Below, one piece after another: positions 1 to 64,000 of a stretch of DNA of 64,000 bases. Source of the stretch: Chloroflexota bacterium (GTDB lineage: Bacteria; Chloroflexota; Anaerolineae; Anaerolineales; Villigracilaceae); NCBI GenBank assembly GCA_021414245.1, contig JAIOOU010000017.1, positions 124,001 through 188,000 on the forward strand, in the 5' to 3' direction. Both the position numbers and the translations under genes were made by a program. The notes beneath the pieces are model-generated. The model was not told where the DNA came from. It saw only the letters and a list, made by a program, of their open reading frames with translations, and made no database searches. Position 1 is the stretch's first letter; the number at the start of each line of letters is the position of its first letter.

Positions 1-250
1 CAAAAGCGGTCAGTAAAATCACCTCGGTTTCGGGTGAGATCTGATTTACCACCTGCACGACCTCCAAACCATCCATGCCGGGCATTTTCAGGTCAACAAT
101 CAGGAGGTCCACGGAATGCACGCGGATATACTCAACCGCTGCCTGGCCATTGGGTGCAGAGTTAACAACATACCCCTCCAGTTTTAGAATATCGGTTAAA
201 GATTGACGGGCAACGGGTTCATCGTCCACTACAAGGATGCTGGATTTCAT
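1..250 (-). CDS. Response regulator receiver protein (partial, C-terminus outside window)
   Basis: The first 83 residues of a receiver (REC) domain are read on the minus strand from the ATG at 250-248. The sequence begins MKSSILVVDDEPVARQ, with the acidic pair D-D and the phospho-acceptor Asp in a DLLIVDLKMPGMDG motif. The conserved Thr of LLTAF is reached just before the window edge. The gene overlaps the stop codon of the upstream kinase gene in an ATGA arrangement, so translational coupling is likely. It should receive phosphate from one or both kinases in the same operon. The output domain lies outside the window, so it could be a DNA-binding regulator, an NtrC-type activator or a stand-alone receiver. 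Confidence 0.9.
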   Translation of the reverse strand, partial: MKSSILVVDDEPVARQSLTDILKLEGYVVNSAPNGQAAVEYIRVHSVDLLIVDLKMPGMDGLEVVQVVNQISPETEVILLTAF

Positions 251-1827
251 TGGTTTCCTCCTGTCGGCAAATAAATTCGAAAACAGGCGCCGGGAGTTCT
301 CTCAGGTAAATACTCCAGGACGCCGCCATGAGCAGTAACTATATTGTAACTCACTGTTAAACCCAGACCGGTGCCGCCTTCCTTTGTGCTGAAGAAGGGC
401 TCAAAAATATTGGTTTGCTTCTCCCAGGGAATTCCCTTACCTTGATCCTGAAAAAGTATCTCCACACCATCCGGCATGGAATGAGCCTGGATATTTAAGT
501 TCCCGCCATCCGGCATGGCATCCGCCGCGTTCAATATCAAGTTGATGAAAACCTGTTGGATCTGACTTCCAACCGCCATCACGGGAGTGGGCCTATCCGA
601 AAAATCCACCTGGACCTTAATATTCGATTCCGAGAGCTGCTTCGACATTAAGTTCAGGATGTATTGCAACATTTCGGCGATATCCACCTTTTCGATAAGT
701 GTGGCATTGGGGCGATAAAAATCAAGCATACGGCGGACGGTCAGGGTTAATCTTTCCAATTCAGTGCGGGCAAGATCAAAATATTCCCTGCGTTTTTCCT
801 CGGGAAGATCCTCTCGTCCTGCAAGATGCAGACAGTTTTGGACAGCCTGCAAGGGGTTGTTCACTTCATGAGCGATGGAGGCGCTTAAGCGGCCGGCTGC
901 AGCCATTTTTTCGGCCTGAAGAAGAGCTTTCTGGGATTCCTCCACCTGTCGCACGTAATCCACCTGTTCGGCATATAAACGGGCATTTTCAAGAGCGGCG
1001 GCGGCCTGTCGGGCAAGGATCTGAAACATCTCAAGATCCGAACCGGAAAAAGGCGGCTCAGATTCTCCCCGGACCGCATACAGCACCATGCGCAAATTCT
1101 GGCGGAGAACCGGCACGAGAATCGCCGAACCCAGATTCAGGTCGGCAAGAAGCGACTTCAATCCGGGATCTCCCGGCCCGTTCACATTGATCATCACGGG
1201 CGCGGAGGATTCATCCACGCTGGAAATCATCTCATGATATTGTTTGGGCAGGATTTCACCCCGCCAGGTCAAAATCTCGAACTCCTTCGTAGCGTCCTTC
1301 CATTGATAGCATGCCGCCCGCTGGCTTTTCAATTGCCCGCAAATGGCGGCGATGATGAGATCGAGGAGGGGCTCGCGACGCGTTTCAGAGAGCAGCGACT
1401 CGGTCACTGAAAACAAAGGGCGCAAGGCCTGGGTGCGGGCCGCATCCCGTTTTTGCTGACTATCAGCCAGCGCCAGCTTGACGGCATCGATCAATTCACT
1501 ACCCTGGCCAAAGGGTTTTAATATTAACCCGTCCACTCCCTGGCGAAGCGCCCGTATGGCTGTCTCCACCGTTCCGTGGCCGGTCATAATCAACACAGCC
1601 GCATCCGGCTGGAGTCGTTGAACATGCTGGGAAACCTCAAACCCATCGACACCCGGCATGCGAATATCCACCAATAACAGATCGACCTTGTTTTCCTTCA
1701 GATAAACAAGGGCCTTTTGAGGGTCGGTTTCGGTTTCAACTCTGTACCCCGCCCGGGTAAGCAGGCGCCGGCACAACATTGCAATGCCTGGTTCATCATC
1801 TACAACGTAAACAAAGGGTGTGTCCAT
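247..1827 (-). CDS. Hybrid sensor histidine kinase: REC-GAF-HisKA-HATPase
   Basis: Soluble kinase of about 526 residues without membrane segments. An N-terminal receiver domain (YVVDDEPG, phospho-Asp in LLLVDIRMPGVDG) is followed by a GAF sensor domain (about residues 130-285). Then come the dimerisation/phosphotransfer helix with the H-box SIAHEVNNPLQ, an N-box (NLILNAADAM) and G-boxes (DQGKGIP, GTGLGL). The start chosen is the ATG at 1827, one base after the stop of the preceding kinase gene. A GTG at 1875 would add 16 residues that only overlap the upstream coding end. The receiver-first order suggests the kinase is itself controlled by phosphorylation, perhaps from the 865-residue kinase upstream. 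The ligand of the GAF domain is unknown. Confidence 0.9.
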   Translation of the reverse strand: MDTPFVYVVDDEPGIAMLCRRLLTRAGYRVETETDPQKALVYLKENKVDLLLVDIRMPGVDGFEVSQHVQRLQPDAAVLIMTGHGTVETAIRALRQGVDGLILKPFGQGSELIDAVKLALADSQQKRDAARTQALRPLFSVTESLLSETRREPLLDLIIAAICGQLKSQRAACYQWKDATKEFEILTWRGEILPKQYHEMISSVDESSAPVMINVNGPGDPGLKSLLADLNLGSAILVPVLRQNLRMVLYAVRGESEPPFSGSDLEMFQILARQAAAALENARLYAEQVDYVRQVEESQKALLQAEKMAAAGRLSASIAHEVNNPLQAVQNCLHLAGREDLPEEKRREYFDLARTELERLTLTVRRMLDFYRPNATLIEKVDIAEMLQYILNLMSKQLSESNIKVQVDFSDRPTPVMAVGSQIQQVFINLILNAADAMPDGGNLNIQAHSMPDGVEILFQDQGKGIPWEKQTNIFEPFFSTKEGGTGLGLTVSYNIVTAHGGVLEYLPERTPGACFRIYLPTGGNQ

Positions 1828-1828
1828 A

Positions 1829-4426
1829 TCAGATCGGGAGCCAGACGGAGAAGGTCGAACCTTCCTCCGGTTCACTTTTTACCTCTATGGTTCCACCATG
1901 ATCGGTGACGATCCCATAGGTGACAGAAAGCCCAAGGCCGGTACCTCCGCGATTTCCTTTCGTCGTAAAGAACGGTTCAAATATCCGATTTTGATCTTCA
2001 ACTGGAATGCCAATCCCGCTGTCCTTGACGATCATCAACGCCCATTCGCGATTATCCCGCACCGCTTTTTGAGTGATGACATGAAGTTCCCCGCCATGGA
2101 TCATGGCTTGCAACGCATTATGAATCAGGTTAAGAAGGACCTGCTTGATCTGATTGGTATCAATGGAAACCCAGGGCATTTCCCCGTCGAGTTCAAGGGT
2201 CAGCCGGACGTCGTTGGTCTGGATCAGATGCCGGGTCAGGGCGATCACGTCTGTAACCACTTCGTTGAGATCCGAGGAGGCGCGTATTCGTTCCCCTTGT
2301 CGTGAAAAATCGAGCAGGCGCCGGACGACCTGACTGGCCCGTTTTGCCTCCCTTAAAACCATCTCCAGGTCCTCCCTGTGAATCGAATCGCGCGGCAGCT
2401 CTTCCAATACAATCTCGGAAAAACCCGTTACGGTGGTCAGCGGATTATTAAGTTCATGCGCGACACCAGCCGCCATTTCACCAACTGCAGCCAGTTTTGC
2501 CGCCTGAATCAGCCGGTTCTCTGCGGAACGTTGAGCCTCCATACGCGCATTCAACTCGATCTCCGTTGCGCGCAGCTGACGGATGGAAACCTGCAGTTTT
2601 TGGTATTGATTTGCGTTGGATATGACTGCCGCAAGAATGCCGGCCAGGGATTCCATGGCGATCAGATCATCGTGAGTAAAAGCGTTTTGCTCGCGGCTTT
2701 CCACATCGATGATCCCCAGAATGCTCCCGCCATCCTTCATTGCCACACATATCTCAGAACGGGCATCCCAACCCCTCAAAGGTTGATATAACTTTTCGCG
2801 GGAGGTGTCATTGATCAGATAGCTTTCCCCGCTTCGCGAAACGCGGCCCGTGACTCCAACCTCGACAACAAACTCTTCATCCGCAAGGGCTTTTTTTACG
2901 GTCTCGGCGTGGGTGCCGCCGATGCCCTGAATGGTGAATTTATTCTCATCATCAAGGAGCAGAATGGCTGCAAGTTCGTATTTGAAATACTGGGCCACCA
3001 GATCCGCTGTGATGGCCGCGACTTCACGTTTGTCATTCAAACCGATCACCTGTTGCACCACCTCATGGATCAGGCCCAGGCTGCGCGCACGGCCTTCCGC
3101 CTCCTCGCGCAAACGGGTGTATTCGATCAAACCGGCGAGATGACTCGTGATGACCACCATCAGATGTTCATCGTATTGAGTGAACGCTTCCGCCCTTAGA
3201 CTGTCAATGATCAATATCCCGATCGACTGGCCGCGATATTTTAACGGAACGATCAACTCTGAACGGGCGCCCTTGTAGATCGGGGTGAATCCTTCCTTGG
3301 TCGTGTCAGAAACCCGGCGAGCCTGGCCATCCTTTAGTACCGGTTGGATCGAATGACCGCTTAGCGATACACTGATTACGGTCATTTTGCCGTCTTCCAG
3401 CCGGTAATCGCGGAGCACGCGCCCATCGCTGGAGCGCATAAAAAGGGCGATCAATTCGGTATTAAAAGCGCGCGAGAGCAGACCAAAGGTCCGGCGCGCG
3501 ATCTGATCCAAATTTTGAGCCGAGGAAACGGTAAGAACAAAATCATTTAAGAGACCCAGCCGGCGGAGATGGGCCGCCATTTCCGAAAAAGTAACCACCA
3601 CTTCCACAGAGGGGGAAACCCTGGAGGCCAGTTCACGCAGCTGCGCCATTTCAGCCGGCGAAAATTCCTTTTGCCGCCAGACGGTTACCACCCCGATCAG
3701 CCGCTGACCGATCACCAAAGGAAAACAGATCCAAATATTCGTGCCGGAACGAAGAGAGCCGTAAGGCAAATTGTCCCAATTGGGCTGCTTGCGTGTGATG
3801 GCCACTTCCGCGAGAGAGCGGTTGACCCGGCGAAGGATCGGATTGGCTTCGATCAGCAGGGACACACCTTTGGCTTTTGGATCGTTCCATTCCGCCTGTA
3901 TATCGAGGAGTTCGCCTCTGCGGATGGCGAGCCAGGCTCCCTGGCAGGGCACAGCCTGCACAAAGGCATCCAGGACTTTTTCGATGGCAAGAGGCAGATC
4001 GAAGGCAAGATCAGATTGCAGGTCCGGAAAGAGCGGTTGACTGGGCGTTGTGGATCTTCCGGATAAAAGCGATGTGGTTAATTTCCAAATCTTCTGTTCT
4101 TCCGAAGTCAGGTCATTTGCACCCACCAGCACCGCCTGTGATACCCCGCTGAGTGGAAAGGCAAAAAATCGCCTGGATTTGAAACTACTTTGCTCTGAAA
4201 CTGCGCTGGAGCGCACATTCCCACCGCTTAAGGCTCCGCATAACCAGGTGTCAATGGACGGCCTGCCTAAAAGCTCCGTCAATTCAGTTTGGGCATTCTT
4301 GTTGAGACGCACCACACAACGCAACAGCCAAACTCCGCCAATTCTTTCAGCGAGGACAGCCCAATCTGCTCCAGAAAGTTGAACGGCTTCTTTGAGTTGG
4401 GTTTCGAGGTCGGTTTCGGTTTGCAT
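1829..4426 (-). CDS. Multi-GAF sensor histidine kinase
   Basis: Soluble kinase of 865 residues and first gene of the operon. Three clear GAF-type sensor modules occupy roughly residues 145-280, 305-440 and 455-610. A weaker GAF-like segment may fill residues 10-120. The C-terminus is a complete kinase core: H-box GVAHELNNPLTTVTGF, N-box NLIHNALQAM, G1 KDSGIGIP and G2 GGTGLGL. No membrane segment is seen, so it should sense cytoplasmic ligands such as small molecules or redox state. It is followed after one base by a second kinase and then a receiver protein, together suggesting a multistep phosphorelay. No Shine-Dalgarno precedes the ATG, and a TATAAT lies only 14 bases upstream. Confidence 0.92.
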   Translation of the reverse strand: MQTETDLETQLKEAVQLSGADWAVLAERIGGVWLLRCVVRLNKNAQTELTELLGRPSIDTWLCGALSGGNVRSSAVSEQSSFKSRRFFAFPLSGVSQAVLVGANDLTSEEQKIWKLTTSLLSGRSTTPSQPLFPDLQSDLAFDLPLAIEKVLDAFVQAVPCQGAWLAIRRGELLDIQAEWNDPKAKGVSLLIEANPILRRVNRSLAEVAITRKQPNWDNLPYGSLRSGTNIWICFPLVIGQRLIGVVTVWRQKEFSPAEMAQLRELASRVSPSVEVVVTFSEMAAHLRRLGLLNDFVLTVSSAQNLDQIARRTFGLLSRAFNTELIALFMRSSDGRVLRDYRLEDGKMTVISVSLSGHSIQPVLKDGQARRVSDTTKEGFTPIYKGARSELIVPLKYRGQSIGILIIDSLRAEAFTQYDEHLMVVITSHLAGLIEYTRLREEAEGRARSLGLIHEVVQQVIGLNDKREVAAITADLVAQYFKYELAAILLLDDENKFTIQGIGGTHAETVKKALADEEFVVEVGVTGRVSRSGESYLINDTSREKLYQPLRGWDARSEICVAMKDGGSILGIIDVESREQNAFTHDDLIAMESLAGILAAVISNANQYQKLQVSIRQLRATEIELNARMEAQRSAENRLIQAAKLAAVGEMAAGVAHELNNPLTTVTGFSEIVLEELPRDSIHREDLEMVLREAKRASQVVRRLLDFSRQGERIRASSDLNEVVTDVIALTRHLIQTNDVRLTLELDGEMPWVSIDTNQIKQVLLNLIHNALQAMIHGGELHVITQKAVRDNREWALMIVKDSGIGIPVEDQNRIFEPFFTTKGNRGGTGLGLSVTYGIVTDHGGTIEVKSEPEEGSTFSVWLPI

Positions 4427-4440
4427 GGTTCGTGAGGGGA

Positions 4441-4446
4441 ATTATA
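4441..4446 (-). promoter_or_regulatory. Candidate -10 box of the kinase operon
   Basis: On the minus strand a perfect TATAAT ends 14 bases before the ATG at 4426, predicting a leader of about 8 bases. No convincing -35 box was found at 16-18 bases. Confidence 0.45.
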
Positions 4447-4507
4447 ACCGTAGCTGTTAAAATCCTCGCATAATTCAAAAGCCGGCCTGCCGCGATTCAT
4501 AAAAATA

Positions 4508-4729
4508 CTACAGGCTCATTTTATTCAATAAATCCCTCAGGGAATGCAATTCCTCCCGGGTCAGAGTCACGCCTTTGCCCATCTTTTCCCTGTCCGCGGA
4601 CCAGTCCCGAATGTCATACTTGGCTTCCCTGTCATTCCAGCTGATCAGATTTATTTCCTTGGACCAGCCCGAAGCGGACTTTGACAGCACGCCCAGCTGT
4701 TCAAGGATCTCATACTTGATCTCAGACAT
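4508..4729 (-). CDS. PC4/YdbC-family single-stranded nucleic-acid-binding protein
   Basis: A 73-residue protein that reads as one PC4-like (transcriptional coactivator p15) domain of the bacterial YdbC type. The diagnostic core is KEINLISWNDREAKYDIRDW followed by the MGKGVTLTREE segment and a C-terminal helix (LHSLRDLLNKM). Known members are dimers that bind single-stranded DNA or melted duplex, with proposed roles in replication or transcription. Start: ATG at 4729 preceded by AGAGGTG. It is transcribed divergently from trmFO across a 71-base gap holding both candidate promoters. Its cellular role here is inferred only from the family. Confidence 0.85.
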   Translation of the reverse strand: MSEIKYEILEQLGVLSKSASGWSKEINLISWNDREAKYDIRDWSADREKMGKGVTLTREELHSLRDLLNKMSL

Positions 4730-4766
4730 TGTTCACCTCTTCTCGACCGGAAAAATAACTCCCCAA

Positions 4767-4772
4767 ATTATA
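4767..4772 (-). promoter_or_regulatory. Candidate -10 box of the PC4-like gene
   Basis: TATAAT on the minus strand, 37 bases before the ATG at 4729, with a ribosome-binding site between. It lies 13 bases from the oppositely directed trmFO -10, so the two promoters may interfere. Confidence 0.45.
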
Positions 4773-4785
4773 CATTACCCCGCAA

Positions 4786-4794
4786 TGGTAAAAT
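4786..4794 (+). promoter_or_regulatory. Extended -10 promoter of trmFO, probably leaderless
   Basis: TGGTAAAAT (extended -10, TGn plus TAAAAT) ends 6 bases before the trmFO ATG at 4801. The transcription start would fall on or next to the A of the start codon, and no Shine-Dalgarno is present. Confidence 0.55.
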
Positions 4795-4800
4795 ACTTAA

Positions 4801-6144
4801 ATGACTGACATCACCATCATCGGCGGCGGGCTTGCAGGCTGCGAAGCCGCCTGGCAGGTGGCCCAAAGCGGAATCAAAGTGCGTCTTTATGAGATGCGGC
4901 CCGCTCATCCCACGGGTGCACATTTGAGCGGCGACCTTGCAGAACTGGTCTGTTCGAATTCACTGGGATCGAATTTATCTGACCGTGCCTCCGGTGTTTT
5001 GAAAAACGAGCTCAGGCTCCTGAATTCCATGCTGCTTGAATGCGCAGAAGCCACAGCACTGCCTGCCGGAGCCGCGCTGGCTGTGGACCGCGAGGCTTTT
5101 GCCCAACAGGTGACCGATAGAATTCAAGCCCATAAAAACATCGAGGTCATCCGCGAGGAAATGCAGGAGATCCCCGCATCCCCTGCCATTATTGCCAGCG
5201 GACCCCTGACCTCGGAGAGTCTTTCCGCCTCCATTGCGAAATTAAGCGGGGACGAGCACCTGTTCTTCTTCGACGCCATTGCGCCCATTGTGCATGCCGA
5301 CTCGATCGACATGGCAACCGCCTTTCGAGCCTCCCGTTATGACAAAGGCGATCAGGACGAGGGCGATTACATCAACTGCCCCTTCACGAAGGATGAATAC
5401 TATAATTTCGTCCATGCATTGCAACTTGCAGAACGGATCGAACTTCGTTCGTTTGAAGACGCCATCCGCAGCGGAGTCAAAGCCGGCCAGTTTTTCGAAG
5501 GCTGCCTGCCTATCGAGATCATTGCAGAACGGGGCGAGGACTCTCTGGCCTTCGGCCCCATGCGGCCCGTGGGTTTGAAGGACCCGCGCACCGGAAAACG
5601 TCCCTATGCAGTTGTGCAGCTGCGGCAGGACAATCTCGCGGCCAGTCTGTACAACCTTGTCGGGTTCCAGACCAACCTGAAGTTTCCGGAACAAAAACGG
5701 ATATTGCGCATGATTCCCGGTCTGCAGCATGCAGAATTCGAACGCTTCGGCCAGATGCATCGAAATACTTTTATTGCCTCTCCCAAACTTTTACGCCCCA
5801 CCCTTCAGCACGTGAGCCGCGACGATCTTTTCTTCGCAGGTCAGATCACCGGCGTGGAAGGTTATATGGGCAACATTGCCACAGGTCTGCTGGCAGGCAT
5901 CAATGCAGCCCGTTTCCTAAAGAACAAATCCCCTCTCACCCTCCCAAACGAAACAATGCTCGGCGCTCTTTGTCACTACATAACCCATGCCGACCTGAAG
6001 GACTTTCAACCCATGAAGGCAAATTTTGGAATTCTGCCCCAGCTTGCTCTCGAAAAAAAGACCGGGAAACGCGAACGCGGTCAACTTTATGCAGATCGGG
6101 CGGCGGGCATGCTGGGTAAATTTATAGAGGAAAATCATGACTAA
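4801..6144 (+). CDS. trmFO: Folate-dependent tRNA m5U54 methyltransferase
   Basis: A 447-residue flavoprotein that methylates U54 in the T-loop of tRNAs using methylenetetrahydrofolate and FADH2. The N-terminus has the FAD-binding dinucleotide motif [14 protein letters not shown] (residues 6-19), then EMRP and the [10 protein letters not shown] segment. Two cysteines match those known to matter in the family: C51 in LVCSNS and C235 in [10 protein letters not shown]-terminal FAD segment ([20 protein letters not shown]) is also present. Length is normal for the family. The gene has no Shine-Dalgarno and overlaps the next gene by 8 bases. Confidence 0.97.
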
Positions 6145-7039
6145 AAAAGCCGCATCCGCATACCTGATCTTGATCGGTCTCCTGTTGATCCTGGTTGTAG
6201 GCTGGTATATCGCCTCTTTCCTGACCTCTAAACCTGCCTCTGTTTCCTTTGACAGTACCCGCGCGTATGCAGACGTGAAGACCCAGGTCTCCTTCGGCCC
6301 GCGCATCCCCGAAACGGATGGACACGCCCAAATTCGCGGGTGGCTCAGGCAGGAGTTGGAGAAGGCAGGCTGGGCCGTTGAAATCCAGCAAACCGAGCGC
6401 CTCGGACATCCCATCTATAATATTATCGCCAAAAGGTCAGATGAAGAACCGCAAATTGTCCTTGGCGCGCATTACGATACCCGCATGATCGCGGATAATG
6501 ATCCGGACATGACCAAACGCACCCAGCCCGTACCTGGCGCCAACGACGGGGCCTCGGGTGTTGCCATTCTGGTGGAGATGGCCAGGTCCCTGCCAAAGGA
6601 TTCCGTGCCGGTCTGGCTGGTCTTTTTCGACACCGAGGATAACGGCAATATTGACGGATGGGATTGGATCCTTGGCTCCCGGGCTTTTGCCGAGGAAATT
6701 AAGATTTCGCCACGTGCTGTCGTGATCGTGGACATGATCGGCGATACCGATCTCAACATCTATCTTGAGAGGAATTCTGACATTGGGATTCGCACTAAGA
6801 TCTGGACCACGGCCGAAAAACTCGGATATGGCGACAAATTCATCTTCGAGGAAAAATACAGTATGGAGGACGATCACACTCCCTTTCTGGAAGCCGGCCT
6901 GCCTGCTGTCGACCTGATCGATTTTGACTACCCGTACTGGCATACCATCCAGGATACTCCGGATAAGGTTTCTCCCGAAAGTTTGAAGGCGGTCGGCGAC
7001 ACCTTGTGGACATGGATCGTCAATCAGCCCCCGCCCTGA
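6137..7039 (+). CDS. Membrane-anchored M28-family zinc hydrolase (glutaminyl-cyclase-like)
   Basis: A 300-residue protein with one N-terminal membrane anchor (about residues 8-27), so the catalytic part should be exported. The M28 core shows [29 protein letters not shown] and DMIGDTDLN, and ends with [18 protein letters not shown] and FDYPYWHT. These supply the expected His, Asp and Glu zinc ligands. The final Trp-His pair and overall length resemble bacterial glutaminyl-peptide cyclotransferases more than broad aminopeptidases. Cyclising N-terminal Gln of exported proteins or peptides is therefore plausible, but aminopeptidase activity cannot be excluded. It starts inside the trmFO stop region, suggesting coupled translation. 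Confidence 0.85.
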
Positions 7040-7108
7040 ACAAGACCAGGAACGGGATACGGTCGGTTTATATTCAATGAAAGCATGGTCAAAAATTTGA
7101 ACTGGGCG

Positions 7109-7114
7109 TAAACT
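7109..7114 (+). promoter_or_regulatory. Possible -10 box before the third histidine kinase
   Basis: TAAACT ends 7 bases before the ATG at 7122, and no Shine-Dalgarno is present. The spacing resembles the other leaderless candidates here, but the box is imperfect and lacks the TG extension. Confidence 0.3.
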
Positions 7115-7121
7115 TAAGCAA

Positions 7122-8402
7122 ATGGCGCTCCAAAAATCACTGCAAAAAATACGCACCCCCTGGGTGGAACGCATTTCCCGCGAACTCGCCAGCGGGGAGG
7201 GTGTCCGCGCCGGCTTTGTGGAACAACTGGTCAGATTTTACGAATTGCTCGAACAGACCGTCGTTACCGGAGACGCGGGCTGGCTTGACCCGATCCTATA
7301 TGATTGGGGACGGGCTCCCACGGAAACAAATCTCGAAGAAGGGGATTATTTCGTCTCCTTTGTAATGAATCGAATGATCGCACTGACAATAGAAGTTGCC
7401 CGGGAGACGCTTGGCAAAGCGGATGCTCTCGAACTGATTGCAGCCGTGATCCCCGTTTTCTCCCACAGCCTGAGTGTGGTCGTTCGATATGAAATGGAGA
7501 CCCGCGTGGCCCATACGGCCAGCGAACTCACAAAGATCCAGGAAAAACTTCAACAGCTGGATCACAACAAATCCAATTTTATATCCGTGGCTGCGCACGA
7601 ATTAAAGACCCCCCTCACCCTGATCGAGGGATATACCTCAATGATGGCCGATGTGGTCGAAGGATCGAGTCAACCCGAGATCAACAACCTCCTGGAAGGC
7701 GTCAACAATGGCATTCATCGCCTTCGCTACATTATTGACGACATGATCGATGTCTCTCTGATTGACAATAATTTATTAACTCTTAATTATCAGCCCCTTT
7801 TGATCACCCATCTATTGAATCTCCTCAAAACAGAACTGGCCGGCGCCATTGTGGAACGCAGCCAGACTCTTAACATCAATAAATTTGAAGGCAGTGAAAT
7901 CATGATCTACGGGGATTCAAAACGTCTGTATCAGGCGTTGCTGAATGTGGCACAAAATGCAATCAAATACACCCCGGACCACGGAATGATCACCGTCACG
8001 GGTCGTATGCTGCCCGGTTTCATCGAGATCCTCGTTGTGGATACCGGCATCGGCATATCCCCGGAAAATCAATCTGCGATCTTTGATAAATTTGGCCAGC
8101 TCGGAAGATCCGACCTTCATTCAAGTGGAAAAACAAAATTTAAAGGCGGCGGACCTGGTCTGGGCCTCCCCATTGCCCGGGGTATTATCGAAGCACATGG
8201 TGGTACCATATGGGTGGAATCAGAGGGCTATGACGAAGTAAAATTAAAAGGGTCCACCTTCCACATCCTGTTGCCTACACGAACAGAGGCAACCGACCCC
8301 CTCATCACAAAATTTTTTGGCCACTATGACCAGAAAAAAATGGAAACAGAAACGGAAATCAGTGTCCAAGAAACTCCCCCAATCAACAACCCCTCCTCGT
8401 GA
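7122..8402 (+). CDS. Soluble sensor histidine kinase
   Basis: A 426-residue kinase. The all-helical N-terminal part (about residues 10-130) resembles RsbR-type sensory helical domains and has no membrane segment. A short coiled coil (ELTKIQEKLQQLDHNKSNF) leads to the H-box VAAHELKTPLTLIEGY. The N-box NVAQNAIKYTPDHG and G-boxes VDTGIGIS and GGPGLGL complete a functional ATPase core. The last 25-30 residues (from about GHYDQKK) fall outside the normal fold and are encoded in the region shared with hflX. No response regulator is adjacent, so its partner is unknown. Confidence 0.92.
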   Translation: MALQKSLQKIRTPWVERISRELASGEGVRAGFVEQLVRFYELLEQTVVTGDAGWLDPILYDWGRAPTETNLEEGDYFVSFVMNRMIALTIEVARETLGKADALELIAAVIPVFSHSLSVVVRYEMETRVAHTASELTKIQEKLQQLDHNKSNFISVAAHELKTPLTLIEGYTSMMADVVEGSSQPEINNLLEGVNNGIHRLRYIIDDMIDVSLIDNNLLTLNYQPLLITHLLNLLKTELAGAIVERSQTLNINKFEGSEIMIYGDSKRLYQALLNVAQNAIKYTPDHGMITVTGRMLPGFIEILVVDTGIGISPENQSAIFDKFGQLGRSDLHSSGKTKFKGGGPGLGLPIARGIIEAHGGTIWVESEGYDEVKLKGSTFHILLPTRTEATDPLITKFFGHYDQKKMETETEISVQETPPINNPSS

Positions 8403-9732
8403 ACGCGCCTTCCTGGTCGGTGCGGAAGTACACGGTAACAATCAATTACTTTCCCTTGAAGATTCTCTGGCAGAACTTGCCCTGCTGGCCGAGACAGCTG
8501 GCGTGGATGTGGTCGGGGAACTCACTCAAAAATTAAACCGGCCGAATGTGGAAACTTACATCGGCCCCGGCAAAGTCGAGGAATTGAAAGCGCTTGCCGA
8601 AGAAACCCTGGCAGATGTGATCATTTTTGACGACGAACTCTCCCCGCGCCATCAACGCGAATTGGAAAAAGCTCTTGTCAATATTCGGGTCCTGGATCGA
8701 ACCGCGCTGATTCTGGATATCTTTGCCCAACATGCCCGCAGCAGCGAAGGCATGCTCCAGGTGGAACTTGCCCAATATGAATACAACCTTCCGCGCCTGA
8801 CACGTGCTTGGACTCATCTCGAAAGACAGGCTGGCGGCGGCGGTGGACGTGCCGGCTCGACCGGTGGCGTGGGCTTGCGCGGTCCCGGTGAAACCCAGCT
8901 CGAGGTGGATAAACGGGCAATTCGAAAGCGCATCTCCCATATTAAACATGAGCTGGAAAAAGTTGAGGCGCACCGTACCCGTTATCGTGCCCAGCGTAAA
9001 CGTTCACGGATCCCAACCGTGGCTCTCGTGGGATATACCAATGCGGGTAAATCCACCCTGCTGAATCGGATCGCCAGATCCGAAGTGTATGTTGCCAACC
9101 AGTTGTTTGCAACGCTCGACCCCACCACCCGGCGTGTGCAGCTTCCAGGCGATGACCTTGCGCTCATGACCGACACCGTCGGCTTTATCCAAAAACTTCC
9201 CACATCCCTGGTGGCGGCTTTTCATGCAACCCTGGAGGAGATCGCCGAGGCCGACCTGCTCCTGCATGTGGTGGACATTTCCCACCCGAACGCCCTAAAT
9301 CAATTTCAGGCCGTCCAGGAAACGCTTGCTGAAATCGATGCAAGTCATATTCCCATGGTCACTGCCCTTAATAAGGCGGATCTGCTGCATCACCCCGAAA
9401 CTGCGCGGGAAATATTGAAAAACTTTCCAAAAGCCGTATCGATCTCTGCCTTGGACGGAACGGGGATCAAAGACCTTCTGCATCTGCTAAGGGAGGAACT
9501 GTTTGAATCCTATACATCCATTCATGTCCGCCTTCCATACAAACAGGGGGCATTGATCTCCCTTTTTCATGAGTTGGGCCAGGTGGACCGCGTCGAACAT
9601 GAACGCGGCGGGGTCATCATGCAGGGACGGATTCCCGGCCGGCTGCTTGCCCAATATGCTCCCTGGCATTTCGAAAAAAATCAAACCGAGACTGACGTCG
9701 TGGAATTAGAGGAAGACCTGGAGGAGATTTAA
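8326..9732 (+). CDS. hflX: Ribosome-associated GTPase HflX
   Basis: About 468 residues. The N-terminal HflX domain contains the conserved NRPNVETYIGPGKVEEL and FDDELSPRHQRELEKAL segments and a glycine-rich linker (GGGGGRAGSTGGVGLRGPGE). The G domain has G1 GYTNAGKST, G3 DTVGF, G4 NKAD and G5 SALDG. HflX rescues stalled or heat-damaged 70S ribosomes by splitting them, and in several bacteria it contributes to antibiotic tolerance. The ATG at 8326 (or TTG at 8317) lies 77-86 bases inside the kinase gene. No later start codon precedes the conserved sequence, so the overlap looks real. Its stop overlaps the next start (TAATG). Confidence 0.95.
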   Translation: MTRKKWKQKRKSVSKKLPQSTTPPRERAFLVGAEVHGNNQLLSLEDSLAELALLAETAGVDVVGELTQKLNRPNVETYIGPGKVEELKALAEETLADVIIFDDELSPRHQRELEKALVNIRVLDRTALILDIFAQHARSSEGMLQVELAQYEYNLPRLTRAWTHLERQAGGGGGRAGSTGGVGLRGPGETQLEVDKRAIRKRISHIKHELEKVEAHRTRYRAQRKRSRIPTVALVGYTNAGKSTLLNRIARSEVYVANQLFATLDPTTRRVQLPGDDLALMTDTVGFIQKLPTSLVAAFHATLEEIAEADLLLHVVDISHPNALNQFQAVQETLAEIDASHIPMVTALNKADLLHHPETAREILKNFPKAVSISALDGTGIKDLLHLLREELFESYTSIHVRLPYKQGALISLFHELGQVDRVEHERGGVIMQGRIPGRLLAQYAPWHFEKNQTETDVVELEEDLEEI

Positions 9733-9932
9733 TGTCAAAGTTACTTGATTTAATGTCGGAGTTTTTTGCCCACAGAAAAGGACTCCTCCCGATCATCGGC
9801 CTTGTTCTCATCCTGTGCAACCTGCTCCTCCAATTTGTCGTGCCCGGAAGTGTCCTTGCATCCACCAATTTTCTTCTGCATATCGGGCTGATCATCGCCA
9901 TATTCGGCTTAATGCTTTCCTGGGCGCTCTAA
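9732..9932 (+). CDS. Small two-helix membrane protein
   Basis: A 66-residue protein with two hydrophobic helices (about 18-38 and 46-65) and a short charged N-terminus (SEFFAHRKGLLP). Its ATG shares a base with the hflX stop codon (TAATG), which argues for real, coupled translation. No enzymatic motif is seen and the function is unknown. It may be a small envelope protein co-expressed with HflX. Confidence 0.6.
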   Translation: MSKLLDLMSEFFAHRKGLLPIIGLVLILCNLLLQFVVPGSVLASTNFLLHIGLIIAIFGLMLSWAL

Positions 9933-10005
9933 TAATATCTTCGCCTGATAATTTGCAGACAGGGACGATCTTCAAGACTCCCGGTTTTAATCACTAATTC
10001 TCCGC

Positions 10006-11991
10006 ATGGCAAAATTTCTTACCGGAAAGACCCTGCTCAATCAATATTACGTTGAGGAATTTATCGGCCCCACACCGCTTGGGGACAGGTATCGTGCTAC
10101 AGATCAGCGGACCAATAAAGCGCTGTCCTTAACCCTGCTCGTAAAGACCATATCGGACGACCCGGAGATGCTCAAGGAACTGGAGGGGACATCGAAACGA
10201 TTGCAGAGCATCAACCATCCAAACCTCACCCAGTATTTGGGTTTGTTCCAAACACCCGTTCTGGCATTCATATTGGAGGATTGGGTCGATGGCCCCACCT
10301 TAAAAACAATTCTGGCAAACACACCGGTCAGCATCACAGAGTCTCTGGTTTACGCCAAATCCATTTGCGCCGGCCTGGACGCCCTGCACCGCCGATCCTA
10401 CCTACACCTGAACCTGTCTTCTGAACTCATTCAAATAAATCAAAATGGACAGATTCTCGTAAGCGGCATGGCTTTTGCCAAACCAGCTGGCGGGAAAGTC
10501 TCGAATTGGCTGAACACCTCTTTCCGCCACTGTTTTGCACCGGAACAATACGGAAATCAATCACTTGATACTGGCGCGGACATTTATGGGCTGGCAGTCC
10601 TGCTTTACATGCTTGTCACGGCCAGATGGATCAACGGCAAAGCTCCACCATCTTCATTGGATGCCATCCGCAAGGTCCATCTTGAGCTGCCTCCGCCGCC
10701 GCCGATTTCGATCAACCCCTCCATTCCGGATCATTTTTCACGGATGCTTCTTTGGGCGCTGCGCAAAAAACCGGAAGACCGTTTTAAGACCACAACCGAA
10801 TTGCTTTCATCACTATTACTGGCGGCCCGCATAGGCGAGAATGAAATCCCGGATCTTGCGGACCCGAAAACTGCACCCGTAACTTCGGCAATTCTTGCCG
10901 CCTGGCAATATCTACCGACGCCAAAACCTGACCTGCTCTCAAAAGATCTGCCGCCCCTTGAAGATCGCCTGCTGGCGATAAATAGCCGTCCGCAGGAAAA
11001 AATCCGCAGACGCCCGGGAATCATTCAAGTTATTTCCCTTTTGGTCCTGGCGGGTTTTCTCTCCTTATTTTGGCTGGTCAAACCAGTCGAAGTGTCAATT
11101 TCCGCGCCGCCTAAATTCACCCCGTTTGCCGCAGATTACACGCCACCGCCGACGTTTACGCCCCTGCCCAAACCGACAGACCCCAATGGCGGACGCATTG
11201 CATTCACCTGCACCCGCGGAGACTACAATCAATTATGCATGATCAATCGTGACGGAACAGGTCTTTCACAACTAACCGACATGCAGGCCAGCAATTATTA
11301 CCCCGTCTTTTCGCCGGACGGGGGTTCTCTCCTGTTCTCCTCCAATAGAAATGGGTCGTTTGATTTATATCTCTTGCTATTTTCTGAAAAGCAACTGTTT
11401 CAAATCACCAACCAGGTCGGAAATGTGATCTCACCTGATTATTCCCCGGATGGCAGAAAAATAGTATTCGCAAATCGCGCAGCGGACGGCCCCACATCCA
11501 TCTGGATGGTTAATGCAGATGGCGTGAACCCGCACCTCGTCTACGCAGGACCCGACACCGTCGTCGCCACGGCCTGGTCCCCGAACGGGGAGAGAATCGC
11601 GTACGCCATGTCGGTTGGAATTCCACAGGAATACGAAATATTTACGATGGACATAAACGGCCGGAATCACATCCGTCTCTCCGAAGGTCTGCAGGGAATT
11701 GGAGGCAGCATTGACTGGTCGCCGGATGGCACGAACCTGTTGATCCATGCCGGCCCCTCCGACTCCAAGGATATCTACAAATTGGACGTCAACACCGGCA
11801 CAGCAGTGCAGATCACACATGGCGGGAACAATGCCGGAGCATCCTATTCCCCGGACGGGAAATATATAGTATTCAATTCACTCCGCAACAACGATCAGGC
11901 CGACCTTTACATTATGCGCTCCAACGGAGACAACCAGGTGCAACTTACAAATGACCCGGAGCCGGATTGGGGCGCCCAGTGGGTCCAATAA
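10006..11991 (+). CDS. Receptor-like pseudokinase with extracytoplasmic PD40 propeller
   Basis: A 661-residue membrane protein. Residues 14-275 follow a Hanks-type Ser/Thr kinase fold, with the HPNL segment after helix C, a hinge (ILEDWVDGPTLK) and an APE motif. The catalytic signature is absent: the VAIK lysine position is T43, HRD is H-L-N (134-136), the catalytic-loop Lys and Asn are replaced, and DFG is S-G-M (153-155). One membrane helix spans about 339-358. Residues 395-661 form PD40/TolB-like propeller blades (repeated SPDG, IAFTCTRGDYNQ, YSPDGKYIVF). It probably binds an envelope signal outside and acts as a non-catalytic scaffold inside, which is an inference. It follows the small membrane protein after 73 bases. 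Confidence 0.85.
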   Translation: MAKFLTGKTLLNQYYVEEFIGPTPLGDRYRATDQRTNKALSLTLLVKTISDDPEMLKELEGTSKRLQSINHPNLTQYLGLFQTPVLAFILEDWVDGPTLKTILANTPVSITESLVYAKSICAGLDALHRRSYLHLNLSSELIQINQNGQILVSGMAFAKPAGGKVSNWLNTSFRHCFAPEQYGNQSLDTGADIYGLAVLLYMLVTARWINGKAPPSSLDAIRKVHLELPPPPPISINPSIPDHFSRMLLWALRKKPEDRFKTTTELLSSLLLAARIGENEIPDLADPKTAPVTSAILAAWQYLPTPKPDLLSKDLPPLEDRLLAINSRPQEKIRRRPGIIQVISLLVLAGFLSLFWLVKPVEVSISAPPKFTPFAADYTPPPTFTPLPKPTDPNGGRIAFTCTRGDYNQLCMINRDGTGLSQLTDMQASNYYPVFSPDGGSLLFSSNRNGSFDLYLLLFSEKQLFQITNQVGNVISPDYSPDGRKIVFANRAADGPTSIWMVNADGVNPHLVYAGPDTVVATAWSPNGERIAYAMSVGIPQEYEIFTMDINGRNHIRLSEGLQGIGGSIDWSPDGTNLLIHAGPSDSKDIYKLDVNTGTAVQITHGGNNAGASYSPDGKYIVFNSLRNNDQADLYIMRSNGDNQVQLTNDPEPDWGAQWVQ

Positions 11992-12073
11992 AAACATATT
12001 TACTCCCATTCACCAACCGATTCCCCAAAAGAGAAAATTGCCTCCAGGTTCTCATCGCTTAACGTTTTTAACC

Positions 12074-12102
12074 TTGACAGAGAATAATTATTATTTTTAT
12101 GA
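12074..12102 (+). promoter_or_regulatory. Sigma-70-type promoter of the SET-domain gene
   Basis: A perfect -35 TTGACA (12074-12079), a 17-base spacer and -10 TTATGA (12097-12102). The transcript would begin near 12109 and carry a leader of about 170 bases before the ATG at 12279. Confidence 0.6.
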
Positions 12103-12114
12103 CATGCTGAAGAC

Positions 12115-12234
12115 GTTTCAATAACAATCAAGCAACAAAACCGACAAAATTAATATGGCTTAAAACCTTTACATGAGGGATATTTCATGTATTATTGAAA
12201 CATCAATGGCGTTTTTCTCGGCTCGTCCACCGAG
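12115..12234 (+). other. Candidate structured 5' leader RNA
   Basis: The leader can form a 10-bp long-range stem, GTTTCAATAA (12115-12124) with TTATTGAAAC (12192-12201). A hairpin ACATGA/TCATGT (12171-12176 / 12185-12190) lies inside it. A hairpin CTCGG/CCGAG (12217-12221 / 12230-12234) follows, shortly before the AAAGGAAG ribosome-binding site. I do not recognise a known riboswitch consensus. It may be a regulatory leader or chance pairing. Confidence 0.35.
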
Positions 12235-12278
12235 GGAGGCGCTGTTAATCTTTAATCCATGAAAAGGAAGTTATATGA

Positions 12279-12869
12279 ATGTCCAAGCAACCAAGTTCGT
12301 ATCTGTCTTCTAAGTTGGAAGGCCGCCCGAAGGCCCATGGCAGTGGAAACGGCATTTATGCACTGCAGCCCATTCAAAAGGGTGAACTCGTAGCCGTTTT
12401 CGGGGGCGTCGTATATGAATGGGACGCCTTTATCCACCTTCCCGAACGGGACCGGAGCTTGTGTATCCAGGTAGAAGACCGTCTTTTCCTGGTGCCGCGC
12501 CCCATTGGCGAAGGAGATTATGTCAATCATTCTTGTAACCCGAATGCAGGTCTTTCAGGTCAGATCGGACTCGTTGCAATGCGAGACATCAAGATCGGCG
12601 AAGAAGTTTGTTTTGATTACGCCATGAGCGATACAATGCCCTATGACGAATTCGACTGTGGATGCGGTCAAACCACCTGCCGCGGAACCGTGGGCGGCAA
12701 CGACTGGCAAAGACCGGAGCTTCAAAAACGGTATGCCGGTTTCTTTTCCCCCCACGTCCAGCGCAGAATCGATGCGCAAAAGGCGGAAAAACGAGCTTTC
12801 GAACGTGCAATGAGAAGCACCAAAGCACAAAAGTTCGCGTCAACCCTGCCAACTCCGGTATATGAATAA
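12279..12869 (+). CDS. SET-domain protein (putative protein lysine methyltransferase)
   Basis: A 196-residue protein with a compact SET domain. It shows the GNGIYALQPIQKGELV opening, then YVNHSCNPNA (S-adenosylmethionine and active-site knot) and GEEVCFDY with the catalytic tyrosine. A post-SET zinc cluster FDCGCGQTTCRG is completed by the Cys of the NHSC motif. SET enzymes methylate lysines in proteins. In bacteria the substrates are rarely known and may be ribosomal or nucleoid proteins. A basic, Ala/Lys-rich tail (residues 160-190) could bind nucleic acid or protein. Start: ATG at 12279 behind AAAGGAAG. It has its own promoter, a long leader and a strong terminator, so it is monocistronic. 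Confidence 0.88.
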   Translation: MSKQPSSYLSSKLEGRPKAHGSGNGIYALQPIQKGELVAVFGGVVYEWDAFIHLPERDRSLCIQVEDRLFLVPRPIGEGDYVNHSCNPNAGLSGQIGLVAMRDIKIGEEVCFDYAMSDTMPYDEFDCGCGQTTCRGTVGGNDWQRPELQKRYAGFFSPHVQRRIDAQKAEKRAFERAMRSTKAQKFASTLPTPVYE

Positions 12870-12870
12870 C

Positions 12871-12903
12871 AAAAAGGCCCTGCAAAAATTGCAGGGCCTT
12901 TTT
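12871..12903. terminator. Bidirectional intrinsic terminator
   Basis: A 13-bp perfect stem (AAAAAGGCCCTGC / GCAGGGCCTTTTT) with a 7-base loop lies between the convergent SET and acyltransferase genes. Its A and T tracts make it serve both strands. Confidence 0.92.
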
Positions 12904-12924
12904 GTTACAAATCCTTAAAAATCC

Positions 12925-13980
12925 CTATTTGGGGGCGATCTCCTCCAACACGGGAATACGCTGGATAATCTCTATGATCAGGCCAGAGATAAAAAGCGTA
13001 ACCAGGCTGACAGCAGGCACAATCAACAAGGCTGGCCCCGAGAAAACTCCGAACCCCGCCCATTTAAGATATGTCAAGACCAATATATGAACAAGGTAAA
13101 CACCAAAGCTATCCCCTGCAAATCGCCGAAGACCATTAATTGCCCACGGGGCGGAAATATTTTCGCCGATCTTTTTCAAAAAGATAAAAGCGGCAAACGA
13201 CATAAGAACGATGTTGATCCGGGTATACCAATAATAATATTGAACAAAGTCACTGGCGCCACTCGTCAGGGAGTAAGTGGCATACATGGTATATATGCCG
13301 CCAATAAACAGAATCACGGATGACCATCCGGCCATTTTGGTTGAAAACTCAATCCTGCCCAGTAAATAACCGATCACGAAAAAACCGATATAACTGGTGA
13401 AAAATCCGAGATTGATCGCAAAATTAAATCCCAACCAGTGCTCAAACATTTCTTGAACTGGCCCAAAAAGCAGCCAAAGCCCTGCAAAATACCACAAATA
13501 GGTGTCATCTGCCCCACGGACAAACACCCTGATCAATGGCACAAAAAGATAGATTGCCAGCAACTCGTACAAGAACCAAAGATGGAATGAAGCCGGCGCA
13601 GTGATCATCGCATAAACAATGGCTTTTATGGCGTTGATCCATGTGAAATTCCGGTACCCATTTGTCCACACCAAATATAATACAGACCAGAACAATAAAG
13701 GCACAAACACCTTCCTGAATCTTTTTCGATAAAAATCAGAAATGCCTTCCTGTTTACCCAGCAGTAAAAAACCGCTCACCATGAAAAGCAACGGCACCGA
13801 AACTCGGGAAAACGAATTATAGAAATTTCCGACCATCCACTCGGTCAGGCTGATCTCGCCCCATTTATGCGCGAGCGGCGCGGCAACATGGATTACGATA
13901 ACCAGTAAAATACTGACGCATCGAAGAAAGTCAACCCATGCAATCCTGTCATTTGCAACCAGACCTGATCGCTCTGTCAT
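12925..13980 (-). CDS. Acyltransferase 3-family membrane protein
   Basis: A 351-residue protein with about ten hydrophobic helices. It opens with the family signature WVDFLRCVSILLVIVIHVAAP, holding the conserved Arg and His needed for acyl transfer. RVSVPLLFMVSGFLLL follows in the second helix region. Members O-acetylate or succinylate surface sugars, using cytoplasmic acyl-CoA. It starts 22 bases after the pckA stop and may be read through from it, though no functional link is evident. The acceptor molecule cannot be inferred from the sequence. Confidence 0.85.
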   Translation of the reverse strand: MTERSGLVANDRIAWVDFLRCVSILLVIVIHVAAPLAHKWGEISLTEWMVGNFYNSFSRVSVPLLFMVSGFLLLGKQEGISDFYRKRFRKVFVPLLFWSVLYLVWTNGYRNFTWINAIKAIVYAMITAPASFHLWFLYELLAIYLFVPLIRVFVRGADDTYLWYFAGLWLLFGPVQEMFEHWLGFNFAINLGFFTSYIGFFVIGYLLGRIEFSTKMAGWSSVILFIGGIYTMYATYSLTSGASDFVQYYYWYTRINIVLMSFAAFIFLKKIGENISAPWAINGLRRFAGDSFGVYLVHILVLTYLKWAGFGVFSGPALLIVPAVSLVTLFISGLIIEIIQRIPVLEEIAPK

Positions 13981-14002
13981 TTTTTACAGCATCTCCGTAT
14001 TT

Positions 14003-15649
14003 CTAAATTCGCGGGCCTGCCTCGGAAATTTCGCGCGGCGTGCCATCGGTGAATTTTGCAAAATTTTGGATAAATCTCATCGCAAGATCCCTGTATCTTC
14101 TTTCATATTCCTTCCCATCCCCCCATGATGAAGACGGATTCAATACCTCGTCTGGTACTCCGGGGCACTGCGCCGGGACTTCAAATCCGAAAATCGGGTC
14201 TTTCACAAATTTTACATTATCCAGCTTTTCATTTAACGCCGCGTTTAAGAGCGCACGCGTATATTTTATGGATATTCTTTTGCCAACCCCATAGGGGCCG
14301 CCGACCCAGCCGGTATTTACAAGCCAGCAAGCAACTCCATGACGCTCGATCTTGTTCTTGAGCAATTCTGCATATTTATAAGGATGATGAACCATGAAGG
14401 GGCCGCCAAAGCACGCGCTAAAAGTGATTTCCGGCTCCTTGCCAAGGCCAACTTCCGTCCCGGCAATCTTGGAAGTGTACCCCGAAATAAATTGATAAAG
14501 GGCCTGATTTGGGGATAAACGCGCGATGGGCGGCATCACCCCGCTCGCATCGCAGGTAAGCAAAATTATATTTTTGGGATGACCCGCCCTTTTTTCAGGC
14601 ACGGCATTGTCAATAAACTCCAACGGGTAGGATGCGCGGGTGTTTTCAGTCAGCGAGTCGTCGTCCAGGTCAATTTTGCGGGTGACCAGATCAAAAGGGA
14701 CGTTTTCCAATATTGTCCCAAAGCGATGAGTGGTGGAATATATCTCAGGTTCCGCGGTATCCGAAAGTCCGATCACCTTTGCGTAGCACCCGCCTTCAAT
14801 ATTGAAAACTCCGTCGTCACTCCATCCATGCTCGTCGTCGCCAATTAAACGGCGCGTTGGATCAGCCGAAAGTGTCGTCTTGCCGGTCCCGCTTAAACCA
14901 AAAAACAGGGCAACATCATCTGCATTTTCCGGGTTCACGTTTGCTGAACAATGCATCGAAAGCACTCCGTCCAGAGGCAGTAGATAATTAAGAATCGTGA
15001 AAACAGATTTTTTGATTTCGCCCGCATAGGCAGTATTGCCGATAATCGCAAGTTTCTTTTCAAAGGAAAGACAAATGAAAGTATCGCTTACAGTGCCGTC
15101 CACAGCAGGGGATGATTTAAAAGACGGCATGGCTACAATCGTGAATTCAGGAATAAAACGTTTATACTCCTCAAGGGACTGCGGCAATATGAACATATTG
15201 CGCGCAAAATGGCTGTGCCACGCCAGCTCGGTTACGATCCGCACCGGCAAACGGTGTGTTTCATCCGCACCGGCATAAACATCCTGTACGAACACATCCC
15301 TGTCCTGCAGAAATCCCAGCAGACGGTCGTACAGAACCTCAAATTTTTCCGCGGCACACGGGCGATTATAAACTCCCCACCAAATATTACTTTCCGAATC
15401 GGTGTGTCTGACCACAAATTTATCGTTTGCACTTCGGGCTGTATGCTTTCCGGTATTCGCAACAAACGGTCCCCCAAAGACCAACGCGCCTTCATTTCGA
15501 AAAATCGCCTCCTCCACAAGAGCCTCGGTCGGCAAATTCCAATAAGCCAGGCGCAGGTTGCTGACGCCGTGATTGGATAAATTAAAATCAGCCTTGCGGG
15601 CCTGTGCAACAGATTCGGCGGGAGTCTTTATGTTAAGCAAATTACTCAT
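14003..15649 (-). CDS. pckA: Phosphoenolpyruvate carboxykinase (ATP)
   Basis: A 548-residue enzyme converting oxaloacetate and ATP to phosphoenolpyruvate, CO2 and ADP, the entry step of gluconeogenesis. It shows the P-loop FGLSGTGKTTLSADP, the metal site LIGDDEHGW, the segment RAGHPKNIILLTCDASGVMPP and the GFEVP motif near the C-terminus, all typical of the ATP-dependent class. Length is normal. A CCGGAG ribosome-binding site lies upstream of the ATG at 15649. It sits downstream of a class I aminotransferase, a sensible pairing because aspartate transamination would feed oxaloacetate to this enzyme. Confidence 0.97.
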   Translation of the reverse strand: MSNLLNIKTPAESVAQARKADFNLSNHGVSNLRLAYWNLPTEALVEEAIFRNEGALVFGGPFVANTGKHTARSANDKFVVRHTDSESNIWWGVYNRPCAAEKFEVLYDRLLGFLQDRDVFVQDVYAGADETHRLPVRIVTELAWHSHFARNMFILPQSLEEYKRFIPEFTIVAMPSFKSSPAVDGTVSDTFICLSFEKKLAIIGNTAYAGEIKKSVFTILNYLLPLDGVLSMHCSANVNPENADDVALFFGLSGTGKTTLSADPTRRLIGDDEHGWSDDGVFNIEGGCYAKVIGLSDTAEPEIYSTTHRFGTILENVPFDLVTRKIDLDDDSLTENTRASYPLEFIDNAVPEKRAGHPKNIILLTCDASGVMPPIARLSPNQALYQFISGYTSKIAGTEVGLGKEPEITFSACFGGPFMVHHPYKYAELLKNKIERHGVACWLVNTGWVGGPYGVGKRISIKYTRALLNAALNEKLDNVKFVKDPIFGFEVPAQCPGVPDEVLNPSSSWGDGKEYERRYRDLAMRFIQNFAKFTDGTPREISEAGPRI

Positions 15650-15703
15650 CTTGTTTTACTCCGGTTTAATGATGTTTTTCGGCAGCAATACGATCATGAA
15701 GAC

Positions 15704-16921
15704 TTACAACCAGTCCCTGATCATTTTCTTATCACCAATATAAATTTCATTGGGAGAGGTGGGGTCAAAGGCCCATTTAATTCGGGCGATCCCTTCAGTA
15801 ATATCCTTGACGGACCCGGCGAAGGATATTCTGATATGCCCCTCCATGCCGAATTCCTTGCCAGGCACGGTCACCACCATGGCTTTCTTTAAAAGGAATT
15901 TTGAAATTTCAACGGAATTGGTACTGTAGGCACGCAGATCCGGAAGTATGTAAAATGTTCCCTGCGGTTCGATCAGGCGTGCGCCATTAAAGGTCTTCAT
16001 CTCCTGCAATACCACATCGCGGTTATTTTGAATCTGCAAACGCAACGATTCAACAATCGATTGCAGTCCGTTTAATGCGCCTTCCGCGGCAGCTTGTGCA
16101 AGCGGTGAAACGCAGGAGGTCGTTTGTGCAATGACGTTGGTCATGACCTTGACCAGTTGACGGGGGGCAACGACCCAGCCAATCCTAAAACCAGTCATTC
16201 CGTAGAGCTTGGCCACTCCATTGACGACAATGATATGCGAAAGATCGACGTCATTTCTTGTAAAGGAATAAGCCGGTCTGGCAACCTGATGGTCAAATGT
16301 CAATTTGTGGTAGATATCATCACAAATCATGAATATGCTTTTTTGCTCGCAGAACTCGACAATCTTTGAAACCAGCGCATCCGGATAGATCACGCCCGAG
16401 GGATTGTTAGGGCTATTCACAATGATTGCACGCGTTGATGAAGTTACCGCACGCGTAATATCTTCAAACCTGGGAATGAAAGTACCGTCCTCGGGCGTCA
16501 CCACCACCGGGATGCCAAGGCACATTTTGATCATCTCGGAATAAGAAACCCAATAAGGTGCAATGACAATAACCTCATCCTGGGGATTTAGAATTGAGTA
16601 AAAAATATTGAACAAGGATTGCTTGGCACCATTCGTAATAATTACATTTTCCGGAGCCACAAGCCGGTCATAATTTTCCTCAGTATAACGAATCACTGCC
16701 TTTTTCATGGCAGGCAACCCGTCAGGGGGGGCATATTTTATATCACCACTGGTCAACTTGGCACCGGAAGCCAAAACGGCGGAAATGGGGGTCCTGTTTT
16801 TGGGCTCCCCGATCCCCAAATTAATCACCGCCTCCCCTCTTTCCCGAAGTAAACGGGCTTCCTCATTCAGGGCAAATGTCGGCGATTCAGCTATCTCACT
16901 TGCAAGTTTGCTGAGTTTCAT
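15704..16921 (-). CDS. Class I/II pyridoxal-phosphate aminotransferase (aspartate-type)
   Basis: About 405 residues of fold-type I aminotransferase. Visible motifs are LGIGEPKNRTP, ITNGAKQSLFN, the cofactor-contacting VNSPNNPSGV and ICDDIYHK, and the Schiff-base lysine in VAKLYGMTGFRIGW. The carboxylate-binding Arg is in HIRISFAG. Family members transfer amino groups between aspartate (or alanine, aromatic residues) and 2-oxoglutarate. Exact specificity is not fixed by sequence, but proximity to pckA favours aspartate/oxaloacetate. The ATG at 16921 is chosen over one 15 bases upstream because an AGGAG lies 5-6 bases before it. Confidence 0.92.
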   Translation of the reverse strand: MKLSKLASEIAESPTFALNEEARLLRERGEAVINLGIGEPKNRTPISAVLASGAKLTSGDIKYAPPDGLPAMKKAVIRYTEENYDRLVAPENVIITNGAKQSLFNIFYSILNPQDEVIVIAPYWVSYSEMIKMCLGIPVVVTPEDGTFIPRFEDITRAVTSSTRAIIVNSPNNPSGVIYPDALVSKIVEFCEQKSIFMICDDIYHKLTFDHQVARPAYSFTRNDVDLSHIIVVNGVAKLYGMTGFRIGWVVAPRQLVKVMTNVIAQTTSCVSPLAQAAAEGALNGLQSIVESLRLQIQNNRDVVLQEMKTFNGARLIEPQGTFYILPDLRAYSTNSVEISKFLLKKAMVVTVPGKEFGMEGHIRISFAGSVKDITEGIARIKWAFDPTSPNEIYIGDKKMIRDWL

Positions 16922-16944
16922 GGTTCTCCTATACAAACTTCATT

Positions 16945-16985
16945 CTTAAAATAAAATCTGGCCAGGCACATTGTGCTGACCAGAT
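16945..16985 (-). terminator. Intrinsic terminator of the phospholipase-D-like gene
   Basis: ATCTGG/CCAGAT outer stem with an inner GCAC/GTGC hairpin, followed on the minus strand by TTTATTTTAA. It lies between the PLD-like gene and the aminotransferase and should insulate them. Confidence 0.6.
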
Positions 16986-17125
16986 ACACTTCCACAACCG
17001 CAAAATGAGGCGGCGCTGACAATCGAATTGTCAGACAAAGCATTCATTGGGTCATTATACTACATGGGATTCGCAGCTGGACTTTATGGAGTAATATTTT
17101 TGCTGTAATAAAAGTAATCAGTTTG

Positions 17126-18367
17126 TCAACTGCAGTCAAAGATGCCAGCCTGCACGTCATGCGCTTGATTCCAAAGTTTTTCAAATTCCTGCAAATACAG
17201 GCCGGCAATCTCCGCGTTATCCAGAATGACTACATTTTCCTCGTTCGAATCATCAGCATTGGATGAATAATTTAAGGAACCGGTGACGACTATACTATTA
17301 TCAATGATCATGATTTTATCGTGCAGGAAACTTGAATTCCCATCCTGGCGAACAGGGAGGCGGGCACACCAGAAGGTTTTTAGTTCCGAACGAAGACTGT
17401 TACTTCCAAAAGTTTCAAACACGCCCTTTACATCGACACCTGCAGCCGAACGATCGATCATGGCCTGGGCCAGGGGGTGATCGGTAAAACTAAAGGACAG
17501 AAACCGAATATTCACTTTCGCGTCATTCACAAGAGCGATCAGATTGCTGATTGCATGGTCTTCGGCGGAAAACAGAACCTGCATGGGGGTCCCATCCAAA
17601 ATCGCCCATTGATTTTGGATCGCGGAGGGCGCACGAGGGCCAAATTGTCCATTCCACATTTCCTGAAATTCGCGCTCAAATATGTAGGCAATATCCGGGG
17701 ATCTTACGACAAGCACGTTATTATTCTGTTTAAATATTCCATTAACAGTTATATTGGTGGATCCAGTCCAGACGATCTGCTGGTCGAATATCCAAAATTT
17801 ATCGTGCATAAGAGACGAGCGACCCGCATCATCCCTGACCTCGATGCCCGCCCCTTGCAGCAAGGCAAATTGACCCCGGCCTGGCTGATTATCATACTGC
17901 AAGCCGTTCTCATCATCTGTCAACCACTTGACATCGACTCCCCGATTCTTCGCTTCAATGAGGGCGTTCGCCACCGGAGTTAAATTAAACTCAAAAGATG
18001 CAATATGAATACTGACGGTTGCCGCATTGATAAATCCAATTAACTTCTCTTCAATGGATCCGGCGGCGGTGTCTGGATTGTTCATCGTCACAGGGTCGGT
18101 GAAATATACGTCCCACCATTTCACATCCGGGATCGATGGGATAAGGGTTTCCGTTTCCGGGATCGATTCAACAAAGGCGGGAGTATCAGTGACCGGCGGA
18201 AGAATGATCGGTGTATCCGTCACGGGAATGATGAATGGAGCCGGCGTCTCCGAAGCATAGAAGGGAATTTGAGTAACAGGCATGGGAAAGCCTGTGGAAG
18301 GATACTCCACAGGTGCGCAGGCAGCGGCAATAAAGAGCAGCAGGGGAAAGCTTAATTTTCGGGTCAC
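17126..18367 (-). CDS. Phospholipase-D-superfamily lipoprotein
   Basis: A 413-residue predicted lipoprotein. The N-terminal signal ends at a lipobox (FIAAAC) and a Pro/Thr-rich linker runs to about residue 85. Two PLD-type domains follow. The first carries a variant HKD motif (MHDKFWIFD, then GSTNI) and the second LHDKIMIID with GSLNYSSNADDSNEEN. Two HKD motifs in one chain form one active site for phosphodiester or phospholipid hydrolysis or transphosphatidylation. Export and lipid anchoring point to a cell-surface enzyme acting on lipids or extracellular nucleic acid; the sequence does not decide which. It is followed by its own terminator. Confidence 0.88.
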   Translation of the reverse strand: MTRKLSFPLLLFIAAACAPVEYPSTGFPMPVTQIPFYASETPAPFIIPVTDTPIILPPVTDTPAFVESIPETETLIPSIPDVKWWDVYFTDPVTMNNPDTAAGSIEEKLIGFINAATVSIHIASFEFNLTPVANALIEAKNRGVDVKWLTDDENGLQYDNQPGRGQFALLQGAGIEVRDDAGRSSLMHDKFWIFDQQIVWTGSTNITVNGIFKQNNNVLVVRSPDIAYIFEREFQEMWNGQFGPRAPSAIQNQWAILDGTPMQVLFSAEDHAISNLIALVNDAKVNIRFLSFSFTDHPLAQAMIDRSAAGVDVKGVFETFGSNSLRSELKTFWCARLPVRQDGNSSFLHDKIMIIDNSIVVTGSLNYSSNADDSNEENVVILDNAEIAGLYLQEFEKLWNQAHDVQAGIFDCS

Positions 18368-18382
18368 AAATTATGCTTCCGC

Positions 18383-19327
18383 CTAATCCCTGATCGATTC
18401 AAAATCCTGGGGATTTCCCAAGGGGAAAATCGCAGCGCCATCGACGATTCGCTTTACCAGCCCCCCAAGCACAGTGCCAGTGCCCGCTTCAACAAATGTG
18501 TTAATCCCATTTACAGACATAAATTGAACGGATTCGGCCCAGCGAACCCGGGATTGCATCTGCGCGATGATATCTGCCCTGGCCGAGTTTGTGTCGGTTA
18601 AGGGTCCTGCCTGCACATTTCCGATGACAGGCATTTGCGCGGAAGAAAATTTCGCGGTCTCGACAGCCCGGTTCCATTCTTCCTGAATCGGAGCCATCAG
18701 GGAGGAATGGGCGGCTATGGAAACAGCCAATGGTAACGCTCTTTTCGCCCCAGCCGCCCTGGCACCCGCCGTGGCCCGTTCGACAGCAGCTTTGGCTCCT
18801 GATATCACAACCTGTCCCGGGCAATTATCGTTTGCAACCTGCACCAATTCGTCCGGGGTGCTTGCTTCTGAACAAACTTTTTCCAACTCTGGAATTCCCA
18901 GACCCAGGATGGCGGCCATGCCTCCAGGAGCCAGCTGCCCGGCCTTTTTCATCAATTCCGCACGTTTACGAACCAGGCGAAGCCCGTCCTCAAAGGAGAG
19001 GGCACCTGCCGCAGCCAGAGCCGAGATTTCGCCAAGGGAATGTCCGGCCATCATGGCAGGCTTCAGGCCCGGGAATAGATGCGAGAACGCGCGATAAGCT
19101 GCCAGGGAGTGTATATACAGGGCCGGCTGCGTATTAATCGTATCGTTTAAATCCTCCACAGCACCTCCCATCATCATGGTTGACAGGGAAAATCCAAGAA
19201 TCGCATCCGCTTCCAAAAAGGTTTCTTTTACAATTGAAAATGCATGAGCAAGGTCCCTGCCCATGCCGACTGTCTGGGAACCCTGTCCCGGGAAAATAAA
19301 TGCGGTATGCTCTAGATCAAGTTTCAT
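18383..19327 (-). CDS. fabD: Malonyl-CoA:acyl-carrier-protein transacylase
   Basis: A 314-residue enzyme that loads malonyl groups onto acyl carrier protein for fatty acid synthesis. It begins FIFPGQGSQTVGMG, has the nucleophile in GHSLGE (Ser97), the malonyl-carboxylate-binding Arg in VRKRAELM and the catalytic His in SIAAHSS. Start: ATG at 19327 with GGAGG just upstream. It follows rpmF, a common neighbourhood in bacteria (rpmF with fab genes), although plsX and fabH are missing here. The PLD-like gene begins 15 bases after the fabD stop. Confidence 0.95.
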   Translation of the reverse strand: MKLDLEHTAFIFPGQGSQTVGMGRDLAHAFSIVKETFLEADAILGFSLSTMMMGGAVEDLNDTINTQPALYIHSLAAYRAFSHLFPGLKPAMMAGHSLGEISALAAAGALSFEDGLRLVRKRAELMKKAGQLAPGGMAAILGLGIPELEKVCSEASTPDELVQVANDNCPGQVVISGAKAAVERATAGARAAGAKRALPLAVSIAAHSSLMAPIQEEWNRAVETAKFSSAQMPVIGNVQAGPLTDTNSARADIIAQMQSRVRWAESVQFMSVNGINTFVEAGTGTVLGGLVKRIVDGAAIFPLGNPQDFESIRD

Positions 19328-19355
19328 GGCGCCTCCGTATGGTCATTAAAACACA

Positions 19356-19382
19356 AACGGGCCGTGATAGTCACGACCCGTT
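19356..19382 (-). terminator. Hairpin between rpmF and fabD
   Basis: AACGGG-x-CGTGA paired with TCACG-x-CCCGTT, one mismatch per arm, followed on the minus strand by TTGTGTTTTAA. It could be a partial terminator that lowers fabD expression relative to rpmF. Confidence 0.5.
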
Positions 19383-19387
19383 GAGAT

Positions 19388-19588
19388 TTACTCGCTTGCT
19401 TTCTTTTCTTTCTTAACCTGGATGACTTCCCGGCCGTTGTAATAACCGCAACTCGAGCAGACGGTGTGAGGCAGGCGCTTGGCACCGCAATTCGAGCAGG
19501 CAACAGTATTGACCGCGAGCAGCGCATCGTGTGCACGGCGACGATCGCGGCGGCCTTTGGAGTGCTTGCGCTTTGGATGTGGGGTCAT
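19388..19588 (-). CDS. rpmF: 50S ribosomal protein L32
   Basis: A 66-residue basic protein with the typical start PHPKRKHSKGRRDRRRAHDA. It has a zinc ribbon CxxC...CxxC (VACSNCGAKRL and VCSSCGYYNGREV), so this is the zinc-binding L32 form. It is a structural protein of the large ribosomal subunit. Ribosome-binding site AAGGAGAAAG precedes the ATG at 19588. A strong promoter and leader hairpin lie upstream. Confidence 0.97.
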   Translation of the reverse strand: MTPHPKRKHSKGRRDRRRAHDALLAVNTVACSNCGAKRLPHTVCSSCGYYNGREVIQVKKEKKASE

Positions 19589-19614
19589 TTCTTACTTTCT
19601 CCTTTTACATACAT

Positions 19615-19638
19615 CAGACGGGCATCCCAGCCCGTCTG
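19615..19638 (-). promoter_or_regulatory. Stable hairpin in the rpmF 5' leader
   Basis: CAGACGGGC and GCCCGTCTG form a perfect 9-bp stem around a 6-base loop, between the rpmF promoter and its ribosome-binding site. No T tract follows on the minus strand, so it is not a terminator. It may stabilise the mRNA or be a protein-binding leader. Confidence 0.5.
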
Positions 19639-19662
19639 TTTGGTTTTGAATGAAGCGGGCTG

Positions 19663-19691
19663 ATTATAGCGGTAGGAAGTGGGTACGTCAA
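19663..19691 (-). promoter_or_regulatory. Sigma-70-type promoter of rpmF
   Basis: On the minus strand, -35 TTGACG (19691-19686), 17-base spacer and -10 TATAAT (19668-19663). One of the best canonical promoters in the window, as expected for a ribosomal protein gene. Confidence 0.7.
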
Positions 19692-19760
19692 GTGCAAAAA
19701 GACTTTCCCAGTCCGTGGCCATTGGGCCGGGAACGATCCTGTCCGCCACCCATCTCATAG

Positions 19761-19766
19761 TAAAAT
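19761..19766 (+). promoter_or_regulatory. -10 box of the phosphatase-channel operon, probably leaderless
   Basis: TAAAAT ends 7 bases before the ATG at 19774 and no Shine-Dalgarno is present. The spacing matches trmFO and udk. Confidence 0.45.
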
Positions 19767-19773
19767 CAGAGCC

Positions 19774-20481
19774 ATGGAACTTCAAATTGCTGTTTCCAAG
19801 ATCAACAAATATGCCGTATCTGAGAGCGGAGACACTCTTGAGGTTGTGGAACGCCCAACTGGCGGGCTATCGGTTGTGCTGGCAGATGGTCAGACCAGTG
19901 GCCGCGGCGCAAAAGCAGTATCCATGATGGTTGTCAGGAAGGTTATCGGCCTTATCGCAGATGGAGTTCGCGATGGAGCCGCTGCACGCGCAGCCTCGGA
20001 TGCCCTCTTTGCCGAGAAACAAGGCAAAGTCATATCGACTCTAAATATTGCATCTGTGGATCTGCACACGAACACGATTGTGCTTACGCGCAACAACCCT
20101 GCCCCGGTCTTCATTTGCCGGGGAGAACAGATCGATACCCATGTCGAGGAAAGTGTTCCGCTTGGCACCTCCAGGAACGTCAGGCCTGTGATCACGGAAG
20201 TTGGCGTGGAGGCCGGCCTGTCCATTATTATCTTCACCGACGGAATTATCCACGCCGGTGAACGCCGGGGACAGCCGATGGATGTTGTAGGGACTCTCCG
20301 GTCCCTGATGGAAGACCAGGACCCAAGTCCGCAGCAGCTTGCTGATGCTCTTCTGGCTCATGCCATTCGTCTTGACGATAACCGCCCGGCTGATGATATC
20401 AGCGTCCTAGTATTAAAGGTCTCTGCCCATTCAGGTGATCATGTCCGGCGGATGAGCGTCAGGCTCCCGATCAATGCTTAA
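19774..20481 (+). CDS. SpoIIE/PP2C-type serine/threonine phosphatase
   Basis: A 235-residue stand-alone phosphatase domain without membrane or sensor segments. It contains the metal-binding Asp motif VVLADGQTSGRGAKA, then FTDGIIHAGE and a C-terminal DDISVLVLKV, the pattern of SpoIIE/RsbU-like PPM phosphatases. The usual partners are phosphorylated anti-sigma-factor antagonists, but no such gene is adjacent. Instead it overlaps by 8 bases a gene for an RCK-domain membrane protein, which overlaps a small P-loop gene. It may act on a phosphoprotein that gates the channel-like partner; this is inference. It is the first gene of the three and has a leaderless-type start. Confidence 0.85.
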   Translation: MELQIAVSKINKYAVSESGDTLEVVERPTGGLSVVLADGQTSGRGAKAVSMMVVRKVIGLIADGVRDGAAARAASDALFAEKQGKVISTLNIASVDLHTNTIVLTRNNPAPVFICRGEQIDTHVEESVPLGTSRNVRPVITEVGVEAGLSIIIFTDGIIHAGERRGQPMDVVGTLRSLMEDQDPSPQQLADALLAHAIRLDDNRPADDISVLVLKVSAHSGDHVRRMSVRLPINA

Positions 20482-21538
20482 AATTAAACGAAGAAACAAA
20501 AAACACCGCTGGCAGCACCTACAAGCCTCCATACGCGATACAAGCATTTTACTGCGCGAGTTTCGTGCTCCCCTGCTGTGGTTCTCGATCGCGGTCGTTG
20601 GCGGAGGGATTCTTTTTAATTTTATATCTTCACTCGTGCATGAACCCGTCAACAGCCTGGCCGAATCGATCTATATCGTTTTGACACTGACTTTTCTACA
20701 ACCGCCGAACCGGGATTTTCCAAACAACATCTTTTTACAGTTATTCCACTTTTTAATGCCCCTGATCGGGATCGTTATGCTTGCACAAGGTCTGGCAGAT
20801 TTTGGCAGCCTGCTATTCAATCGCCGCACACGCAGCAAGGAATGGGAAATGGCCGTAGCATCCACTATGAAGAAACATGTAATTCTCGTCGGGTTGGGAC
20901 ATCTGGGCTACCGGGTGGCACTCAAACTTCATGAAATGGGCGAATCGATCACGGTGATCGAATTCAACGCCAATGCCGACACGCTAAACCAAGCCCGCAA
21001 TCTCGGAATTCCAGTCATCCATGAGGACGCCACCCGACCCGCCGCCCTTGAAGCTGCAAATATCGGAAGGGCGCGCACGATCATCCTTGCCAGCCAGAAT
21101 GATGCGATGAACCTGCAGATCGCCCTTAAAGCGCGCAGCATGAATCCACAAATTAAGGTTGTCGTCCGGATCTTTGATGATGATTTCGCACATGCCCTGC
21201 AGGACCAATTCGGCTTTATTGCATTAAGCGCCACGGAAATGGCCGCGCCGGTTTTTGCGGCCGCGGCAGCCGGAGTGGATGTAACCAATCCGATCTCTGT
21301 CGAGGGACAGCTGCTCAGCCTCGCCCGACTGACCATTTCCGAGGATGCTCCGTTTGCGGATAAAAATGTCGGCTACGTTGAGGATAATTACCATCTCAAC
21401 ATCGTGCTGCAACGGCATGATCACACTTCAGAAATGCATCCGAGGGATAAAAGCCCCCTGCATGCCGGGGATGTGATCGCAGTCCTGGGCGGTCCGGAAC
21501 AACTAAACCAACTCCTGCACGATAATGAAGGAAGCTGA
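20474..21538 (+). CDS. Kch-like two-helix membrane protein with RCK (TrkA-N/C) domains, filter absent
   Basis: A 354-residue protein. Two hydrophobic helices (about 34-52 and 88-110) flank a loop with the place and size of a K+ channel pore. The loop reads TLTFLQPPNRDFP, with no TVGYGD-type selectivity filter. A TrkA-N Rossmann domain follows (about 133-255; VGLGHLGYRVA, then EFNAN and HEDATRPAALEAA), then a TrkA-C domain (about 275-350). RCK domains bind nucleotides or ions and gate channels. With this loop the protein may conduct a different ion or be only a sensor. It is translationally overlapped on both sides. Confidence 0.82.
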   Translation: MLKIKRRNKKHRWQHLQASIRDTSILLREFRAPLLWFSIAVVGGGILFNFISSLVHEPVNSLAESIYIVLTLTFLQPPNRDFPNNIFLQLFHFLMPLIGIVMLAQGLADFGSLLFNRRTRSKEWEMAVASTMKKHVILVGLGHLGYRVALKLHEMGESITVIEFNANADTLNQARNLGIPVIHEDATRPAALEAANIGRARTIILASQNDAMNLQIALKARSMNPQIKVVVRIFDDDFAHALQDQFGFIALSATEMAAPVFAAAAAGVDVTNPISVEGQLLSLARLTISEDAPFADKNVGYVEDNYHLNIVLQRHDHTSEMHPRDKSPLHAGDVIAVLGGPEQLNQLLHDNEGS

Positions 21539-21890
21539 AGAGCGCCCGCTGATCGGAATCGTTGGTCCCTGCGGGTCGGGGAAATCCACGCTGCTTGCCG
21601 GGCTGGAAAAGGCGGGCTTCCGCTGCCGGCATATTGCACAGGAACACTCCTATGTCAAAAGCATGTGGCAGGTCATTACAAATCCGGCCATCCTGATCTA
21701 CCTTAAATGCTCGTTTGAAAATTCCACCGCCCGTAGAAAATTAAACTGGACCCCTGCCGACCATGAAGAACAACTTAGCAGGTTATCCCACGCACTCGAA
21801 CATGCGGATCTTGTTATTGACACCAATGAAGCAGGCTTGGAAGATGTCCTCGCCCAGGCACTGGCCTTTTTAGAGAAAAAAACTCCTTAA
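21525..21890 (+). CDS. Small P-loop NTPase/kinase-like protein
   Basis: A 121-residue protein with Walker A GIVGPCGSGKST near the N-terminus and a segment like nucleotide or shikimate kinases (ILIYLKCSFENSTARRKL, then HADLVIDTNE). It is much shorter than usual nucleotide kinases (about 180-220) and lacks an evident lid region. The reading frame overlaps the channel-like gene by 14 bases and ends in a terminator, so it closes the operon. Substrate unknown. Its presence beside a phosphatase suggests opposite phosphorylation roles, a guess rather than evidence. Confidence 0.7.
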   Translation: MKEAEERPLIGIVGPCGSGKSTLLAGLEKAGFRCRHIAQEHSYVKSMWQVITNPAILIYLKCSFENSTARRKLNWTPADHEEQLSRLSHALEHADLVIDTNEAGLEDVLAQALAFLEKKTP

Positions 21891-21900
21891 AGGGGTTTTT
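21878..21900 (+). terminator. Intrinsic terminator of the phosphatase-channel-P-loop operon
   Basis: AAAAACTCC/GGGGTTTTT (one T-G wobble) with a 5-base loop. Its 5' arm overlaps the last codons of the P-loop gene. Confidence 0.75.
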
Positions 21901-22031
21901 CCGGCTCGCCCATTGACACTTCACCCCCGTTTCGTACCTGCTTCAGCTCCGAACAGCGGAATCCACGCCCATCTCTCCGCTTTGTACAGGTATAGCCATA
22001 ATTCCATCATCCAGAGTATAATCGCTTCCGC

Positions 22032-22048
22032 GCCAGCCAAAGGCTGGC
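22032..22048 (+). other. GC-rich hairpin before secD
   Basis: GCCAGCC-AAA-GGCTGGC, a perfect 7-bp stem followed by ATTTTC, ending 22 bases before the secD ATG. It may be a weak terminator or a leader hairpin close to the GGAG ribosome-binding site. Confidence 0.5.
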
Positions 22049-22070
22049 ATTTTCATGGATGGAGTAAACT

Positions 22071-23420
22071 ATGCGTAATCGAAACAACTGGTTAATTTTG
22101 ATCGTTCTACTGATAGCCTTTTCGCTATGGGTGGACTTAAGCAATAGCCTCACTGTCTACAACCCAATTTCCGATCTTCCGCTTGTGGATCGTGACGTCA
22201 CAGTCAAATTGGGTCTTGATCTGCGGGGTGGGCTTCAGGCCCTGCTCGAAGCAGATGTTCCAGCGGATACTGTCGTGACTGCTGAAGAACTGACGAACGC
22301 AAAAAATATTCTGCAGAACCGCGCCAATGCGCTCGGCGTAAGTGAAATTTCCATGCAGACCGCAGGCGACCGGCGTATCATCGCTGAATTCCCCGGTGTC
22401 ACCAACCCCGAGGAAGTTGTAGCCTCCCTGAAGCAAACCGCGTTGCTGGAATTCGTTGATATGGGAAACGCTCCAGTCGCCGAAGGAACCAAAATTAATA
22501 CGGATTTTGGTGTTGAAAATCCGGCCGCAACCACCGACACCGGTGAGACCATTTATCACACTGTGATGACCGGAGCCGGGCTTCAAACCGCAAGCGTAGG
22601 CAGGGACCAGGCTGGAAAATACCTGATCTCCTTCGAATTAAAGGGCGACGCCACCAAGATCTTTGCCGACTATACCACCAGCCATGTTGGCCAATATCTT
22701 GCGATCGTTCTGGATAAGGAAGTCGTCTCCGCCCCCCGGATCAACCAGGCCATTACCGATGGTTCAGGACAGATCTCCGGAAGCTTTACCCAGGATGCCG
22801 CCCAGACCCTGGCCATTCAACTTCGCTCGGGTGCCCTGCCCATTCCAATCAAAGTCGTCCAAAGCCGGACGGTTGGCGCCACGCTGGGCGAGGAGAGTAT
22901 TCACAAAAGTGTGACCGCGGGCGTAATTGGACTGGTCGTGATAATTTTATTTATGGGATTCAATTATCGCCTGCCCGGCATCATTGCCGACCTGGCATTG
23001 ATCTGCTATGCCCTGTTCTCGCTCATGCTGTTTAAGATGATCCCCGTAACGCTAACCCTTCCCGGCATTGCAGGTTTCATCCTTAGCGTCGGCATGGCAG
23101 TGGATGCGAATGTGCTGATCTTTGAGCGTCTCAAAGAGGAATTGCGCGCCGGTCGAAGACTGGATCTGGCCATTGATCTCGCCTGGAGCCGTGCCTGGCC
23201 GTCCATTCGTGACTCAAACACCTCCACCCTGATCACCTGCTTTATCCTCTTTATTTTTGGAAGCACCTTTGGTGCCAGCATCGTAAAAGGCTTTTCCGTG
23301 ACCCTGGCCTTGGGAGTGCTTGTCAGCCTCTTCACTGCCATCATCGTCACCCGGACCTTCCTGCACACCATTCTGGATAGAATTAAAATCGCCGAACATC
23401 CGCGCTGGTTCGGTCTCTAG
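22071..23420 (+). CDS. secD: Protein translocase subunit SecD
   Basis: A 449-residue RND-type membrane protein that, with SecF, uses proton motive force to help exported proteins leave SecYEG. One N-terminal membrane helix precedes the marker motif KLGLDLRGGLQALLEAD and a periplasmic P1 region (about 40-265). A five-helix bundle follows, with GMAVDANVLIFERLKEE (the family motif in the fourth helix) and a conserved DSNTSTLITCFILF segment. It is shorter than the Proteobacterial SecD because the periplasmic part is compact. GGAG precedes the ATG. secF starts 9 bases after the stop. Confidence 0.97.
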   Translation: MRNRNNWLILIVLLIAFSLWVDLSNSLTVYNPISDLPLVDRDVTVKLGLDLRGGLQALLEADVPADTVVTAEELTNAKNILQNRANALGVSEISMQTAGDRRIIAEFPGVTNPEEVVASLKQTALLEFVDMGNAPVAEGTKINTDFGVENPAATTDTGETIYHTVMTGAGLQTASVGRDQAGKYLISFELKGDATKIFADYTTSHVGQYLAIVLDKEVVSAPRINQAITDGSGQISGSFTQDAAQTLAIQLRSGALPIPIKVVQSRTVGATLGEESIHKSVTAGVIGLVVIILFMGFNYRLPGIIADLALICYALFSLMLFKMIPVTLTLPGIAGFILSVGMAVDANVLIFERLKEELRAGRRLDLAIDLAWSRAWPSIRDSNTSTLITCFILFIFGSTFGASIVKGFSVTLALGVLVSLFTAIIVTRTFLHTILDRIKIAEHPRWFGL

Positions 23421-23429
23421 GAGCGCGCC

Positions 23430-24377
23430 ATGAATATCATCAAAAACCGTTACCTTTACTTCTTTATTTCACTGCTGGTCATCATCCCGGGCATTGTCTA
23501 TATGGGATTAAACTGGCAGCAGACCAAAGCCGGCCCACTGCAGCTTGGAATTGACTTCCGCGGCGGTTCCCTGCTCGAGGTTCAATTCGCGGGTCCGCGC
23601 CCAACTGCGGAAGAAATTACGGCTTTATACAAGGACTTCTCCACGGAAGAGGAGCCGATCGCCGACCCTCAAGTTCAATCCCTGGATCTGGACTCCATCT
23701 CCATCCGATCCAAGGCCATGACCGACGAAACCAAGGGAAAGATCGTTTCCGAAATGGAAACTCGCTTCGGCTCAAAAGTAACCGTGCTTGATTTCACCTC
23801 GGTCAGCGCCTCGGTGGGCGGGGAAGTCACCCGTGCTGCGGGCCTGGCAATCCTTTTTGCTGCCGCAGCTATCCTTATCTATATTTGGTGGGCATTCCGC
23901 AGCGTGGAACACGCCTACCGTTATGGCACAGCAGCCATCATCGCCATGCTGCACGATGTTCTTGTCGTGCTCGGCGCGGAAGCCATTCTCGGTTATTACC
24001 TGGGCTGGGAGGCGGATGCTCTTTTCCTGACAGCCCTTCTCACAGTCATCGGTTTTTCTGTCCATGATACGATCGTTGTGTTTGACCGGGTCCGCGAAAA
24101 CTCGCACATCTATCGCCGCGTTGAATATGAAAAGATGGTGAACCATTCCATCGTTCAGACTCTGGATCGTTCGATCACCACCCAGTTGACCGTGATGTTC
24201 ACCCTGTTCGCCCTGGTTCTATTTGGCGGTGAGAGCATACGTCACTTTGTCGTGATCCTGCTGGTGGGTATTTTCAGCGGCACCTATTCCTCCATCTTCA
24301 ATGCCGCTCCCATCCTCGTGGTTTGGGAAAACCGCGAATGGAATACCTGGTTCAAGCGCAAGGAAGCTGCACTGTAA
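23430..24377 (+). CDS. secF: Protein translocase subunit SecF
   Basis: A 315-residue partner of SecD with six predicted membrane helices. It shows the N-terminal domain marker LQLGIDFRGGSLLEVQF, VSASVGGEVTRAAGLAILFA at the second helix, and the family motif GFSVHDTIVVFDRVREN. The DRSITTQLTVMFTLFALVLFGG segment follows. It is co-transcribed with secD and ends at a strong terminator. Confidence 0.97.
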   Translation: MNIIKNRYLYFFISLLVIIPGIVYMGLNWQQTKAGPLQLGIDFRGGSLLEVQFAGPRPTAEEITALYKDFSTEEEPIADPQVQSLDLDSISIRSKAMTDETKGKIVSEMETRFGSKVTVLDFTSVSASVGGEVTRAAGLAILFAAAAILIYIWWAFRSVEHAYRYGTAAIIAMLHDVLVVLGAEAILGYYLGWEADALFLTALLTVIGFSVHDTIVVFDRVRENSHIYRRVEYEKMVNHSIVQTLDRSITTQLTVMFTLFALVLFGGESIRHFVVILLVGIFSGTYSSIFNAAPILVVWENREWNTWFKRKEAAL

Positions 24378-24390
24378 ATTACAAGAACAC

Positions 24391-24425
24391 AAAAAGGGAT
24401 GCCAGTTTCCGGCATCCCTTTTTGA
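24391..24425. terminator. Intrinsic terminator after secF
   Basis: AAAAAGGGATGCC / GGCATCCCTTTTT, a perfect 13-bp stem with a 7-base loop. Confidence 0.9.
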
Positions 24426-24501
24426 TTCCAGATTAGAATATCCGCCTTCAGAAGGGACTTCAGCCATCTTCGCTCAGGAGGCAGGGGTTCTGCAGATCTT
24501 C

Positions 24502-24648
24502 ATGACGGTTTTCTTATCGATTTTTTCCGCACTTTTCCAAGATGACGGGATGATGTGGGAAAAACTGGCCAACAAACACGTGGTCTGGATCAACAAAATC
24601 TCCGGCGCAATCATTGCCGGCTTCGGAATTACAACCTTGATTCTTTAA
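24502..24648 (+). pseudogene. Possible remnant of a membrane transporter gene
   Basis: A 48-codon frame from ATG 24502 encodes a hydrophobic helix, a charged loop and a second helix. The end, INKISGAIIAGFGI, resembles the C-terminal helix of LysE/RhtB-type exporters (pattern LNRISGALLIGLG). No recognisable upstream part of such a gene exists between the secF terminator and this frame, so it looks like a truncated remnant. It could instead be a small intact membrane protein. The last bases overlap the end of the convergent glycerate kinase gene. No promoter or clear ribosome-binding site was found. Confidence 0.35.
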
Positions 24649-25922
24649 AAGGCAAAAAATAAAACCAGGTCATTGACGTTGGTTCCAGTCGGACCCGTCC
24701 TGATCAAATCATCCAGTGCATCAAAAAAATGGAACGCATCATTCCTGGACAAATGGTCTGCCGCGTAATTCCCGAGCGACTCAGCCCTTTGAGCTGTTTC
24801 ACCAGAAACCACAGCCCCTGCAGCATCAGTGGGACCATCCTCCCCGTCTGTGGCCAGTGAGATCATCAATACATCCTTCAGACCCGCCAGCACGTCCACA
24901 GCAGCCAGGGCAAGCTCCTGGTTGCGCCCGCCCTTTCCATTTCCTTTTATCGTCACCGTGGTTTCCCCGCCTGCCATCAGACAAAACGGGCGCTTCAATG
25001 TATCAAGATATCCCCTGAACGCAAGTGCCAAATCAAGCCCCACATCCCGCGCCTCACCCTGAATACCCTTCTGAAGAATCAGCTTATGAAAGCCCTCCCT
25101 GCGGGATTGGTCCTGAGCCGCCAGCAAGGCAATCTCATTACTGGCGATCACTATGTTTTGAACCCGTTCAAGTAAGGGATCGCCTGGTTTTATGGTTTCC
25201 TGTAAGGAGCTCATAATCCGGGCAGGGGTCTTTTCCTGCAGGTTGTATTTCTTCAAAATTCCAACGGCATCCGCAATCGTTGCCGGGTCTGGTGCGGTAG
25301 GGCCGGACGCAATGGATTCGATCGAGTCATCCACGACGTCCGATAGCAACAAACCAAGGATGCGTGCACCATTTGACCGGCGGATCAATCCCCCACCCTT
25401 GAGCTGATCCAGGTGGCGGCGCAGGATGTTGATCTCATCAATTCTCGCGCCACAGGCAAGCAGGGTCGATGTAAGGGCTTGCAGATCGGCGAGGGTTATG
25501 TGCGGGGCGGCCATTAAAGCTGAGCCTCCCCCCGAGATCAGGCAAAGAAGCAGGTCTTCAGGCCCCAACCCGGAGGCAAACTTCAGTGCAGCCTCCCCTG
25601 CCTGAAGACTTCCCTCTCCAGGCACAGGATGATTTCCTTCGATCAAGGTAACAGGGTCAACGGACAAGGGGCAGGCGCGCTTGGTGATCACAAGAGTCTC
25701 CAGGGAGTAAATATCCCCGGCGGCAGCCTGTACCATCACACAGGCTGCCTTCCCCAACCCAAAGGTTTTCACCCTGGTTGAATGCGGAAGCGGATGATGC
25801 TCAAGATATCTTTTTACGGCTGCCCCGGCCTCAACGGAACGAAATGCGCAATCAAGCACGCGCAAGACAGACTGGCGGCTCAAATCCAATGTAAATGTTT
25901 TAAAGGTTTCGGGTCCGATCAT
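24645..25922 (-). CDS. Glycerate 2-kinase, MOFRL family
   Basis: A 425-residue kinase that phosphorylates D-glycerate to 2-phosphoglycerate, joining glyoxylate or serine-cycle carbon to glycolysis. Family marks are FGLGKAACVMVQAAA near residue 55, the glycine-rich CLISGGGSALMAAP, INILRRHLDQLKGGGL, the LLSDVVDD segment followed by IASGPT, and the C-terminal MOFRL region (MAGGETTVTIKGNGKGGRNQ, then SLATDGEDGPTDAAGA). Length fits the class II (GckA/TtuD) enzymes. It diverges from the SLC13-type permease gene, which could supply organic acids, although nothing proves a link. Confidence 0.92.
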   Translation of the reverse strand: MIGPETFKTFTLDLSRQSVLRVLDCAFRSVEAGAAVKRYLEHHPLPHSTRVKTFGLGKAACVMVQAAAGDIYSLETLVITKRACPLSVDPVTLIEGNHPVPGEGSLQAGEAALKFASGLGPEDLLLCLISGGGSALMAAPHITLADLQALTSTLLACGARIDEINILRRHLDQLKGGGLIRRSNGARILGLLLSDVVDDSIESIASGPTAPDPATIADAVGILKKYNLQEKTPARIMSSLQETIKPGDPLLERVQNIVIASNEIALLAAQDQSRREGFHKLILQKGIQGEARDVGLDLALAFRGYLDTLKRPFCLMAGGETTVTIKGNGKGGRNQELALAAVDVLAGLKDVLMISLATDGEDGPTDAAGAVVSGETAQRAESLGNYAADHLSRNDAFHFFDALDDLIRTGPTGTNVNDLVLFFAF

Positions 25923-26041
25923 TCCATAAGTATAGACCCAAATCCCCCAACGGTGACGGCATGGATGATTATTCCTCCCTCGACGAGACCAATACAGTAG
26001 TCTACAATTGCGAAAAGAAACCCTTTCTCCTCAGGCATGTT

Positions 26042-27844
26042 ATGTCACAAATCACTTTGACTTTCCTATTTCTTGGCATCGCCGCATTTCTGCTCATCAA
26101 AAACGTTTTTCGGGCAGACATCGTGGCTCTGCTGCTGGTGCTGGCTTTCGGATTAAGTGGAATCCTGACCACTACAGAGGCATTCTCAGGATTTGGAAGA
26201 TCCGCTGTGGTGATCATGTTTTCCGCTTTCGTCCTCGCGGAGGGATTAAGGCGTGCAGGCATCACGGAAAGGATCGGAGCTTTCATCGTCAGATTATTCG
26301 GAAAAAGCGAGGCAAGGCTTACCTTTGGAATCATGACGGCAGGCGCCCTGCTGTCACTTTTCATGAACAACATCGCAGCAGCCTCCCTGTTGTTTCCGTC
26401 CCTTTCCGGTGTTTCACGCAGGTCCAAAATCTCCCCATCCCGATTGCTAATGCCATTGGCATTTGGGACTATTCTCGGCGGGATGGCCACATTGCTTACC
26501 ACCACCAACCTGATCGTTAGTGGTTTGTTGCATAATGCAAATCTGCCCGTTTTTGGCCTGCTGGATTTTGCGCCAATCGGCATTCCGATCGCCTTTGCCG
26601 GCATTCTCTTCATGGTTGTTTGGGGGCGAAAATCTCTTCCTGAAAAGTCACCGGCTCAGCAGGTGGAATCAGAGAATGGGGACAGCGAAGGTTTATTAAA
26701 TACCTATCAACTTACAGAGCGCCTTTTACGGGGACGGGTCCATCCAGCCGGCAGCCTGGATGGAAAAACAGTAGAAAACAGCAAACTTCGCGAAAACCAT
26801 CATCTGAACATCATTGCGATCCAACGCGAAAAGTCGATTGTGCCTCTTGAATCAAAAACCATCTTAAAAGGGGGCGATATCCTTCTGCTGATGGCCCGCC
26901 CGGAGGATGGGCTCCCGGAAAATTTGGGGGACCTGTTGGAAATTCTTCCATTAGGCAATTGGGAGCGTGAATATTTGTCAACTCCGGACATGATGCTGAT
27001 TGAAACCGCGATCGCACCAAGATCACATCTGGGCGGCCAGACTTTTCAAGAAATTCATTTTGAACAAAAATTTGACGCAAGGGTCCTTGCGGTCTGGCGC
27101 CATGGGAGATCGATCCGGACCCGGCTCGCCAACCTGCCGCTCGAATTTGGAGACGGTCTTTTATTGCACGGAACTGCCAAAAGTCTAAATCTGCTGCGGA
27201 CGGAACCGGGTTTGATCCTTCTGGCAGAGTCCGCGCCGACAGTCCGCCTGAGCGGCCGCGCATGGCTGACTGCCGTCATTATGTTTGTCACCCTTGCCAT
27301 GGCAGTTGTATTTCAAGACCTCATTGCCGAAATCATGTTGAGTGGAGCCATATGCATGGTATTGATCAACTCTTTAAGCATGGATCAGGCCTATCGGGCA
27401 ATCGAATGGAGAAGTCTTTTTCTGGTGGCCGGCATGCTGCCTGTCGGCATTGCGCTTGAAAAAACAGGGGGAGCCGCGCTGCTTGCCGAGAAAATCGTTG
27501 CCGTCTTCGGGGGCACCAACCCTTTCACATTGCTGGCTTGTTTTGTTCTGCTGACCGTATTCCTGACCCAAATCGTGAACGGACCCTCGGCTGTGACCGT
27601 CATCGCTCCCATTGCCATATTGACCGCTCAAAAAGCCGGGATGGATCCCAGAAGCCTTGCCATGGCTGTTGCACTCGCTTCCTCCATGGCTTTTATGTCT
27701 CCGCTCGGCCATGCCGTCAACATCATGGTCATGGGAGCAGGGGGCTATTCATTTCGCGATTACCTGCGGGTTGGATTTCCCCTGACAGTTTTTCTTTTAA
27801 TCATCCTGCTGGTAATTCTGCCACTCCTCATGCCGTTAAGATAA
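26042..27844 (+). CDS. SLC13/DASS-type permease with two cytoplasmic RCK_C domains
   Basis: About 600 residues. Eleven or twelve hydrophobic helices form two halves of an ion-transporter (CitMHS/ArsB/DASS-like) fold, each with a hairpin motif (LSLFMNNIAAASLLFP; TQIVNGPSAVTVIAPIA). Between the halves are two TrkA-C-like domains, one near residues 225-295 (HHLNIIAIQRE, LKGGDILLLMA) and one near 315-395 (ARVLAVWRHGRSI, LEFGDGLLLHG). This layout is found in sulfate, dicarboxylate or other anion:Na+ symporters. The RCK_C modules probably sense a ligand and regulate transport. ATG 26042 is chosen because the 27 residues upstream are not hydrophobic or conserved-looking. Confidence 0.88.
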   Translation: MSQITLTFLFLGIAAFLLIKNVFRADIVALLLVLAFGLSGILTTTEAFSGFGRSAVVIMFSAFVLAEGLRRAGITERIGAFIVRLFGKSEARLTFGIMTAGALLSLFMNNIAAASLLFPSLSGVSRRSKISPSRLLMPLAFGTILGGMATLLTTTNLIVSGLLHNANLPVFGLLDFAPIGIPIAFAGILFMVVWGRKSLPEKSPAQQVESENGDSEGLLNTYQLTERLLRGRVHPAGSLDGKTVENSKLRENHHLNIIAIQREKSIVPLESKTILKGGDILLLMARPEDGLPENLGDLLEILPLGNWEREYLSTPDMMLIETAIAPRSHLGGQTFQEIHFEQKFDARVLAVWRHGRSIRTRLANLPLEFGDGLLLHGTAKSLNLLRTEPGLILLAESAPTVRLSGRAWLTAVIMFVTLAMAVVFQDLIAEIMLSGAICMVLINSLSMDQAYRAIEWRSLFLVAGMLPVGIALEKTGGAALLAEKIVAVFGGTNPFTLLACFVLLTVFLTQIVNGPSAVTVIAPIAILTAQKAGMDPRSLAMAVALASSMAFMSPLGHAVNIMVMGAGGYSFRDYLRVGFPLTVFLLIILLVILPLLMPLR

Positions 27845-27858
27845 CATCCTCCTTTCAC

Positions 27859-27895
27859 AAAAACATCCTGCTGAACAATTCAGCAGGATGTTTTT
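27859..27895. terminator. Bidirectional intrinsic terminator
   Basis: A 17-bp perfect stem (AAAAACATCCTGCTGAA / TTCAGCAGGATGTTTTT) with a 3-base loop, between the convergent permease and giant lipoprotein genes. The longest perfect terminator stem seen in the window. Confidence 0.95.
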
Positions 27896-27916
27896 GACTT
27901 AATTTACCACGATGGT

Positions 27917-30900
27917 TTAGTAGCCAACGCTGGACACGTCATTGGACGGTCTCCACTGAGACCACTTATCCGTCGCAGGGTCAATGGTCATATTACTGGC
28001 GGGGCCGCCCTGCCAGAACACCTGGAAGACGTTCGGGTCGCCGTCACGGATGGAGGTGAACGCAAGGTTGGTGCCGCCACAGTCCCAGGTTGGCCCGGAA
28101 TCGGGTCCGGCATAATCTGTGACATGATATTCCTTGGCGGCCTTCAAATCGTAGCTGTACACATCAAGGTTCCCATTGCGCTCTGATTGATATGCCAGGC
28201 GGTATCCTTCTGGCGACCAGGCAATATTATTGGTCTTGCCGTCGGTGGTGATGCGCTGCAGGTTTTCGCCACTTGCGTCAATAATGTAAAGATCCGTTCC
28301 GCCGTTCTCATCAGAGAGGAAGGAGATCTGCTTGCCGTTCGGGGACCAGGCCGGGAAGGTCTCATTGGCCGCAGTGTTCGTCAACTGGATTTCATTACCG
28401 GTCTCAAGGTCAAGAACATACAGATCCCAGTTGTTGTTTCGATTGCTTTGGAAAACAATCCAGCGCAAGTCCGGCGAATAGAACGGATTGCTGTCATCCG
28501 CCTGGTCACTGGTGACCTGGCGTTCCACACCCGTTACATCATCAATCGTGAAGATATCGAGATTACCGTTCCGATCGCTCTGATAGACAACCGTGCGGGC
28601 ATCCGGTCCATACATCGGATTCGTATTGTTGGAATTGGTTCTCGTCAAACGCACGGGAGCGCTGCTGCCGAGCATGTCAGTTGTGTACAACTCAACATTA
28701 CCGTCGCGATTGCTTTGGAAAACCACCCGTGAATCATTCGGCGCACGACTCGGCCGGCTATCCACAGCTTCACCCTGTGACAGATTGTAGAGCTTGTATC
28801 CAGGCTGGCCTTCGATGCCGTCAAGACGGTAAATTTCGAGATTATTGTCACGGAAAGTATGGAAAATGAGACACTGAATACAAGGCTCGGATTTGGCCGG
28901 GGATATTTCCGGTACCTTGGGTTCCCTGCAAGAGGCCGAGGCAACTTGCTTGGTGACCTGTTTGTCATCTGTGACAGACAGAGTCAAGATGCCTGATCCT
29001 CCGGAAACCGTGATCTTGGTATTTTGACCGGACGCCAACTTAAAGGTCCCGGTATCCACAACTTTTCCATTCGCATCCTTCACCTCATAGGTGTAGTCAG
29101 AGGTCATGTCCGTTCCGTTATTTGTAATCGTGAAGACGACCTGGGCCGTATCTTCAATACAAACTCCGCTGGCAGACAATTTCGGACCGGATGTCTCGGT
29201 ACAGGTTGTTGTTGCCAATTCACTAGAGATATTCTTGTCGTCAATCACAATCAGTTTCAAGATTCCGTAGGTGCCGTTCACATTAATTGTAGCGCTTTGT
29301 CCGGCCGCCAGCTTGAACGTGTTGGTATCGACCACATTACCATTGCTATCCTGGACCTGGTAGGTGTAGTCTGTGTCCATCGCATCCGGGCCGTTGTTGG
29401 TAATGATGAATTTTGCCTGCGCGGTATTCTCGATGCATACTCCGGTGGCGGAAAGATTTACTTCCACCTTCTTGATACAGGTCGCAGTGGCAGCCTTTGT
29501 GGTCACGTTTTTATCATCCGTGATCGATAGGGTCAAAAGTCCATACGTACCTTTTACGGTGATTGTCGTACCCTGGCCTGCATCCAATTTGAATGTACCG
29601 GAATCCACCGTGTTGCCGTTTTCGTCTGTCACAGCATAGGTGTAATCCGTCAACATATCGCCACCATTATTGGTGATGATGAATTTGGCTTCAGCAGTAG
29701 CTGGTTCCACACAAATTCCGGAAGCGCTCAGACTCGGCGGTATGGGTGTGCTCGTCGGTGTATTTGTAGGCGTGCTGGTCGGAGTATTGGTCGCCGTACT
29801 TGTAGGAGTGTTTGACGGTGTCTGGGTCGGTGTGTTGCTGGGCGTGTTCGTCGGCGTGTTGGTTGGAGTATTGGTCGCCGTACTCGTTGGGGTATTTGAC
29901 GGTGTCTGGGTCGGCGTATTGGTCGATGTGCTGGTCGCCGTACTTGTTGGAGTATTCGACGGTGTCTGGGTCGGCGTGTTGCTGGGTGTATTTGTCGGCG
30001 TGTTCGTCGGCGTGCTGGTTGGAGTATTGGTGGCCGTACTCGTTGGGGTATTTGACGGTGTCTGGGTCGGCGTATTGGTTGATGTGCTGGTGGCCGTCTT
30101 GGTTGGCGTCAATGTTGGAGTATTTGTCGGCGGGGCACAATAGTAGGAGTCAGCGTAGGCGCCAGGATTGTGAAGGGTAATCACAGTCCCATCCACGATG
30201 ACAGACGCATCCGTAATATTATAGGCTCCATCAGCGAGATAAGCAAAGTAATGCCAGGCATTTCCTGTATGCTTTCCAGTGGATATCGTTCCGTATGTGT
30301 AGGTGAGCTCGCCTGGGGTGACGCCATCAGGCACATTCAACAGCACAAAATGAACTTCAACCTTGTTCTCCACGCATGCAATATGTGAAAGGTTAAGCTG
30401 GTAAGGCACCGGGGTTGCCGTATTTGTTGGGGTGCTGGTCGGTGTATTGGTGGGCGTACTGGTCGCAGTGCTCGTGGGTGTATCCGTGGGAACCGATGTG
30501 CTGGTTGGGCGCGTGGAACATGTACCCACAGAGCTTAACTTCACTGATGAAAGGAATTCAGTGCTGTAGGTTACTTTCATGGTGGCATTACCCGCCCCAA
30601 CAATCGAGAATTTCTCACCCGGATTCAAATTAATCGAACCGCTCTGAGCCGGATCTGAAAGATCGTAGGCTGCATCATTCACCGTTCCGGAAATATTCGT
30701 AATTACAAATTTCGCGGTCAGGTCCGTATTACAAAAGACCTGCAATTGCATTTGGCCGTCCACGATCACCCGCGTTGAAGTGGGCGAAGGCGTTTCAGTG
30801 AAGGTTGAAGTGGCGGAAGGTGTTTGAGTTAATGTGGCCGTATTGGTTGCAGAAGGCGTTCTGCTGGCAGTGGGGGTATTCGTAATGGTCGGGGTGTTCG

Positions 30901-32071
30901 TGATCGTAGGAGTGTAGGTAGCCGTTTTAGTGGGGGTAATCGTACCTGTCGCAGTCTTTGTCGGACTTGCAGTTCGAGTGGGCGAAGGAGTCCTTGTCGG
31001 CGTAAAGGTCGGCGTATAGGTAATATCCGTCGCTGTCGGTGAAGGAGTCCTGGTAGCAGTGGCAGTTCTGGTAGCAGTGGCAGTCCTGGTAGCAGTTGGT
31101 GTACGCGTATCTGTTGCAGTGGCAGTTGCCGTCTTGGTAGGCGTAAAAGTCGGGGTATAGGTTATATCCGTCGCCGTGGGCGAAGGCGTGCTTGTTGAAG
31201 TGGCGGTTTTTGTTGAGGTGGCAGTTCTGGTCGCCGTTGCAGTACTAGTGTTAGTTGGAGTATTTGTGATTGTGGGCGTATTGGTAATTGTCGGCGTGTT
31301 GGTAATCGTCTTGGTCGGGGTGACAGTTTTGGTCGGTGTGGAAGTTTTGGTCGGCGTCCTGGTCGGAGTAAAGGTTGGAGTCTGGGAAACTGGGGTGACA
31401 CTGGGCGTTGAAGTAGGCAACGGCAGACATTCACCGGTGGCCGACAAACTGACCTGTTCCAGCTGGGAGGTGGTGTAATTCACATCGACAGTAGCATTTC
31501 CCGCCGCATTAAATGAAATACTATCGCCCGCCCCGAGATTTAATGAATTCGTGACTACAGCCTTCCCTGGCTCTTTAATCTTATACGAACCGCCAGTTAA
31601 AGCGCCGCCATCGTTTGCAATTGTAAAGGTGGCCGACAAGTCATTGTTACAGGCAACACTTAACCCCAGGTAGGGATCATCAACCACAGCGGCCGCAGCA
31701 GCGGCTTCCTTCTGTGTGGCAGTTGGACTGGCAGTAAAGGTGGCCGTGGGACTGGCAGATGCTGTTGGAGTGTTTTGGTCAGTCGCAGTGGCGGCCTGAT
31801 CCACATCCGAGGTGGCAGTTGGTGTGGACGTTGACTCTGGAGTGGCTGTATCCACAGCTGTCGGTACGTCTGTAGCGGTGGCCTCGGCAGTCGGCTCATC
31901 GGTGGCTGCAGGCGGTTCGGTGGCAACCGGTTCCTCTGTAGGCGGTTCAGTCCCGACGCCGCCTGCACCAGGTAAAAGATCCCCGCTGGGAGCACAGGAG
32001 GAAACCAGAATGGAAAGGATGACAAAAATGGAAAGAAATCTCAATATATTAAAGTATTTTACTGTTTTCAT
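27917..32071 (-). CDS. Giant stalked lipoprotein with Thr/Pro linkers, beta-sandwich modules and PD40 propeller
   Basis: A 1384-residue predicted lipoprotein with signal peptide and lipobox (ILVSSC) at the N-terminus. Architecture in order: Thr/Pro/Ala-rich stalk (residues 35-135), module 1, a long Thr-Pro linker of about 220 residues, module 2, a short linker, module 3, a linker of about 135 residues, then three similar consecutive modules 4-6. Modules begin with patterns like LSATGVCIENTAQAKFIITN and contain DYTYxVxDxNGxxVD. Residues about 1060-1384 form PD40/TolB-like blades with repeated SPDLRWIVFQSNRNNNWDLY-type units. It is likely a long surface projection that presents a propeller head. 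No catalytic motif was found. Binding partner unknown. Confidence 0.88.
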   Translation of the reverse strand: MKTVKYFNILRFLSIFVILSILVSSCAPSGDLLPGAGGVGTEPPTEEPVATEPPAATDEPTAEATATDVPTAVDTATPESTSTPTATSDVDQAATATDQNTPTASASPTATFTASPTATQKEAAAAAAVVDDPYLGLSVACNNDLSATFTIANDGGALTGGSYKIKEPGKAVVTNSLNLGAGDSISFNAAGNATVDVNYTTSQLEQVSLSATGECLPLPTSTPSVTPVSQTPTFTPTRTPTKTSTPTKTVTPTKTITNTPTITNTPTITNTPTNTSTATATRTATSTKTATSTSTPSPTATDITYTPTFTPTKTATATATDTRTPTATRTATATRTATATRTPSPTATDITYTPTFTPTRTPSPTRTASPTKTATGTITPTKTATYTPTITNTPTITNTPTASRTPSATNTATLTQTPSATSTFTETPSPTSTRVIVDGQMQLQVFCNTDLTAKFVITNISGTVNDAAYDLSDPAQSGSINLNPGEKFSIVGAGNATMKVTYSTEFLSSVKLSSVGTCSTRPTSTSVPTDTPTSTATSTPTNTPTSTPTNTATPVPYQLNLSHIACVENKVEVHFVLLNVPDGVTPGELTYTYGTISTGKHTGNAWHYFAYLADGAYNITDASVIVDGTVITLHNPGAYADSYYCAPPTNTPTLTPTKTATSTSTNTPTQTPSNTPTSTATNTPTSTPTNTPTNTPSNTPTQTPSNTPTSTATSTSTNTPTQTPSNTPTSTATNTPTNTPTNTPSNTPTQTPSNTPTSTATNTPTSTPTNTPTSTPIPPSLSASGICVEPATAEAKFIITNNGGDMLTDYTYAVTDENGNTVDSGTFKLDAGQGTTITVKGTYGLLTLSITDDKNVTTKAATATCIKKVEVNLSATGVCIENTAQAKFIITNNGPDAMDTDYTYQVQDSNGNVVDTNTFKLAAGQSATINVNGTYGILKLIVIDDKNISSELATTTCTETSGPKLSASGVCIEDTAQVVFTITNNGTDMTSDYTYEVKDANGKVVDTGTFKLASGQNTKITVSGGSGILTLSVTDDKQVTKQVASASCREPKVPEISPAKSEPCIQCLIFHTFRDNNLEIYRLDGIEGQPGYKLYNLSQGEAVDSRPSRAPNDSRVVFQSNRDGNVELYTTDMLGSSAPVRLTRTNSNNTNPMYGPDARTVVYQSDRNGNLDIFTIDDVTGVERQVTSDQADDSNPFYSPDLRWIVFQSNRNNNWDLYVLDLETGNEIQLTNTAANETFPAWSPNGKQISFLSDENGGTDLYIIDASGENLQRITTDGKTNNIAWSPEGYRLAYQSERNGNLDVYSYDLKAAKEYHVTDYAGPDSGPTWDCGGTNLAFTSIRDGDPNVFQVFWQGGPASNMTIDPATDKWSQWRPSNDVSSVGY
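29735..30138 (-). repeat. Coding tandem repeats: Thr-Pro linker 3
   Basis: About 400 bases of degenerate 12-base units encoding Thr-Pro tetrapeptides (TNTP, TSTP, TQTP, SNTP). Longer blocks, such as the one encoding NTPTQTPSNTPTSTAT, recur several times, suggesting expansion by slippage or recombination. Confidence 0.85.
30413..30515 (-). repeat. Coding tandem repeats: Thr-Pro linker 2
   Basis: About 100 bases of the same 12-base pattern, encoding TPTSTATSTPTNTPTSTP-type sequence between modules 2 and 3. Confidence 0.8.
30770..31430 (-). repeat. Coding tandem repeats: Thr-Pro linker 1
   Basis: About 660 bases encoding a Thr/Pro/Ala linker in which the block SPTATDITYTPTFTPT occurs twice and TATRTATATRT units recur. 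Nucleotide repeats are more diverged than in linker 3, suggesting an older expansion. Confidence 0.85.
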
Positions 32072-32393
32072 AGTGCCTCATCTTTTCGTGAAAATTATTT
32101 CTCGGCGGCGGAATAAATATGGGTGATATCATGAATTTTTACCAAATTGGCCTGACACAACACAATGCTGGCATCGTTTTCTTTGATGCCACACTATTAG
32201 TCGTTATCTCCTCCAAAAAAGGGTCTGTGACTTACCCCTATTTATGATTTATTTCACTACCTGTTTTTCTCTTTAAAACCCAGTGGTGAAATTTAACAAT
32301 TAATTTGATTATTCCCGAATAAAATAAAATGCGCTAGAATACATCTGATTAACGTGACATTAAACCATGAGACCAAGGAATTGTAAACCAACT
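32072..32393. other. Divergent intergenic region, AT-rich
   Basis: 322 bases between the giant lipoprotein gene and the binding-protein gene. It holds one 7-bp hairpin (TGGCATC 32169-32175 with GATGCCA 32185-32191) and a possible -10 box TAGAAT at 32335-32340 for the plus-strand gene, without a good -35. No gene is visible. Confidence 0.5.
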
Positions 32394-33179
32394 ATGAACA
32401 TTCAAAAATCACCCTTCCGCTTCTTTATTCTTTTTCTTGTGGCGTGCATCCTGGTTGCTGGCTGCCAGCCGCAGGCCGGCGCGACCGCCACCTCTTCTGC
32501 ACAGGACCCGAATCCACCGGCGACGACGTCCCCGGTCACAGACGGCCAGACCATCAGCGCAGGAATATTACTGGACCCTGCACTTGCACAAGACAGCGAC
32601 TCCCTGTCTGTGTCAACCCAAATTTATGAGGGTCTCGTCAAGCTGGATACGGCCGGTTCTCCCAGTCCGGCGCTGGCAGAATCCTGGGTCGTATCCGACG
32701 ATCAACTCGACTACATCTTCACCATCAGAACCGGTCTGAAGTTCAGCGATGGGACTTTTATTACACCGGATGTAATCGTCGACAACTTCAATCGCTGGTT
32801 CGAGCCAGCGAGCCCACTGCATACCGGTGGCGATTTCAAAACCTGGGAAAGCGTCTTCCTCGGTTTTAACGGCGAGAAAGACGACAATAAACATCCCAAA
32901 TCACCCGTTGACGGCATCCAAAAAGTGGATATCAACACGGTCATCATCCATCTGAACCGTCCCGTTCCCGACCTGCTCACCGATCTGGCCAATCCGGCTT
33001 TTGCAATCCTTAGCACCGAGTCACTAAAGACCTCCGGATATGGGACCAAATCCAGCACCATCATTTCCAGCGGACCCTATATGGTCGCATCCTGGACAGC
33101 TACCAGCTTAACGCTCAGCCCGAATCCAAATTACTGGGGAACTGTTCCCAGCGGTGATCTAAACTTCAATCTCAAATAA
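32394..33179 (+). CDS. Short oligopeptide/nickel-type solute-binding lipoprotein (truncated family member)
   Basis: About 261 residues with a lipoprotein signal (ILFLVACILVAGC) and then the start of an SBP_bac_5 (extracellular solute-binding family 5) fold. Visible marks are LSVSTQIYEGLVKLD, LAESWVVSDDQLDYIFTIR, LKFSDGTFITPDVIVDNFNRW, the SSGPYMVASW segment and NPNYWG. Family members are normally 500-600 residues. This one stops cleanly after the first third of the fold and is followed at once by a strong terminator, with no continuation in any frame. It is either a stable short derivative or the remnant of a deletion. No permease genes are adjacent. Confidence 0.75.
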   Translation: MNIQKSPFRFFILFLVACILVAGCQPQAGATATSSAQDPNPPATTSPVTDGQTISAGILLDPALAQDSDSLSVSTQIYEGLVKLDTAGSPSPALAESWVVSDDQLDYIFTIRTGLKFSDGTFITPDVIVDNFNRWFEPASPLHTGGDFKTWESVFLGFNGEKDDNKHPKSPVDGIQKVDINTVIIHLNRPVPDLLTDLANPAFAILSTESLKTSGYGTKSSTIISSGPYMVASWTATSLTLSPNPNYWGTVPSGDLNFNLK

Positions 33180-33198
33180 CCGGGGCCAAAATAGAATC

Positions 33199-33228
33199 AA
33201 AAAGCCGCCTCTTGAGAGGCGGCTTTTT
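33199..33228. terminator. Intrinsic terminator shared by the binding-protein gene and tRNA-Gln
   Basis: AAAAAGCCGCCTC / GAGGCGGCTTTTT, a perfect 13-bp stem with loop TTGA. It lies 6 bases beyond the tRNA 3' end on the minus strand. Confidence 0.92.
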
Positions 33229-33234
33229 GATTTG

Positions 33235-33305
33235 CTGGGGACAATGGATTCGAACCACTACTAATTGCTCCAGAGGCAATTGTCCTGCCATTAGACGAGT
33301 CCCCA
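33235..33305 (-). tRNA. tRNA-Gln (anticodon CUG)
   Basis: A 71-base cloverleaf on the minus strand: acceptor TGGGGAC/GTCCCCA, D-arm GTC/GAC with the GG of the D-loop, anticodon arm ATTGC-CTCTGGA-GCAAT with anticodon CTG, and T-arm AGTGG-TTCGAAT-CCATT. The discriminator is G73, as expected for tRNA-Gln. It begins with the weak U1-A72 pair that GlnRS prefers. The 3' CCA is not encoded (genome reads CAA), so CCA-adding enzyme is required. It lies about 570 bases from glnS on the opposite strand. Confidence 0.95.
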
Positions 33306-33323
33306 ATAAGACTGGCGGGCAGT

Positions 33324-33352
33324 ATTCTATCACGCCGTTTATGTGGAGGCAA
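33324..33352 (-). promoter_or_regulatory. Promoter of tRNA-Gln
   Basis: On the minus strand, -35 TTGCCT (33352-33347), 17-base spacer containing TGA at its end, and -10 TAGAAT (33329-33324), an extended -10 form. The start point would be about 12 bases before the tRNA. Confidence 0.6.
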
Positions 33353-33357
33353 GGGAA

Positions 33358-33699
33358 TTATTTGCGGGCCGCCCGGCGGGTATTGTCCTCAATATCCAAC
33401 AGGATCAGGAGGGCATGCTGGACGAACTTCAATCCCGAGAAATACAGAAGTCCGGGAAGAGGTTGAATAAGGTAGGGGGTAAAGAAACTCACTACATCGA
33501 TTCCGGCCATGCCCTTTTGGAAAAAAAGTCCGGACAAGAATTGAATCATGAATTGGGTAAAGGAAGTAAGGGATGTGAAAAGATATACCGCCAGTGCGAT
33601 CCAGGCAAAAATTCCTGCCACTCTGGATGCCTGCAATACTCCATCACGATCAAAATAAGTTCCCGCAAAACGGGTTTTGGGTTCGTTCGATTCGCTCAT
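33358..33699 (-). CDS. Hypothetical small membrane protein
   Basis: A 113-residue protein with a charged N-terminus and two or three hydrophobic stretches (about residues 26-62 and 68-100). It ends in a basic tail (DIEDNTRRAARK). No family is recognised. AAGGAGAG precedes the ATG at 33699, supporting translation. It ends just upstream of the tRNA-Gln promoter, whose -35 lies next to its stop codon, and it diverges from glnS across a short gap. Confidence 0.65.
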   Translation of the reverse strand: MSESNEPKTRFAGTYFDRDGVLQASRVAGIFAWIALAVYLFTSLTSFTQFMIQFLSGLFFQKGMAGIDVVSFFTPYLIQPLPGLLYFSGLKFVQHALLILLDIEDNTRRAARK

Positions 33700-33741
33700 A
33701 ATATTCTCTCCTTGCTTTAATTATAAATCATCCCGGCGGTT

Positions 33742-33750
33742 TGTTATAAT
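33742..33750 (+). promoter_or_regulatory. Extended -10 promoter of glnS
   Basis: TGTTATAAT, a perfect extended -10. A leader of about 115 bases follows before the ATG at 33871. No T-box sequence (AGGGTGGNACCGCG) is present in it. Confidence 0.6.
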
Positions 33751-33870
33751 TACGAGGTTCAAATCAGAAAACCATCAGGGGCGGGAATGCGACTCTTTAA
33801 CGGGGCAGACGGAAGTCCGGAAAGAGGCGGAATCACATCCCCTGAAATCCATCACGAAGGCAATTCATCC

Positions 33871-35541
33871 ATGAGCGACGAAGAAACCAAACCCACCGAT
33901 TTTATCCGCGAGGCCGTTGCGGAAGACCTTAGAAGCGGACGCTTCAAAACAGTCCGAACCCGTCTGCCTCCCGAACCAAACGGCTACCTGCACATCGGTC
34001 ACGTGAAAGCCTTCATGATCGACTATCTGATCGCAAAGGAAAACGGCGGCGAACTGATCCTGAGATTCGATGACACGAACCCAACCAGGGAGGAGACTGA
34101 GTTTGTGGAGGCGATCGAAGAGGATGCGCGCTGGCTCGGCATTGAATGGGTCAAGGTGACCTACGCCTCGGATTATTTTGACGAGCTGTATGAGTGGGCC
34201 AAAAGGCTGGTCCTGATGGGCAAGGCGTATGTGGACGACCAGACACCGGAGGAAGTCAGCGCCAACCGCGGAACCCTGACCGAGCCAGGAAAGAATTCTC
34301 CATATCGCGACCGCGATGTTGAGGAGAATATGGACCTGCTGGAACGGATGAAGGATGGCGAATTTCCGGAGGGTTCACGCATTCTGCGTGCAAAGATCGA
34401 CATGGCACATCCCAATATCAATATGCGCGATCCAGCCATGTACCGGATCATTCACAATCCGCCCCATCATCGCACCGGAGACAAATGGAAGATCTATCCG
34501 ATGTACGATTGGGCACATGGGCAGAATGACTCCATGGAGGGCATCACCCACTCGCTGTGTTCCCTGGAATATGAAAATCACCGCCCCTTGTATGAATGGT
34601 TTCCCGAACAGCTGGGGGTCTTTAAGCCAAGGCAGATCGAATTTGCCCGCCTGAACCTGACGTATACCGTGATGAGCAAACGCAAGCTGCGCCGGCTCGT
34701 TGAAGAAAAGGTTGTCAACGGCTGGGACGATCCCCGCATGCCAACCTTGCGCGCCATGCGCCGCCGCGGATACACCTCCGCGGCTGTACTGGATTTCATC
34801 CGCCGCGTGGGCGTCGCAAAGAATTATAGCGTCAGCGACGTCTCGCTTCTGGAGGCCTGTGTACGCGAGGACCTCAATAAAAATTCACCGAGAAGGATGG
34901 CTGTTCTCAAACCATTGAAGGTCGTCATCGATAATTATCCGGAGGACCTTGTCGAGGAAATGGACGCGGTCAACAACCCCGAAGATGTCAACGCGGGCAC
35001 CCGCAAGGTCCCTTTTTCAAAAACAATCTACATTGAACAGGACGATTTTCGTGAAACTCCCCCGCCGAAGTATTATCGGCTATTTCCCGGAAATGAAGTC
35101 CGTTTGCGCTACGCCTATTTCATCAAATGCACGCATGTGATCAAGAATGACAAAGGCCAGATCACAGAGGTGCACGCCACCTACGACCCCAGCACCCGCG
35201 GAGGCGACTCTGCGGATGGGCGAAAGGTCAAATCCACGATCCATTGGGTATCCGCCAGACATGCGCAGGAAGCCGAGATCCGCATGTACGACCGGCTTTT
35301 TACAAAGGAAGACCCTGAAGAGGGCGAAGAGGGGTTCCTCAGCTGTTTGAATCCCAACTCCCTTGAGATCCTAACTGGAAAAGTGGAACCGGATCTCGCT
35401 TCACCGGAAGTTGGTTCGCGATTCCAGTTTGAACGTCTTGGCTATTTCAGTGTGGATTCGGACTCAACACCCGGCAGGCCAGTTTTCAATTTAACGGTCA
35501 ATTTAAAAGATACATGGGCTAAAATGGAAAAAAAGGGATAG
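33871..35541 (+). CDS. glnS: Glutaminyl-tRNA synthetase
   Basis: About 556 residues, class I synthetase attaching glutamine to tRNA-Gln. The catalytic motifs are [16 protein letters not shown] (HIGH) and VMSKRKL (KMSKS). [39 protein letters not shown] and the C-terminal anticodon-binding beta-barrels (from about residue 330) are also present. The start is set at [20 protein letters not shown], the usual family N-terminus, rather than an in-frame ATG 84 bases upstream. Length matches the E. coli enzyme. The presence of GlnRS implies that direct glutaminylation operates. Its tRNA partner is encoded next door. Confidence 0.96.
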
Positions 35542-35607
35542 AGTCTGCCAACGATCAACCCGCTTTTTGTTTTTTTGAACAAGCCGGCCAATTTCAAGGG
35601 AGTACAA

Positions 35608-36090
35608 GTGAACAGCAAAAAATATCGTTTCCTCGCAGCAACCGTTATCATCCTCTCTCTTGCCACGGCCTGTTCCCCAAAGGCGACTCCCACCCCTGTG
35701 GACATCATGGGGACGGCAGCCCAGCTGGCAAGCAGCATGTTGACCCAAACCGTGGCCGCTTTTTCCCCAACACCGCTGCCGCCAACAGAGACTGCAACCC
35801 CTAGTTTTACAGACACCCCCATCCCCACGGAGACCAACAGCGCACCGCCCAAAAGGCCGGTGGTCATGGAATTCACCGGCTGCTGGACCGGCCCCGGAGA
35901 CACCTACACCTTGATCAGCAACATCGACCCCAAGAAATATGTGGATGTGATCGGCATCGGCAGCGAGCCCGGTTGGTACGTGATTCGAAACCCGTATTTT
36001 CACAACCCCTGCTGGATCGAGATCGCGCATCTCAAGATCGACCCGCGCATGGATTTTTCAGTCTTCCCGGTCATGACTCCCGGCCCTTAA
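35608..36090 (+). CDS. Lipoprotein with Thr/Pro linker and SH3-like domain
   Basis: About 160 residues from a GTG start chosen because AAGGGAG lies 5 bases upstream (an ATG at 35575 would add 11 residues). A signal peptide ends in a lipobox (LSLATAC). A Pro/Thr linker (PTPLPPTETATPSFTDTPIP) leads to a C-terminal domain, about residues 85-150, with GCWTGPGDTYTLISNI, GSEPGWYVIRNP and CWIEIAHLKI. This resembles bacterial SH3 (SH3b-like) domains that bind cell-wall or protein ligands. Probably surface-anchored; the ligand is unknown. Expression may come from glnS read-through, since only 66 bases separate them. Confidence 0.75.
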   Translation: MNSKKYRFLAATVIILSLATACSPKATPTPVDIMGTAAQLASSMLTQTVAAFSPTPLPPTETATPSFTDTPIPTETNSAPPKRPVVMEFTGCWTGPGDTYTLISNIDPKKYVDVIGIGSEPGWYVIRNPYFHNPCWIEIAHLKIDPRMDFSVFPVMTPGP

Positions 36091-36117
36091 TTATTCCATG
36101 GAATCAACGCCTGCTTC

Positions 36118-36147
36118 TTGACAATCAAGCCGGAGTTGTTGTAAACT
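36118..36147 (+). promoter_or_regulatory. Promoter of the ABC-exporter leader
   Basis: Perfect -35 TTGACA (36118-36123) and -10 TAAACT (36142-36147) with an 18-base spacer. The transcript would start near 36154 and carry the leader peptide and attenuator before the exporter genes. Confidence 0.6.
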
Positions 36148-36179
36148 GAAATCCGCAATACGAACCTGAAGAAAGGAGC

Positions 36180-36275
36180 GCACTTCAACATGATTGCAGC
36201 AAAATTTCCATCTTCCAGAAGTGCACTTGAAGGCCTCTAAAGGTTCTTTTGTGTCTTTTCAGCCACGGTGCACTT
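36180..36275 (+). promoter_or_regulatory. Competing leader hairpins (1:2 and 2:3) of a putative attenuator
   Basis: Segment 1, GCACTTC (36180-36186), is complementary to segment 2, GAAGTGC (36218-36224). Segment 2 extended, AAGTGCACT (36219-36227), is also complementary to segment 3, GGTGCACTT (36267-36275), which is part of the terminator's 5' arm and loop. Pairings 1:2 and 2:3 exclude each other, and 2:3 excludes the terminator. Segment 1 lies before the leader start codon and segment 2 inside its last codons, so ribosome position would decide which forms. Confidence 0.6.
36190..36240 (+). CDS. 16-residue leader peptide of the ABC exporter
   Basis: ATG at 36190 to TAA at 36240 encodes MIAAKFPSSRSALEGL. 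AAAGGAG (36172-36178) lies 11 bases upstream, slightly far but usable. The frame sits between the promoter and an intrinsic terminator, over the pairing segments of the leader. Its likely function is to position a ribosome on the leader rather than to make a working peptide. Known precedent: the BmrB peptide controlling the bmrCD heterodimeric exporter of Bacillus subtilis. There is no sequence evidence that this peptide is homologous to BmrB. Confidence 0.55.
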   Translation: MIAAKFPSSRSALEGL

Positions 36276-36292
36276 TGCATCGTGGCTTTTTT
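36262..36292 (+). terminator. Attenuator terminator before the ABC exporter
   Basis: GCCACG-G-TGCA paired with TGCA-T-CGTGGC around a CTT loop, followed by six T and then ATT. It lies 59 bases before the first exporter ATG and 22 bases after the leader-peptide stop. Being inside the leader, it must be bypassed for exporter expression. Confidence 0.8.
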
Positions 36293-36350
36293 ATTGCCCA
36301 TGCCTGGGACTAATCGTACAGTCTACCTTTTAAGTTGGATCCAAAAAAAT

Positions 36351-38096
36351 ATGAAGTTATCCTTTAAATCCTACTGGAATCTGCTCTCCGACCACATCCG
36401 CCCGCAAAAGGGTCGATTCATTTTGCTTGCAATTCTACTTTTTGGGAGCATCGGCCTGCGGATACTTGCCCCGCAGATCATGCGGAAATTTATCGATTCG
36501 GCCCTTGCCGGCGAAGCACTAAACACCCTCACCTGGACCGCGGTGACCTTCATCGGCATCGCCCTGGTTCAACAGGCCGTTGCAGTAAGCGTCACCTATC
36601 TTGGCGAAAATGTCGCCTGGACGGCCACCAACGATCTGCGGGCGGAACTGGCATGGCACGCCCTCAACCTCGACATGCGTTTCCACAACGATCATACACC
36701 CGGAGAATTGATCGAAAGAATTGATGGGGATGTGACCGAACTGGCCACTTTTTTTTCCCAGTTCGCACTCAATCTGATCGCCAATGGCTTGCTATTGATC
36801 GGTATTTTGACCGCACTTTTTCTTGAAGACTGGCGGGCGGGCCTGGTTTTCACCATATATTCAATCCTCACCATCCTGATCCTGGGCAGGGTCAAGGATA
36901 TTGCCGTTCCCCATCAAAAAGCCAGACGCGAAGCCGAGGCCCAGCTCTATGGATTTATCGAGGAACAACTGGCCGGAACGGAGGATATCCGTTCGAGTGG
37001 AGCTGTGGACTATTCCATTCAGGAACTATTCCGGCACCAGGGCATCATCCTTGGTCACAATCGCAAGGCGCATTTCAAACGCTGGATCATTGAAAATGCA
37101 ATGGGGTTTGCACTGACGACTGGCACTTTGCTGGCCATATCCAGCGGCTACCAGCTCTTCTCGGCCGGGTTGGTCACAATCGGGACAGTGTATCTCTTTG
37201 TGCATTACATCAATCTCCTGGAGGAGCCCTTCTGGGCAATGACGCATGAAATCGAAAGCTTTCAAACCATCGGCGCCTGCGTGGAAAGACTGACCGAATT
37301 CAGGAATTTCAAACCGGACATTATCGGCGGGCAGGGCCTGGAAATCCCCCTTCGCCCGCTTGCTCTTAAGTTCCAGAATGTCAATTTTTCCTACAACGAG
37401 ATCGATGCCGTCCTCAACGAACTCACCTTTGAATTAAAACCCGGCTCCATCCTGGGTTTGCTTGGCCGGACCGGCAGCGGAAAGACCACACTCGGGCGGT
37501 TGATTTTCCGGTTATATGATGTGAAATCCGGCAGCATTCAGGTTAATCATCATGACCTCAGGGAGATTCGCCTGGAAACCCTGCGCAAGAACATTGCCAT
37601 GGTCACACAGGATGTTCAATTATTCCGGGCCAGCATCCGTGACAACCTGACCTTTTTTGACCGCTCGATATCCGATGAAAAGATCCTCTCGACCTTGCAG
37701 GATCTTGAGCTTGGAGACTGGTTGAAGAGCCAGCCCAACGGACTGGATACGGAGCTTGAGACGGGATCCCGCTCCCTGTCAGCGGGCGAAGCGCAGCTGC
37801 TGGCTTTTACGCGCGTCTTCCTAAGAGATCCCGGGCTGGTCATCCTGGATGAAGCGTCATCCAGGCTCGATCCCCCCACCGAACAAAAACTGGAACGGGC
37901 GATCGACAAATTACTGAAAAACCGGACAGCCATCATCATCGCGCATCGCCTGGATACGATCCACCGGGCCGATGAGATCTTAATCCTGGACCAGGGTCGT
38001 GCAAGTGAATATGGTGACCGCAGACAACTGGCAGCCGATCCAAATTCGCGCCTCTACCAGCTTCTCCAGACCGGAATGGAAGAGGTGCTGGCATGA
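36351..38096 (+). CDS. Heterodimeric ABC exporter, subunit A (catalytic Walker B)
   Basis: About 581 residues: a six-helix type IV exporter domain (residues 15-300) and a nucleotide-binding domain (about 335-575). Walker A is GRTGSGKTT, the Q-loop AMVTQDVQ, Walker B VILDEASS with the catalytic Glu, and the H-loop IIAHRLD. The signature is LSAGE rather than LSGGQ. Start ATG 36351 is the conserved-type N-terminus; ribosome binding looks weak. The partner gene overlaps by 4 bases (ATGA), so the two are translated together. Likely role: export of drugs, lipids or peptides. Confidence 0.92.
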
Positions 38097-39952
38097 ATGG
38101 TCCCAATCCATTAAACGAAAACAGGGAATATCAAAAAATACCCGCCCTGCCCGCCTGGAAAGTCATCTGGGAAATGCTGCTTTTTCGTCCATGGCTGTGG
38201 TTCATCGACCTGGTCAGCGTCGCCCTGATCCGGTTTTGCTGGCAGGTTGCGCCAGCTCTGATCATCAAGGCCTTTTTCGACATGGTCACCGGCGAGTCTC
38301 AATTGACTTTCGGCATTTGGGCGATCGTGGCATTTCTTTCCGCAACCTGGATCGGCCGCGTCGTGGCGAGCTATGGATTTTATTATGCGGATGTGCCCAT
38401 TTTCGCAGACATGTCCACACTGCTGCGAAAGAATCTCTTAAAATATATATTACGCCGGCCGGGCGCTTCGCAACTCCCAGATTCACCCGGAGAAGCTGTC
38501 AGCCGTTTCAAAACAGATGTGAATGAAATCCCGCTTTTTGTCATCCTGATCAACGACATCATGGTGGGATTGGTCATTATCGCGATTGCAATCATTCTGA
38601 TGACGCAGATCAGTCCATCGGTGACCGTAATGGCACTGATTCCATTGATCATAGTCGGAGTGATCGCCAACCTTGCAACCGGCCGCATTGAACATTATCG
38701 CCGCACTTCCAGGCAGGCGGGCGGAAAGGTGACCGGATTTGTCGGAGAGTTCTTTGGCGCCGTGCAAGCCGTCAAAGTGGCCACCGCCGAGAAAAATGTC
38801 ATCGATCACTTTCACAAATTGAATGACACACGCCGGGTGTTGACCATCCGCGAAAAACTATTCGACGAAGTGCTGGGCTCCATCTACCGCAACACATCCA
38901 CGCTGGGGACGGGAGTCATCCTTGTGTTGGTCGGCCAGTCCATGCGGACCGGAAATTTCACCCTGGGAGACTTTTCACTTTTCGTTTATTTGCTGCAGAG
39001 CATGGGCGACCTGACGACTTTTGGAGGCATGCTTGCAGCCCGATACAAACAGCTCAATGTATCCGTCCAGCGCATGTATCATCTGATGGAAAATGCACCG
39101 CTGGAAGCCCTGGTCGAACCAAGCCCTGTGAATTTGGAGGGGCCCCTTCCGGAGGTGTTCTACCCTCCCAAGACCGAATCAGACCGACTGATGGAACTGG
39201 TTGCAAACCATTTGACCTTTCACTACCCGGGGACAGATGCCTCGCGACGTGGCATTGAGAATGTATCCTTGAAAATTAAACGCAACACGTTGACAGTGGT
39301 CACCGGCCGGATCGGCTCTGGAAAAACCACCCTGTTACGAACCTTGCTTGGCCTGCTTCCACTTGAATCCGGTGACATATACTGGAACGGAAACAGGCTC
39401 GCTTCCCCGGGAGAATTCCTGATCCCGCCGCGCTGTGCATATACAGCCCAGGTGCCCCGTTTGTTCAGCAACAGCCTGCGGAATAATATCCTGCTCGGTC
39501 TGGACCGATCCGACGATGAGGTCCACAAGGCGGCAAGACTGGCCGTTATGGATCGCGACCTCGAGCAAATGGATGACAAGCTGGATACCATGGTCGGTGC
39601 TCGGGGCGTAAAACTCTCGGGAGGACAATCGCAGCGATCCGCAGCCGCGCGCATGTTCATCCGTGAGCCGGAGCTGATCGTATTCGATGACCTCTCCAGC
39701 GCCCTGGATGTTGAAACGGAAAGTCAACTCTGGGAACGGATCTTTGAGAACAACAATATGACCTGCCTGGTTGTGTCCCATCGACGGCCACTGCTCAGGC
39801 GGGCGGATCATATCATCGTCCTGAAGGATGGGCGCGTGGAAGCGGAAGGCAGGCTTGACCAGTTGCTGGAAACCAGCCAGGAGATGCGCGAACTATGGAA
39901 ATTGGAAGAGAATGGAGCCGGGCAGAATGAACTCAAAACAACTCATTCTTGA
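38093..39952 (+). CDS. Heterodimeric ABC exporter, subunit B (degenerate Walker B)
   Basis: A 619-residue membrane-ATPase half-transporter with six helices (about residues 30-330) and a nucleotide-binding domain (about 375-600). Walker A is GRIGSGKTT, the signature LSGGQSQR is canonical, and the H-loop is VVSHRRP. Walker B reads [10 protein letters not shown], with Asp in place of the catalytic Glu. With subunit A this gives one competent site (A Walker motifs with the B signature) and one degenerate site (B Walker motifs with LSAGE), the hallmark of heterodimeric exporters such as BmrCD or TM287/288. It overlaps the next gene by 26 bases. Confidence 0.92.
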
Positions 39953-40385
39953 GCAACGCGAGATCTTCAACCTCGCCCTGATCCGCAAAGATGCGGAGAC
40001 CATCCGCGGCCTGCTCGCCCCAAGCTATCATATTGTCACCGGACGCAGCGCACAAAATCACGGCGCGGAAGCGGAAACTCAACGCTGGGCGGAATTATTC
40101 AGGGAAGATCCATCTGCAGTTTATCGCCGCACTCCGCGGGAAGTCACAATCAATGAGGAGTGGGGCCTGACGGAGGAGCTGGGCAACTGGCAGGGCAGCT
40201 ACACAGCCGAAGGGACTCTCCTCCGCGCATCCGGTGTTTACGCGGCAAAATGGCAAAGAACCATAAACGGGAATTGGGTGCTGCAGATTGAAGTCTTCAC
40301 CACATTAACCTGCTCGGGCCTGGAAAGCGGCTGCCTGAAACCTGATCCAATTCCCGATTTCCAGAAATCAAACGCCCATTCCTGA
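39927..40385 (+). CDS. NTF2-like (DUF4440/SnoaL-type) protein
   Basis: About 152 residues with the cone-like NTF2 fold pattern: an N-terminal helix ([20 protein letters not shown]), [11 protein letters not shown], then strands carrying [24 protein letters not shown] and [13 protein letters not shown]. This matches DUF4440, small-ligand binding or hydrolytic folds without a fixed function. The ATG at 39927 lies inside the end of the ABC subunit B gene, so it belongs to the exporter operon. It may bind the exported compound or a related metabolite; this is only contextual. Confidence 0.7.
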
Positions 40386-40443
40386 AAATTTCGGGTATGC
40401 TTGGGGCAGTTCAGGGTCTTATTAAAGGTTAACGAGCGCAATC

Positions 40444-41067
40444 ATGAATAAAAAACAAGCCTTGCAATTTCAGGAACTACTGCTTCGTTATTCACAGGAA
40501 ACGAATGACGTTGAAAAAAAAGCCATCGAAGAAGGGCTGTGGAAACAGTATGGTACCGAGCAGGCCATCTTCGTACTGGACATGTCGGGCTTTTCGCTGC
40601 TGACCCGCAAACACGGCATTATCCATTATTTGTCCATGGTGCGGCGCATGCAGTTAACAGCCGAACCGGTCATCGAATCCTTCGGCGGCACGGTCATCAA
40701 ATTCGAGGCAGATAACTGTTTTGCCATGTTCCCGGATTCACTGCCGGCGATCAATGCCGCCATTGCACTGCAGCTGGCTTTTGAGGCCTCCAACCTGCTG
40801 ACCTCGGACGAGTTCGACGTTCATATTTCCTGCGGAATTGACTATGGAAAGATCCTGATGATCGGCAATGAGGATTGTTTCGGGGATGCCGTCAATCGGG
40901 CTTGCAAACTTGGGGAGGACGTCGCCCTGGCGGGAGAGATCATTGTGACCCGCGAGGCAATGGAAAGAGTTCCCCCACAAGCCGATCTGAAATATCAGGA
41001 AGTGAATATTTCCGTCTCCGGAATTACCATCCCGGCTTATACAATCGAATATCGCCCCGAGACTTAA
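40444..41067 (+). CDS. Class III nucleotidyl cyclase-like protein with altered active site
   Basis: A 207-residue soluble protein with a single cyclase homology domain (about 35-190). Metal-binding Asp residues occur in VLDMSGFSLL and KFEADNCFAMF. The motif CFGDAVNRACKLG replaces the usual YxGxxVNxAxRL. Four residues after the Asn, where cyclases have the transition-state Arg, there is Lys. The substrate-specifying Lys (IKFEAD) and Asp (EDCFGD) positions look adenine-like. It may be a weak adenylate cyclase or a nucleotide-binding regulator. No sensor domain is attached. The gene ends in a strong terminator. Confidence 0.78.
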   Translation: MNKKQALQFQELLLRYSQETNDVEKKAIEEGLWKQYGTEQAIFVLDMSGFSLLTRKHGIIHYLSMVRRMQLTAEPVIESFGGTVIKFEADNCFAMFPDSLPAINAAIALQLAFEASNLLTSDEFDVHISCGIDYGKILMIGNEDCFGDAVNRACKLGEDVALAGEIIVTREAMERVPPQADLKYQEVNISVSGITIPAYTIEYRPET

Positions 41068-41069
41068 AC

Positions 41070-41101
41070 AAAAAGAGAACCGGAATTCCGGTTCTCTTTT
41101 T
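41070..41101. terminator. Bidirectional intrinsic terminator
   Basis: A perfect palindrome, AAAAAGAGAACCGG / CCGGTTCTCTTTTT with loop AATT, between the convergent cyclase-like gene and gltX. Confidence 0.95.
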
Positions 41102-41103
41102 GT

Positions 41104-42585
41104 TTACATTTTCTTCAAAAGCTCAATTGCATTCTTTATTCTCGCAAGGCATTTTTCCCGGCCGATGATCTCCATGCTTTCGAATAAAGGAGGGCTGACT
41201 TTTTGGCCGGTTGTGGCTACGCGCAAAATGCCAAATACCTGATTGGCATTCAATCCGCTCTCTTCGACGTAAGCCCGCAGAGGCGGCTCGCACTGTTCGT
41301 GACTGATGGCTGGCTGCCCGGAAAGGATCTCAAACGCCCTTTGAGCGATCGCTGCAGACTGCGTTGCATCCAGTCCCTTCGCGACCAAGTCCTCCGGATT
41401 GGGGGAAACATCCTCCTTGAAAAAGAAACTGCCGAAGGAAAGGCAATCATCGAGAGTCACGAGTCTTTCGCGCAACAGTGGGACGATCCTTAGCAGAACA
41501 TTGTCATCGACGCGGAGTCCCTCGCGGGTAAAATACGGCTTGATGCGGGCTGCCAGATCCTCGGTCGTAAAGAGCCGGATATGCGTCGCGTTGAAATGAT
41601 CCAACTTCTGGAAATTGATCGCGGCCGGCGAAGGCGTCAAACCATCTATGCTGAACCGATCCACCATCTCATCCACACTGAGTACATCCTCATCGGCAAC
41701 CCCCCACCCCATCAAGGCGATCCAATTGTTCACCCCTTCGGGGGTGAATCCCAGCTCGTTCATATCCTTGATAAAAACTGAATAGCCATCCGTCATGGCG
41801 AGAGTGGAATCGCGTTTGCTAAGCTTGCCTTTGCCGCTGGGTTTCAGGAACACAGAGAGATGCACCCAAACAGGTTCCTCCCAACCGAAGGCCCGCACAA
41901 TGTTTACATGCAAAGGGAAAGTCCCAAGCCACTCGGATCCGCGCAACACATGCGTGATGCCCATCTCATGATCGTCGACCATGGCAGCCAGGTGATAAGT
42001 GGGCAGTCCATCCGATTTCAAAAGCACCTGGTCATTGAGTTGTTTGTTTTCAGTAAGGATCTCGCCGCGCAAATGGTCCTTCGCGATCGTGGTCCCTTCA
42101 CGAGGCATCTTGAAGCGGATGATATATTTCTCACCGCTGGCAATGCGCCGCGCCGCTTCATCCGGGCTTAACAGCCTGCAAGTTCCATCGTAATGCGGGT
42201 TCTCCTTCCGCTTTTGCTGTTCCTGTCTGACTGCTTCAAGGCGTGCCGGCGTGCAAAAACACGGATAGGCATGACCTTTATCAACCAGCGTGTTTACATG
42301 AACATGATAGATCTCGCGCCGGTCGGTCTGACGATAGGGTCCGAAGGCCCCCCCAACATCCGGCCCCTCGTCATAATTCAATTCCAGCCAGCGCAGACCG
42401 TCCATGATCTCCTGTTCGGCGCCGGGAACCGTGCGAGAGACATCCGTATCTTCGATGCGAAGAATAAACTGCCCGCCCGTTTTTCTGGCAAGCAAATAAT
42501 CATATAAGGCCACCCTCGCAGTGGCAAGGTGCATATGTCCGGTGGGAGATGGAGCAACACGGGTGCGGGCAGGTTTAATTGACAA
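41104..42585 (-). CDS. gltX: Glutamyl-tRNA synthetase
   Basis: A 493-residue class I synthetase charging tRNA-Glu. N-terminal RVAPSPTGHMHLATARVALY (HIGH-type motif), FILRIEDTD, the SEWL segment and KGKLSKRDST (KMSKS-type) are present, followed by the helical anticodon-binding part. The start is a TTG at 42585 with AAGGAG 9 bases upstream. Since a GlnRS is encoded in the same window, this enzyme is probably discriminating, charging only tRNA-Glu; the sequence alone does not prove it. It follows rodA by 49 bases and may share its transcript. Confidence 0.95.
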   Translation of the reverse strand: MSIKPARTRVAPSPTGHMHLATARVALYDYLLARKTGGQFILRIEDTDVSRTVPGAEQEIMDGLRWLELNYDEGPDVGGAFGPYRQTDRREIYHVHVNTLVDKGHAYPCFCTPARLEAVRQEQQKRKENPHYDGTCRLLSPDEAARRIASGEKYIIRFKMPREGTTIAKDHLRGEILTENKQLNDQVLLKSDGLPTYHLAAMVDDHEMGITHVLRGSEWLGTFPLHVNIVRAFGWEEPVWVHLSVFLKPSGKGKLSKRDSTLAMTDGYSVFIKDMNELGFTPEGVNNWIALMGWGVADEDVLSVDEMVDRFSIDGLTPSPAAINFQKLDHFNATHIRLFTTEDLAARIKPYFTREGLRVDDNVLLRIVPLLRERLVTLDDCLSFGSFFFKEDVSPNPEDLVAKGLDATQSAAIAQRAFEILSGQPAISHEQCEPPLRAYVEESGLNANQVFGILRVATTGQKVSPPLFESMEIIGREKCLARIKNAIELLKKM

Positions 42586-42634
42586 TTGAGACCACTCCTT
42601 AAATTCGGGGTGACGGAATCCACCCGTTCAGCAA

Positions 42635-43735
42635 CTAGAAATCCATTTGTTTATGACGCATGACCACGCTCTCCACCAGGCCGATCCCAAGCATGAGCGC
42701 GGTCAAACCGCTGCCGCCATAACTGATAAACGGAAGAGGCAGGCCGGACACTGGTACCACGTTCAAATTCACCCCGATGTTCACAGCACCCTGAAAAAAG
42801 ATCAGGATGGCTACGCCAAAAGCGATCATGGACCCGGAGACATCGCGGGCTTTTTGTGCGGCGCGAATGCACCGCCAAACAATGAAGGCCAGGGTTAAAA
42901 TGACGATAACCGCGCCGATCATGCCAAATTCCTCGGAAACGGCGGAAAAGATAAAGTCAGTGTGGCGCACCTTGAGAAAACGCAGCTGGGTTTGCGTGCC
43001 GTGTCCGTATCCCTTGCCAAAGATGCCGCCAGAACCGATGGCAATCAATGCCTGTTGTACGTTGTAGGTGGCGCCATAAGTGGCGTTTTGATCCGGGAAG
43101 ATAAAGGTAAGCACACGACCCTGCTGATATGGCTCCAGAAACGGAAAGGCCAAAGCCACCAACACAAGGCCTCCAACCGCGAGCCAAATGACCTGCTTGA
43201 TGTCCAGACCATTGATCCACAACATGGCCATAAAGATCACGGTCAACACCACCACATTACTCAGGTTTGGCTGGAGGAGGATCCAGAAGATCAAACCAAA
43301 TGCCCATAAAAATCCGCCCAACGCCCAGCGCAAGTCCTTGGGCTGGTTGCGAGCCTGTTCGAAATAACGAGCAAGAACGATAATTGCAACGATCTTCGCA
43401 AATTCAGTCGGCTGGAGGAAAAGCACACCCACCTGAAACCAACGCTGGGCGCCAAAGGCACTCTGTCCCAGGCTGGAGAGAGACACCAGGAAGAGCATGA
43501 TTCCAAAATAGATCGGACGATATAGGGCCAGCCAATAACGATAATCCACGGAAGCCACCGCGAAGATCACCACCAGGCCCAAAAGGGCAAAATAGATCTG
43601 GCGGCTGATCAACGGCTGCAGGATCTCATTCCCGGCAACAGCCGAACGAATCATGGCTGTGCCAAAGGAAGAGGCCAGCACGACCGCTCCTAATAAAAGA
43701 AAATCGAAATTACGCCAGGAAAGTTCGCGATTCAT
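42635..43735 (-). CDS. rodA: Peptidoglycan glycosyltransferase RodA (SEDS family)
   Basis: About 366 residues with ten predicted helices. SEDS motifs include FGAQRWFQVGVLFLQPTEFAK, a conserved QPNLSNVVVL segment, the GKGYGHGTQTQL loop, DFIFSAVSEEFG and the C-terminal VPVSGLPLPFISYGGSGL. RodA polymerises glycan strands for cell elongation with PBP2 (mrdA, same cluster). ATG 43735 is chosen, though an ATG at 43741 or GTG at 43759 would only add a short leader. It lies 100 bases after minE. Confidence 0.95.
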   Translation of the reverse strand: MNRELSWRNFDFLLLGAVVLASSFGTAMIRSAVAGNEILQPLISRQIYFALLGLVVIFAVASVDYRYWLALYRPIYFGIMLFLVSLSSLGQSAFGAQRWFQVGVLFLQPTEFAKIVAIIVLARYFEQARNQPKDLRWALGGFLWAFGLIFWILLQPNLSNVVVLTVIFMAMLWINGLDIKQVIWLAVGGLVLVALAFPFLEPYQQGRVLTFIFPDQNATYGATYNVQQALIAIGSGGIFGKGYGHGTQTQLRFLKVRHTDFIFSAVSEEFGMIGAVIVILTLAFIVWRCIRAAQKARDVSGSMIAFGVAILIFFQGAVNIGVNLNVVPVSGLPLPFISYGGSGLTALMLGIGLVESVVMRHKQMDF

Positions 43736-43835
43736 AGTCATCCACAAATCCGGCCGCACATGGAAAGCGGGGAATTAAAAACACGGGCCAACCCCAGACA
43801 CCGCAGGCTGATCCGCGTTTGATCACCGGCTTTTA

Positions 43836-44087
43836 TCAACCTGCGCGCTGGCGGGTGACGCTCCGCAATGGAATATCAGCAACGAGGCGCTGGGATCGGC
43901 CATCCCGCTCCAACCCGATCTGTACGGCATCCGGATCGATGTCGATGTAATGGGAGATCGCCTTCAGCAGGTCATCCTTCAGGGCGGTCAACTGTTCGGG
44001 AGTCAGATCGGTACGATCATGCACCAGAACCAACTGCAGGCGTTCTTTTGCACTTTCGGCGCTCTTTTTTCTACCGAAGAAACTCAT
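43836..44087 (-). CDS. minE: Cell division topological specificity factor MinE
   Basis: An 83-residue protein with an N-terminal membrane-targeting segment (MSFFGRKKSAESAKERLQLV), an anti-MinCD region (HDRTDLTPEQLTALKDDLLKAI) and the topological specificity domain (YIDIDPDAVQIGLERD). MinE stimulates MinD ATPase and drives pole-to-pole or polar patterning of MinCD. GGAGGAAG precedes the ATG. The gene begins one base after the minD stop. Confidence 0.95.
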   Translation of the reverse strand: MSFFGRKKSAESAKERLQLVLVHDRTDLTPEQLTALKDDLLKAISHYIDIDPDAVQIGLERDGRSQRLVADIPLRSVTRQRAG

Positions 44088-44088
44088 C

Positions 44089-44886
44089 TTACTTCCTCCC
44101 CGTCAGTTTTTGAATGGTATTCCACAAACCACTCTGCTGGTCGAGGTCCATAAAAGGCACGTCCTGGCCCTGAAGGCGTTTGGCGATGTTTCGAAATGCC
44201 TGTCCGGCACGGCTCTTAACTTCCGTCACCACCGGCGCGCCGCGATTGGAACCAATGATGACCGATTCGTCCTCAGGGACGATGCCGATCAATTGGATGC
44301 CAAGAAGGTCGAGGACATCCTCAGCGGAAAGCATGTCGTTGTTTTTGACCAGGATTGGATTCAGACGATTGAGGATCAATAACGGGTTCCCTTTTTCCTC
44401 CGCCTCCAAAATCCCCACCACCCGGTCCGCATCCCGCACCGCACTGACCTCGGGATTGGTTACCACCAAAACCTTGTCTGCAGCGGCAATGGCGTTCCGA
44501 AAACCCCGCTCAATACCGGCAGGCGAATCGATCAGGATGAAATCGGCCTCCGGCCGGAGTTCCTTGCAGATGCGCAGCATGTCCGACGGAGAAACGGCGT
44601 TCTTGTCACGGGTTTGCGCCGCCGGAATCAAATAAAGTTCCGGGTTGTGTTTGTCACGGATCATTGCCTGTTTTAATTTACAGCGCCCTTCGATGACATC
44701 CACGATATCGTAGACGATCCGATTTTCCAGTCCCATGACCACATCGAGATTGCGAAGTCCGATATCGCCATCGATGCAAATCACTTTTTTGCCGTCAGCG
44801 GCGAGGGCGGTGGCAAGATTGGCAACAGCAGTGGTTTTCCCCACTCCGCCTTTTCCAGATGTAACTGTGATCACTTGTGCTGTCAT
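44089..44886 (-). CDS. minD: Septum site-determining ATPase MinD
   Basis: About 265 residues. The deviant Walker A reads TSGKGGVGKTTAV at the N-terminus, followed by GDIGLRNLDVVMGLE and a Walker B-type DSPAGIERGF. The C-terminus ends in an amphipathic membrane-targeting helix (SGLWNTIQKLTGRK). MinD binds membrane as an ATP dimer and recruits MinC. ATG 44886 is preferred over an upstream frame extension because an AGGAA site lies before it and MTAQVITVTSGKG is the usual N-terminus. It lies 19 bases after minC. Confidence 0.97.
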   Translation of the reverse strand: MTAQVITVTSGKGGVGKTTAVANLATALAADGKKVICIDGDIGLRNLDVVMGLENRIVYDIVDVIEGRCKLKQAMIRDKHNPELYLIPAAQTRDKNAVSPSDMLRICKELRPEADFILIDSPAGIERGFRNAIAAADKVLVVTNPEVSAVRDADRVVGILEAEEKGNPLLILNRLNPILVKNNDMLSAEDVLDLLGIQLIGIVPEDESVIIGSNRGAPVVTEVKSRAGQAFRNIAKRLQGQDVPFMDLDQQSGLWNTIQKLTGRK

Positions 44887-44905
44887 GTTTGTTCCTAAGG
44901 ATGAT

Positions 44906-45586
44906 TTAGCCGGTATGCCAAAGCTCGGCTTGCAAACGTCCCTCACCATTAATACTGGCAATTTCAGGCCTGGGATCTTTTTGTGGTTTTAAGGAAGCAG
45001 AAACTTCATCCGCGATGCGAAGCTGATTGGCCGACAGGTCAAGTGCACAGATATATGCCGACCGGTCCCCCTTTGCTCCTGCATGAATCACACCCCGCAC
45101 CCGTCCCCATACGATCACATTGCCATCGGCAATGATCTCAGCCCCCGGATTCACATCCCCGACCACAACAATATTGCCCGGGTATTCGATCCGCGTACCG
45201 GAGCGAAGGGTCTTGTTCACAAATAAGGCAGATTCATCCGAGATGGCATCGGCCGACTGCTTGTGTTCCTCCGGGCGCGGTTTCGAAATGCGGGTCGCCA
45301 GGCCCAGCAGCTGGGAAGTTTGTTCCGTGGTCGGTGATTCGCTGATGACGGCCCACAAGGATACGTTCCGCTCGGAGAGCCGGTCACGAAGTTCCACAAG
45401 GTCATTTACCTTCAACACCTGTGGACCGACATCCATGGCCAGGCGGGCTCCCTGAAAAAACGCCTGACGCTCGTCAATTTGCGCAAGCAAAGCCACACTC
45501 TGGTCTTCCCACGGCGCGTCTATAAAAGTCGCGAGAAGTCCATCGCGTATGCCCTTAATCTGAACGAGTGCAGTGATTTGTTCCAT
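44906..45586 (-). CDS. minC: Septum site-determining protein MinC
   Basis: About 226 residues. The N-terminal FtsZ-antagonist domain (residues 1-100) is diverged, whereas the C-terminal beta-helix domain is clear: NKTLRSGTRIEYPGNIVVVG, GDVNPGAEIIADGNVIVWGRV, RGVIHAGAKGD and ICALDLSANQLRIAD. It inhibits FtsZ ring formation away from midcell when bound to MinD. Start: ATG 45586 (a TTG 12 bases upstream is possible). It lies 77 bases after mrdA, a gap that could hold an internal promoter. Confidence 0.93.
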   Translation of the reverse strand: MEQITALVQIKGIRDGLLATFIDAPWEDQSVALLAQIDERQAFFQGARLAMDVGPQVLKVNDLVELRDRLSERNVSLWAVISESPTTEQTSQLLGLATRISKPRPEEHKQSADAISDESALFVNKTLRSGTRIEYPGNIVVVGDVNPGAEIIADGNVIVWGRVRGVIHAGAKGDRSAYICALDLSANQLRIADEVSASLKPQKDPRPEIASINGEGRLQAELWHTG

Positions 45587-45615
45587 AAGCCGCTTCAAAG
45601 AACTGAATTCGATGA

Positions 45616-45621
45616 ATTATA
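45616..45621 (-). promoter_or_regulatory. Possible internal promoter for minCDE
   Basis: TATAAT on the minus strand, 29 bases before the minC ATG, in the largest gap of the cluster apart from that before rodA. No clear -35. Confidence 0.35.
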
Positions 45622-45663
45622 CCTGATGTATGAAACAGTGAAGAACCACGGGGCATGGCAAAT

Positions 45664-47856
45664 CTATTGTCCGAAGCCCGGGCGTCCCTGGGCAATATCG
45701 ATTGATTTTAATTCAAAATAAGCCTTGATCACCCTCTCCACGATGGGGCCGGCCACGGTGGCACCTTCGCCTCCGTTGTAGGCAAATGCGACCACCACGA
45801 TCTCCGGGTCGTCATAGGGCGCATACGACAAAGTCCAGGAATGAGTGGGCCACGCCCCAAATTGGCAACGCTGGGCTTTTCGCGCCACGTCATCACAGTA
45901 TTCAGCCGTGCCGGTCTTCCCGGCCACGGCAATCGGAAAGTCCTTGTAGAGTTTGTAGAGCGTGCCTCTTGAATCAGTAACGGCCAGACGGGTCCCGCCA
46001 CGAACCGCTTCAATCGTTTCCGGATCTATAATCTTCAGGTCATCCACATTCAGCGTGCAATAACCATCCTGACAGGAGGATTTCGGAATCATGGGCGTGA
46101 CCGTAACATCCCATTTCATATTCGGAGTGAACGGGGAGATTTGATAACTACCCGGCATCTGTTCAAATGAAAGACTGAAATCCTCGGGATTGAACCAGAC
46201 ATTTTTGACATTCCCATCCCCATCAGTGATTTCCCGAACGATCGTTGGCTGCATCAATTTTCCATGGTTGGCGATGGTGGCACCCGACATGAGAACCTGC
46301 AAGGGAGTGGCAAGCACATAACCCTGGCCCACACTCGCAATATAGGTGTCTCCGGTTGACCAGTTCTCGCCGGTATTGATGCGTTTCCATTGCGGATCAG
46401 GGATCAAACCATCCTGTTCCCCTTTTAATTCAATCCCGGAGGTCTGATCGTAACCGAGTGCGCGGGCATAATATTCCAAACGTTCGATCCCGAGACCTTG
46501 TTTGATCTCGTCCTGATATCCGCCGCCCAACTTATAGAAACAGACGTTGCTGGAATAGGCGATGCAGTGCTGAAAATCGAGCTGTCCAAAACCAGCCGGA
46601 TTTTGCTCAAAGATCCAGTCCACGAACGGGCGCGTATTCCTGTCAGAGCAAATATCATTGGGATTGAATTTCTCACACAACAGGAGCTGGCCCGGCGTTT
46701 GAATAATGTCGCCTAATTCAACGACATTTTCATTATAGGCGCCAGTAGCGGTGGAAAGTTTAAATACAGATCCCGGGGGGAACTCAGCGGAAATGGCATT
46801 ATTAAGCAGGGGTTTTCTGGGGTCCTCACTTAACTGTTGATAATAATACGACGGGATCAGGCGTGCGAAACGATTGTTTTCATAATTGGGATAGGAGACC
46901 ATGGCTAAAATTTCACCGGTCTTTGGATTCATCGCAATCACCACGCCACTGGAGATGCGGACCTTTCCAAAATATGTGTTCCAGTAATTGATCTCCTGCA
47001 GCAGGGATGCTTCCGCTGCCGCCTGTAAACGCGTATCAATGGTAAGGTATACATTATTTCCCGGCACAGCCGGAATGGGCGGCTCAAGATTCCGAAGTTC
47101 CTGGCCTGCGACATCGATTTGCACCACACGCGTACCATTCCTGCCAGCCAGGATATCCTGCAGGGAATCTTCCACGCCCGCATATCCGATCTTGTCGCGG
47201 TTGGGGATGAAACCCTTGGCCGTGTATTCCTTTTCAATGGCAGCCGAAATCGGTCCAAGGAAACCCACCAGATGGGCGGTCAGGGAGCCTGTCGGATAAT
47301 CGCGAATCGGCTCAATCTCGACTGTAACGCCCGGCCAGTCAACAGCTTTCTCTTCGACGATCCTGGCGATCTCCTGGGTTACATTACATTTAATCTTCAC
47401 AGGACTGTATGGCGCGAGCGTATCCTGCAGCGCCACCAGTTGCGCGATGCCGGGGCCTGGTACGCAGGCAGCAAAGAGTTTTGCCTCCTCCAGGGACTGA
47501 TCCGTTACCGGCCCGCCAACAGGCACATCAATAATGCTTGAAAGGTCCCTATAGATGCTCTGGATATCCGACTCGTCATCGGGAAGATCGGCCGGTGTGA
47601 TCACAATATTGTAGGAAGCCAGGTTGCGGGCAAGAATGGTGCCGTTGCGGTCATAAATGATCCCGCGTGGAGCTGCAGGTTTGGTCTCGAAGGTGTAATT
47701 ATCAACAGCCGCAAGGGTCCAGTTGGATTTTTGAATGACCTGCAGATTTATCAAGCGGATCAGCAAACCGGTAAATGCCAGGAGAATCCCGACATAGACA
47801 GTAGCCAGCCGCCAGGTTTCAAAACGTACAGGTCGAGAGACGGATCCGGAACTCAT
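45664..47856 (-). CDS. mrdA: Penicillin-binding protein 2 (elongation transpeptidase)
   Basis: A 730-residue class B PBP. One N-terminal membrane anchor (about 18-38) precedes the pedestal domain with the RGIIYDRNGTILARN motif. The transpeptidase domain carries the nucleophile in PPGSVFKLST (SxxK), the SSN triad element (AYSSNVCFYK) and the KTGTAE motif. It crosslinks peptidoglycan with RodA during elongation. Its first codon overlaps the mreD stop by 4 bases, so the genes are translationally coupled. Confidence 0.95.
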   Translation of the reverse strand: MSSGSVSRPVRFETWRLATVYVGILLAFTGLLIRLINLQVIQKSNWTLAAVDNYTFETKPAAPRGIIYDRNGTILARNLASYNIVITPADLPDDESDIQSIYRDLSSIIDVPVGGPVTDQSLEEAKLFAACVPGPGIAQLVALQDTLAPYSPVKIKCNVTQEIARIVEEKAVDWPGVTVEIEPIRDYPTGSLTAHLVGFLGPISAAIEKEYTAKGFIPNRDKIGYAGVEDSLQDILAGRNGTRVVQIDVAGQELRNLEPPIPAVPGNNVYLTIDTRLQAAAEASLLQEINYWNTYFGKVRISSGVVIAMNPKTGEILAMVSYPNYENNRFARLIPSYYYQQLSEDPRKPLLNNAISAEFPPGSVFKLSTATGAYNENVVELGDIIQTPGQLLLCEKFNPNDICSDRNTRPFVDWIFEQNPAGFGQLDFQHCIAYSSNVCFYKLGGGYQDEIKQGLGIERLEYYARALGYDQTSGIELKGEQDGLIPDPQWKRINTGENWSTGDTYIASVGQGYVLATPLQVLMSGATIANHGKLMQPTIVREITDGDGNVKNVWFNPEDFSLSFEQMPGSYQISPFTPNMKWDVTVTPMIPKSSCQDGYCTLNVDDLKIIDPETIEAVRGGTRLAVTDSRGTLYKLYKDFPIAVAGKTGTAEYCDDVARKAQRCQFGAWPTHSWTLSYAPYDDPEIVVVAFAYNGGEGATVAGPIVERVIKAYFELKSIDIAQGRPGFGQ

Positions 47857-48353
47857 TCATACTCCTCGGCCGGATATACCCAGTGCGCCAGATCGCGCAT
47901 AAACGTATATACAGGTATGGCCAGCAACATATTGAGCAAAAGACTGGGCAGGGTGATCAATCCCATCACATCGCCGAAGGCAAAGGGCGCACCCAAAAGG
48001 CGCAGGGTGCCAAAGGATAATAATTGCATCAACAAGGTCCCGGTAAATGTGGCGCTGAACATGGCCAGCAAAGGCGCCTGCCAGACCCTCCGCTGCAGGG
48101 TCTGCGCAAAATATACAACGGCAGCATATCCGACAACCTGAATAACCCAGGGAAGCCCGGAGACAAAGCCGAGCATAACACACAACAGAATCGCCCAATG
48201 CCACGCGGACTTAACGTGCTTCTGCAAAGCCCATGCCGTCAACACGATCAAGGGAAGATCTGCATAACCCGACAGCAATTTGACCTGGCTGACAACAGCG
48301 GATTGCAGAATAACAGCCAACCCCAACAGGGGAAACGCAACAATGTTTCGCAT
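47853..48353 (-). CDS. mreD: Rod shape-determining protein MreD
   Basis: A 166-residue integral membrane protein with about five hydrophobic helices. Sequence conservation is low, as usual for MreD, but size, membrane topology and position between mreC and mrdA identify it. MreD links the MreB-MreC scaffold to PBP2-RodA. Confidence 0.85.
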   Translation of the reverse strand: MRNIVAFPLLGLAVILQSAVVSQVKLLSGYADLPLIVLTAWALQKHVKSAWHWAILLCVMLGFVSGLPWVIQVVGYAAVVYFAQTLQRRVWQAPLLAMFSATFTGTLLMQLLSFGTLRLLGAPFAFGDVMGLITLPSLLLNMLLAIPVYTFMRDLAHWVYPAEEYE

Positions 48354-48364
48354 CTTGGAATGTG

Positions 48365-49201
48365 TTACGGGGATGGTAGTGGCTCAAGCGGAGTGATGTC
48401 CACAGGGCGGAAGTTCGTAATGACAAGGACAATTTCCAGGCGGGTAAAATCAACTGCGGGTTGAACGGTGGCCTGTTGGAATAATTGGAATTCCAGGCTT
48501 CGGATCGTAACGACCTGACCAATGAGCAGGTCAGACGGATAACCGCCTCCCAGGCCTGAGGTCAGAATAAGATCGCCGGCCTCGACGGTCGTGTTTTGAG
48601 AGATCAAATCCAGGGAGACATCCCCGGTGACAGAACCCAGAGCCACCGCATTTGTCTCGGCATTTTGCAGGTACACATTGACCACCGAAGACGGGTCCGT
48701 GATCAACTGCACCCGGGCGGCATCCGCGATGACTGCATCCACGCGGCCGACCAGGCCTTGATTGGTCACCACCGGCATGCCGCGCCGAATATCGTCATTC
48801 GAGCCGCGATTGATAATAATGTAATGCAGAAAGGGGCTCGGATCACGGCCGATAACGGCAGCGGCCTTATATGTGCTTTCAGGATTGGAACGGGAAAAAT
48901 CAACCAGGGCGGCCAAGATCTCGGTCTCATTGACCCTTTGTTGAAGTTCGATCACCTGCGCCTGAAGCTGGGAAACCGTGGTTTCCAATTCAGCATTACG
49001 GTTTCTAAGGGAAACGATGTCGCGGGGGGCCGTGAAAAAATCCTGTAAACCGATGAAACGGGAAGAAACCCAGGTTTGTACACCCACCAGGGTGGAGCTG
49101 AATCCCCGGGATGCCGGGCCAAGGAAACCGCCAAGTGCGAGCGCTAATATCCCCCCCACCACCAGGAAAATAATTGTCGTTTGTAAAGAACGGGAGTTCA
49201 T
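48365..49201 (-). CDS. mreC: Rod shape-determining protein MreC
   Basis: A 278-residue protein with one N-terminal membrane helix (about 8-28), a coiled coil (about 60-95; LRNRNAELETTVSQLQ) and the two small beta-barrels of MreC, with GRDPSPFLHYIIINRGSNDD, a VTNQGLVGRVD segment and QLITDPSSVVNVYL. It is an extracytoplasmic scaffold that organises PBP2 and RodA. AAGGACA precedes the ATG. mreD begins 11 bases after the stop. Confidence 0.93.
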   Translation of the reverse strand: MNSRSLQTTIIFLVVGGILALALGGFLGPASRGFSSTLVGVQTWVSSRFIGLQDFFTAPRDIVSLRNRNAELETTVSQLQAQVIELQQRVNETEILAALVDFSRSNPESTYKAAAVIGRDPSPFLHYIIINRGSNDDIRRGMPVVTNQGLVGRVDAVIADAARVQLITDPSSVVNVYLQNAETNAVALGSVTGDVSLDLISQNTTVEAGDLILTSGLGGGYPSDLLIGQVVTIRSLEFQLFQQATVQPAVDFTRLEIVLVITNFRPVDITPLEPLPSP

Positions 49202-49240
49202 GTTTTATTGTCCTTTGGCTGCCAGGTGCCAAAGTTCCGT

Positions 49241-50314
49241 TTATCCGGTGATATGCCGGGTGCTTCCGCGTTCCAGACCGACCAGATAACGGCCGAGCGT
49301 TTCATAATCTTCAAAGATCATTGCCGCGCCACGCGCGACACAAGTGAGCGGATCTTCGGCGACCCACACGCGCAGCTTCAATTCATCTGTCAGACGGTCC
49401 GCCAGTCCCTGCAGGAGCGCGCCGCCTCCAGCCAGGCAGATGCCGATGTCCATCAAATCCGAAACGATCTCGGGGGGGATCTCGTCGAGCGCGTCACGTA
49501 CCGTGTCGATGATCACTTGAACGGAACCCGAAAGAGCCTCACGAATCTCAATCGAGGAGACTTCAACGGTTTCAGGCAATCCTGTAACCAGATTCCGGCC
49601 GCGGATTTCCATCGTCTTTTCAGGCTGCAGCGGGTAAGCAGACCCAATCTGCCATTTGACCTGTTCGGCGATGCCCTCGCCGATCAGCAGGTTGTATTTG
49701 TTTCGAAGATACTGAACCACATCCTGGTCCATCTCATCCCCGGCCACCCGCAGGGAACGGGAAGCCACCACGCCGCTCATGGACATCACGGCGACTTCCG
49801 TCGTGCCGCCGCCGATATCGACAACCATCGAGCCGCGAATCTCCCCGATCGGCAGGCCAGCTCCGAGGGCGGCCGCGATCGGTTCCTCGATCAACATGGC
49901 CTGACGCGCTCCGGATGCCATGACCGCATCATAGACCGCGCGCTTTTCCACCTCGGTCACGCCGGTTGGAAGGCCGACGATCACGCGCGGACGGGGCAAC
50001 GGGACCATGCTTTGCTCATGGACCTTGCCGATGAAATATTCAAGCATAACCTGGGTGACATCAAACTCGGCAATCACGCCGTCGCGAATCGGGCGCACCA
50101 CCACGACGTTGCTGGGTGTGCGGCCCACCATTTCCTTGGCTTCGAGACCGATCGCCAGGGGTTGGCGCAATTTCTTGTCAACCGTGACCCAGGAGGGTTC
50201 GTTGATCACAATCCCCTTGCCGCGAACATGAACGAGCGTGTTCGCGGTGCCAAGGTCTATGGCAATGTCCAGAGAAAAAAGGCCTAACAGCCAGTTAATA
50301 GGGTTGAAGGCCAA
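49241..50314 (-). CDS. mreB: Actin-like cell-shape protein MreB
   Basis: A 357-residue actin-fold ATPase. Visible motifs are phosphate-1 DIAIDLGTANTLVHVRG, phosphate-2 VVDIGGGTTEVAVMS, the GLPIGEIRGS segment and adenosine-binding GICLAGGGALLQGLAD. Filaments of MreB guide the elongation machinery on the membrane. The start is a TTG at 50314 with AGGAG 6 bases upstream; no ATG fits better. An extended -10 promoter lies about 50 bases before it. This is the first gene of the shape-division cluster. Confidence 0.97.
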   Translation of the reverse strand: MAFNPINWLLGLFSLDIAIDLGTANTLVHVRGKGIVINEPSWVTVDKKLRQPLAIGLEAKEMVGRTPSNVVVVRPIRDGVIAEFDVTQVMLEYFIGKVHEQSMVPLPRPRVIVGLPTGVTEVEKRAVYDAVMASGARQAMLIEEPIAAALGAGLPIGEIRGSMVVDIGGGTTEVAVMSMSGVVASRSLRVAGDEMDQDVVQYLRNKYNLLIGEGIAEQVKWQIGSAYPLQPEKTMEIRGRNLVTGLPETVEVSSIEIREALSGSVQVIIDTVRDALDEIPPEIVSDLMDIGICLAGGGALLQGLADRLTDELKLRVWVAEDPLTCVARGAAMIFEDYETLGRYLVGLERGSTRHITG

Positions 50315-50362
50315 AATAGGCTCCTAAGTGAGGTTTCATGGGAAAAATACTAACCGGCAGAT

Positions 50363-50371
50363 ATTATACCA
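50363..50371 (-). promoter_or_regulatory. Extended -10 promoter of the mreB cluster
   Basis: TGGTATAAT on the minus strand, a perfect extended -10. The transcript would begin near 50356, giving a leader of about 40 bases. Confidence 0.65.
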
Positions 50372-50462
50372 TGAGCATAAAAATTACATTTTCCCCAGTC
50401 CGCAATCCCCCACTGGGGTAGAATAAGGGCCAATTCCAAGAAACCATACCCGGAGGGAAGTC

Positions 50463-51314
50463 ATGTCCAAGATCGCAGTTGTTACCGATAGTACCGCCTA
50501 TATCCCGCCCGAAATTATCAAGAAGTATTCGATTTCCGTAACCCCTCAAGTCCTGATTTGGGACAACCAAACCTATCGGGATGGAGTGGATATCAGCCCG
50601 GAGGAGTTTTATGGCCGCCTGAAAACCGCCAAGAGCATGCCCTCCACCTCCCAAGTCTCCCCTGCCACCATGCAGGAGACCTTCCAGTCGCTGGTGGACC
50701 AGGGAAATGAAGTGCTTGGAATTTTCATCTCCTCGAAACTTTCCGGGACCCTGCAGTCTGCAATTCAGGGAAAGGAAATGATGGGGAACGCCAGCTCAAA
50801 AGTAACCCTGGTCGACAGCCAGTCCACGGCCATGGCGCTCGGATTCCAGGTTCTCGCGGCTGCACGGGCCCTGGAAAATGGCGTAAGTTTAAAAGACTGC
50901 GTGGCCGCCGCGGAAAAAGCGCACGAAAAGACCGGGGTATTCTTCGCCGTGGACACCCTGGAATTTTTGCACCGCGGCGGACGCATCGGTGGCGCCCAGC
51001 GATTCATCGGTTCAGCCCTTAACCTGAAACCGATCCTCGCCCTGAAGGAGGGTCGTGTCGAAGGAGTTGAGCGAATTCGCACCAAGAGCAAGGCTCAGGA
51101 CCGAATCCTGGAACTGATCGCCGAACAGGTGAAGGGAAAAACCAACATCCGGATCGCCACACTACATGCGAATGCAGCCGGGGATGCGCGCTCGCTTCTC
51201 GACCGCGCCAACCAGGAATTACATCCGGTGGAAACCATCTTTACCGAACTCAGCCCCGTGGTCGGGACGCACGCCGGTCCAGGGACCGTCGGTCTTGCTT
51301 ACATGGTTGAATAG
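50463..51314 (+). CDS. DegV-family fatty-acid-binding protein (FakB type)
   Basis: A 283-residue two-domain protein. The start IAVVTDSTAYIPPEII, the serine-rich TSQVSPATMQETF, ISSKLSGTLQSAI, LVDSQSTAMALGFQV and the later FFAVDTLEFLHRGGRIGGAQ are DegV/FakB signatures. Family members bind a fatty acid and present its carboxylate to the kinase FakA, for phospholipid synthesis from exogenous fatty acids. No fakA lies in the window. Start: ATG 50463 with GGAGGG upstream. It diverges from mreB, with a terminator after its stop. Confidence 0.92.
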   Translation: MSKIAVVTDSTAYIPPEIIKKYSISVTPQVLIWDNQTYRDGVDISPEEFYGRLKTAKSMPSTSQVSPATMQETFQSLVDQGNEVLGIFISSKLSGTLQSAIQGKEMMGNASSKVTLVDSQSTAMALGFQVLAAARALENGVSLKDCVAAAEKAHEKTGVFFAVDTLEFLHRGGRIGGAQRFIGSALNLKPILALKEGRVEGVERIRTKSKAQDRILELIAEQVKGKTNIRIATLHANAAGDARSLLDRANQELHPVETIFTELSPVVGTHAGPGTVGLAYMVE

Positions 51315-51365
51315 GAAATCGTTACCCACTGCACGCAGGAAATCAGATTTTATTTGCGTGACACT

Positions 51366-51397
51366 AAAACGACTCCGGAAACATCCGGCGTCGTTTT
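51366..51397 (+). terminator. Intrinsic terminator after degV
   Basis: AAAACGAC-x-CCGGA paired with TCCGG-x-GTCGTTTT, loop AACA. Its T tract runs into the extended -10 of udk four bases later. Confidence 0.8.
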
Positions 51398-51400
51398 GTT

Positions 51401-51409
51401 TGCTATAAT
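51401..51409 (+). promoter_or_regulatory. Extended -10 promoter of udk, probably leaderless
   Basis: TGCTATAAT, a perfect extended -10, ends 7 bases before the udk ATG at 51417. No Shine-Dalgarno is present, and the degV terminator lies directly upstream. Confidence 0.65.
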
Positions 51410-51416
51410 CGCAAAT

Positions 51417-52040
51417 ATGAGTCACATCAATCCTTTGGTGATCGGTATTGCCGGCGGATCAGGGTCGGGAAAGACCACGGTCGCCCAGGTGATCCTGAAC
51501 CGGGTGGGCGCGGACCGGATCGCTTATCTCCAGCACGATTCCTATTACAAGGACCTGTCCGTTCTGCCGACCGCCCAGCGCATGGAGATCAACTTCGACC
51601 ATCCATACTCGCTCGAAACCGAATTGCTGATCAAACATGTCGAGGCCTTGCGCAACCATCGCTCCGTCCAGGTGCCGATCTATGACTTCTCAACCGACCG
51701 CCGCACCAGCGAGACCTTCACAGTGGAATCGCGCGGCGTCATCCTGGTCGAAGGGATCCTCATCTTCACCGAGCCCGAATTACGCAAGTTGTTCGATGTA
51801 AAGATATTCGTGGACACAGACTCGGATCTGCGGTTTATCCGCAGGCTGCATCGGGATATCACCGAACGCGGCCGCACGACTGAATCGGTCATCAAGCAAT
51901 ATCTTGCAACCGTACGTCCCATGCACCTGGAATTTGTCGAACCCTCAAAACGCTACGCCGATGTTATCATTCCGGAAGGCGGACACAATATCCCCGCCAT
52001 GGACATGGTTGTGGCGAGGATCGAATCGTTATTGAAGTAA
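51417..52040 (+). CDS. udk: Uridine kinase
   Basis: About 207 residues of uridine/cytidine kinase, phosphorylating uridine or cytidine with ATP or GTP in pyrimidine salvage. Walker A GIAGGSGSGKTTVA, the LQHDSYYKDLS segment, NFDHPYSLETELL, YDFSTDRRT and the Walker B-like VILVEGILIFTE are present. RRLHRDITERGRT forms the lid. Length is normal. ATG 51417 is chosen because an in-frame start upstream lies inside the terminator hairpin. Confidence 0.95.
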   Translation: MSHINPLVIGIAGGSGSGKTTVAQVILNRVGADRIAYLQHDSYYKDLSVLPTAQRMEINFDHPYSLETELLIKHVEALRNHRSVQVPIYDFSTDRRTSETFTVESRGVILVEGILIFTEPELRKLFDVKIFVDTDSDLRFIRRLHRDITERGRTTESVIKQYLATVRPMHLEFVEPSKRYADVIIPEGGHNIPAMDMVVARIESLLK

Positions 52041-52095
52041 AGCCCCATCCGCAGCGTAGGAAAACCCGCGGACACATTAAAAAGGAGAGTTTGAA

Positions 52096-52605
52096 ATGGC
52101 AAAACAATGGAGTACACCCCCTGCAATGCAGATCGACCCCAAGAAACAGTACAAGGCGCACATGAAGACGGACAAGGGCACGATGGTGATCGAGTTGTTC
52201 GCAGACAAGACCCCGCTGACCGTCAACAACTTTGTCTTCCTTGCACGCGAAGGCTATTATGACAACGTGATCTTTCACCGGGTGATCGATAATTTCATGG
52301 TGCAGGGCGGCGACCCGACCGGCACCGGCCGCGGCGGACCCGGCTATAAATTTGGTGATGAGTTCCATCCAGGCCTGAAACACGATAAACAGGGCATCCT
52401 GTCCATGGCAAATGCCGGCCCCGGCACCAATGGCTCCCAATTTTTCATCACGCATGGCCCCACCCCGCACTTGAACGGCAAGCACACCGTCTTCGGACAG
52501 GTGGTGGAGGGATTGGATGTGCTCATGTCCATCCCGGCCCGCGACCCGGGAAATGTCAACGCACCGGCAGTAAAGATCTTCAGTGTCACCATTGAAGAAA
52601 GCTAA
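52096..52605 (+). CDS. Cyclophilin-type peptidyl-prolyl cis-trans isomerase
   Basis: A 169-residue cytoplasmic cyclophilin; no signal peptide. It shows [37 protein letters not shown] with the catalytic Arg, [14 protein letters not shown] and [14 protein letters not shown]. It speeds proline isomerisation during folding. AAAGGAGAG precedes the ATG. Its 3' end overlaps the next gene by 23 bases. Confidence 0.95.
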
Positions 52606-53203
52606 GTCGTCAAAGGCAAAAACCGCAAAAAGCACAACAGCGCCAATTCAAGATCATAAAAAATCGGGAATTGGCGCTGTTGCATTACGCCTGCTTGCGA
52701 TCGTTGTCGTAATTGGAATAACCTTTTCTATATACAGCATCCGCGACCGCGTGGATCAGTTTGCCGCATATGGATATCCGGGTATTTTCCTGATCGCCTT
52801 GATGGCGAACGCAACCGTCTTTCTACCGGCTCCCGGCGTGGCTGTCGTTTTCGCAATGGGAAGTATTTTCCATCCACTTGGCGTTGCTTTCGCCGCAGGG
52901 ACAGGCGGCGCCATTGGCGAACTCTCCGGCTATCTGGCAGGCTTCAGCGGACAGGCCGTGGTGGAAAGGTCCGACATATTCAACCGGATCCATCCCTGGA
53001 TTGAAAAGTATGGCGGCTGGGCGATCCTGGTCCTCTCCGCGATTCCCAATCCATTCTTTGACATTGCCGGCATCGCGGCTGGCATGGCCAAAATGCCGCT
53101 CTGGAAATTCCTGCTGTTCTGCTGGATCGGCCAGTTGATCAAGATGGCCATGTTCGCATACGCCGGCGCCTATTCGATTGACTGGCTGGTAAAGTTGTTT
53201 TAA
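52583..53203 (+). CDS. VTT-domain (SNARE-associated/DedA-like) membrane protein
   Basis: A 206-residue membrane protein with a Lys-rich cytoplasmic N-terminus (residues 2-27) and a first helix (about 30-50). The VTT core then contains [19 protein letters not shown], a glycine-rich [18 protein letters not shown] and [17 protein letters not shown]. DedA-like proteins help flip or transport lipids and support membrane homeostasis. A GTG at 52583 inside the cyclophilin gene is used; a TTG at 52592 is an alternative. A 14-bp inverted repeat lies in the codons for the N-terminal tail. Confidence 0.82.
52636..52681. repeat. Perfect 14-bp inverted repeat inside the VTT gene
   Basis: AACAGCGCCAATTC (52636-52649) and GAATTGGCGCTGTT (52668-52681) flank an 18-base spacer. 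Both arms lie in coding sequence for the N-terminal tail. It could be an mRNA hairpin that tunes translation or a protein-binding site; no T tract follows. Confidence 0.75.
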
Positions 53204-53279
53204 CTCGGAGCACGACAACTTGTTGTCGATTCATGCAAAAGCGGGATCCTGCATTCCGGAATAAGAAGGAGAAAACATC

Positions 53280-54638
53280 ATGAGTGATTTTAAAAAGATA
53301 GATGCCTATCTGGAAAAGAACTTCGACCACAGCCTTGAAGAACTTAAACGCTATGTATCACAACCAAGCATCAGTGCCCAAAACCTGGGATTAAAAGAAT
53401 GCGCTCTGATGGTGAAGGAAATGCTTGAGAAGCGCGGATTCAAGTCACAGATCATGGACACGGACGGCGCCCCGGTTGTGTTTGGGGAGCGCAAAGGCAA
53501 AAGCAGCAGAACCCTCCTGATCTACAATCATTATGATGTCCAGCCACCCGAACCATTGGAACTATGGGAATCGCCGCCCTTTGAGCCGGAGATCCGCGCC
53601 GGCAAAATGTACGGCCGCGGCGTCAGTGATGACAAGAGCCACTTAACCTCGCGGCTGTTCGCATTGGACGCGATCCTCGACGCAGAAGGCGATCTTCCCT
53701 GTAACATCAAATTCATTGTGGAAGGCGAAGAGGAAACCAGCAGCGTTCACCTGCACGACTTCATCCGGGACAACCTCTCGCTCCTGAAAGCCGACGCCTG
53801 CATTTGGGAATTCGGCGGTGTCGACCATCGCGACATGCCCATGCAATATCTGGGATTGCGCGGCATCTGTTATGTGGAGCTTTCGGTTGAGTCTCTCGGC
53901 ACGGATGTGCATTCAGGGTTGGGTGGCAGCATCTTCCCCAACGCGGCCTGGCGGCTCGTTTGGGCACTGAACAGCCTCAAGGGTCCGGATGAGCGGATCC
54001 TCATCCCCGGTTTTTACGATGACGTGATTCCCCCATCCGCACGCGACCGCGAGTTAATGGATAAATTGCCCGACGTGGCCGATGAGTACAAGACCCGTTA
54101 TGGCGTCAAGGATTTCATCAAGGGGCTGAAAGGCGGCACCGATCTCAAGATCGAGGAAGTCTTCACACCCACCTGTACCATCTGCGGACTCACCAGCGGT
54201 TATCAGGGACCCGGCTCAAAGACGGTGCAGCCAGCTCGCGCCTCCGCCAAAGTGGACTTCCGCCTCGTGCCTGCTCAAAAGCCCGAGGATATTCTCAAGA
54301 AATTGCGCCATCATTTCGACGCGCAAGGCTTCAGCGATGTGCAGATCGATTACCTCGGAGGCGAACCCGCCGCTCGTACAGACCCTGATGATCCGTTCAT
54401 CAAGATCGTTGTGGACACCTCCACCGAGATCTATGAAACGCCCATGGAAATTGTCCCCATGGTTGGCGGGTCCGGTCCGAGCTACCCGTTCGTACATGAC
54501 CTGGGCCTGCCCGTTGCGACGATGGGCCTCGGCTACCCTGACACACGTGCGCACGCTCCCAACGAAAACATCCGTCTGGATCTGTACTTGAAACATGCGA
54601 AGCACATGGCGCGCGTGGTAAAAGAGTTTGCAAAGTAG
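53280..54638 (+). CDS. M20-family zinc dipeptidase
   Basis: A 452-residue cytoplasmic metallopeptidase of the ArgE/DapE/CPG2 group. Zinc ligands are visible in LIYNHYDVQPPEP (His), MYGRGVSDDKSHL (Asp), VEGEEETSS (Glu-Glu) and WEFGGVDHRDMP. A dimerisation domain with the substrate-binding GTDVHSGLGGSIFPNAAWRL lies in the centre. Such enzymes split dipeptides or acyl-amino acids. Exact substrate unknown. Start: ATG 53280 with AAGGAG upstream. No obvious operon partners. Confidence 0.9.
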   Translation: MSDFKKIDAYLEKNFDHSLEELKRYVSQPSISAQNLGLKECALMVKEMLEKRGFKSQIMDTDGAPVVFGERKGKSSRTLLIYNHYDVQPPEPLELWESPPFEPEIRAGKMYGRGVSDDKSHLTSRLFALDAILDAEGDLPCNIKFIVEGEEETSSVHLHDFIRDNLSLLKADACIWEFGGVDHRDMPMQYLGLRGICYVELSVESLGTDVHSGLGGSIFPNAAWRLVWALNSLKGPDERILIPGFYDDVIPPSARDRELMDKLPDVADEYKTRYGVKDFIKGLKGGTDLKIEEVFTPTCTICGLTSGYQGPGSKTVQPARASAKVDFRLVPAQKPEDILKKLRHHFDAQGFSDVQIDYLGGEPAARTDPDDPFIKIVVDTSTEIYETPMEIVPMVGGSGPSYPFVHDLGLPVATMGLGYPDTRAHAPNENIRLDLYLKHAKHMARVVKEFAK

Positions 54639-54657
54639 GAAAAACATATCAATATTT

Positions 54658-55044
54658 ATGAATAAATTCAAGCCAATACTTCTATTCCTTGCCACAATGA
54701 TCACAGGAGGTTTAATTCTGTTCTCTTACCTAACTTTCTACAGAGAGTACGAATTTAGAAACTGTGTTGCCCAACTTGCAAAAGAATTAAATATAAACCC
54801 TGATTATTCAGAATTAGTAAAGCATATATCAGACTCAATTTATCCCGGGATGGGTAAAGAAGAGGTTCACTCAGCACTTCGGGAAACTGCAGAAATTACT
54901 GTTACCAAAATCGATAGTGCTACAGGCATTCTTGAGAGGATAACTATAAAAATTTGCAGACATCCACTTAATAATTTCGATTTATACGCCTACTACACCT
55001 TTGGAAACAAACTCAAAGAAGTGCGTATTGAAAACTCTCCTTAG
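54658..55044 (+). CDS. Hypothetical membrane-anchored protein, AT-rich
   Basis: About 128 residues with one N-terminal hydrophobic helix (about 5-25; ILLFLATMITGGLILFSYL) and a mostly hydrophilic rest rich in Lys, Glu, Asn and Ile. No family is recognised. Base composition is clearly more AT-rich than the neighbours (many AAA, ATA and ATT codons). This suggests a different origin, or a gene under less selection. ATG 54658 is chosen over one 30 bases earlier inside the dipeptidase gene because the hydrophobic anchor follows directly. No Shine-Dalgarno is evident. Confidence 0.55.
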   Translation: MNKFKPILLFLATMITGGLILFSYLTFYREYEFRNCVAQLAKELNINPDYSELVKHISDSIYPGMGKEEVHSALRETAEITVTKIDSATGILERITIKICRHPLNNFDLYAYYTFGNKLKEVRIENSP

Positions 55045-55312
55045 TTATTTTAAAATTGTCGGTTCACTGTCAATGCTTCGCCACTTAGCAAGTGGTCAAA
55101 GGTGAAGGTTTATTCGTATTTCATGCAATGCGACCGTGTTTAATCCGAGTTTGCGGCTTTTCATTTGATTTATATATTCCGTCATAAGTAAAAGTCAACT
55201 CTTTTATTTGATCCGTTGTTTTGAAATTTCTCTTGTCAATTCCATGGGATGGATTGATAATTACGCAGAAACAATAACGGGCATAATATTTTTTTGAACT
55301 TGGAGGAATTCC

Positions 55313-55627
55313 ATGGATGAGACACAGGCAATCATCGAAAATATTCAGAAAGCCCTGAAACTGATTGATATGCAAACCATGATGCCGAGCACCCCTGAAA
55401 CCGGGGCGATGTCCCATGAGCAATTGGGGGAATTCAAGCAGATCCTGATGAATATGGCTGCGAACCTGAGACTTCCCAAATTGGTCAAGGAAAGGGTAAC
55501 GGGAGATGACTATCAAGCGCGCATGAGCCAGATGATTGCCAAGAACTGGCCCATGAACGACCTGGGCCGGCAGATTATGAAGGCCGAAGATAGCTACGTA
55601 AAGCTTCGGGAAAAATTAAGAGCCTAG
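55313..55627 (+). CDS. Hypothetical soluble protein
   Basis: A 104-residue, helix-rich protein (ETQAIIENIQKALKLI, then LGEFKQILMNMAANLRLPKL) without signal or membrane segment. No family is recognised. TTGGAGG lies upstream of the ATG, supporting translation. A CATAAT box sits near 55282-55287. It stands alone between AT-rich spacers. Confidence 0.6.
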   Translation: MDETQAIIENIQKALKLIDMQTMMPSTPETGAMSHEQLGEFKQILMNMAANLRLPKLVKERVTGDDYQARMSQMIAKNWPMNDLGRQIMKAEDSYVKLREKLRA

Positions 55628-55783
55628 CCAGATCGCCTCACCCACCAAAATCTCAAATTTCCCCTCTGGATTGAACAAACCAGGTTTATTTCTTTTTCCC
55701 ACACCACAACATGGCTGTGTTATGCACAGATAAAGTGACCTTATTCACTCCGAATTAGTGACTTCCATTTCACCAAATCCTCG

Positions 55784-55789
55784 TATAAT
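55784..55789 (+). promoter_or_regulatory. Possible -10 box of the CBS-ACT gene
   Basis: TATAAT 53 bases before the ATG at 55843, without a good -35 or TG extension. Confidence 0.35.
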
Positions 55790-55842
55790 CTGATTGTAAT
55801 AATTTTCACGAAATAGTTTTTTTCAACACATTGGAGGTAAAA

Positions 55843-56484
55843 ATGTTTGTCGGTGAAAGAATGTCTCATCCTGTGATTTCCGTCTCCCCCGAGACCCCCA
55901 TTCATGACGCCCTCGTCATGTTTAAAAAGGAACACATCCGCCGCGCCCCGGTCATCAAGAACGGAAAGCTGGTCGGGATCGTCTCCGAAGGCGACCTGCA
56001 CAACGCGTCCCCTTCCCCGGTGACCACATTGAGCGTTTGGGAAATGAATTACCTGCTCAGCAAAGTGACCGTGGCCCACGTCATGAGCAAGAAGATCAAG
56101 TCCGTGGATGTGGCCACCCCCATCGAGGAAGCAGCCCGTATCATGGCCGACTCAAAGATCGGCGGCCTGCCGGTCATGCGTTCCGGAAAAGTGGTCGGCA
56201 TCATCACGGAAACCGATCTGTTCAAGATCTTCCTGGAATTGATGGGCGCCCGCACCAAGGGCATCCGCGTGACTGCCGAGATCGAAGACCATGCCGGACA
56301 ACTGGCAAAGGTCACCAAGGCGGTTTCAGATGCAGGCGGGACCTTTATTTCTTTCGGCCAGTTTTCAGGCGAGGACCCAAGCACAAAGGTGCTTACCTTC
56401 AAGGTCGCAGGGATGAAAAAGGAAGATATAAAAAAGGTCCTGGCAAAAGTGGTCAAGAAATTCTGGGATATCAGATTGAGTTGA
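55843..56484 (+). CDS. CBS-domain pair with C-terminal ACT domain
   Basis: About 213 residues. Two CBS motifs span residues 1-130 (MSHPVISVSPETPIHDALVM, RAPVIKNGKLVGIVSEGDL, then MSKKIKSVDVATPIEEAARI and GLPVMRSGKVVGIITETDLF). An ACT domain (about 140-210) follows, with RVTAEIEDHAGQLAKVTKAV. CBS pairs bind adenosine nucleotides and ACT domains bind amino acids, so this is a likely cytoplasmic ligand sensor. It may regulate a neighbouring metabolic enzyme by contact; none is obvious nearby. GGAGG precedes the ATG, and a terminator follows. Confidence 0.9.
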   Translation: MFVGERMSHPVISVSPETPIHDALVMFKKEHIRRAPVIKNGKLVGIVSEGDLHNASPSPVTTLSVWEMNYLLSKVTVAHVMSKKIKSVDVATPIEEAARIMADSKIGGLPVMRSGKVVGIITETDLFKIFLELMGARTKGIRVTAEIEDHAGQLAKVTKAVSDAGGTFISFGQFSGEDPSTKVLTFKVAGMKKEDIKKVLAKVVKKFWDIRLS

Positions 56485-56494
56485 TCATGCAAAC

Positions 56495-56527
56495 AAAAAG
56501 CCGATGCTCCTAAAGCATCGGTTTTTT
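56495..56527. terminator. Intrinsic terminator between the CBS-ACT gene and rluB
   Basis: CCGATGCT / AGCATCGG, an 8-bp stem with loop CCTAA, flanked by AAAAA(G) and six T. It serves the convergent pair. Confidence 0.88.
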
Positions 56528-56540
56528 GTTCGAAACAATG

Positions 56541-57494
56541 TCATCGCTTCGGGGGACGGGTGCGTGCATTGCTCCGCCCGCGGTCCGTGCGTCCAGGTTT
56601 ACGAGACGGGTCGGCAGGCGCGCGTTTGGGTTTTTCATGGGTACGCGGTCTTTCATTGGGGGCAAGCTTGGGACGGTCGGCCGTGCGAGTCCGGTCTATG
56701 GGTGCCCGTTTCAATCGGTCCGTGGGATGACGGCGGTTATCACGAGCCTTCTGGCTGTAATTCTCGGCCATCCTGCCCTTTTCCCCTTTCAATTCCAGGA
56801 CTTCATTCTCCGTGAGGTGCCGCCACTGACGCGGTTTGAGGCTTCCCAATTTCAACGTGCCGATCCGCAGCCGGATGATCTTTACCACCGGCAGGCCGAG
56901 CAGTCTGCCGACTTCACGGATCTGACGCTTTTTGCCTTCACCCATTACGATACGAATCCACGCGCCCTTTCCGGACGCTGAAAGAAAGTTTACTTCCGCC
57001 GGGGCGGTCTTGTCGCCGTCTTCGAGCACCACGCCGCGACGCCAGGCCTCGAATTGTTTTTCGTCTGGCTTGCGCGCAACCAGCACGCGATACTCCTTTT
57101 CATGACCATAACGGGGGTGCGTCAACTTATTGGTCAACTCGCCGTCATTGGTCATCAGGATCAAGCCTTCGGAGTCCCAATCCAGGCGTCCGACCGGGTA
57201 TAAATGTCCCTCGAGGGGAATCAGGTCGCGGACCGTTTCACGATCATCCTGACCCTCGGCCGCCGACAATACATTTCTCGGTTTATATAAGGCAATATAG
57301 GTCAATTCGATCGATTCAGGTTTGGGCAAAGCCTTGCCGTCCAATGTGACCTTGTCGACGGAAAGATCAGCCTTCTGACCCAGCGTGGCAACCTGTCCGT
57401 TCACCCGCACCCGCCCGGATACAATAAAATCCTCGCAGGAGCGGCGTGAACCGTATCCGGCCTGGGCAAGCAGTTTTTGTAATCTTTCCTGCAT
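56541..57494 (-). CDS. rluB: Pseudouridine synthase of the RluB/RsuA group
   Basis: A 317-residue enzyme. An N-terminal S4 RNA-binding domain (RLQKLLAQAGYGSRRSCEDF) is followed by the catalytic core with VGRLDWDSEGLILMTNDG, holding the catalytic Asp, and GEGKKRQIREVGRLLGLPV. The likely target is a single uridine in 23S rRNA helix 93. Residues about 238-317 form a very basic, low-complexity tail rich in Arg, Lys, Pro and Asp with repeated RxKxAP-like units, probably disordered and RNA-binding. scpB precedes it by 7 bases, an arrangement common in bacteria (scpB-rluB). Confidence 0.93.
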   Translation of the reverse strand: MQERLQKLLAQAGYGSRRSCEDFIVSGRVRVNGQVATLGQKADLSVDKVTLDGKALPKPESIELTYIALYKPRNVLSAAEGQDDRETVRDLIPLEGHLYPVGRLDWDSEGLILMTNDGELTNKLTHPRYGHEKEYRVLVARKPDEKQFEAWRRGVVLEDGDKTAPAEVNFLSASGKGAWIRIVMGEGKKRQIREVGRLLGLPVVKIIRLRIGTLKLGSLKPRQWRHLTENEVLELKGEKGRMAENYSQKARDNRRHPTDRLKRAPIDRTRTADRPKLAPNERPRTHEKPKRAPADPSRKPGRTDRGRSNARTRPPKR

Positions 57495-57501
57495 GGATTG
57501 C

Positions 57502-58077
57502 CTATCCTTTTAATAATACCGAATCAGGGCCGTCCTCTTCCGTGGACACGGGAGAGGCAAGCGGCGGTAATTCAATAATGGAACTTAGACCGAAATGCTG
57601 TAAAAACTCCGGTGAAGTCGAATACAAGATCGGCCGGCCGGGACCTTCCGTGCGGCCGGATTCCTGCACAAGGCCTTTGCTCAACAAACTCTTCAACATG
57701 CCGTCGCTATTCACACCGCGGATCGAATCGATCTGCGGGCGCGTGCACGGCTGCTGATAGGCAATGATCGCCAGCGTTTCCAGGGCGGCACGGCTCAAAT
57801 GCGTGGTGGCTTCCAGGCCGAGGAAAAGTTCGATCAAGGGCGCCAGTTCAGGGGCGGTCGTCAATTGTACGCGTCCCGCATTTCGCTGCAGCCGCAGGCC
57901 GCGGGTTACGAGAGAATCGTCCAGTTCCTTGAGTCCGCGCTCCACCACCGAGGCGGTCACATCCAGCGCAGCAGCCAGTTGTGCCACGGGCACCGGCTCG
58001 GCCGAGACGAACAACATCGCCTCGATTTTTGCCGCAAGGCTGGTCTCGTGGGTGGAATTGGATTGTAAGTCGCTCAT
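57502..58077 (-). CDS. scpB: Chromosome segregation and condensation protein ScpB
   Basis: About 191 residues. Two winged-helix domains are visible: LAAKIEAMLFVSAEPVPVAQ and LSRAALETLAIIAYQQPCTR with DSIRGVNSDGMLKSLL. ScpB binds ScpA and SMC in the bacterial condensin. The start is fixed at ATG 58077, and the same bases lie inside the promoter of the divergent lipoprotein. A much longer open frame extends upstream but reads into the opposite strand of the lipoprotein gene. scpA is not in the window. Confidence 0.93.
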   Translation of the reverse strand: MSDLQSNSTHETSLAAKIEAMLFVSAEPVPVAQLAAALDVTASVVERGLKELDDSLVTRGLRLQRNAGRVQLTTAPELAPLIELFLGLEATTHLSRAALETLAIIAYQQPCTRPQIDSIRGVNSDGMLKSLLSKGLVQESGRTEGPGRPILYSTSPEFLQHFGLSSIIELPPLASPVSTEEDGPDSVLLKG

Positions 58078-58085
58078 GCTATAAT
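58077..58085 (+). promoter_or_regulatory. Extended -10 promoter of the 58 kb lipoprotein
   Basis: TGCTATAAT, a perfect extended -10, whose first base belongs to the scpB start codon on the other strand. A leader of about 34 bases follows to ATG 58126. Confidence 0.6.
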
Positions 58086-58125
58086 TGCTCCGCTTAATAA
58101 ATTCACTTTGTGCAGATGTAAAACC

Positions 58126-58698
58126 ATGAAAACAAAAAACTCTTCCCTGTTCGTTTTTATCAGTTCCCTGATCCTGGCTTCGCTGGCCTGCAACGTATTC
58201 GTCGGCGGACCGGACTATCCGGCGCAAAGCGTGCCTGTTTCCGCGGACGAGATCCAAACCATGCAAACCCAGCTTGACCAGGCGTTTGCCGCCGGCGCCG
58301 AGACCGGCGTGGTGACTCTGCAAATGACCGAGAGCCAGCTGACTTCCTATCTCGCGCTCAAGCTGCAACAGCAGACCGATCCGCCCTTCACCGATCCGCA
58401 GATCCTGCTGCGCGATGGACAAATGCAGATGTACGGCAAGCTGACCCAGGGCATGTTCAGTGCGAACATTTTGATCACCATGAACGTGGGCATCGATGCA
58501 GCCACCGGCCTGCCCAAGATCGAGATCACGGCCGCGGACTTCGGTCCCTTCCCCGCCCCGGAAGGCATGAACGCCGCGATCAGCGCCATTCTTGATGAAG
58601 CCTTTACCGGATCCCTTGGACCAGTGGCCATCGGCTTTCGTTTGGAAACGATCTCCATCGCAAACGGTGTGATGACCATGACCGGCCGCATCAAATAG
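58126..58698 (+). CDS. Predicted lipoprotein of unknown function
   Basis: About 190 residues with a lipoprotein signal (ILASLAC). The mature part has a helix (QTQLDQAFAAGAETGVVTLQM) followed by a strand-rich domain (MQMYGKLTQGMFSANILITM, FRLETISIANGVMTMTGRIK). The overall pattern resembles lipid-binding LmeA/DUF2993-like or LolB-like folds, but no signature is decisive. It lies 19 bases before the next lipoprotein gene, so the two probably form an operon. Acts at the cell surface. Confidence 0.7.
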   Translation: MKTKNSSLFVFISSLILASLACNVFVGGPDYPAQSVPVSADEIQTMQTQLDQAFAAGAETGVVTLQMTESQLTSYLALKLQQQTDPPFTDPQILLRDGQMQMYGKLTQGMFSANILITMNVGIDAATGLPKIEITAADFGPFPAPEGMNAAISAILDEAFTGSLGPVAIGFRLETISIANGVMTMTGRIK

Positions 58699-58717
58699 CG
58701 GCTGGATTATACCCGAC

Positions 58718-60310
58718 ATGCTTCGCTTCCCGCTTCGCGTCCGCTCGAAACTGCCCGGTCTTCTATTTATATTTATCTGGCTGATGGCCTCCTGCCGCTC
58801 GCCCCAGATTGGCGAGGAGATCTCGATCACCATCAACGCGGACGGGCAGGCCACGGAAGTGAAGGTGGCGCAGGGAAGCACGGTTACCCAGGCTTTGCAG
58901 GCCGCCGGGATCGCACCCGGCAATCTGGATCGAACCGAGCCCCCATTCTATACAGTCCTGAGTGACGGCGATAATATCATCCTGACCCGCGTGGAAGAAA
59001 AATTCGAAACCGAGCAGACCGTGGTCCCTTTCGAACGACAGGTGGTGCGAAACGAGACTCTGCCTGAAGGCGAGACCAGACTGGTACAAGCCGGTGTAAA
59101 CGGTCTCGAAGAGATCACCTATCGAAGGATTTTGGAAGACGGGCTTGAGGTTAGCAAATCTGCGGTGAAGACCGTCGTTTTAAATGATGCCCTGCCGGAG
59201 ATCGTCATGGTCGGCGCGCAATCCTCCTTCACCCCGTTGAACACGCCCGGCACACTTGCCTATCTGGCCGGTGGCAATGCCTGGATCATGGAAGGGTCCA
59301 CAGCCAACCGCCGCATCATCGTCAGCACCGGCGACCTGGATGGGCGCATCTTTTCCCTATCCCCGAACGGCGAGTATTTGATCTTCACCAGAAAATCAAA
59401 AAAACCGGCCAGCCAGGAAATCAACACCTTGTGGGCCGTCCGCACCAAAAATCTCGACCCGAAATTGATCTGGCTGCAGGGTGCCAATGTGGTGCACTTC
59501 GCTGCCTGGATCCCCGGCACGAATTCAGTGGCATATTCCACGGTCGAGCCGCGCAGTACCGCACCGGGCTGGCAGGCCAACAACGATCTATACCGGGTCA
59601 GCTTGACCGGCGGCGGTCCGCGTAAATTACTGGATGCCAATAGCGGCGGTGTGTATGGCTGGTGGGGCATGTCCTTCGCCTTCGCCCCGGACGGACGACT
59701 GGCTTATTCCCGTCCGGATGGGATCGGGCTGGTGGACCAGGACGGCGGCTATCTAAAACCCCTGCTCGACATCACCCCGCTCAACACGCACAGTGACTGG
59801 GCCTGGATTCCCCCATTGACTTGGGGCGCTGATGGAAAGAGTTTATACTTCGTCACACATGCGCCGGCTCCCGCACCCATCACCAGCGAAGAGTCGCCTT
59901 ATTTCAACCTGGCAGCCACCTCGTTCAGCACTGAGGCGACTGTATCCCTTGTGGAATCGAGCGGGATGTTCTCCTACCCCTCGGTCTCGCCGGTCCATTC
60001 GGACGGGCGGGAGAAGTCCTTTCAAATCGCATACCTGCAGTCCATCTTTATCGAACAAAGCGAAACGAGCCGGTATCGCCTGATCGTCATGGACCGCGAC
60101 GGCTCCAACAGCCGGGCTTTGTTCCCGCCGGCCGATTCGAATGGCATCGAACCCCAGGTGCCCTCTTGGGCCCCGGAGCCGCTTGAAGGGCAGACCGGTG
60201 ATTTCATCGCCGTGGTTTACCAGGGCAATCTCTGGCTGATCGACAGCGGCAGCGGCGAATCCTTCCAGGTCACCGGCGACGGATTGATCAACTCGATCGA
60301 CTGGAAATAA
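58718..60310 (+). CDS. Lipoprotein with DUF348, G5 and PD40 propeller domains
   Basis: A 530-residue predicted lipoprotein (lipobox LMASC). After the anchor comes a ubiquitin-like DUF348 domain (about 35-100; [20 protein letters not shown]), then a G5 domain (about 105-175; [20 protein letters not shown] and the following [17 protein letters not shown]). PD40-type blades fill residues 185-530 ([30 protein letters not shown]). DUF348-G5 pairs occur in RpfB/YabE-like cell-wall proteins and may bind glycans. Here the usual lytic domain is replaced by a propeller, so it is probably a cell-wall sensor or scaffold. Confidence 0.85.
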
Positions 60311-60331
60311 AATTTTAAGTGAGGAATTTCA

Positions 60332-61288
60332 ATGAGAATATTGATCACAGGCGCGGCCGGCTTCCTCGGCTCCCATCTAAGCGACACCCTGCTGGCCGAC
60401 GGACATGAAATCATCGGCATGGATAATTTCATTACGGGCAGCCCGGACAATATCGCCCACCTGGCCAGCAACAAAAATTTCTCTTTTTACGAACGCGACG
60501 TGTCCAATTATATTTTCGTGCCGGACAAGGTGGACGCCGTGCTGCATTTCGCCTCGCCTGCCAGCCCCAATCCGCAATCCAAATCGGGATACTTTAATTT
60601 GCCGATCCAGACCATGAAGGCCGGCGCCCTCGGGACTCACAACTGTCTTGGGCTGGCCAAGGTTCGCAACGCCAAATTCCTGCTGGCCTCCACCAGCGAA
60701 ATTTATGGGGACCCGGAAGTCCACCCCCAGCCGGAGACCTACGCCGGCAATGTGGACCCGATCGGGACCCGCGCCGTGTACGATGAGGCCAAGCGCTTCG
60801 CGGAATCACTGACCATGGCCTATCACCGCTTTCACAATGTGAATACGCGCATCGTGCGCATCTTCAATACCTATGGTCCGCGCATGGACTTGGAAGATGG
60901 ACGCGCCCTGCCCAACCTGCTCAAGCAGGCCCTGCTCGGCCAGCCGTTGACTGTGTATGGCGATGGCGCGCAGACCCGTTCCTTCTGTTTCGTGGACGAC
61001 CTGGTCAACGGGATCGTCAAACTGCTTTACTCCGAGGAGCACCTCCCGGTCAATATCGGCAATCCGGTCGAAATGACCATCCTGCAGTTCGCAGAGACCA
61101 TCAACCGCATCACCGGCAACAAAGCCGGCATCATCTTTGAAGACTCACGCAGCGCGCGCGATCCGCAGCGTCGCCGCCCGGATATTACCCGCGCGAAGCA
61201 GATCCTGGATTGGGAGCCAAAGGTGGACCTCGAAGAGGGTTTGCGTCGCACCATTCCATTCTTCCAGAAAAAGTTGGGTCTGGCCTGA
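60332..61288 (+). CDS. NAD-dependent sugar epimerase/dehydratase (UDP-glucuronate decarboxylase-like)
   Basis: A 318-residue extended SDR. The Rossmann motif is [17 protein letters not shown], with HFASPASP and [16 protein letters not shown]. The catalytic YxxxK is in [11 protein letters not shown], and the substrate loop is [19 protein letters not shown]. The [13 protein letters not shown] and DEAKRF motifs match UDP-xylose synthase (UXS) types that form UDP-xylose from UDP-glucuronate. AGTGAGG precedes the ATG. It overlaps gtrA-like by one base (TGATG), so both are likely used in surface-glycan synthesis. Confidence 0.9.
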
Positions 61289-61758
61289 TGCTCGCAGACG
61301 CAAAGGAACGCGGTCGTTTTCTCCGTTTTGCAGCGGTCGGCACCCTGGGTGCGGCCATTGACTTCGGTGTGATGAATCTGCTCTCACATTTCACCAACAT
61401 GAGTCTGGTCTATGCCGGCACGATCTCCTTCACCTGCGCTGTGATCAGTAACTTTACCTGGAACCGCCTGTGGACCTATCCCGAGTCCCGGTCACGGCCT
61501 TTGCTCGGCCAGCTCGGGATGTTCTTTCTGGTAAATCTGGCCGGCGTGGCGATCCGCATTCCCACCCTGCATTATCTGGAACCGCCTTTGCTGCGCTTCT
61601 TCGAAGGCATTTTTCACGCCTCCCCTGAACCGGCCGAGTTTTATGCCAAGAACTTAACCCTGGCCGCGGCGGTGGGAGTTGTTATGTTATGGAATTTCTT
61701 TGTGAACCGCTACTGGACTTATAATGACATAGATCATTCCAGCGAGGTGCATGAATGA
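61288..61758 (+). CDS. GtrA-family membrane protein
   Basis: About 156 residues with four hydrophobic helices. It shows the family opening RFAAVGTLGAAIDFGVMNLL, SNFTWNRLWTYPE and the closing WNFFVNRYWTYND. GtrA-like proteins assist movement of lipid-linked sugars across the membrane for glycan modification. Start: ATG at 61288 sharing a base with the preceding stop. It is followed by a gene overlapping by 4 bases. Confidence 0.9.
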   Translation: MLADAKERGRFLRFAAVGTLGAAIDFGVMNLLSHFTNMSLVYAGTISFTCAVISNFTWNRLWTYPESRSRPLLGQLGMFFLVNLAGVAIRIPTLHYLEPPLLRFFEGIFHASPEPAEFYAKNLTLAAAVGVVMLWNFFVNRYWTYNDIDHSSEVHE

Positions 61759-62168
61759 CTACCCCAAGCAACCCGAGTAACCCCAGCAACACCCAACCCA
61801 TCCATGTCTTGATCCCGATCTATACATCAAAGGGCGACGCGGAGGCCTTCCTGCAATATCCCTACCTGTTCAATCGCAACGGCGATTGGATCGGTTTTGT
61901 CACACCCAAGCGCGAGGTATATTCCGTTTTGGGATATTACGTCGGCACCCTTACCAACGACCCGCGCATCATCCGCAAACGGGCAACCGCCACTTTGAAG
62001 GGCAGGCTGAAACCCCCGCCTGCGCCGCCCAAGGTATATCCACCCGCCACCGTTCCCCTGCCGCCCATGATGGGCGACCTAAGTCACTCCGTAATTGATG
62101 TGCTGCTCGATATGCCGGAACGCCTGCATACCACCGACTCGGGCGAACAACGGCAGGATCTGGATTGA
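61755..62168 (+). CDS. Hypothetical protein with a beta-rich FNRNGDWIGFV-type motif
   Basis: A 137-residue soluble protein with a Ser/Asn/Pro-rich start and a central segment IPIYTSKGDAEAFLQYPYLF, NRNGDWIGFVTPKREVYSVL. This resembles the small repeated beta units of the '4-fold beta flower' family. The second half is Pro-rich (KPPPAPPKVYPPATVPLPP). Function unknown. Its ATG overlaps the GtrA stop by 4 bases, supporting real translation and an operon. Confidence 0.55.
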   Translation: MTTPSNPSNPSNTQPIHVLIPIYTSKGDAEAFLQYPYLFNRNGDWIGFVTPKREVYSVLGYYVGTLTNDPRIIRKRATATLKGRLKPPPAPPKVYPPATVPLPPMMGDLSHSVIDVLLDMPERLHTTDSGEQRQDLD

Positions 62169-62178
62169 GATCCTGCTC

Positions 62179-62652
62179 ATGAACCAAGACCTCACCCCGA
62201 AAAATACCCGCGCTTCGCACGTGACCCTGTCACAGCTCATGCACCCCGAGCATGCCAACCTGTTGGGCAATGTGCACGGCGGCTGGATCATGAAACTGGT
62301 CGACGAGGCCGGTGCTCTGGCCTGCATGCGGCATGCCCAGAAAAAAGTCGTGACCGTGGCGATCGACTCGATGACCTTTCGCGAGCCCATCAAGATCGGG
62401 GACCTGGTGGTGCTCAACGCCGAAGTAACCTACACCGGGCGCACTTCAATGGAAGCCGAAGTGCAGGTGCTGGCGGAGAATCCGATCACCGGGGAACAAA
62501 CCCACACCAACACAGCCTATTTGGTCTATGTCGCCCTGGATGATCTAGGCCTGCCAACACCGGTTCCACCTTTGATCGTGGAAACGGCCGAAGAAAAGGC
62601 GCGCATGGAAAAGGCGCAAAAACGACAGGCCCACCGCATTTCACTAAAATAA
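62179..62652 (+). CDS. Hotdog-fold acyl-CoA thioesterase (YciA/BFIT-like)
   Basis: About 157 residues of single hotdog domain. It shows MHPEHANLLGNVHGGWIMKL with the catalytic-type Asp in VDEAGALACMRHAQ, TVAIDSMTFREPIKIGDLV and YTGRTSMEAEVQVLAE. It hydrolyses acyl-CoA, typically short or medium chain, and ends in a charged helix. ATG 62179 is used because upstream in-frame codons overlap the preceding gene. It lies 10 bases after the previous stop. Confidence 0.9.
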   Translation: MNQDLTPKNTRASHVTLSQLMHPEHANLLGNVHGGWIMKLVDEAGALACMRHAQKKVVTVAIDSMTFREPIKIGDLVVLNAEVTYTGRTSMEAEVQVLAENPITGEQTHTNTAYLVYVALDDLGLPTPVPPLIVETAEEKARMEKAQKRQAHRISLK

Positions 62653-62677
62653 ATTGCAGGTAAACCCTCCCCCCGCC

Positions 62678-64000
62678 TTGCAAATAATCCGCAGGCATCC
62701 CATTATTCTTCTGCTGGTCATCAACCTGGTGATCGGAATCTTCACTTTCCGTGGATACGGTTATTCATGGGATGAGCCGCTTTTTTACGACTATGCCAAA
62801 TCGCTTGGTTACGCCTACTCCCCCACGGAATGGTTCAGCGGGCATTTCAACCTGGAGAATGCCTTCGGCGCCAGCGCCACCGATCACGCCAACCGCGGAC
62901 CGGCTTACATCGTGCTGGCACAACCCCTCGTTTCCCTGGCCGAAGCACTGGGACTCGATCAGGCTTCGGCCTGGCATTTAATAAATTTCCTGACCTTTCA
63001 GTTGGGTGTGTACTTTTTGTATCGTCTTGCCCGCAGATGGATGAGTCCCGAGGCTGCGCTCGGTGCCGCGGCCTTGTTTACCTGGCAGCCCTTGTTATGG
63101 GGGCATGCCTTCATCAATCCCAAGGACCCGCCTTTTCTGGTCTTCTTCAGCGGCGCGATGTGCTTCGGACTGGAGATGGTCGATGACCTTGTCCAGGGGG
63201 CAAAATCAAAAGCCGCCAAACTCCTGCTTGCCTCCTTCTTTTTGGGGATCGCCACTTCCATTCGCGTATTGGGACCCCTGGCAGGCGTCCTGGTCGGAGT
63301 GTACGCCCTCGGCCATTTAAAAAAGATCAGCCTGCCGGTGCTTGTAAAATACTTTGCAGGCTTTGCGCTCCTCACCCTGCTGGTTGCCTTCGCGACCTGG
63401 CCGTATTTATGGACGAACCCCCTGCAGAAATTCATCGAAGCCTTTGGTTTCATGTCCGATAATCCCACCCAGTTGAACGTGCTGTTCAACGGTCAGATCT
63501 ATCGCGCCTACGACCTGCCTCACCGATACCTGCCGGTCCTGCTGGTCTACACCCTGACCGAACCGGTCTGGTTCCTGTTCGCCGTGGGACTTGGCATCGG
63601 GTTCTTGAGATCAGATCAGCGCACTCGTTTCGTGCTTGCCCTTATTCTGCTGTGGTTCCTTATTCCGGTTGCCTATGTGCTCCTGCGCAAGCCGCCCATG
63701 TATGACGGCTTCCGGCACTTTCTCTTTATGCTTCCGCCGGTTTTTCTTTTTGCCGGTTTCGCATTTGAAAAAATACTCGAACTCATCCGTCCGCGCTGGG
63801 CCACTTTAACTCTGATCGCCGTTCTGCTGGCTCCGGGTGTGTACAGTTCGGTTCAACTTCATCCCTATGAATATGCCTACTACAACGCGTTTGCCGGTGG
63901 GACAGGGGGAGCCTTCCGCACGTACGAAACCGAATACTGGTTGACCTGCTATCGCGAAGCGCTGCTGCAATTCGATCAACAGGCTCCGCAGGGGGCGCAG
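62678..64000 (+). CDS. GT39-like membrane glycosyltransferase (partial, runs off window)
   Basis: The 441 codons seen here start at TTG 62678, 25 bases after the thioesterase stop. A TTG at 62654 is also possible; the ribosome-binding site is weak. The N-terminus has one helix and then FRGYGYSWDEPLFYDYAKSL, whose Asp-Glu pair is the typical acidic motif of GT-C enzymes. About nine to ten further helices follow, with TWQPLLWGHAFINPKDPPFL and RKPPMYDGFRHFLFMLPP. Such enzymes move a sugar from a lipid-phosphate donor to a lipid or protein acceptor outside the membrane. Follows UXS and GtrA, so surface glycosylation is likely. Confidence 0.85.
   Translation, partial: MQIIRRHPIILLLVINLVIGIFTFRGYGYSWDEPLFYDYAKSLGYAYSPTEWFSGHFNLENAFGASATDHANRGPAYIVLAQPLVSLAEALGLDQASAWHLINFLTFQLGVYFLYRLARRWMSPEAALGAAALFTWQPLLWGHAFINPKDPPFLVFFSGAMCFGLEMVDDLVQGAKSKAAKLLLASFFLGIATSIRVLGPLAGVLVGVYALGHLKKISLPVLVKYFAGFALLTLLVAFATWPYLWTNPLQKFIEAFGFMSDNPTQLNVLFNGQIYRAYDLPHRYLPVLLVYTLTEPVWFLFAVGLGIGFLRSDQRTRFVLALILLWFLIPVAYVLLRKPPMYDGFRHFLFMLPPVFLFAGFAFEKILELIRPRWATLTLIAVLLAPGVYSSVQLHPYEYAYYNAFAGGTGGAFRTYETEYWLTCYREALLQFDQQAPQGAQ

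Follow-up and report, generated by a model that had tools for sequence, protein, structure and literature searches.

What determines whether transcription reaches the pair of ABC exporter genes that begins at position 36351 of the window, by which is meant the whole 64,000-nucleotide stretch of Chloroflexota DNA analyzed here? The first gene (36351-38096, plus strand) encodes subunit 1 (P0001, 581 aa), which has the catalytic Glu in its Walker B motif and the signature LSAGE; the second (38093-39952, plus strand) encodes subunit 2 (P0002, 619 aa), which has an LSGGQ signature and an Asp in place of the catalytic Glu. These motifs were read by eye. Matches of P0001 include 8t1p_D and YheH, which we take to be BmrD, and the predicted pair fits a heterodimeric exporter of the BmrCD type with one degenerate ATP site, the degeneracy having been judged by eye only. 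Elsewhere in the window, the minus strand encodes a putative secreted protein of 1384 aa (27917-32071), whose long repeats are rich in Thr and Pro and whose C-terminal part by eye resembles a TolB-type propeller, and a tRNA-Gln(CTG) (33234-33305, minus strand) lies beside a glutaminyl-tRNA synthetase-like gene (33787-35541, named by eye).

The original prediction read the DNA just upstream of the exporter as an attenuator, in which the position of a ribosome on a short leader frame selects between mutually exclusive hairpins. When checked again against the sequence, its coordinates for the promoter, frame, terminator, and segments 1-3 were all correct. The promoter that drives the leader (36118-36147, plus strand, as are all parts of the leader) consists of TTGACA (36118-36123), an 18-nt spacer, and TAAACT (36142-36147), with 10 of 12 consensus positions. 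It is followed by the Shine-Dalgarno site of the leader frame, AAAGGAG (36172-36178), by segment 1 (GCGCACTTC, 36178-36186), which lies between this site and the ATG, and by the frame itself (36190-36240), which runs from the ATG at 36190 through 16 codons, translated as MIAAKFPSSRSALEGL, to a TAA at 36238-36240. Segment 2 (GAAGTGCACT, 36218-36227) has two alternative partners. One is segment 1, whose core GCACTTC (36180-36186) pairs with the segment 2 core GAAGTGC (36218-36224) in a helix that is longer than GCACTTC and reaches all of GCGCACTTC with one mismatch. The other is segment 3 (GGTGCACTT, 36267-36275), which pairing and covariation place in both the 2:3 antiterminator and the terminator. 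The latter, an intrinsic terminator formed by segments 3:4 (36261-36292), has a stem of 12 pairs (36261-36287) and a six-T tail (36287-36292). In addition, a small hairpin (36232-36245) holds the leader stop codon in its loop, and the same region is paired in the computed fold. The parts needed for attenuation as the best explanation, namely a promoter, a short frame with a ribosome-binding site, and an intrinsic terminator, are all present before the gene. The RNA from 36154 to 36300 is more stable than each of 200 dinucleotide shuffles (-46.2 kcal/mol, z = -4.0). Furthermore, initiation downstream of 36292, which had been named as an observation that would refute the prediction, gains no support from a consensus scan, in which no promoter-like site was found between the terminator and the exporter ATG.

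Bare promoter and terminator patterns in positions 34500-41000 are not more frequent than chance would give (3 and 6 found, respectively, versus 4.2 and 8.8 expected). The argument that the leader is real rests not on such scans but on the conserved set of parts upstream of homologous exporters. A search with P0002 (E up to 1e-60) found relatives in 58 of 152 family genomes, and a P0002 search of genome_contigs gave 38 loci, 30 of them from Chloroflexota; the named exporter relatives of high identity belong to Anaerolineales and other Chloroflexota and come nearly all from metagenome assemblies. Of 58 upstream regions extracted, the window's included, 8 duplicates were dropped, leaving 50 that are distinct. 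A leader with a Shine-Dalgarno site, a frame of 16-32 codons, and three alternative pairings is present in 46 of these 50 regions before Anaerolineales exporter homologues. It is absent at the remaining four: L099, whose exporter is 71% identical, and the distant homologues L105, L106, and L107 (47-48%). At L105 a segment 2 match with four mismatches was set aside by name, and the locus was counted as leaderless. In the 46 leaders, the promoter is followed by the Shine-Dalgarno site and segment 1, then by the ATG and a frame of 16-32 codons that holds segment 2 close to its end, and finally by the stop and the terminator. A promoter of the form TTGAC...TGTAMACT ends 38-42 nt 5' of the leader ATG in 41 of 46, the gap between segment 1 and the ATG is 0-3 nt in 41 of 46 (the other five have a diverged 3' end of segment 1), and both the start codon and the Shine-Dalgarno site are conserved in alignment A1 (see below). 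The gap from terminator to exporter ATG in the relatives is 23 to 208 nt. At L049, L054, L068, and L084, REP- or MITE-like inverted repeats of the CATTGCGAGG...CGCAATGAC type were seen by eye between attenuator and gene.

If the pairings matter, compensatory changes should occur in segments 1-3 across relatives, and loss of the complementarity or of the short frame in orthologous leaders would count against the prediction. Such changes are present, and neither loss is seen in the 46 leaders. In A1, an alignment of the 46 exporter leaders that was not fitted to structure, pairing amounts to 95.9% in the 1:2 helix, where 3 of 9 pairs have changed on both sides, and to 99.8% in the 3:4 terminator, where 5 of 10 have. 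Together, these are 8 of 19 pairs and 64 cells with double changes, versus 21.7 in shuffles, none of 500 of which came as high; for the number of further pair types, 23 of 500 did. When the partners were slid by 1-3 columns as a control, pairing was only 22-53%. The 2:3 helix is 91.1% paired, and 3 of 500 shuffles came up to its covariation score. Two of five measures, however, show only weak covariation, with 101 (pairs with double change) and 55 of 500 shuffles as high, in part because two core pairs never vary. A second alignment, A4, holds 89 leaders from several gene contexts, a subset of those found, and was fitted to 1:2 and 3:4 but not to 2:3; a spurious minus-strand match of L086 was excluded by a tighter threshold. 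Here, 1:2 and 3:4 are 97.4% paired, 15 of 19 pairs have changed on both sides, and 165 cells are found versus 29.9 (0 of 500 shuffles). For 2:3, 88.2% are paired, and there are 34 double changes versus 16.4 (0 of 500 shuffles); the same two measures are again weak (95 of 500 for pairs with double change, and 54 of 500). An alignment-free test of uninterrupted runs could be applied to 159 of 169 leaders, the ten left out being those that lack a segment 2 within two mismatches. All ten belong to the 123 further leaders described below, and five of them precede RsgA. Runs scoring at least 6 occur for 2:3 in 128 of the 159 leaders, versus 9.7 after shuffling, and for 1:2 in 145, versus 5.7; they are rarer outside the exporter set (2:3 in 83 of 113, 1:2 in 99 of 113). 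The terminator and the antiterminator have a segment in common, and both structures are conserved.

Computed folding of the three states had been proposed as a check. In the free full-length RNA of the 46 leaders, the median pair probability is 0.95 for 3:4 and 0.90 for 1:2. When the RNA 5' of segment 2 is masked and segment 4 has not yet been made, the mean pair probability of 2:3 exceeds 0.5 in 46 of 46. Once segment 4 is present, with the 5' part still masked, 3:4 beats 2:3 at equilibrium in 45 of 46; consequently, any antitermination must be kinetic and take place during RNA synthesis. With neither a ribosome nor segment 4 in the calculation, the probability of 1:2 is above 0.5 in 35 of 46 leaders, and 2:3 is favored in 11 of 46, the window included. 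In the window's own leader, 1:2 is not predicted to form before segment 4 (0.00 versus 0.86 for 2:3), and the 1:2 arm of the model is therefore weaker here than in most relatives.

These results support the attenuator interpretation, and the window element probably controls the exporter by ribosome-mediated transcription attenuation. Computation establishes the parts and how they covary, the reading frame, the geometry of the stop, and the associated genes; termination in vivo, translation of the frame, the kinetic competition, and the inducing signal, including the induction by drugs that had been proposed, are inferred and have not been demonstrated. In the proposed mechanism, the leader would by default be translated quickly, and the ribosome would stop 10-14 nt past segment 2 and cover it, leaving segments 3 and 4 to pair and transcription to end before the exporter. 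If no ribosome were loaded, 1:2 would form, and 3:4 would again be free to terminate. In times of trouble, a ribosome held at the start or the early codons would block segment 1, and segment 2 would stay free. It could then pair with segment 3 before segment 4 is made, the terminator would be delayed, and the exporter would be transcribed.

The leader frame has the properties that such a mechanism would need. No in-frame stop lies between the ATG and segment 2 in any of the 46 leaders, versus 38 of 46 and 23 of 46 with stops in the other two frames, and the frame is open to segment 2 in 46 of 46 real leaders, versus a mean of 24.5 and a minimum of 16 in shuffles of the same bases. The starts were selected so that the frame passes segment 2; each is an ATG beside segment 1, with no other ATG in the preceding 12 nt. 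The distance from ATG to segment 2 is 28-57 nt in these leaders and 22-82 nt in 110 others, which are the 123 further leaders minus 13 (ten without segment 2, L275 without a stop, L247 without an ATG, and L245, whose frame does not reach the end of segment 2). The stop codon lies 10-14 nt 3' of segment 2 in 45 of 46 exporter leaders and in 95 of the 110. Given the size of a ribosome footprint, a terminating ribosome would cover segment 2 at this distance, and the proposal that normal completion of the peptide covers segment 2 is consistent with the geometry, although geometry is all that it rests on. In 45 of 46, the stop is also enclosed by a hairpin loop whose stem has at least four pairs (control mean 29), and in 36 by one whose stem has at least three G-C pairs (control 8.6). 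This is less clear in the other leaders (82 of 110 versus 66, and 36 versus 17.9). In one leader (L088:205-382), the stop is displaced to 37 nt 3' of segment 2 and is again within a hairpin loop.

The peptide itself appears to matter less. Segment 2 is read in two frames in the exporter leaders, 37 of 46 having an RSAPVDR-like end and 9 of 46 an EVR(P/L)LTV-like end in another frame, which argues that it is the RNA, rather than the peptide, that is kept there. A C-terminal RSAPVDR acting as an arrest-peptide sensor was considered and rejected, since its codons overlap segment 2, 9 of 46 leaders use the other frame, and the RNA explains the conservation. Among the further leaders, 103 of 110 use a single segment 2 frame; the fixed position of the stop can explain this bias, and a role for the peptide is not excluded. 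Before segment 2, codon-position bias is weak (entropy sums of 13.99, 15.16, and 15.85 for positions 1-3 in 36 leaders), and consequently nothing points to an arrest peptide specific to one drug. The [KR]-x-[KR], or +X+, motif is an arrest motif of the macrolide type; it was rejected as a conserved stall signal because only 14 of 46 leaders have it.

Given variable codons and no shared stall motif, it may be enough for the ribosome to be held anywhere early in the frame, perhaps even at the start codon. This leads to the alternative that survives best, in which the element senses initiation: with segment 1 located between the Shine-Dalgarno site and the start codon, the signal could simply be that an initiating ribosome occupies the start site, and the codons would hardly matter. 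Such a sensor agrees with the closeness of segment 1 to the ATG (0-3 nt in 41 of 46), with codons before segment 2 that vary in both sequence and number, and with the weak codon-position bias. However, it has no need for an open frame with a stop at a nearly fixed distance past segment 2 (45 of 46). We regard it as unlikely, but as an idea to be kept in mind, and retain the attenuator as the preferred reading.

The window's leader is not alone. A covariance model, R1, was built from the 46 leaders, and a second, R2, from 89. In the window's genome, R1 finds the window's copy (E 2e-19) and a further strong one, which precedes another ABC exporter (E 6e-14), as well as a weak third before a GNAT gene (E 0.04; 3e-8 with R2, whose training includes this copy). 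R1 matches 196 of 400 genomes of the order (E up to 0.01), and R2 matches 108 of 396 genomes of the class (E up to 0.001), with up to five copies per genome. In a phylum sample, R2 matches 31 of 400 genomes (E up to 0.001), all 31 within the same class; the class and phylum samples overlap, and some R2 matches are training members. No leader was found in 18 genomes that were picked by hand from the phylum sample and all lie outside the class, and eight genomes of other phyla (seven Acinetobacter, one Rhodospirillales) gave no match below E 0.028. In a search with the 4227 Rfam models, only a tRNA in the window reached gathering scores; for nine leader loci searched at E up to 1, the sole match was a weak one to Histone3 in L300, below the cut-off. 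As judged from sequence comparison, the window copy belongs to a homologous family that extends across the class Anaerolineae and stands before several unrelated gene families.

Genes behind the leader were assigned for 123 further copies (60 + 63), which were chosen for spread among the matches and not at random. Choosing the first ORF was doubtful at some loci (L164, L179, L207), and tblastn was used instead, with representatives that were identified with Pfam and came from the same set, so that single members match themselves. The genes are ABC exporters (61), GNAT acetyltransferases (22), and RsgA (13), followed by MFS (5), single ABC ATPase (5), RIO-domain (5), ABC-F (3), RtcB family (2), HAD (2), a methyltransferase (1), and an N6 DNA methylase (1, behind a partial leader), with none found for 3. 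Some assigned genes are not the nearest: the GNAT of L251 is at +1850 and is doubtful, and the MFS of L288 is at +1055, the nearest frame there clustering with the RIO group. Two leaders in one genome, L161 and L162 (G102 C2:1190338 and C2:3038987), are identical in sequence; for the second, the assignment yielded no gene of the set. The RsgA of L263 scores above the TIGR00157 cut-off (214 versus 100 bits), and the ABC-F of L300 above the curated cut-off for ribosomal protection-like ABC-F proteins (439 versus 380 bits), while the RIO, RtcB, MFS, and GNAT representatives fall below the NCBIfam cut-offs of their best matches. The best solved relatives of the GNAT representative are aminoglycoside 6'-acetyltransferases, a weak match (E 3e-11). 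The link to ABC-F is less firm because its leaders match the model weakly (49.4, 41.2, and 31.3 bits, with poor runs in L300) and because none of the four ABC-F genes in the window's genome coincides with any of its three leader matches.

The genes behind the leader fit translation stress. With copies before several unrelated gene families, the leader family is most likely part of a regulon, encoded in cis, that responds to translation stress or antibiotics. From the kinds of genes involved, and without any measurement, the signal is inferred to be translation inhibitors or damaged ribosomes. The same genes bear on a second alternative, an attenuator of the trp or his kind that is released when a charged tRNA is missing. 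Its three-segment logic would be identical, and it would likewise keep the leader frame open, but no run of a single residue is shared by the leader peptides examined by eye, and the genes are exporters, acetyltransferases, and ribosome factors rather than those of biosynthesis; such an attenuator is improbable. Marginally less credible still is an RNA switch that binds a protein or ligand and for which the small frame would be of no consequence. In its favor, conservation is far higher in segments 1-3 and the terminator than in the codons from the ATG to segment 2, but an incidental frame does not account for the absence of in-frame stops in 46 of 46 leaders (mean of 24.5 in shuffles) or for the conserved start codon and Shine-Dalgarno site. 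Finally, an ordinary terminator before the exporter with complementarity by chance, for which it can be said only that pattern scans alone are not above chance, is contradicted by the covariation, the shuffles, the conservation of the upstream segments, and the recurrence before unrelated genes and can practically be dismissed.

The ribosome-mediated attenuator may exist in a more elaborate form in part of the family. A second hairpin and T-run starting within 120 nt of the first is found in 49 leaders, 42 of them outside the exporter groups (GNAT 18, RsgA 9, exporters 7, including one from the set of 46, MFS 4, single ABC ATPase 4, others 7); the window's own leader has no second terminator. 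Segment 5, the 5' arm of the second terminator, fits segment 4, the 3' arm of the first, better within a leader than between leaders, with a mean run of 7.43 versus 5.73 (0 of 5000 permutations), and the result holds for the 42 distinct segments (7.65 versus 5.86, 0 of 5000), with relatedness not removed. For the 27 leaders with runs of at least 7, 4:5 is predicted to form before segment 6 is made in 27 of 27, and with segment 4 away the second terminator is predicted in 27 of 27; when all segments are present, 4:5 prevails in just 3. Examples of the tandem arrangement with matching arms are L163, L263, L165, and L274 and, by eye, L152, the GNAT leader of the window's genome. The predicted folds suggest a two-step "domino" version of the attenuator in these leaders. 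In its off state, 1:2, 3:4, and 5:6 would form, giving two terminators in a row; in its on state, 2:3 would release segment 4, whose pairing with segment 5 would disable the second terminator as well. This remains a hypothesis because the arms would also match if a terminator had simply been duplicated. Taken together, these observations permit a joint reading in which resistance and ribosome-stress genes of Anaerolineae form a regulon that has no master regulator, a single ancestral attenuator that senses the ribosome having been copied before exporters, acetyltransferases, RsgA, MFS pumps, ABC-F, kinase-like, and RtcB-family genes, with part of the copies being six-segment domino switches. 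As a whole this is tentative, and the odds lie somewhat against it.

The closest worked example of the mechanism class is, as originally proposed, the bmrB leader of bmrCD in Bacillus subtilis, in which lincomycin-induced read-through requires translation of the leader (PMC4191407). The bmrB frame has 53 codons and contains the terminator, and what its anti-antiterminator does was left open in that work (PMC4191407). The two leaders have in common a translated frame (predicted here), a terminator, an antiterminator, and a predicted anti-antiterminator before an ABC multidrug exporter pair (PMC4191407). Unlike bmrB, the window family has 16-32 codons, a terminator past the stop, and segment 1 between the Shine-Dalgarno site and the ATG, and related elements recur before unrelated genes.

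In leader attenuators of the trp and his type, the position of the ribosome sets the alternation of 1:2, 2:3, and 3:4, and the terminator lies past the leader stop. The window family has the same alternation and a terminator behind the leader stop; it differs in having no regulatory codon run, a segment 1 that is 5' of the frame, and targets of the resistance and ribosome types. It also resembles vmlR, yxjB, and other antibiotic-responsive leaders of Bacillus, in which attenuation linked to translation inhibitors is reported before an ABC-F or rRNA methylase gene. To our knowledge, each of those leaders belongs to its own gene only, whereas related modules stand before about ten kinds of genes in the Anaerolineae family. 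The WhiB7/WblC regulon of actinomycetes brings resistance and ribosome-related genes into one response to translation inhibitors. There, a transcription factor gathers the genes in trans; here, each gene has its own putative sensor copy.

Attenuators that "hop" between genes have been described (PMC2965389), and "Chloroflex" does not occur in what was available of the main text of that work. Among the papers listed for Anaerolineae or Chloroflexota leader peptides, attenuation, structured RNAs, and tandem terminators, none reports the element, most subscription journals having been outside the search. The mechanism class is known from bmrB, but the family, its anatomy, and its spread appear to be new.

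The anatomy comprises a segment 1 between the Shine-Dalgarno site and the start codon, a stop codon in a hairpin loop, and, in part of the copies, tandem terminators with matching arms. The family supplies a list of candidate resistance and ribosome-rescue genes, together with a covariance model with which more can be found. As far as we know, most antibiotic-sensing leaders have been recognized as individual cases, each with a single gene; in this class, whose members are largely uncultured, a single homologous module seems to mark out a response to translation stress.
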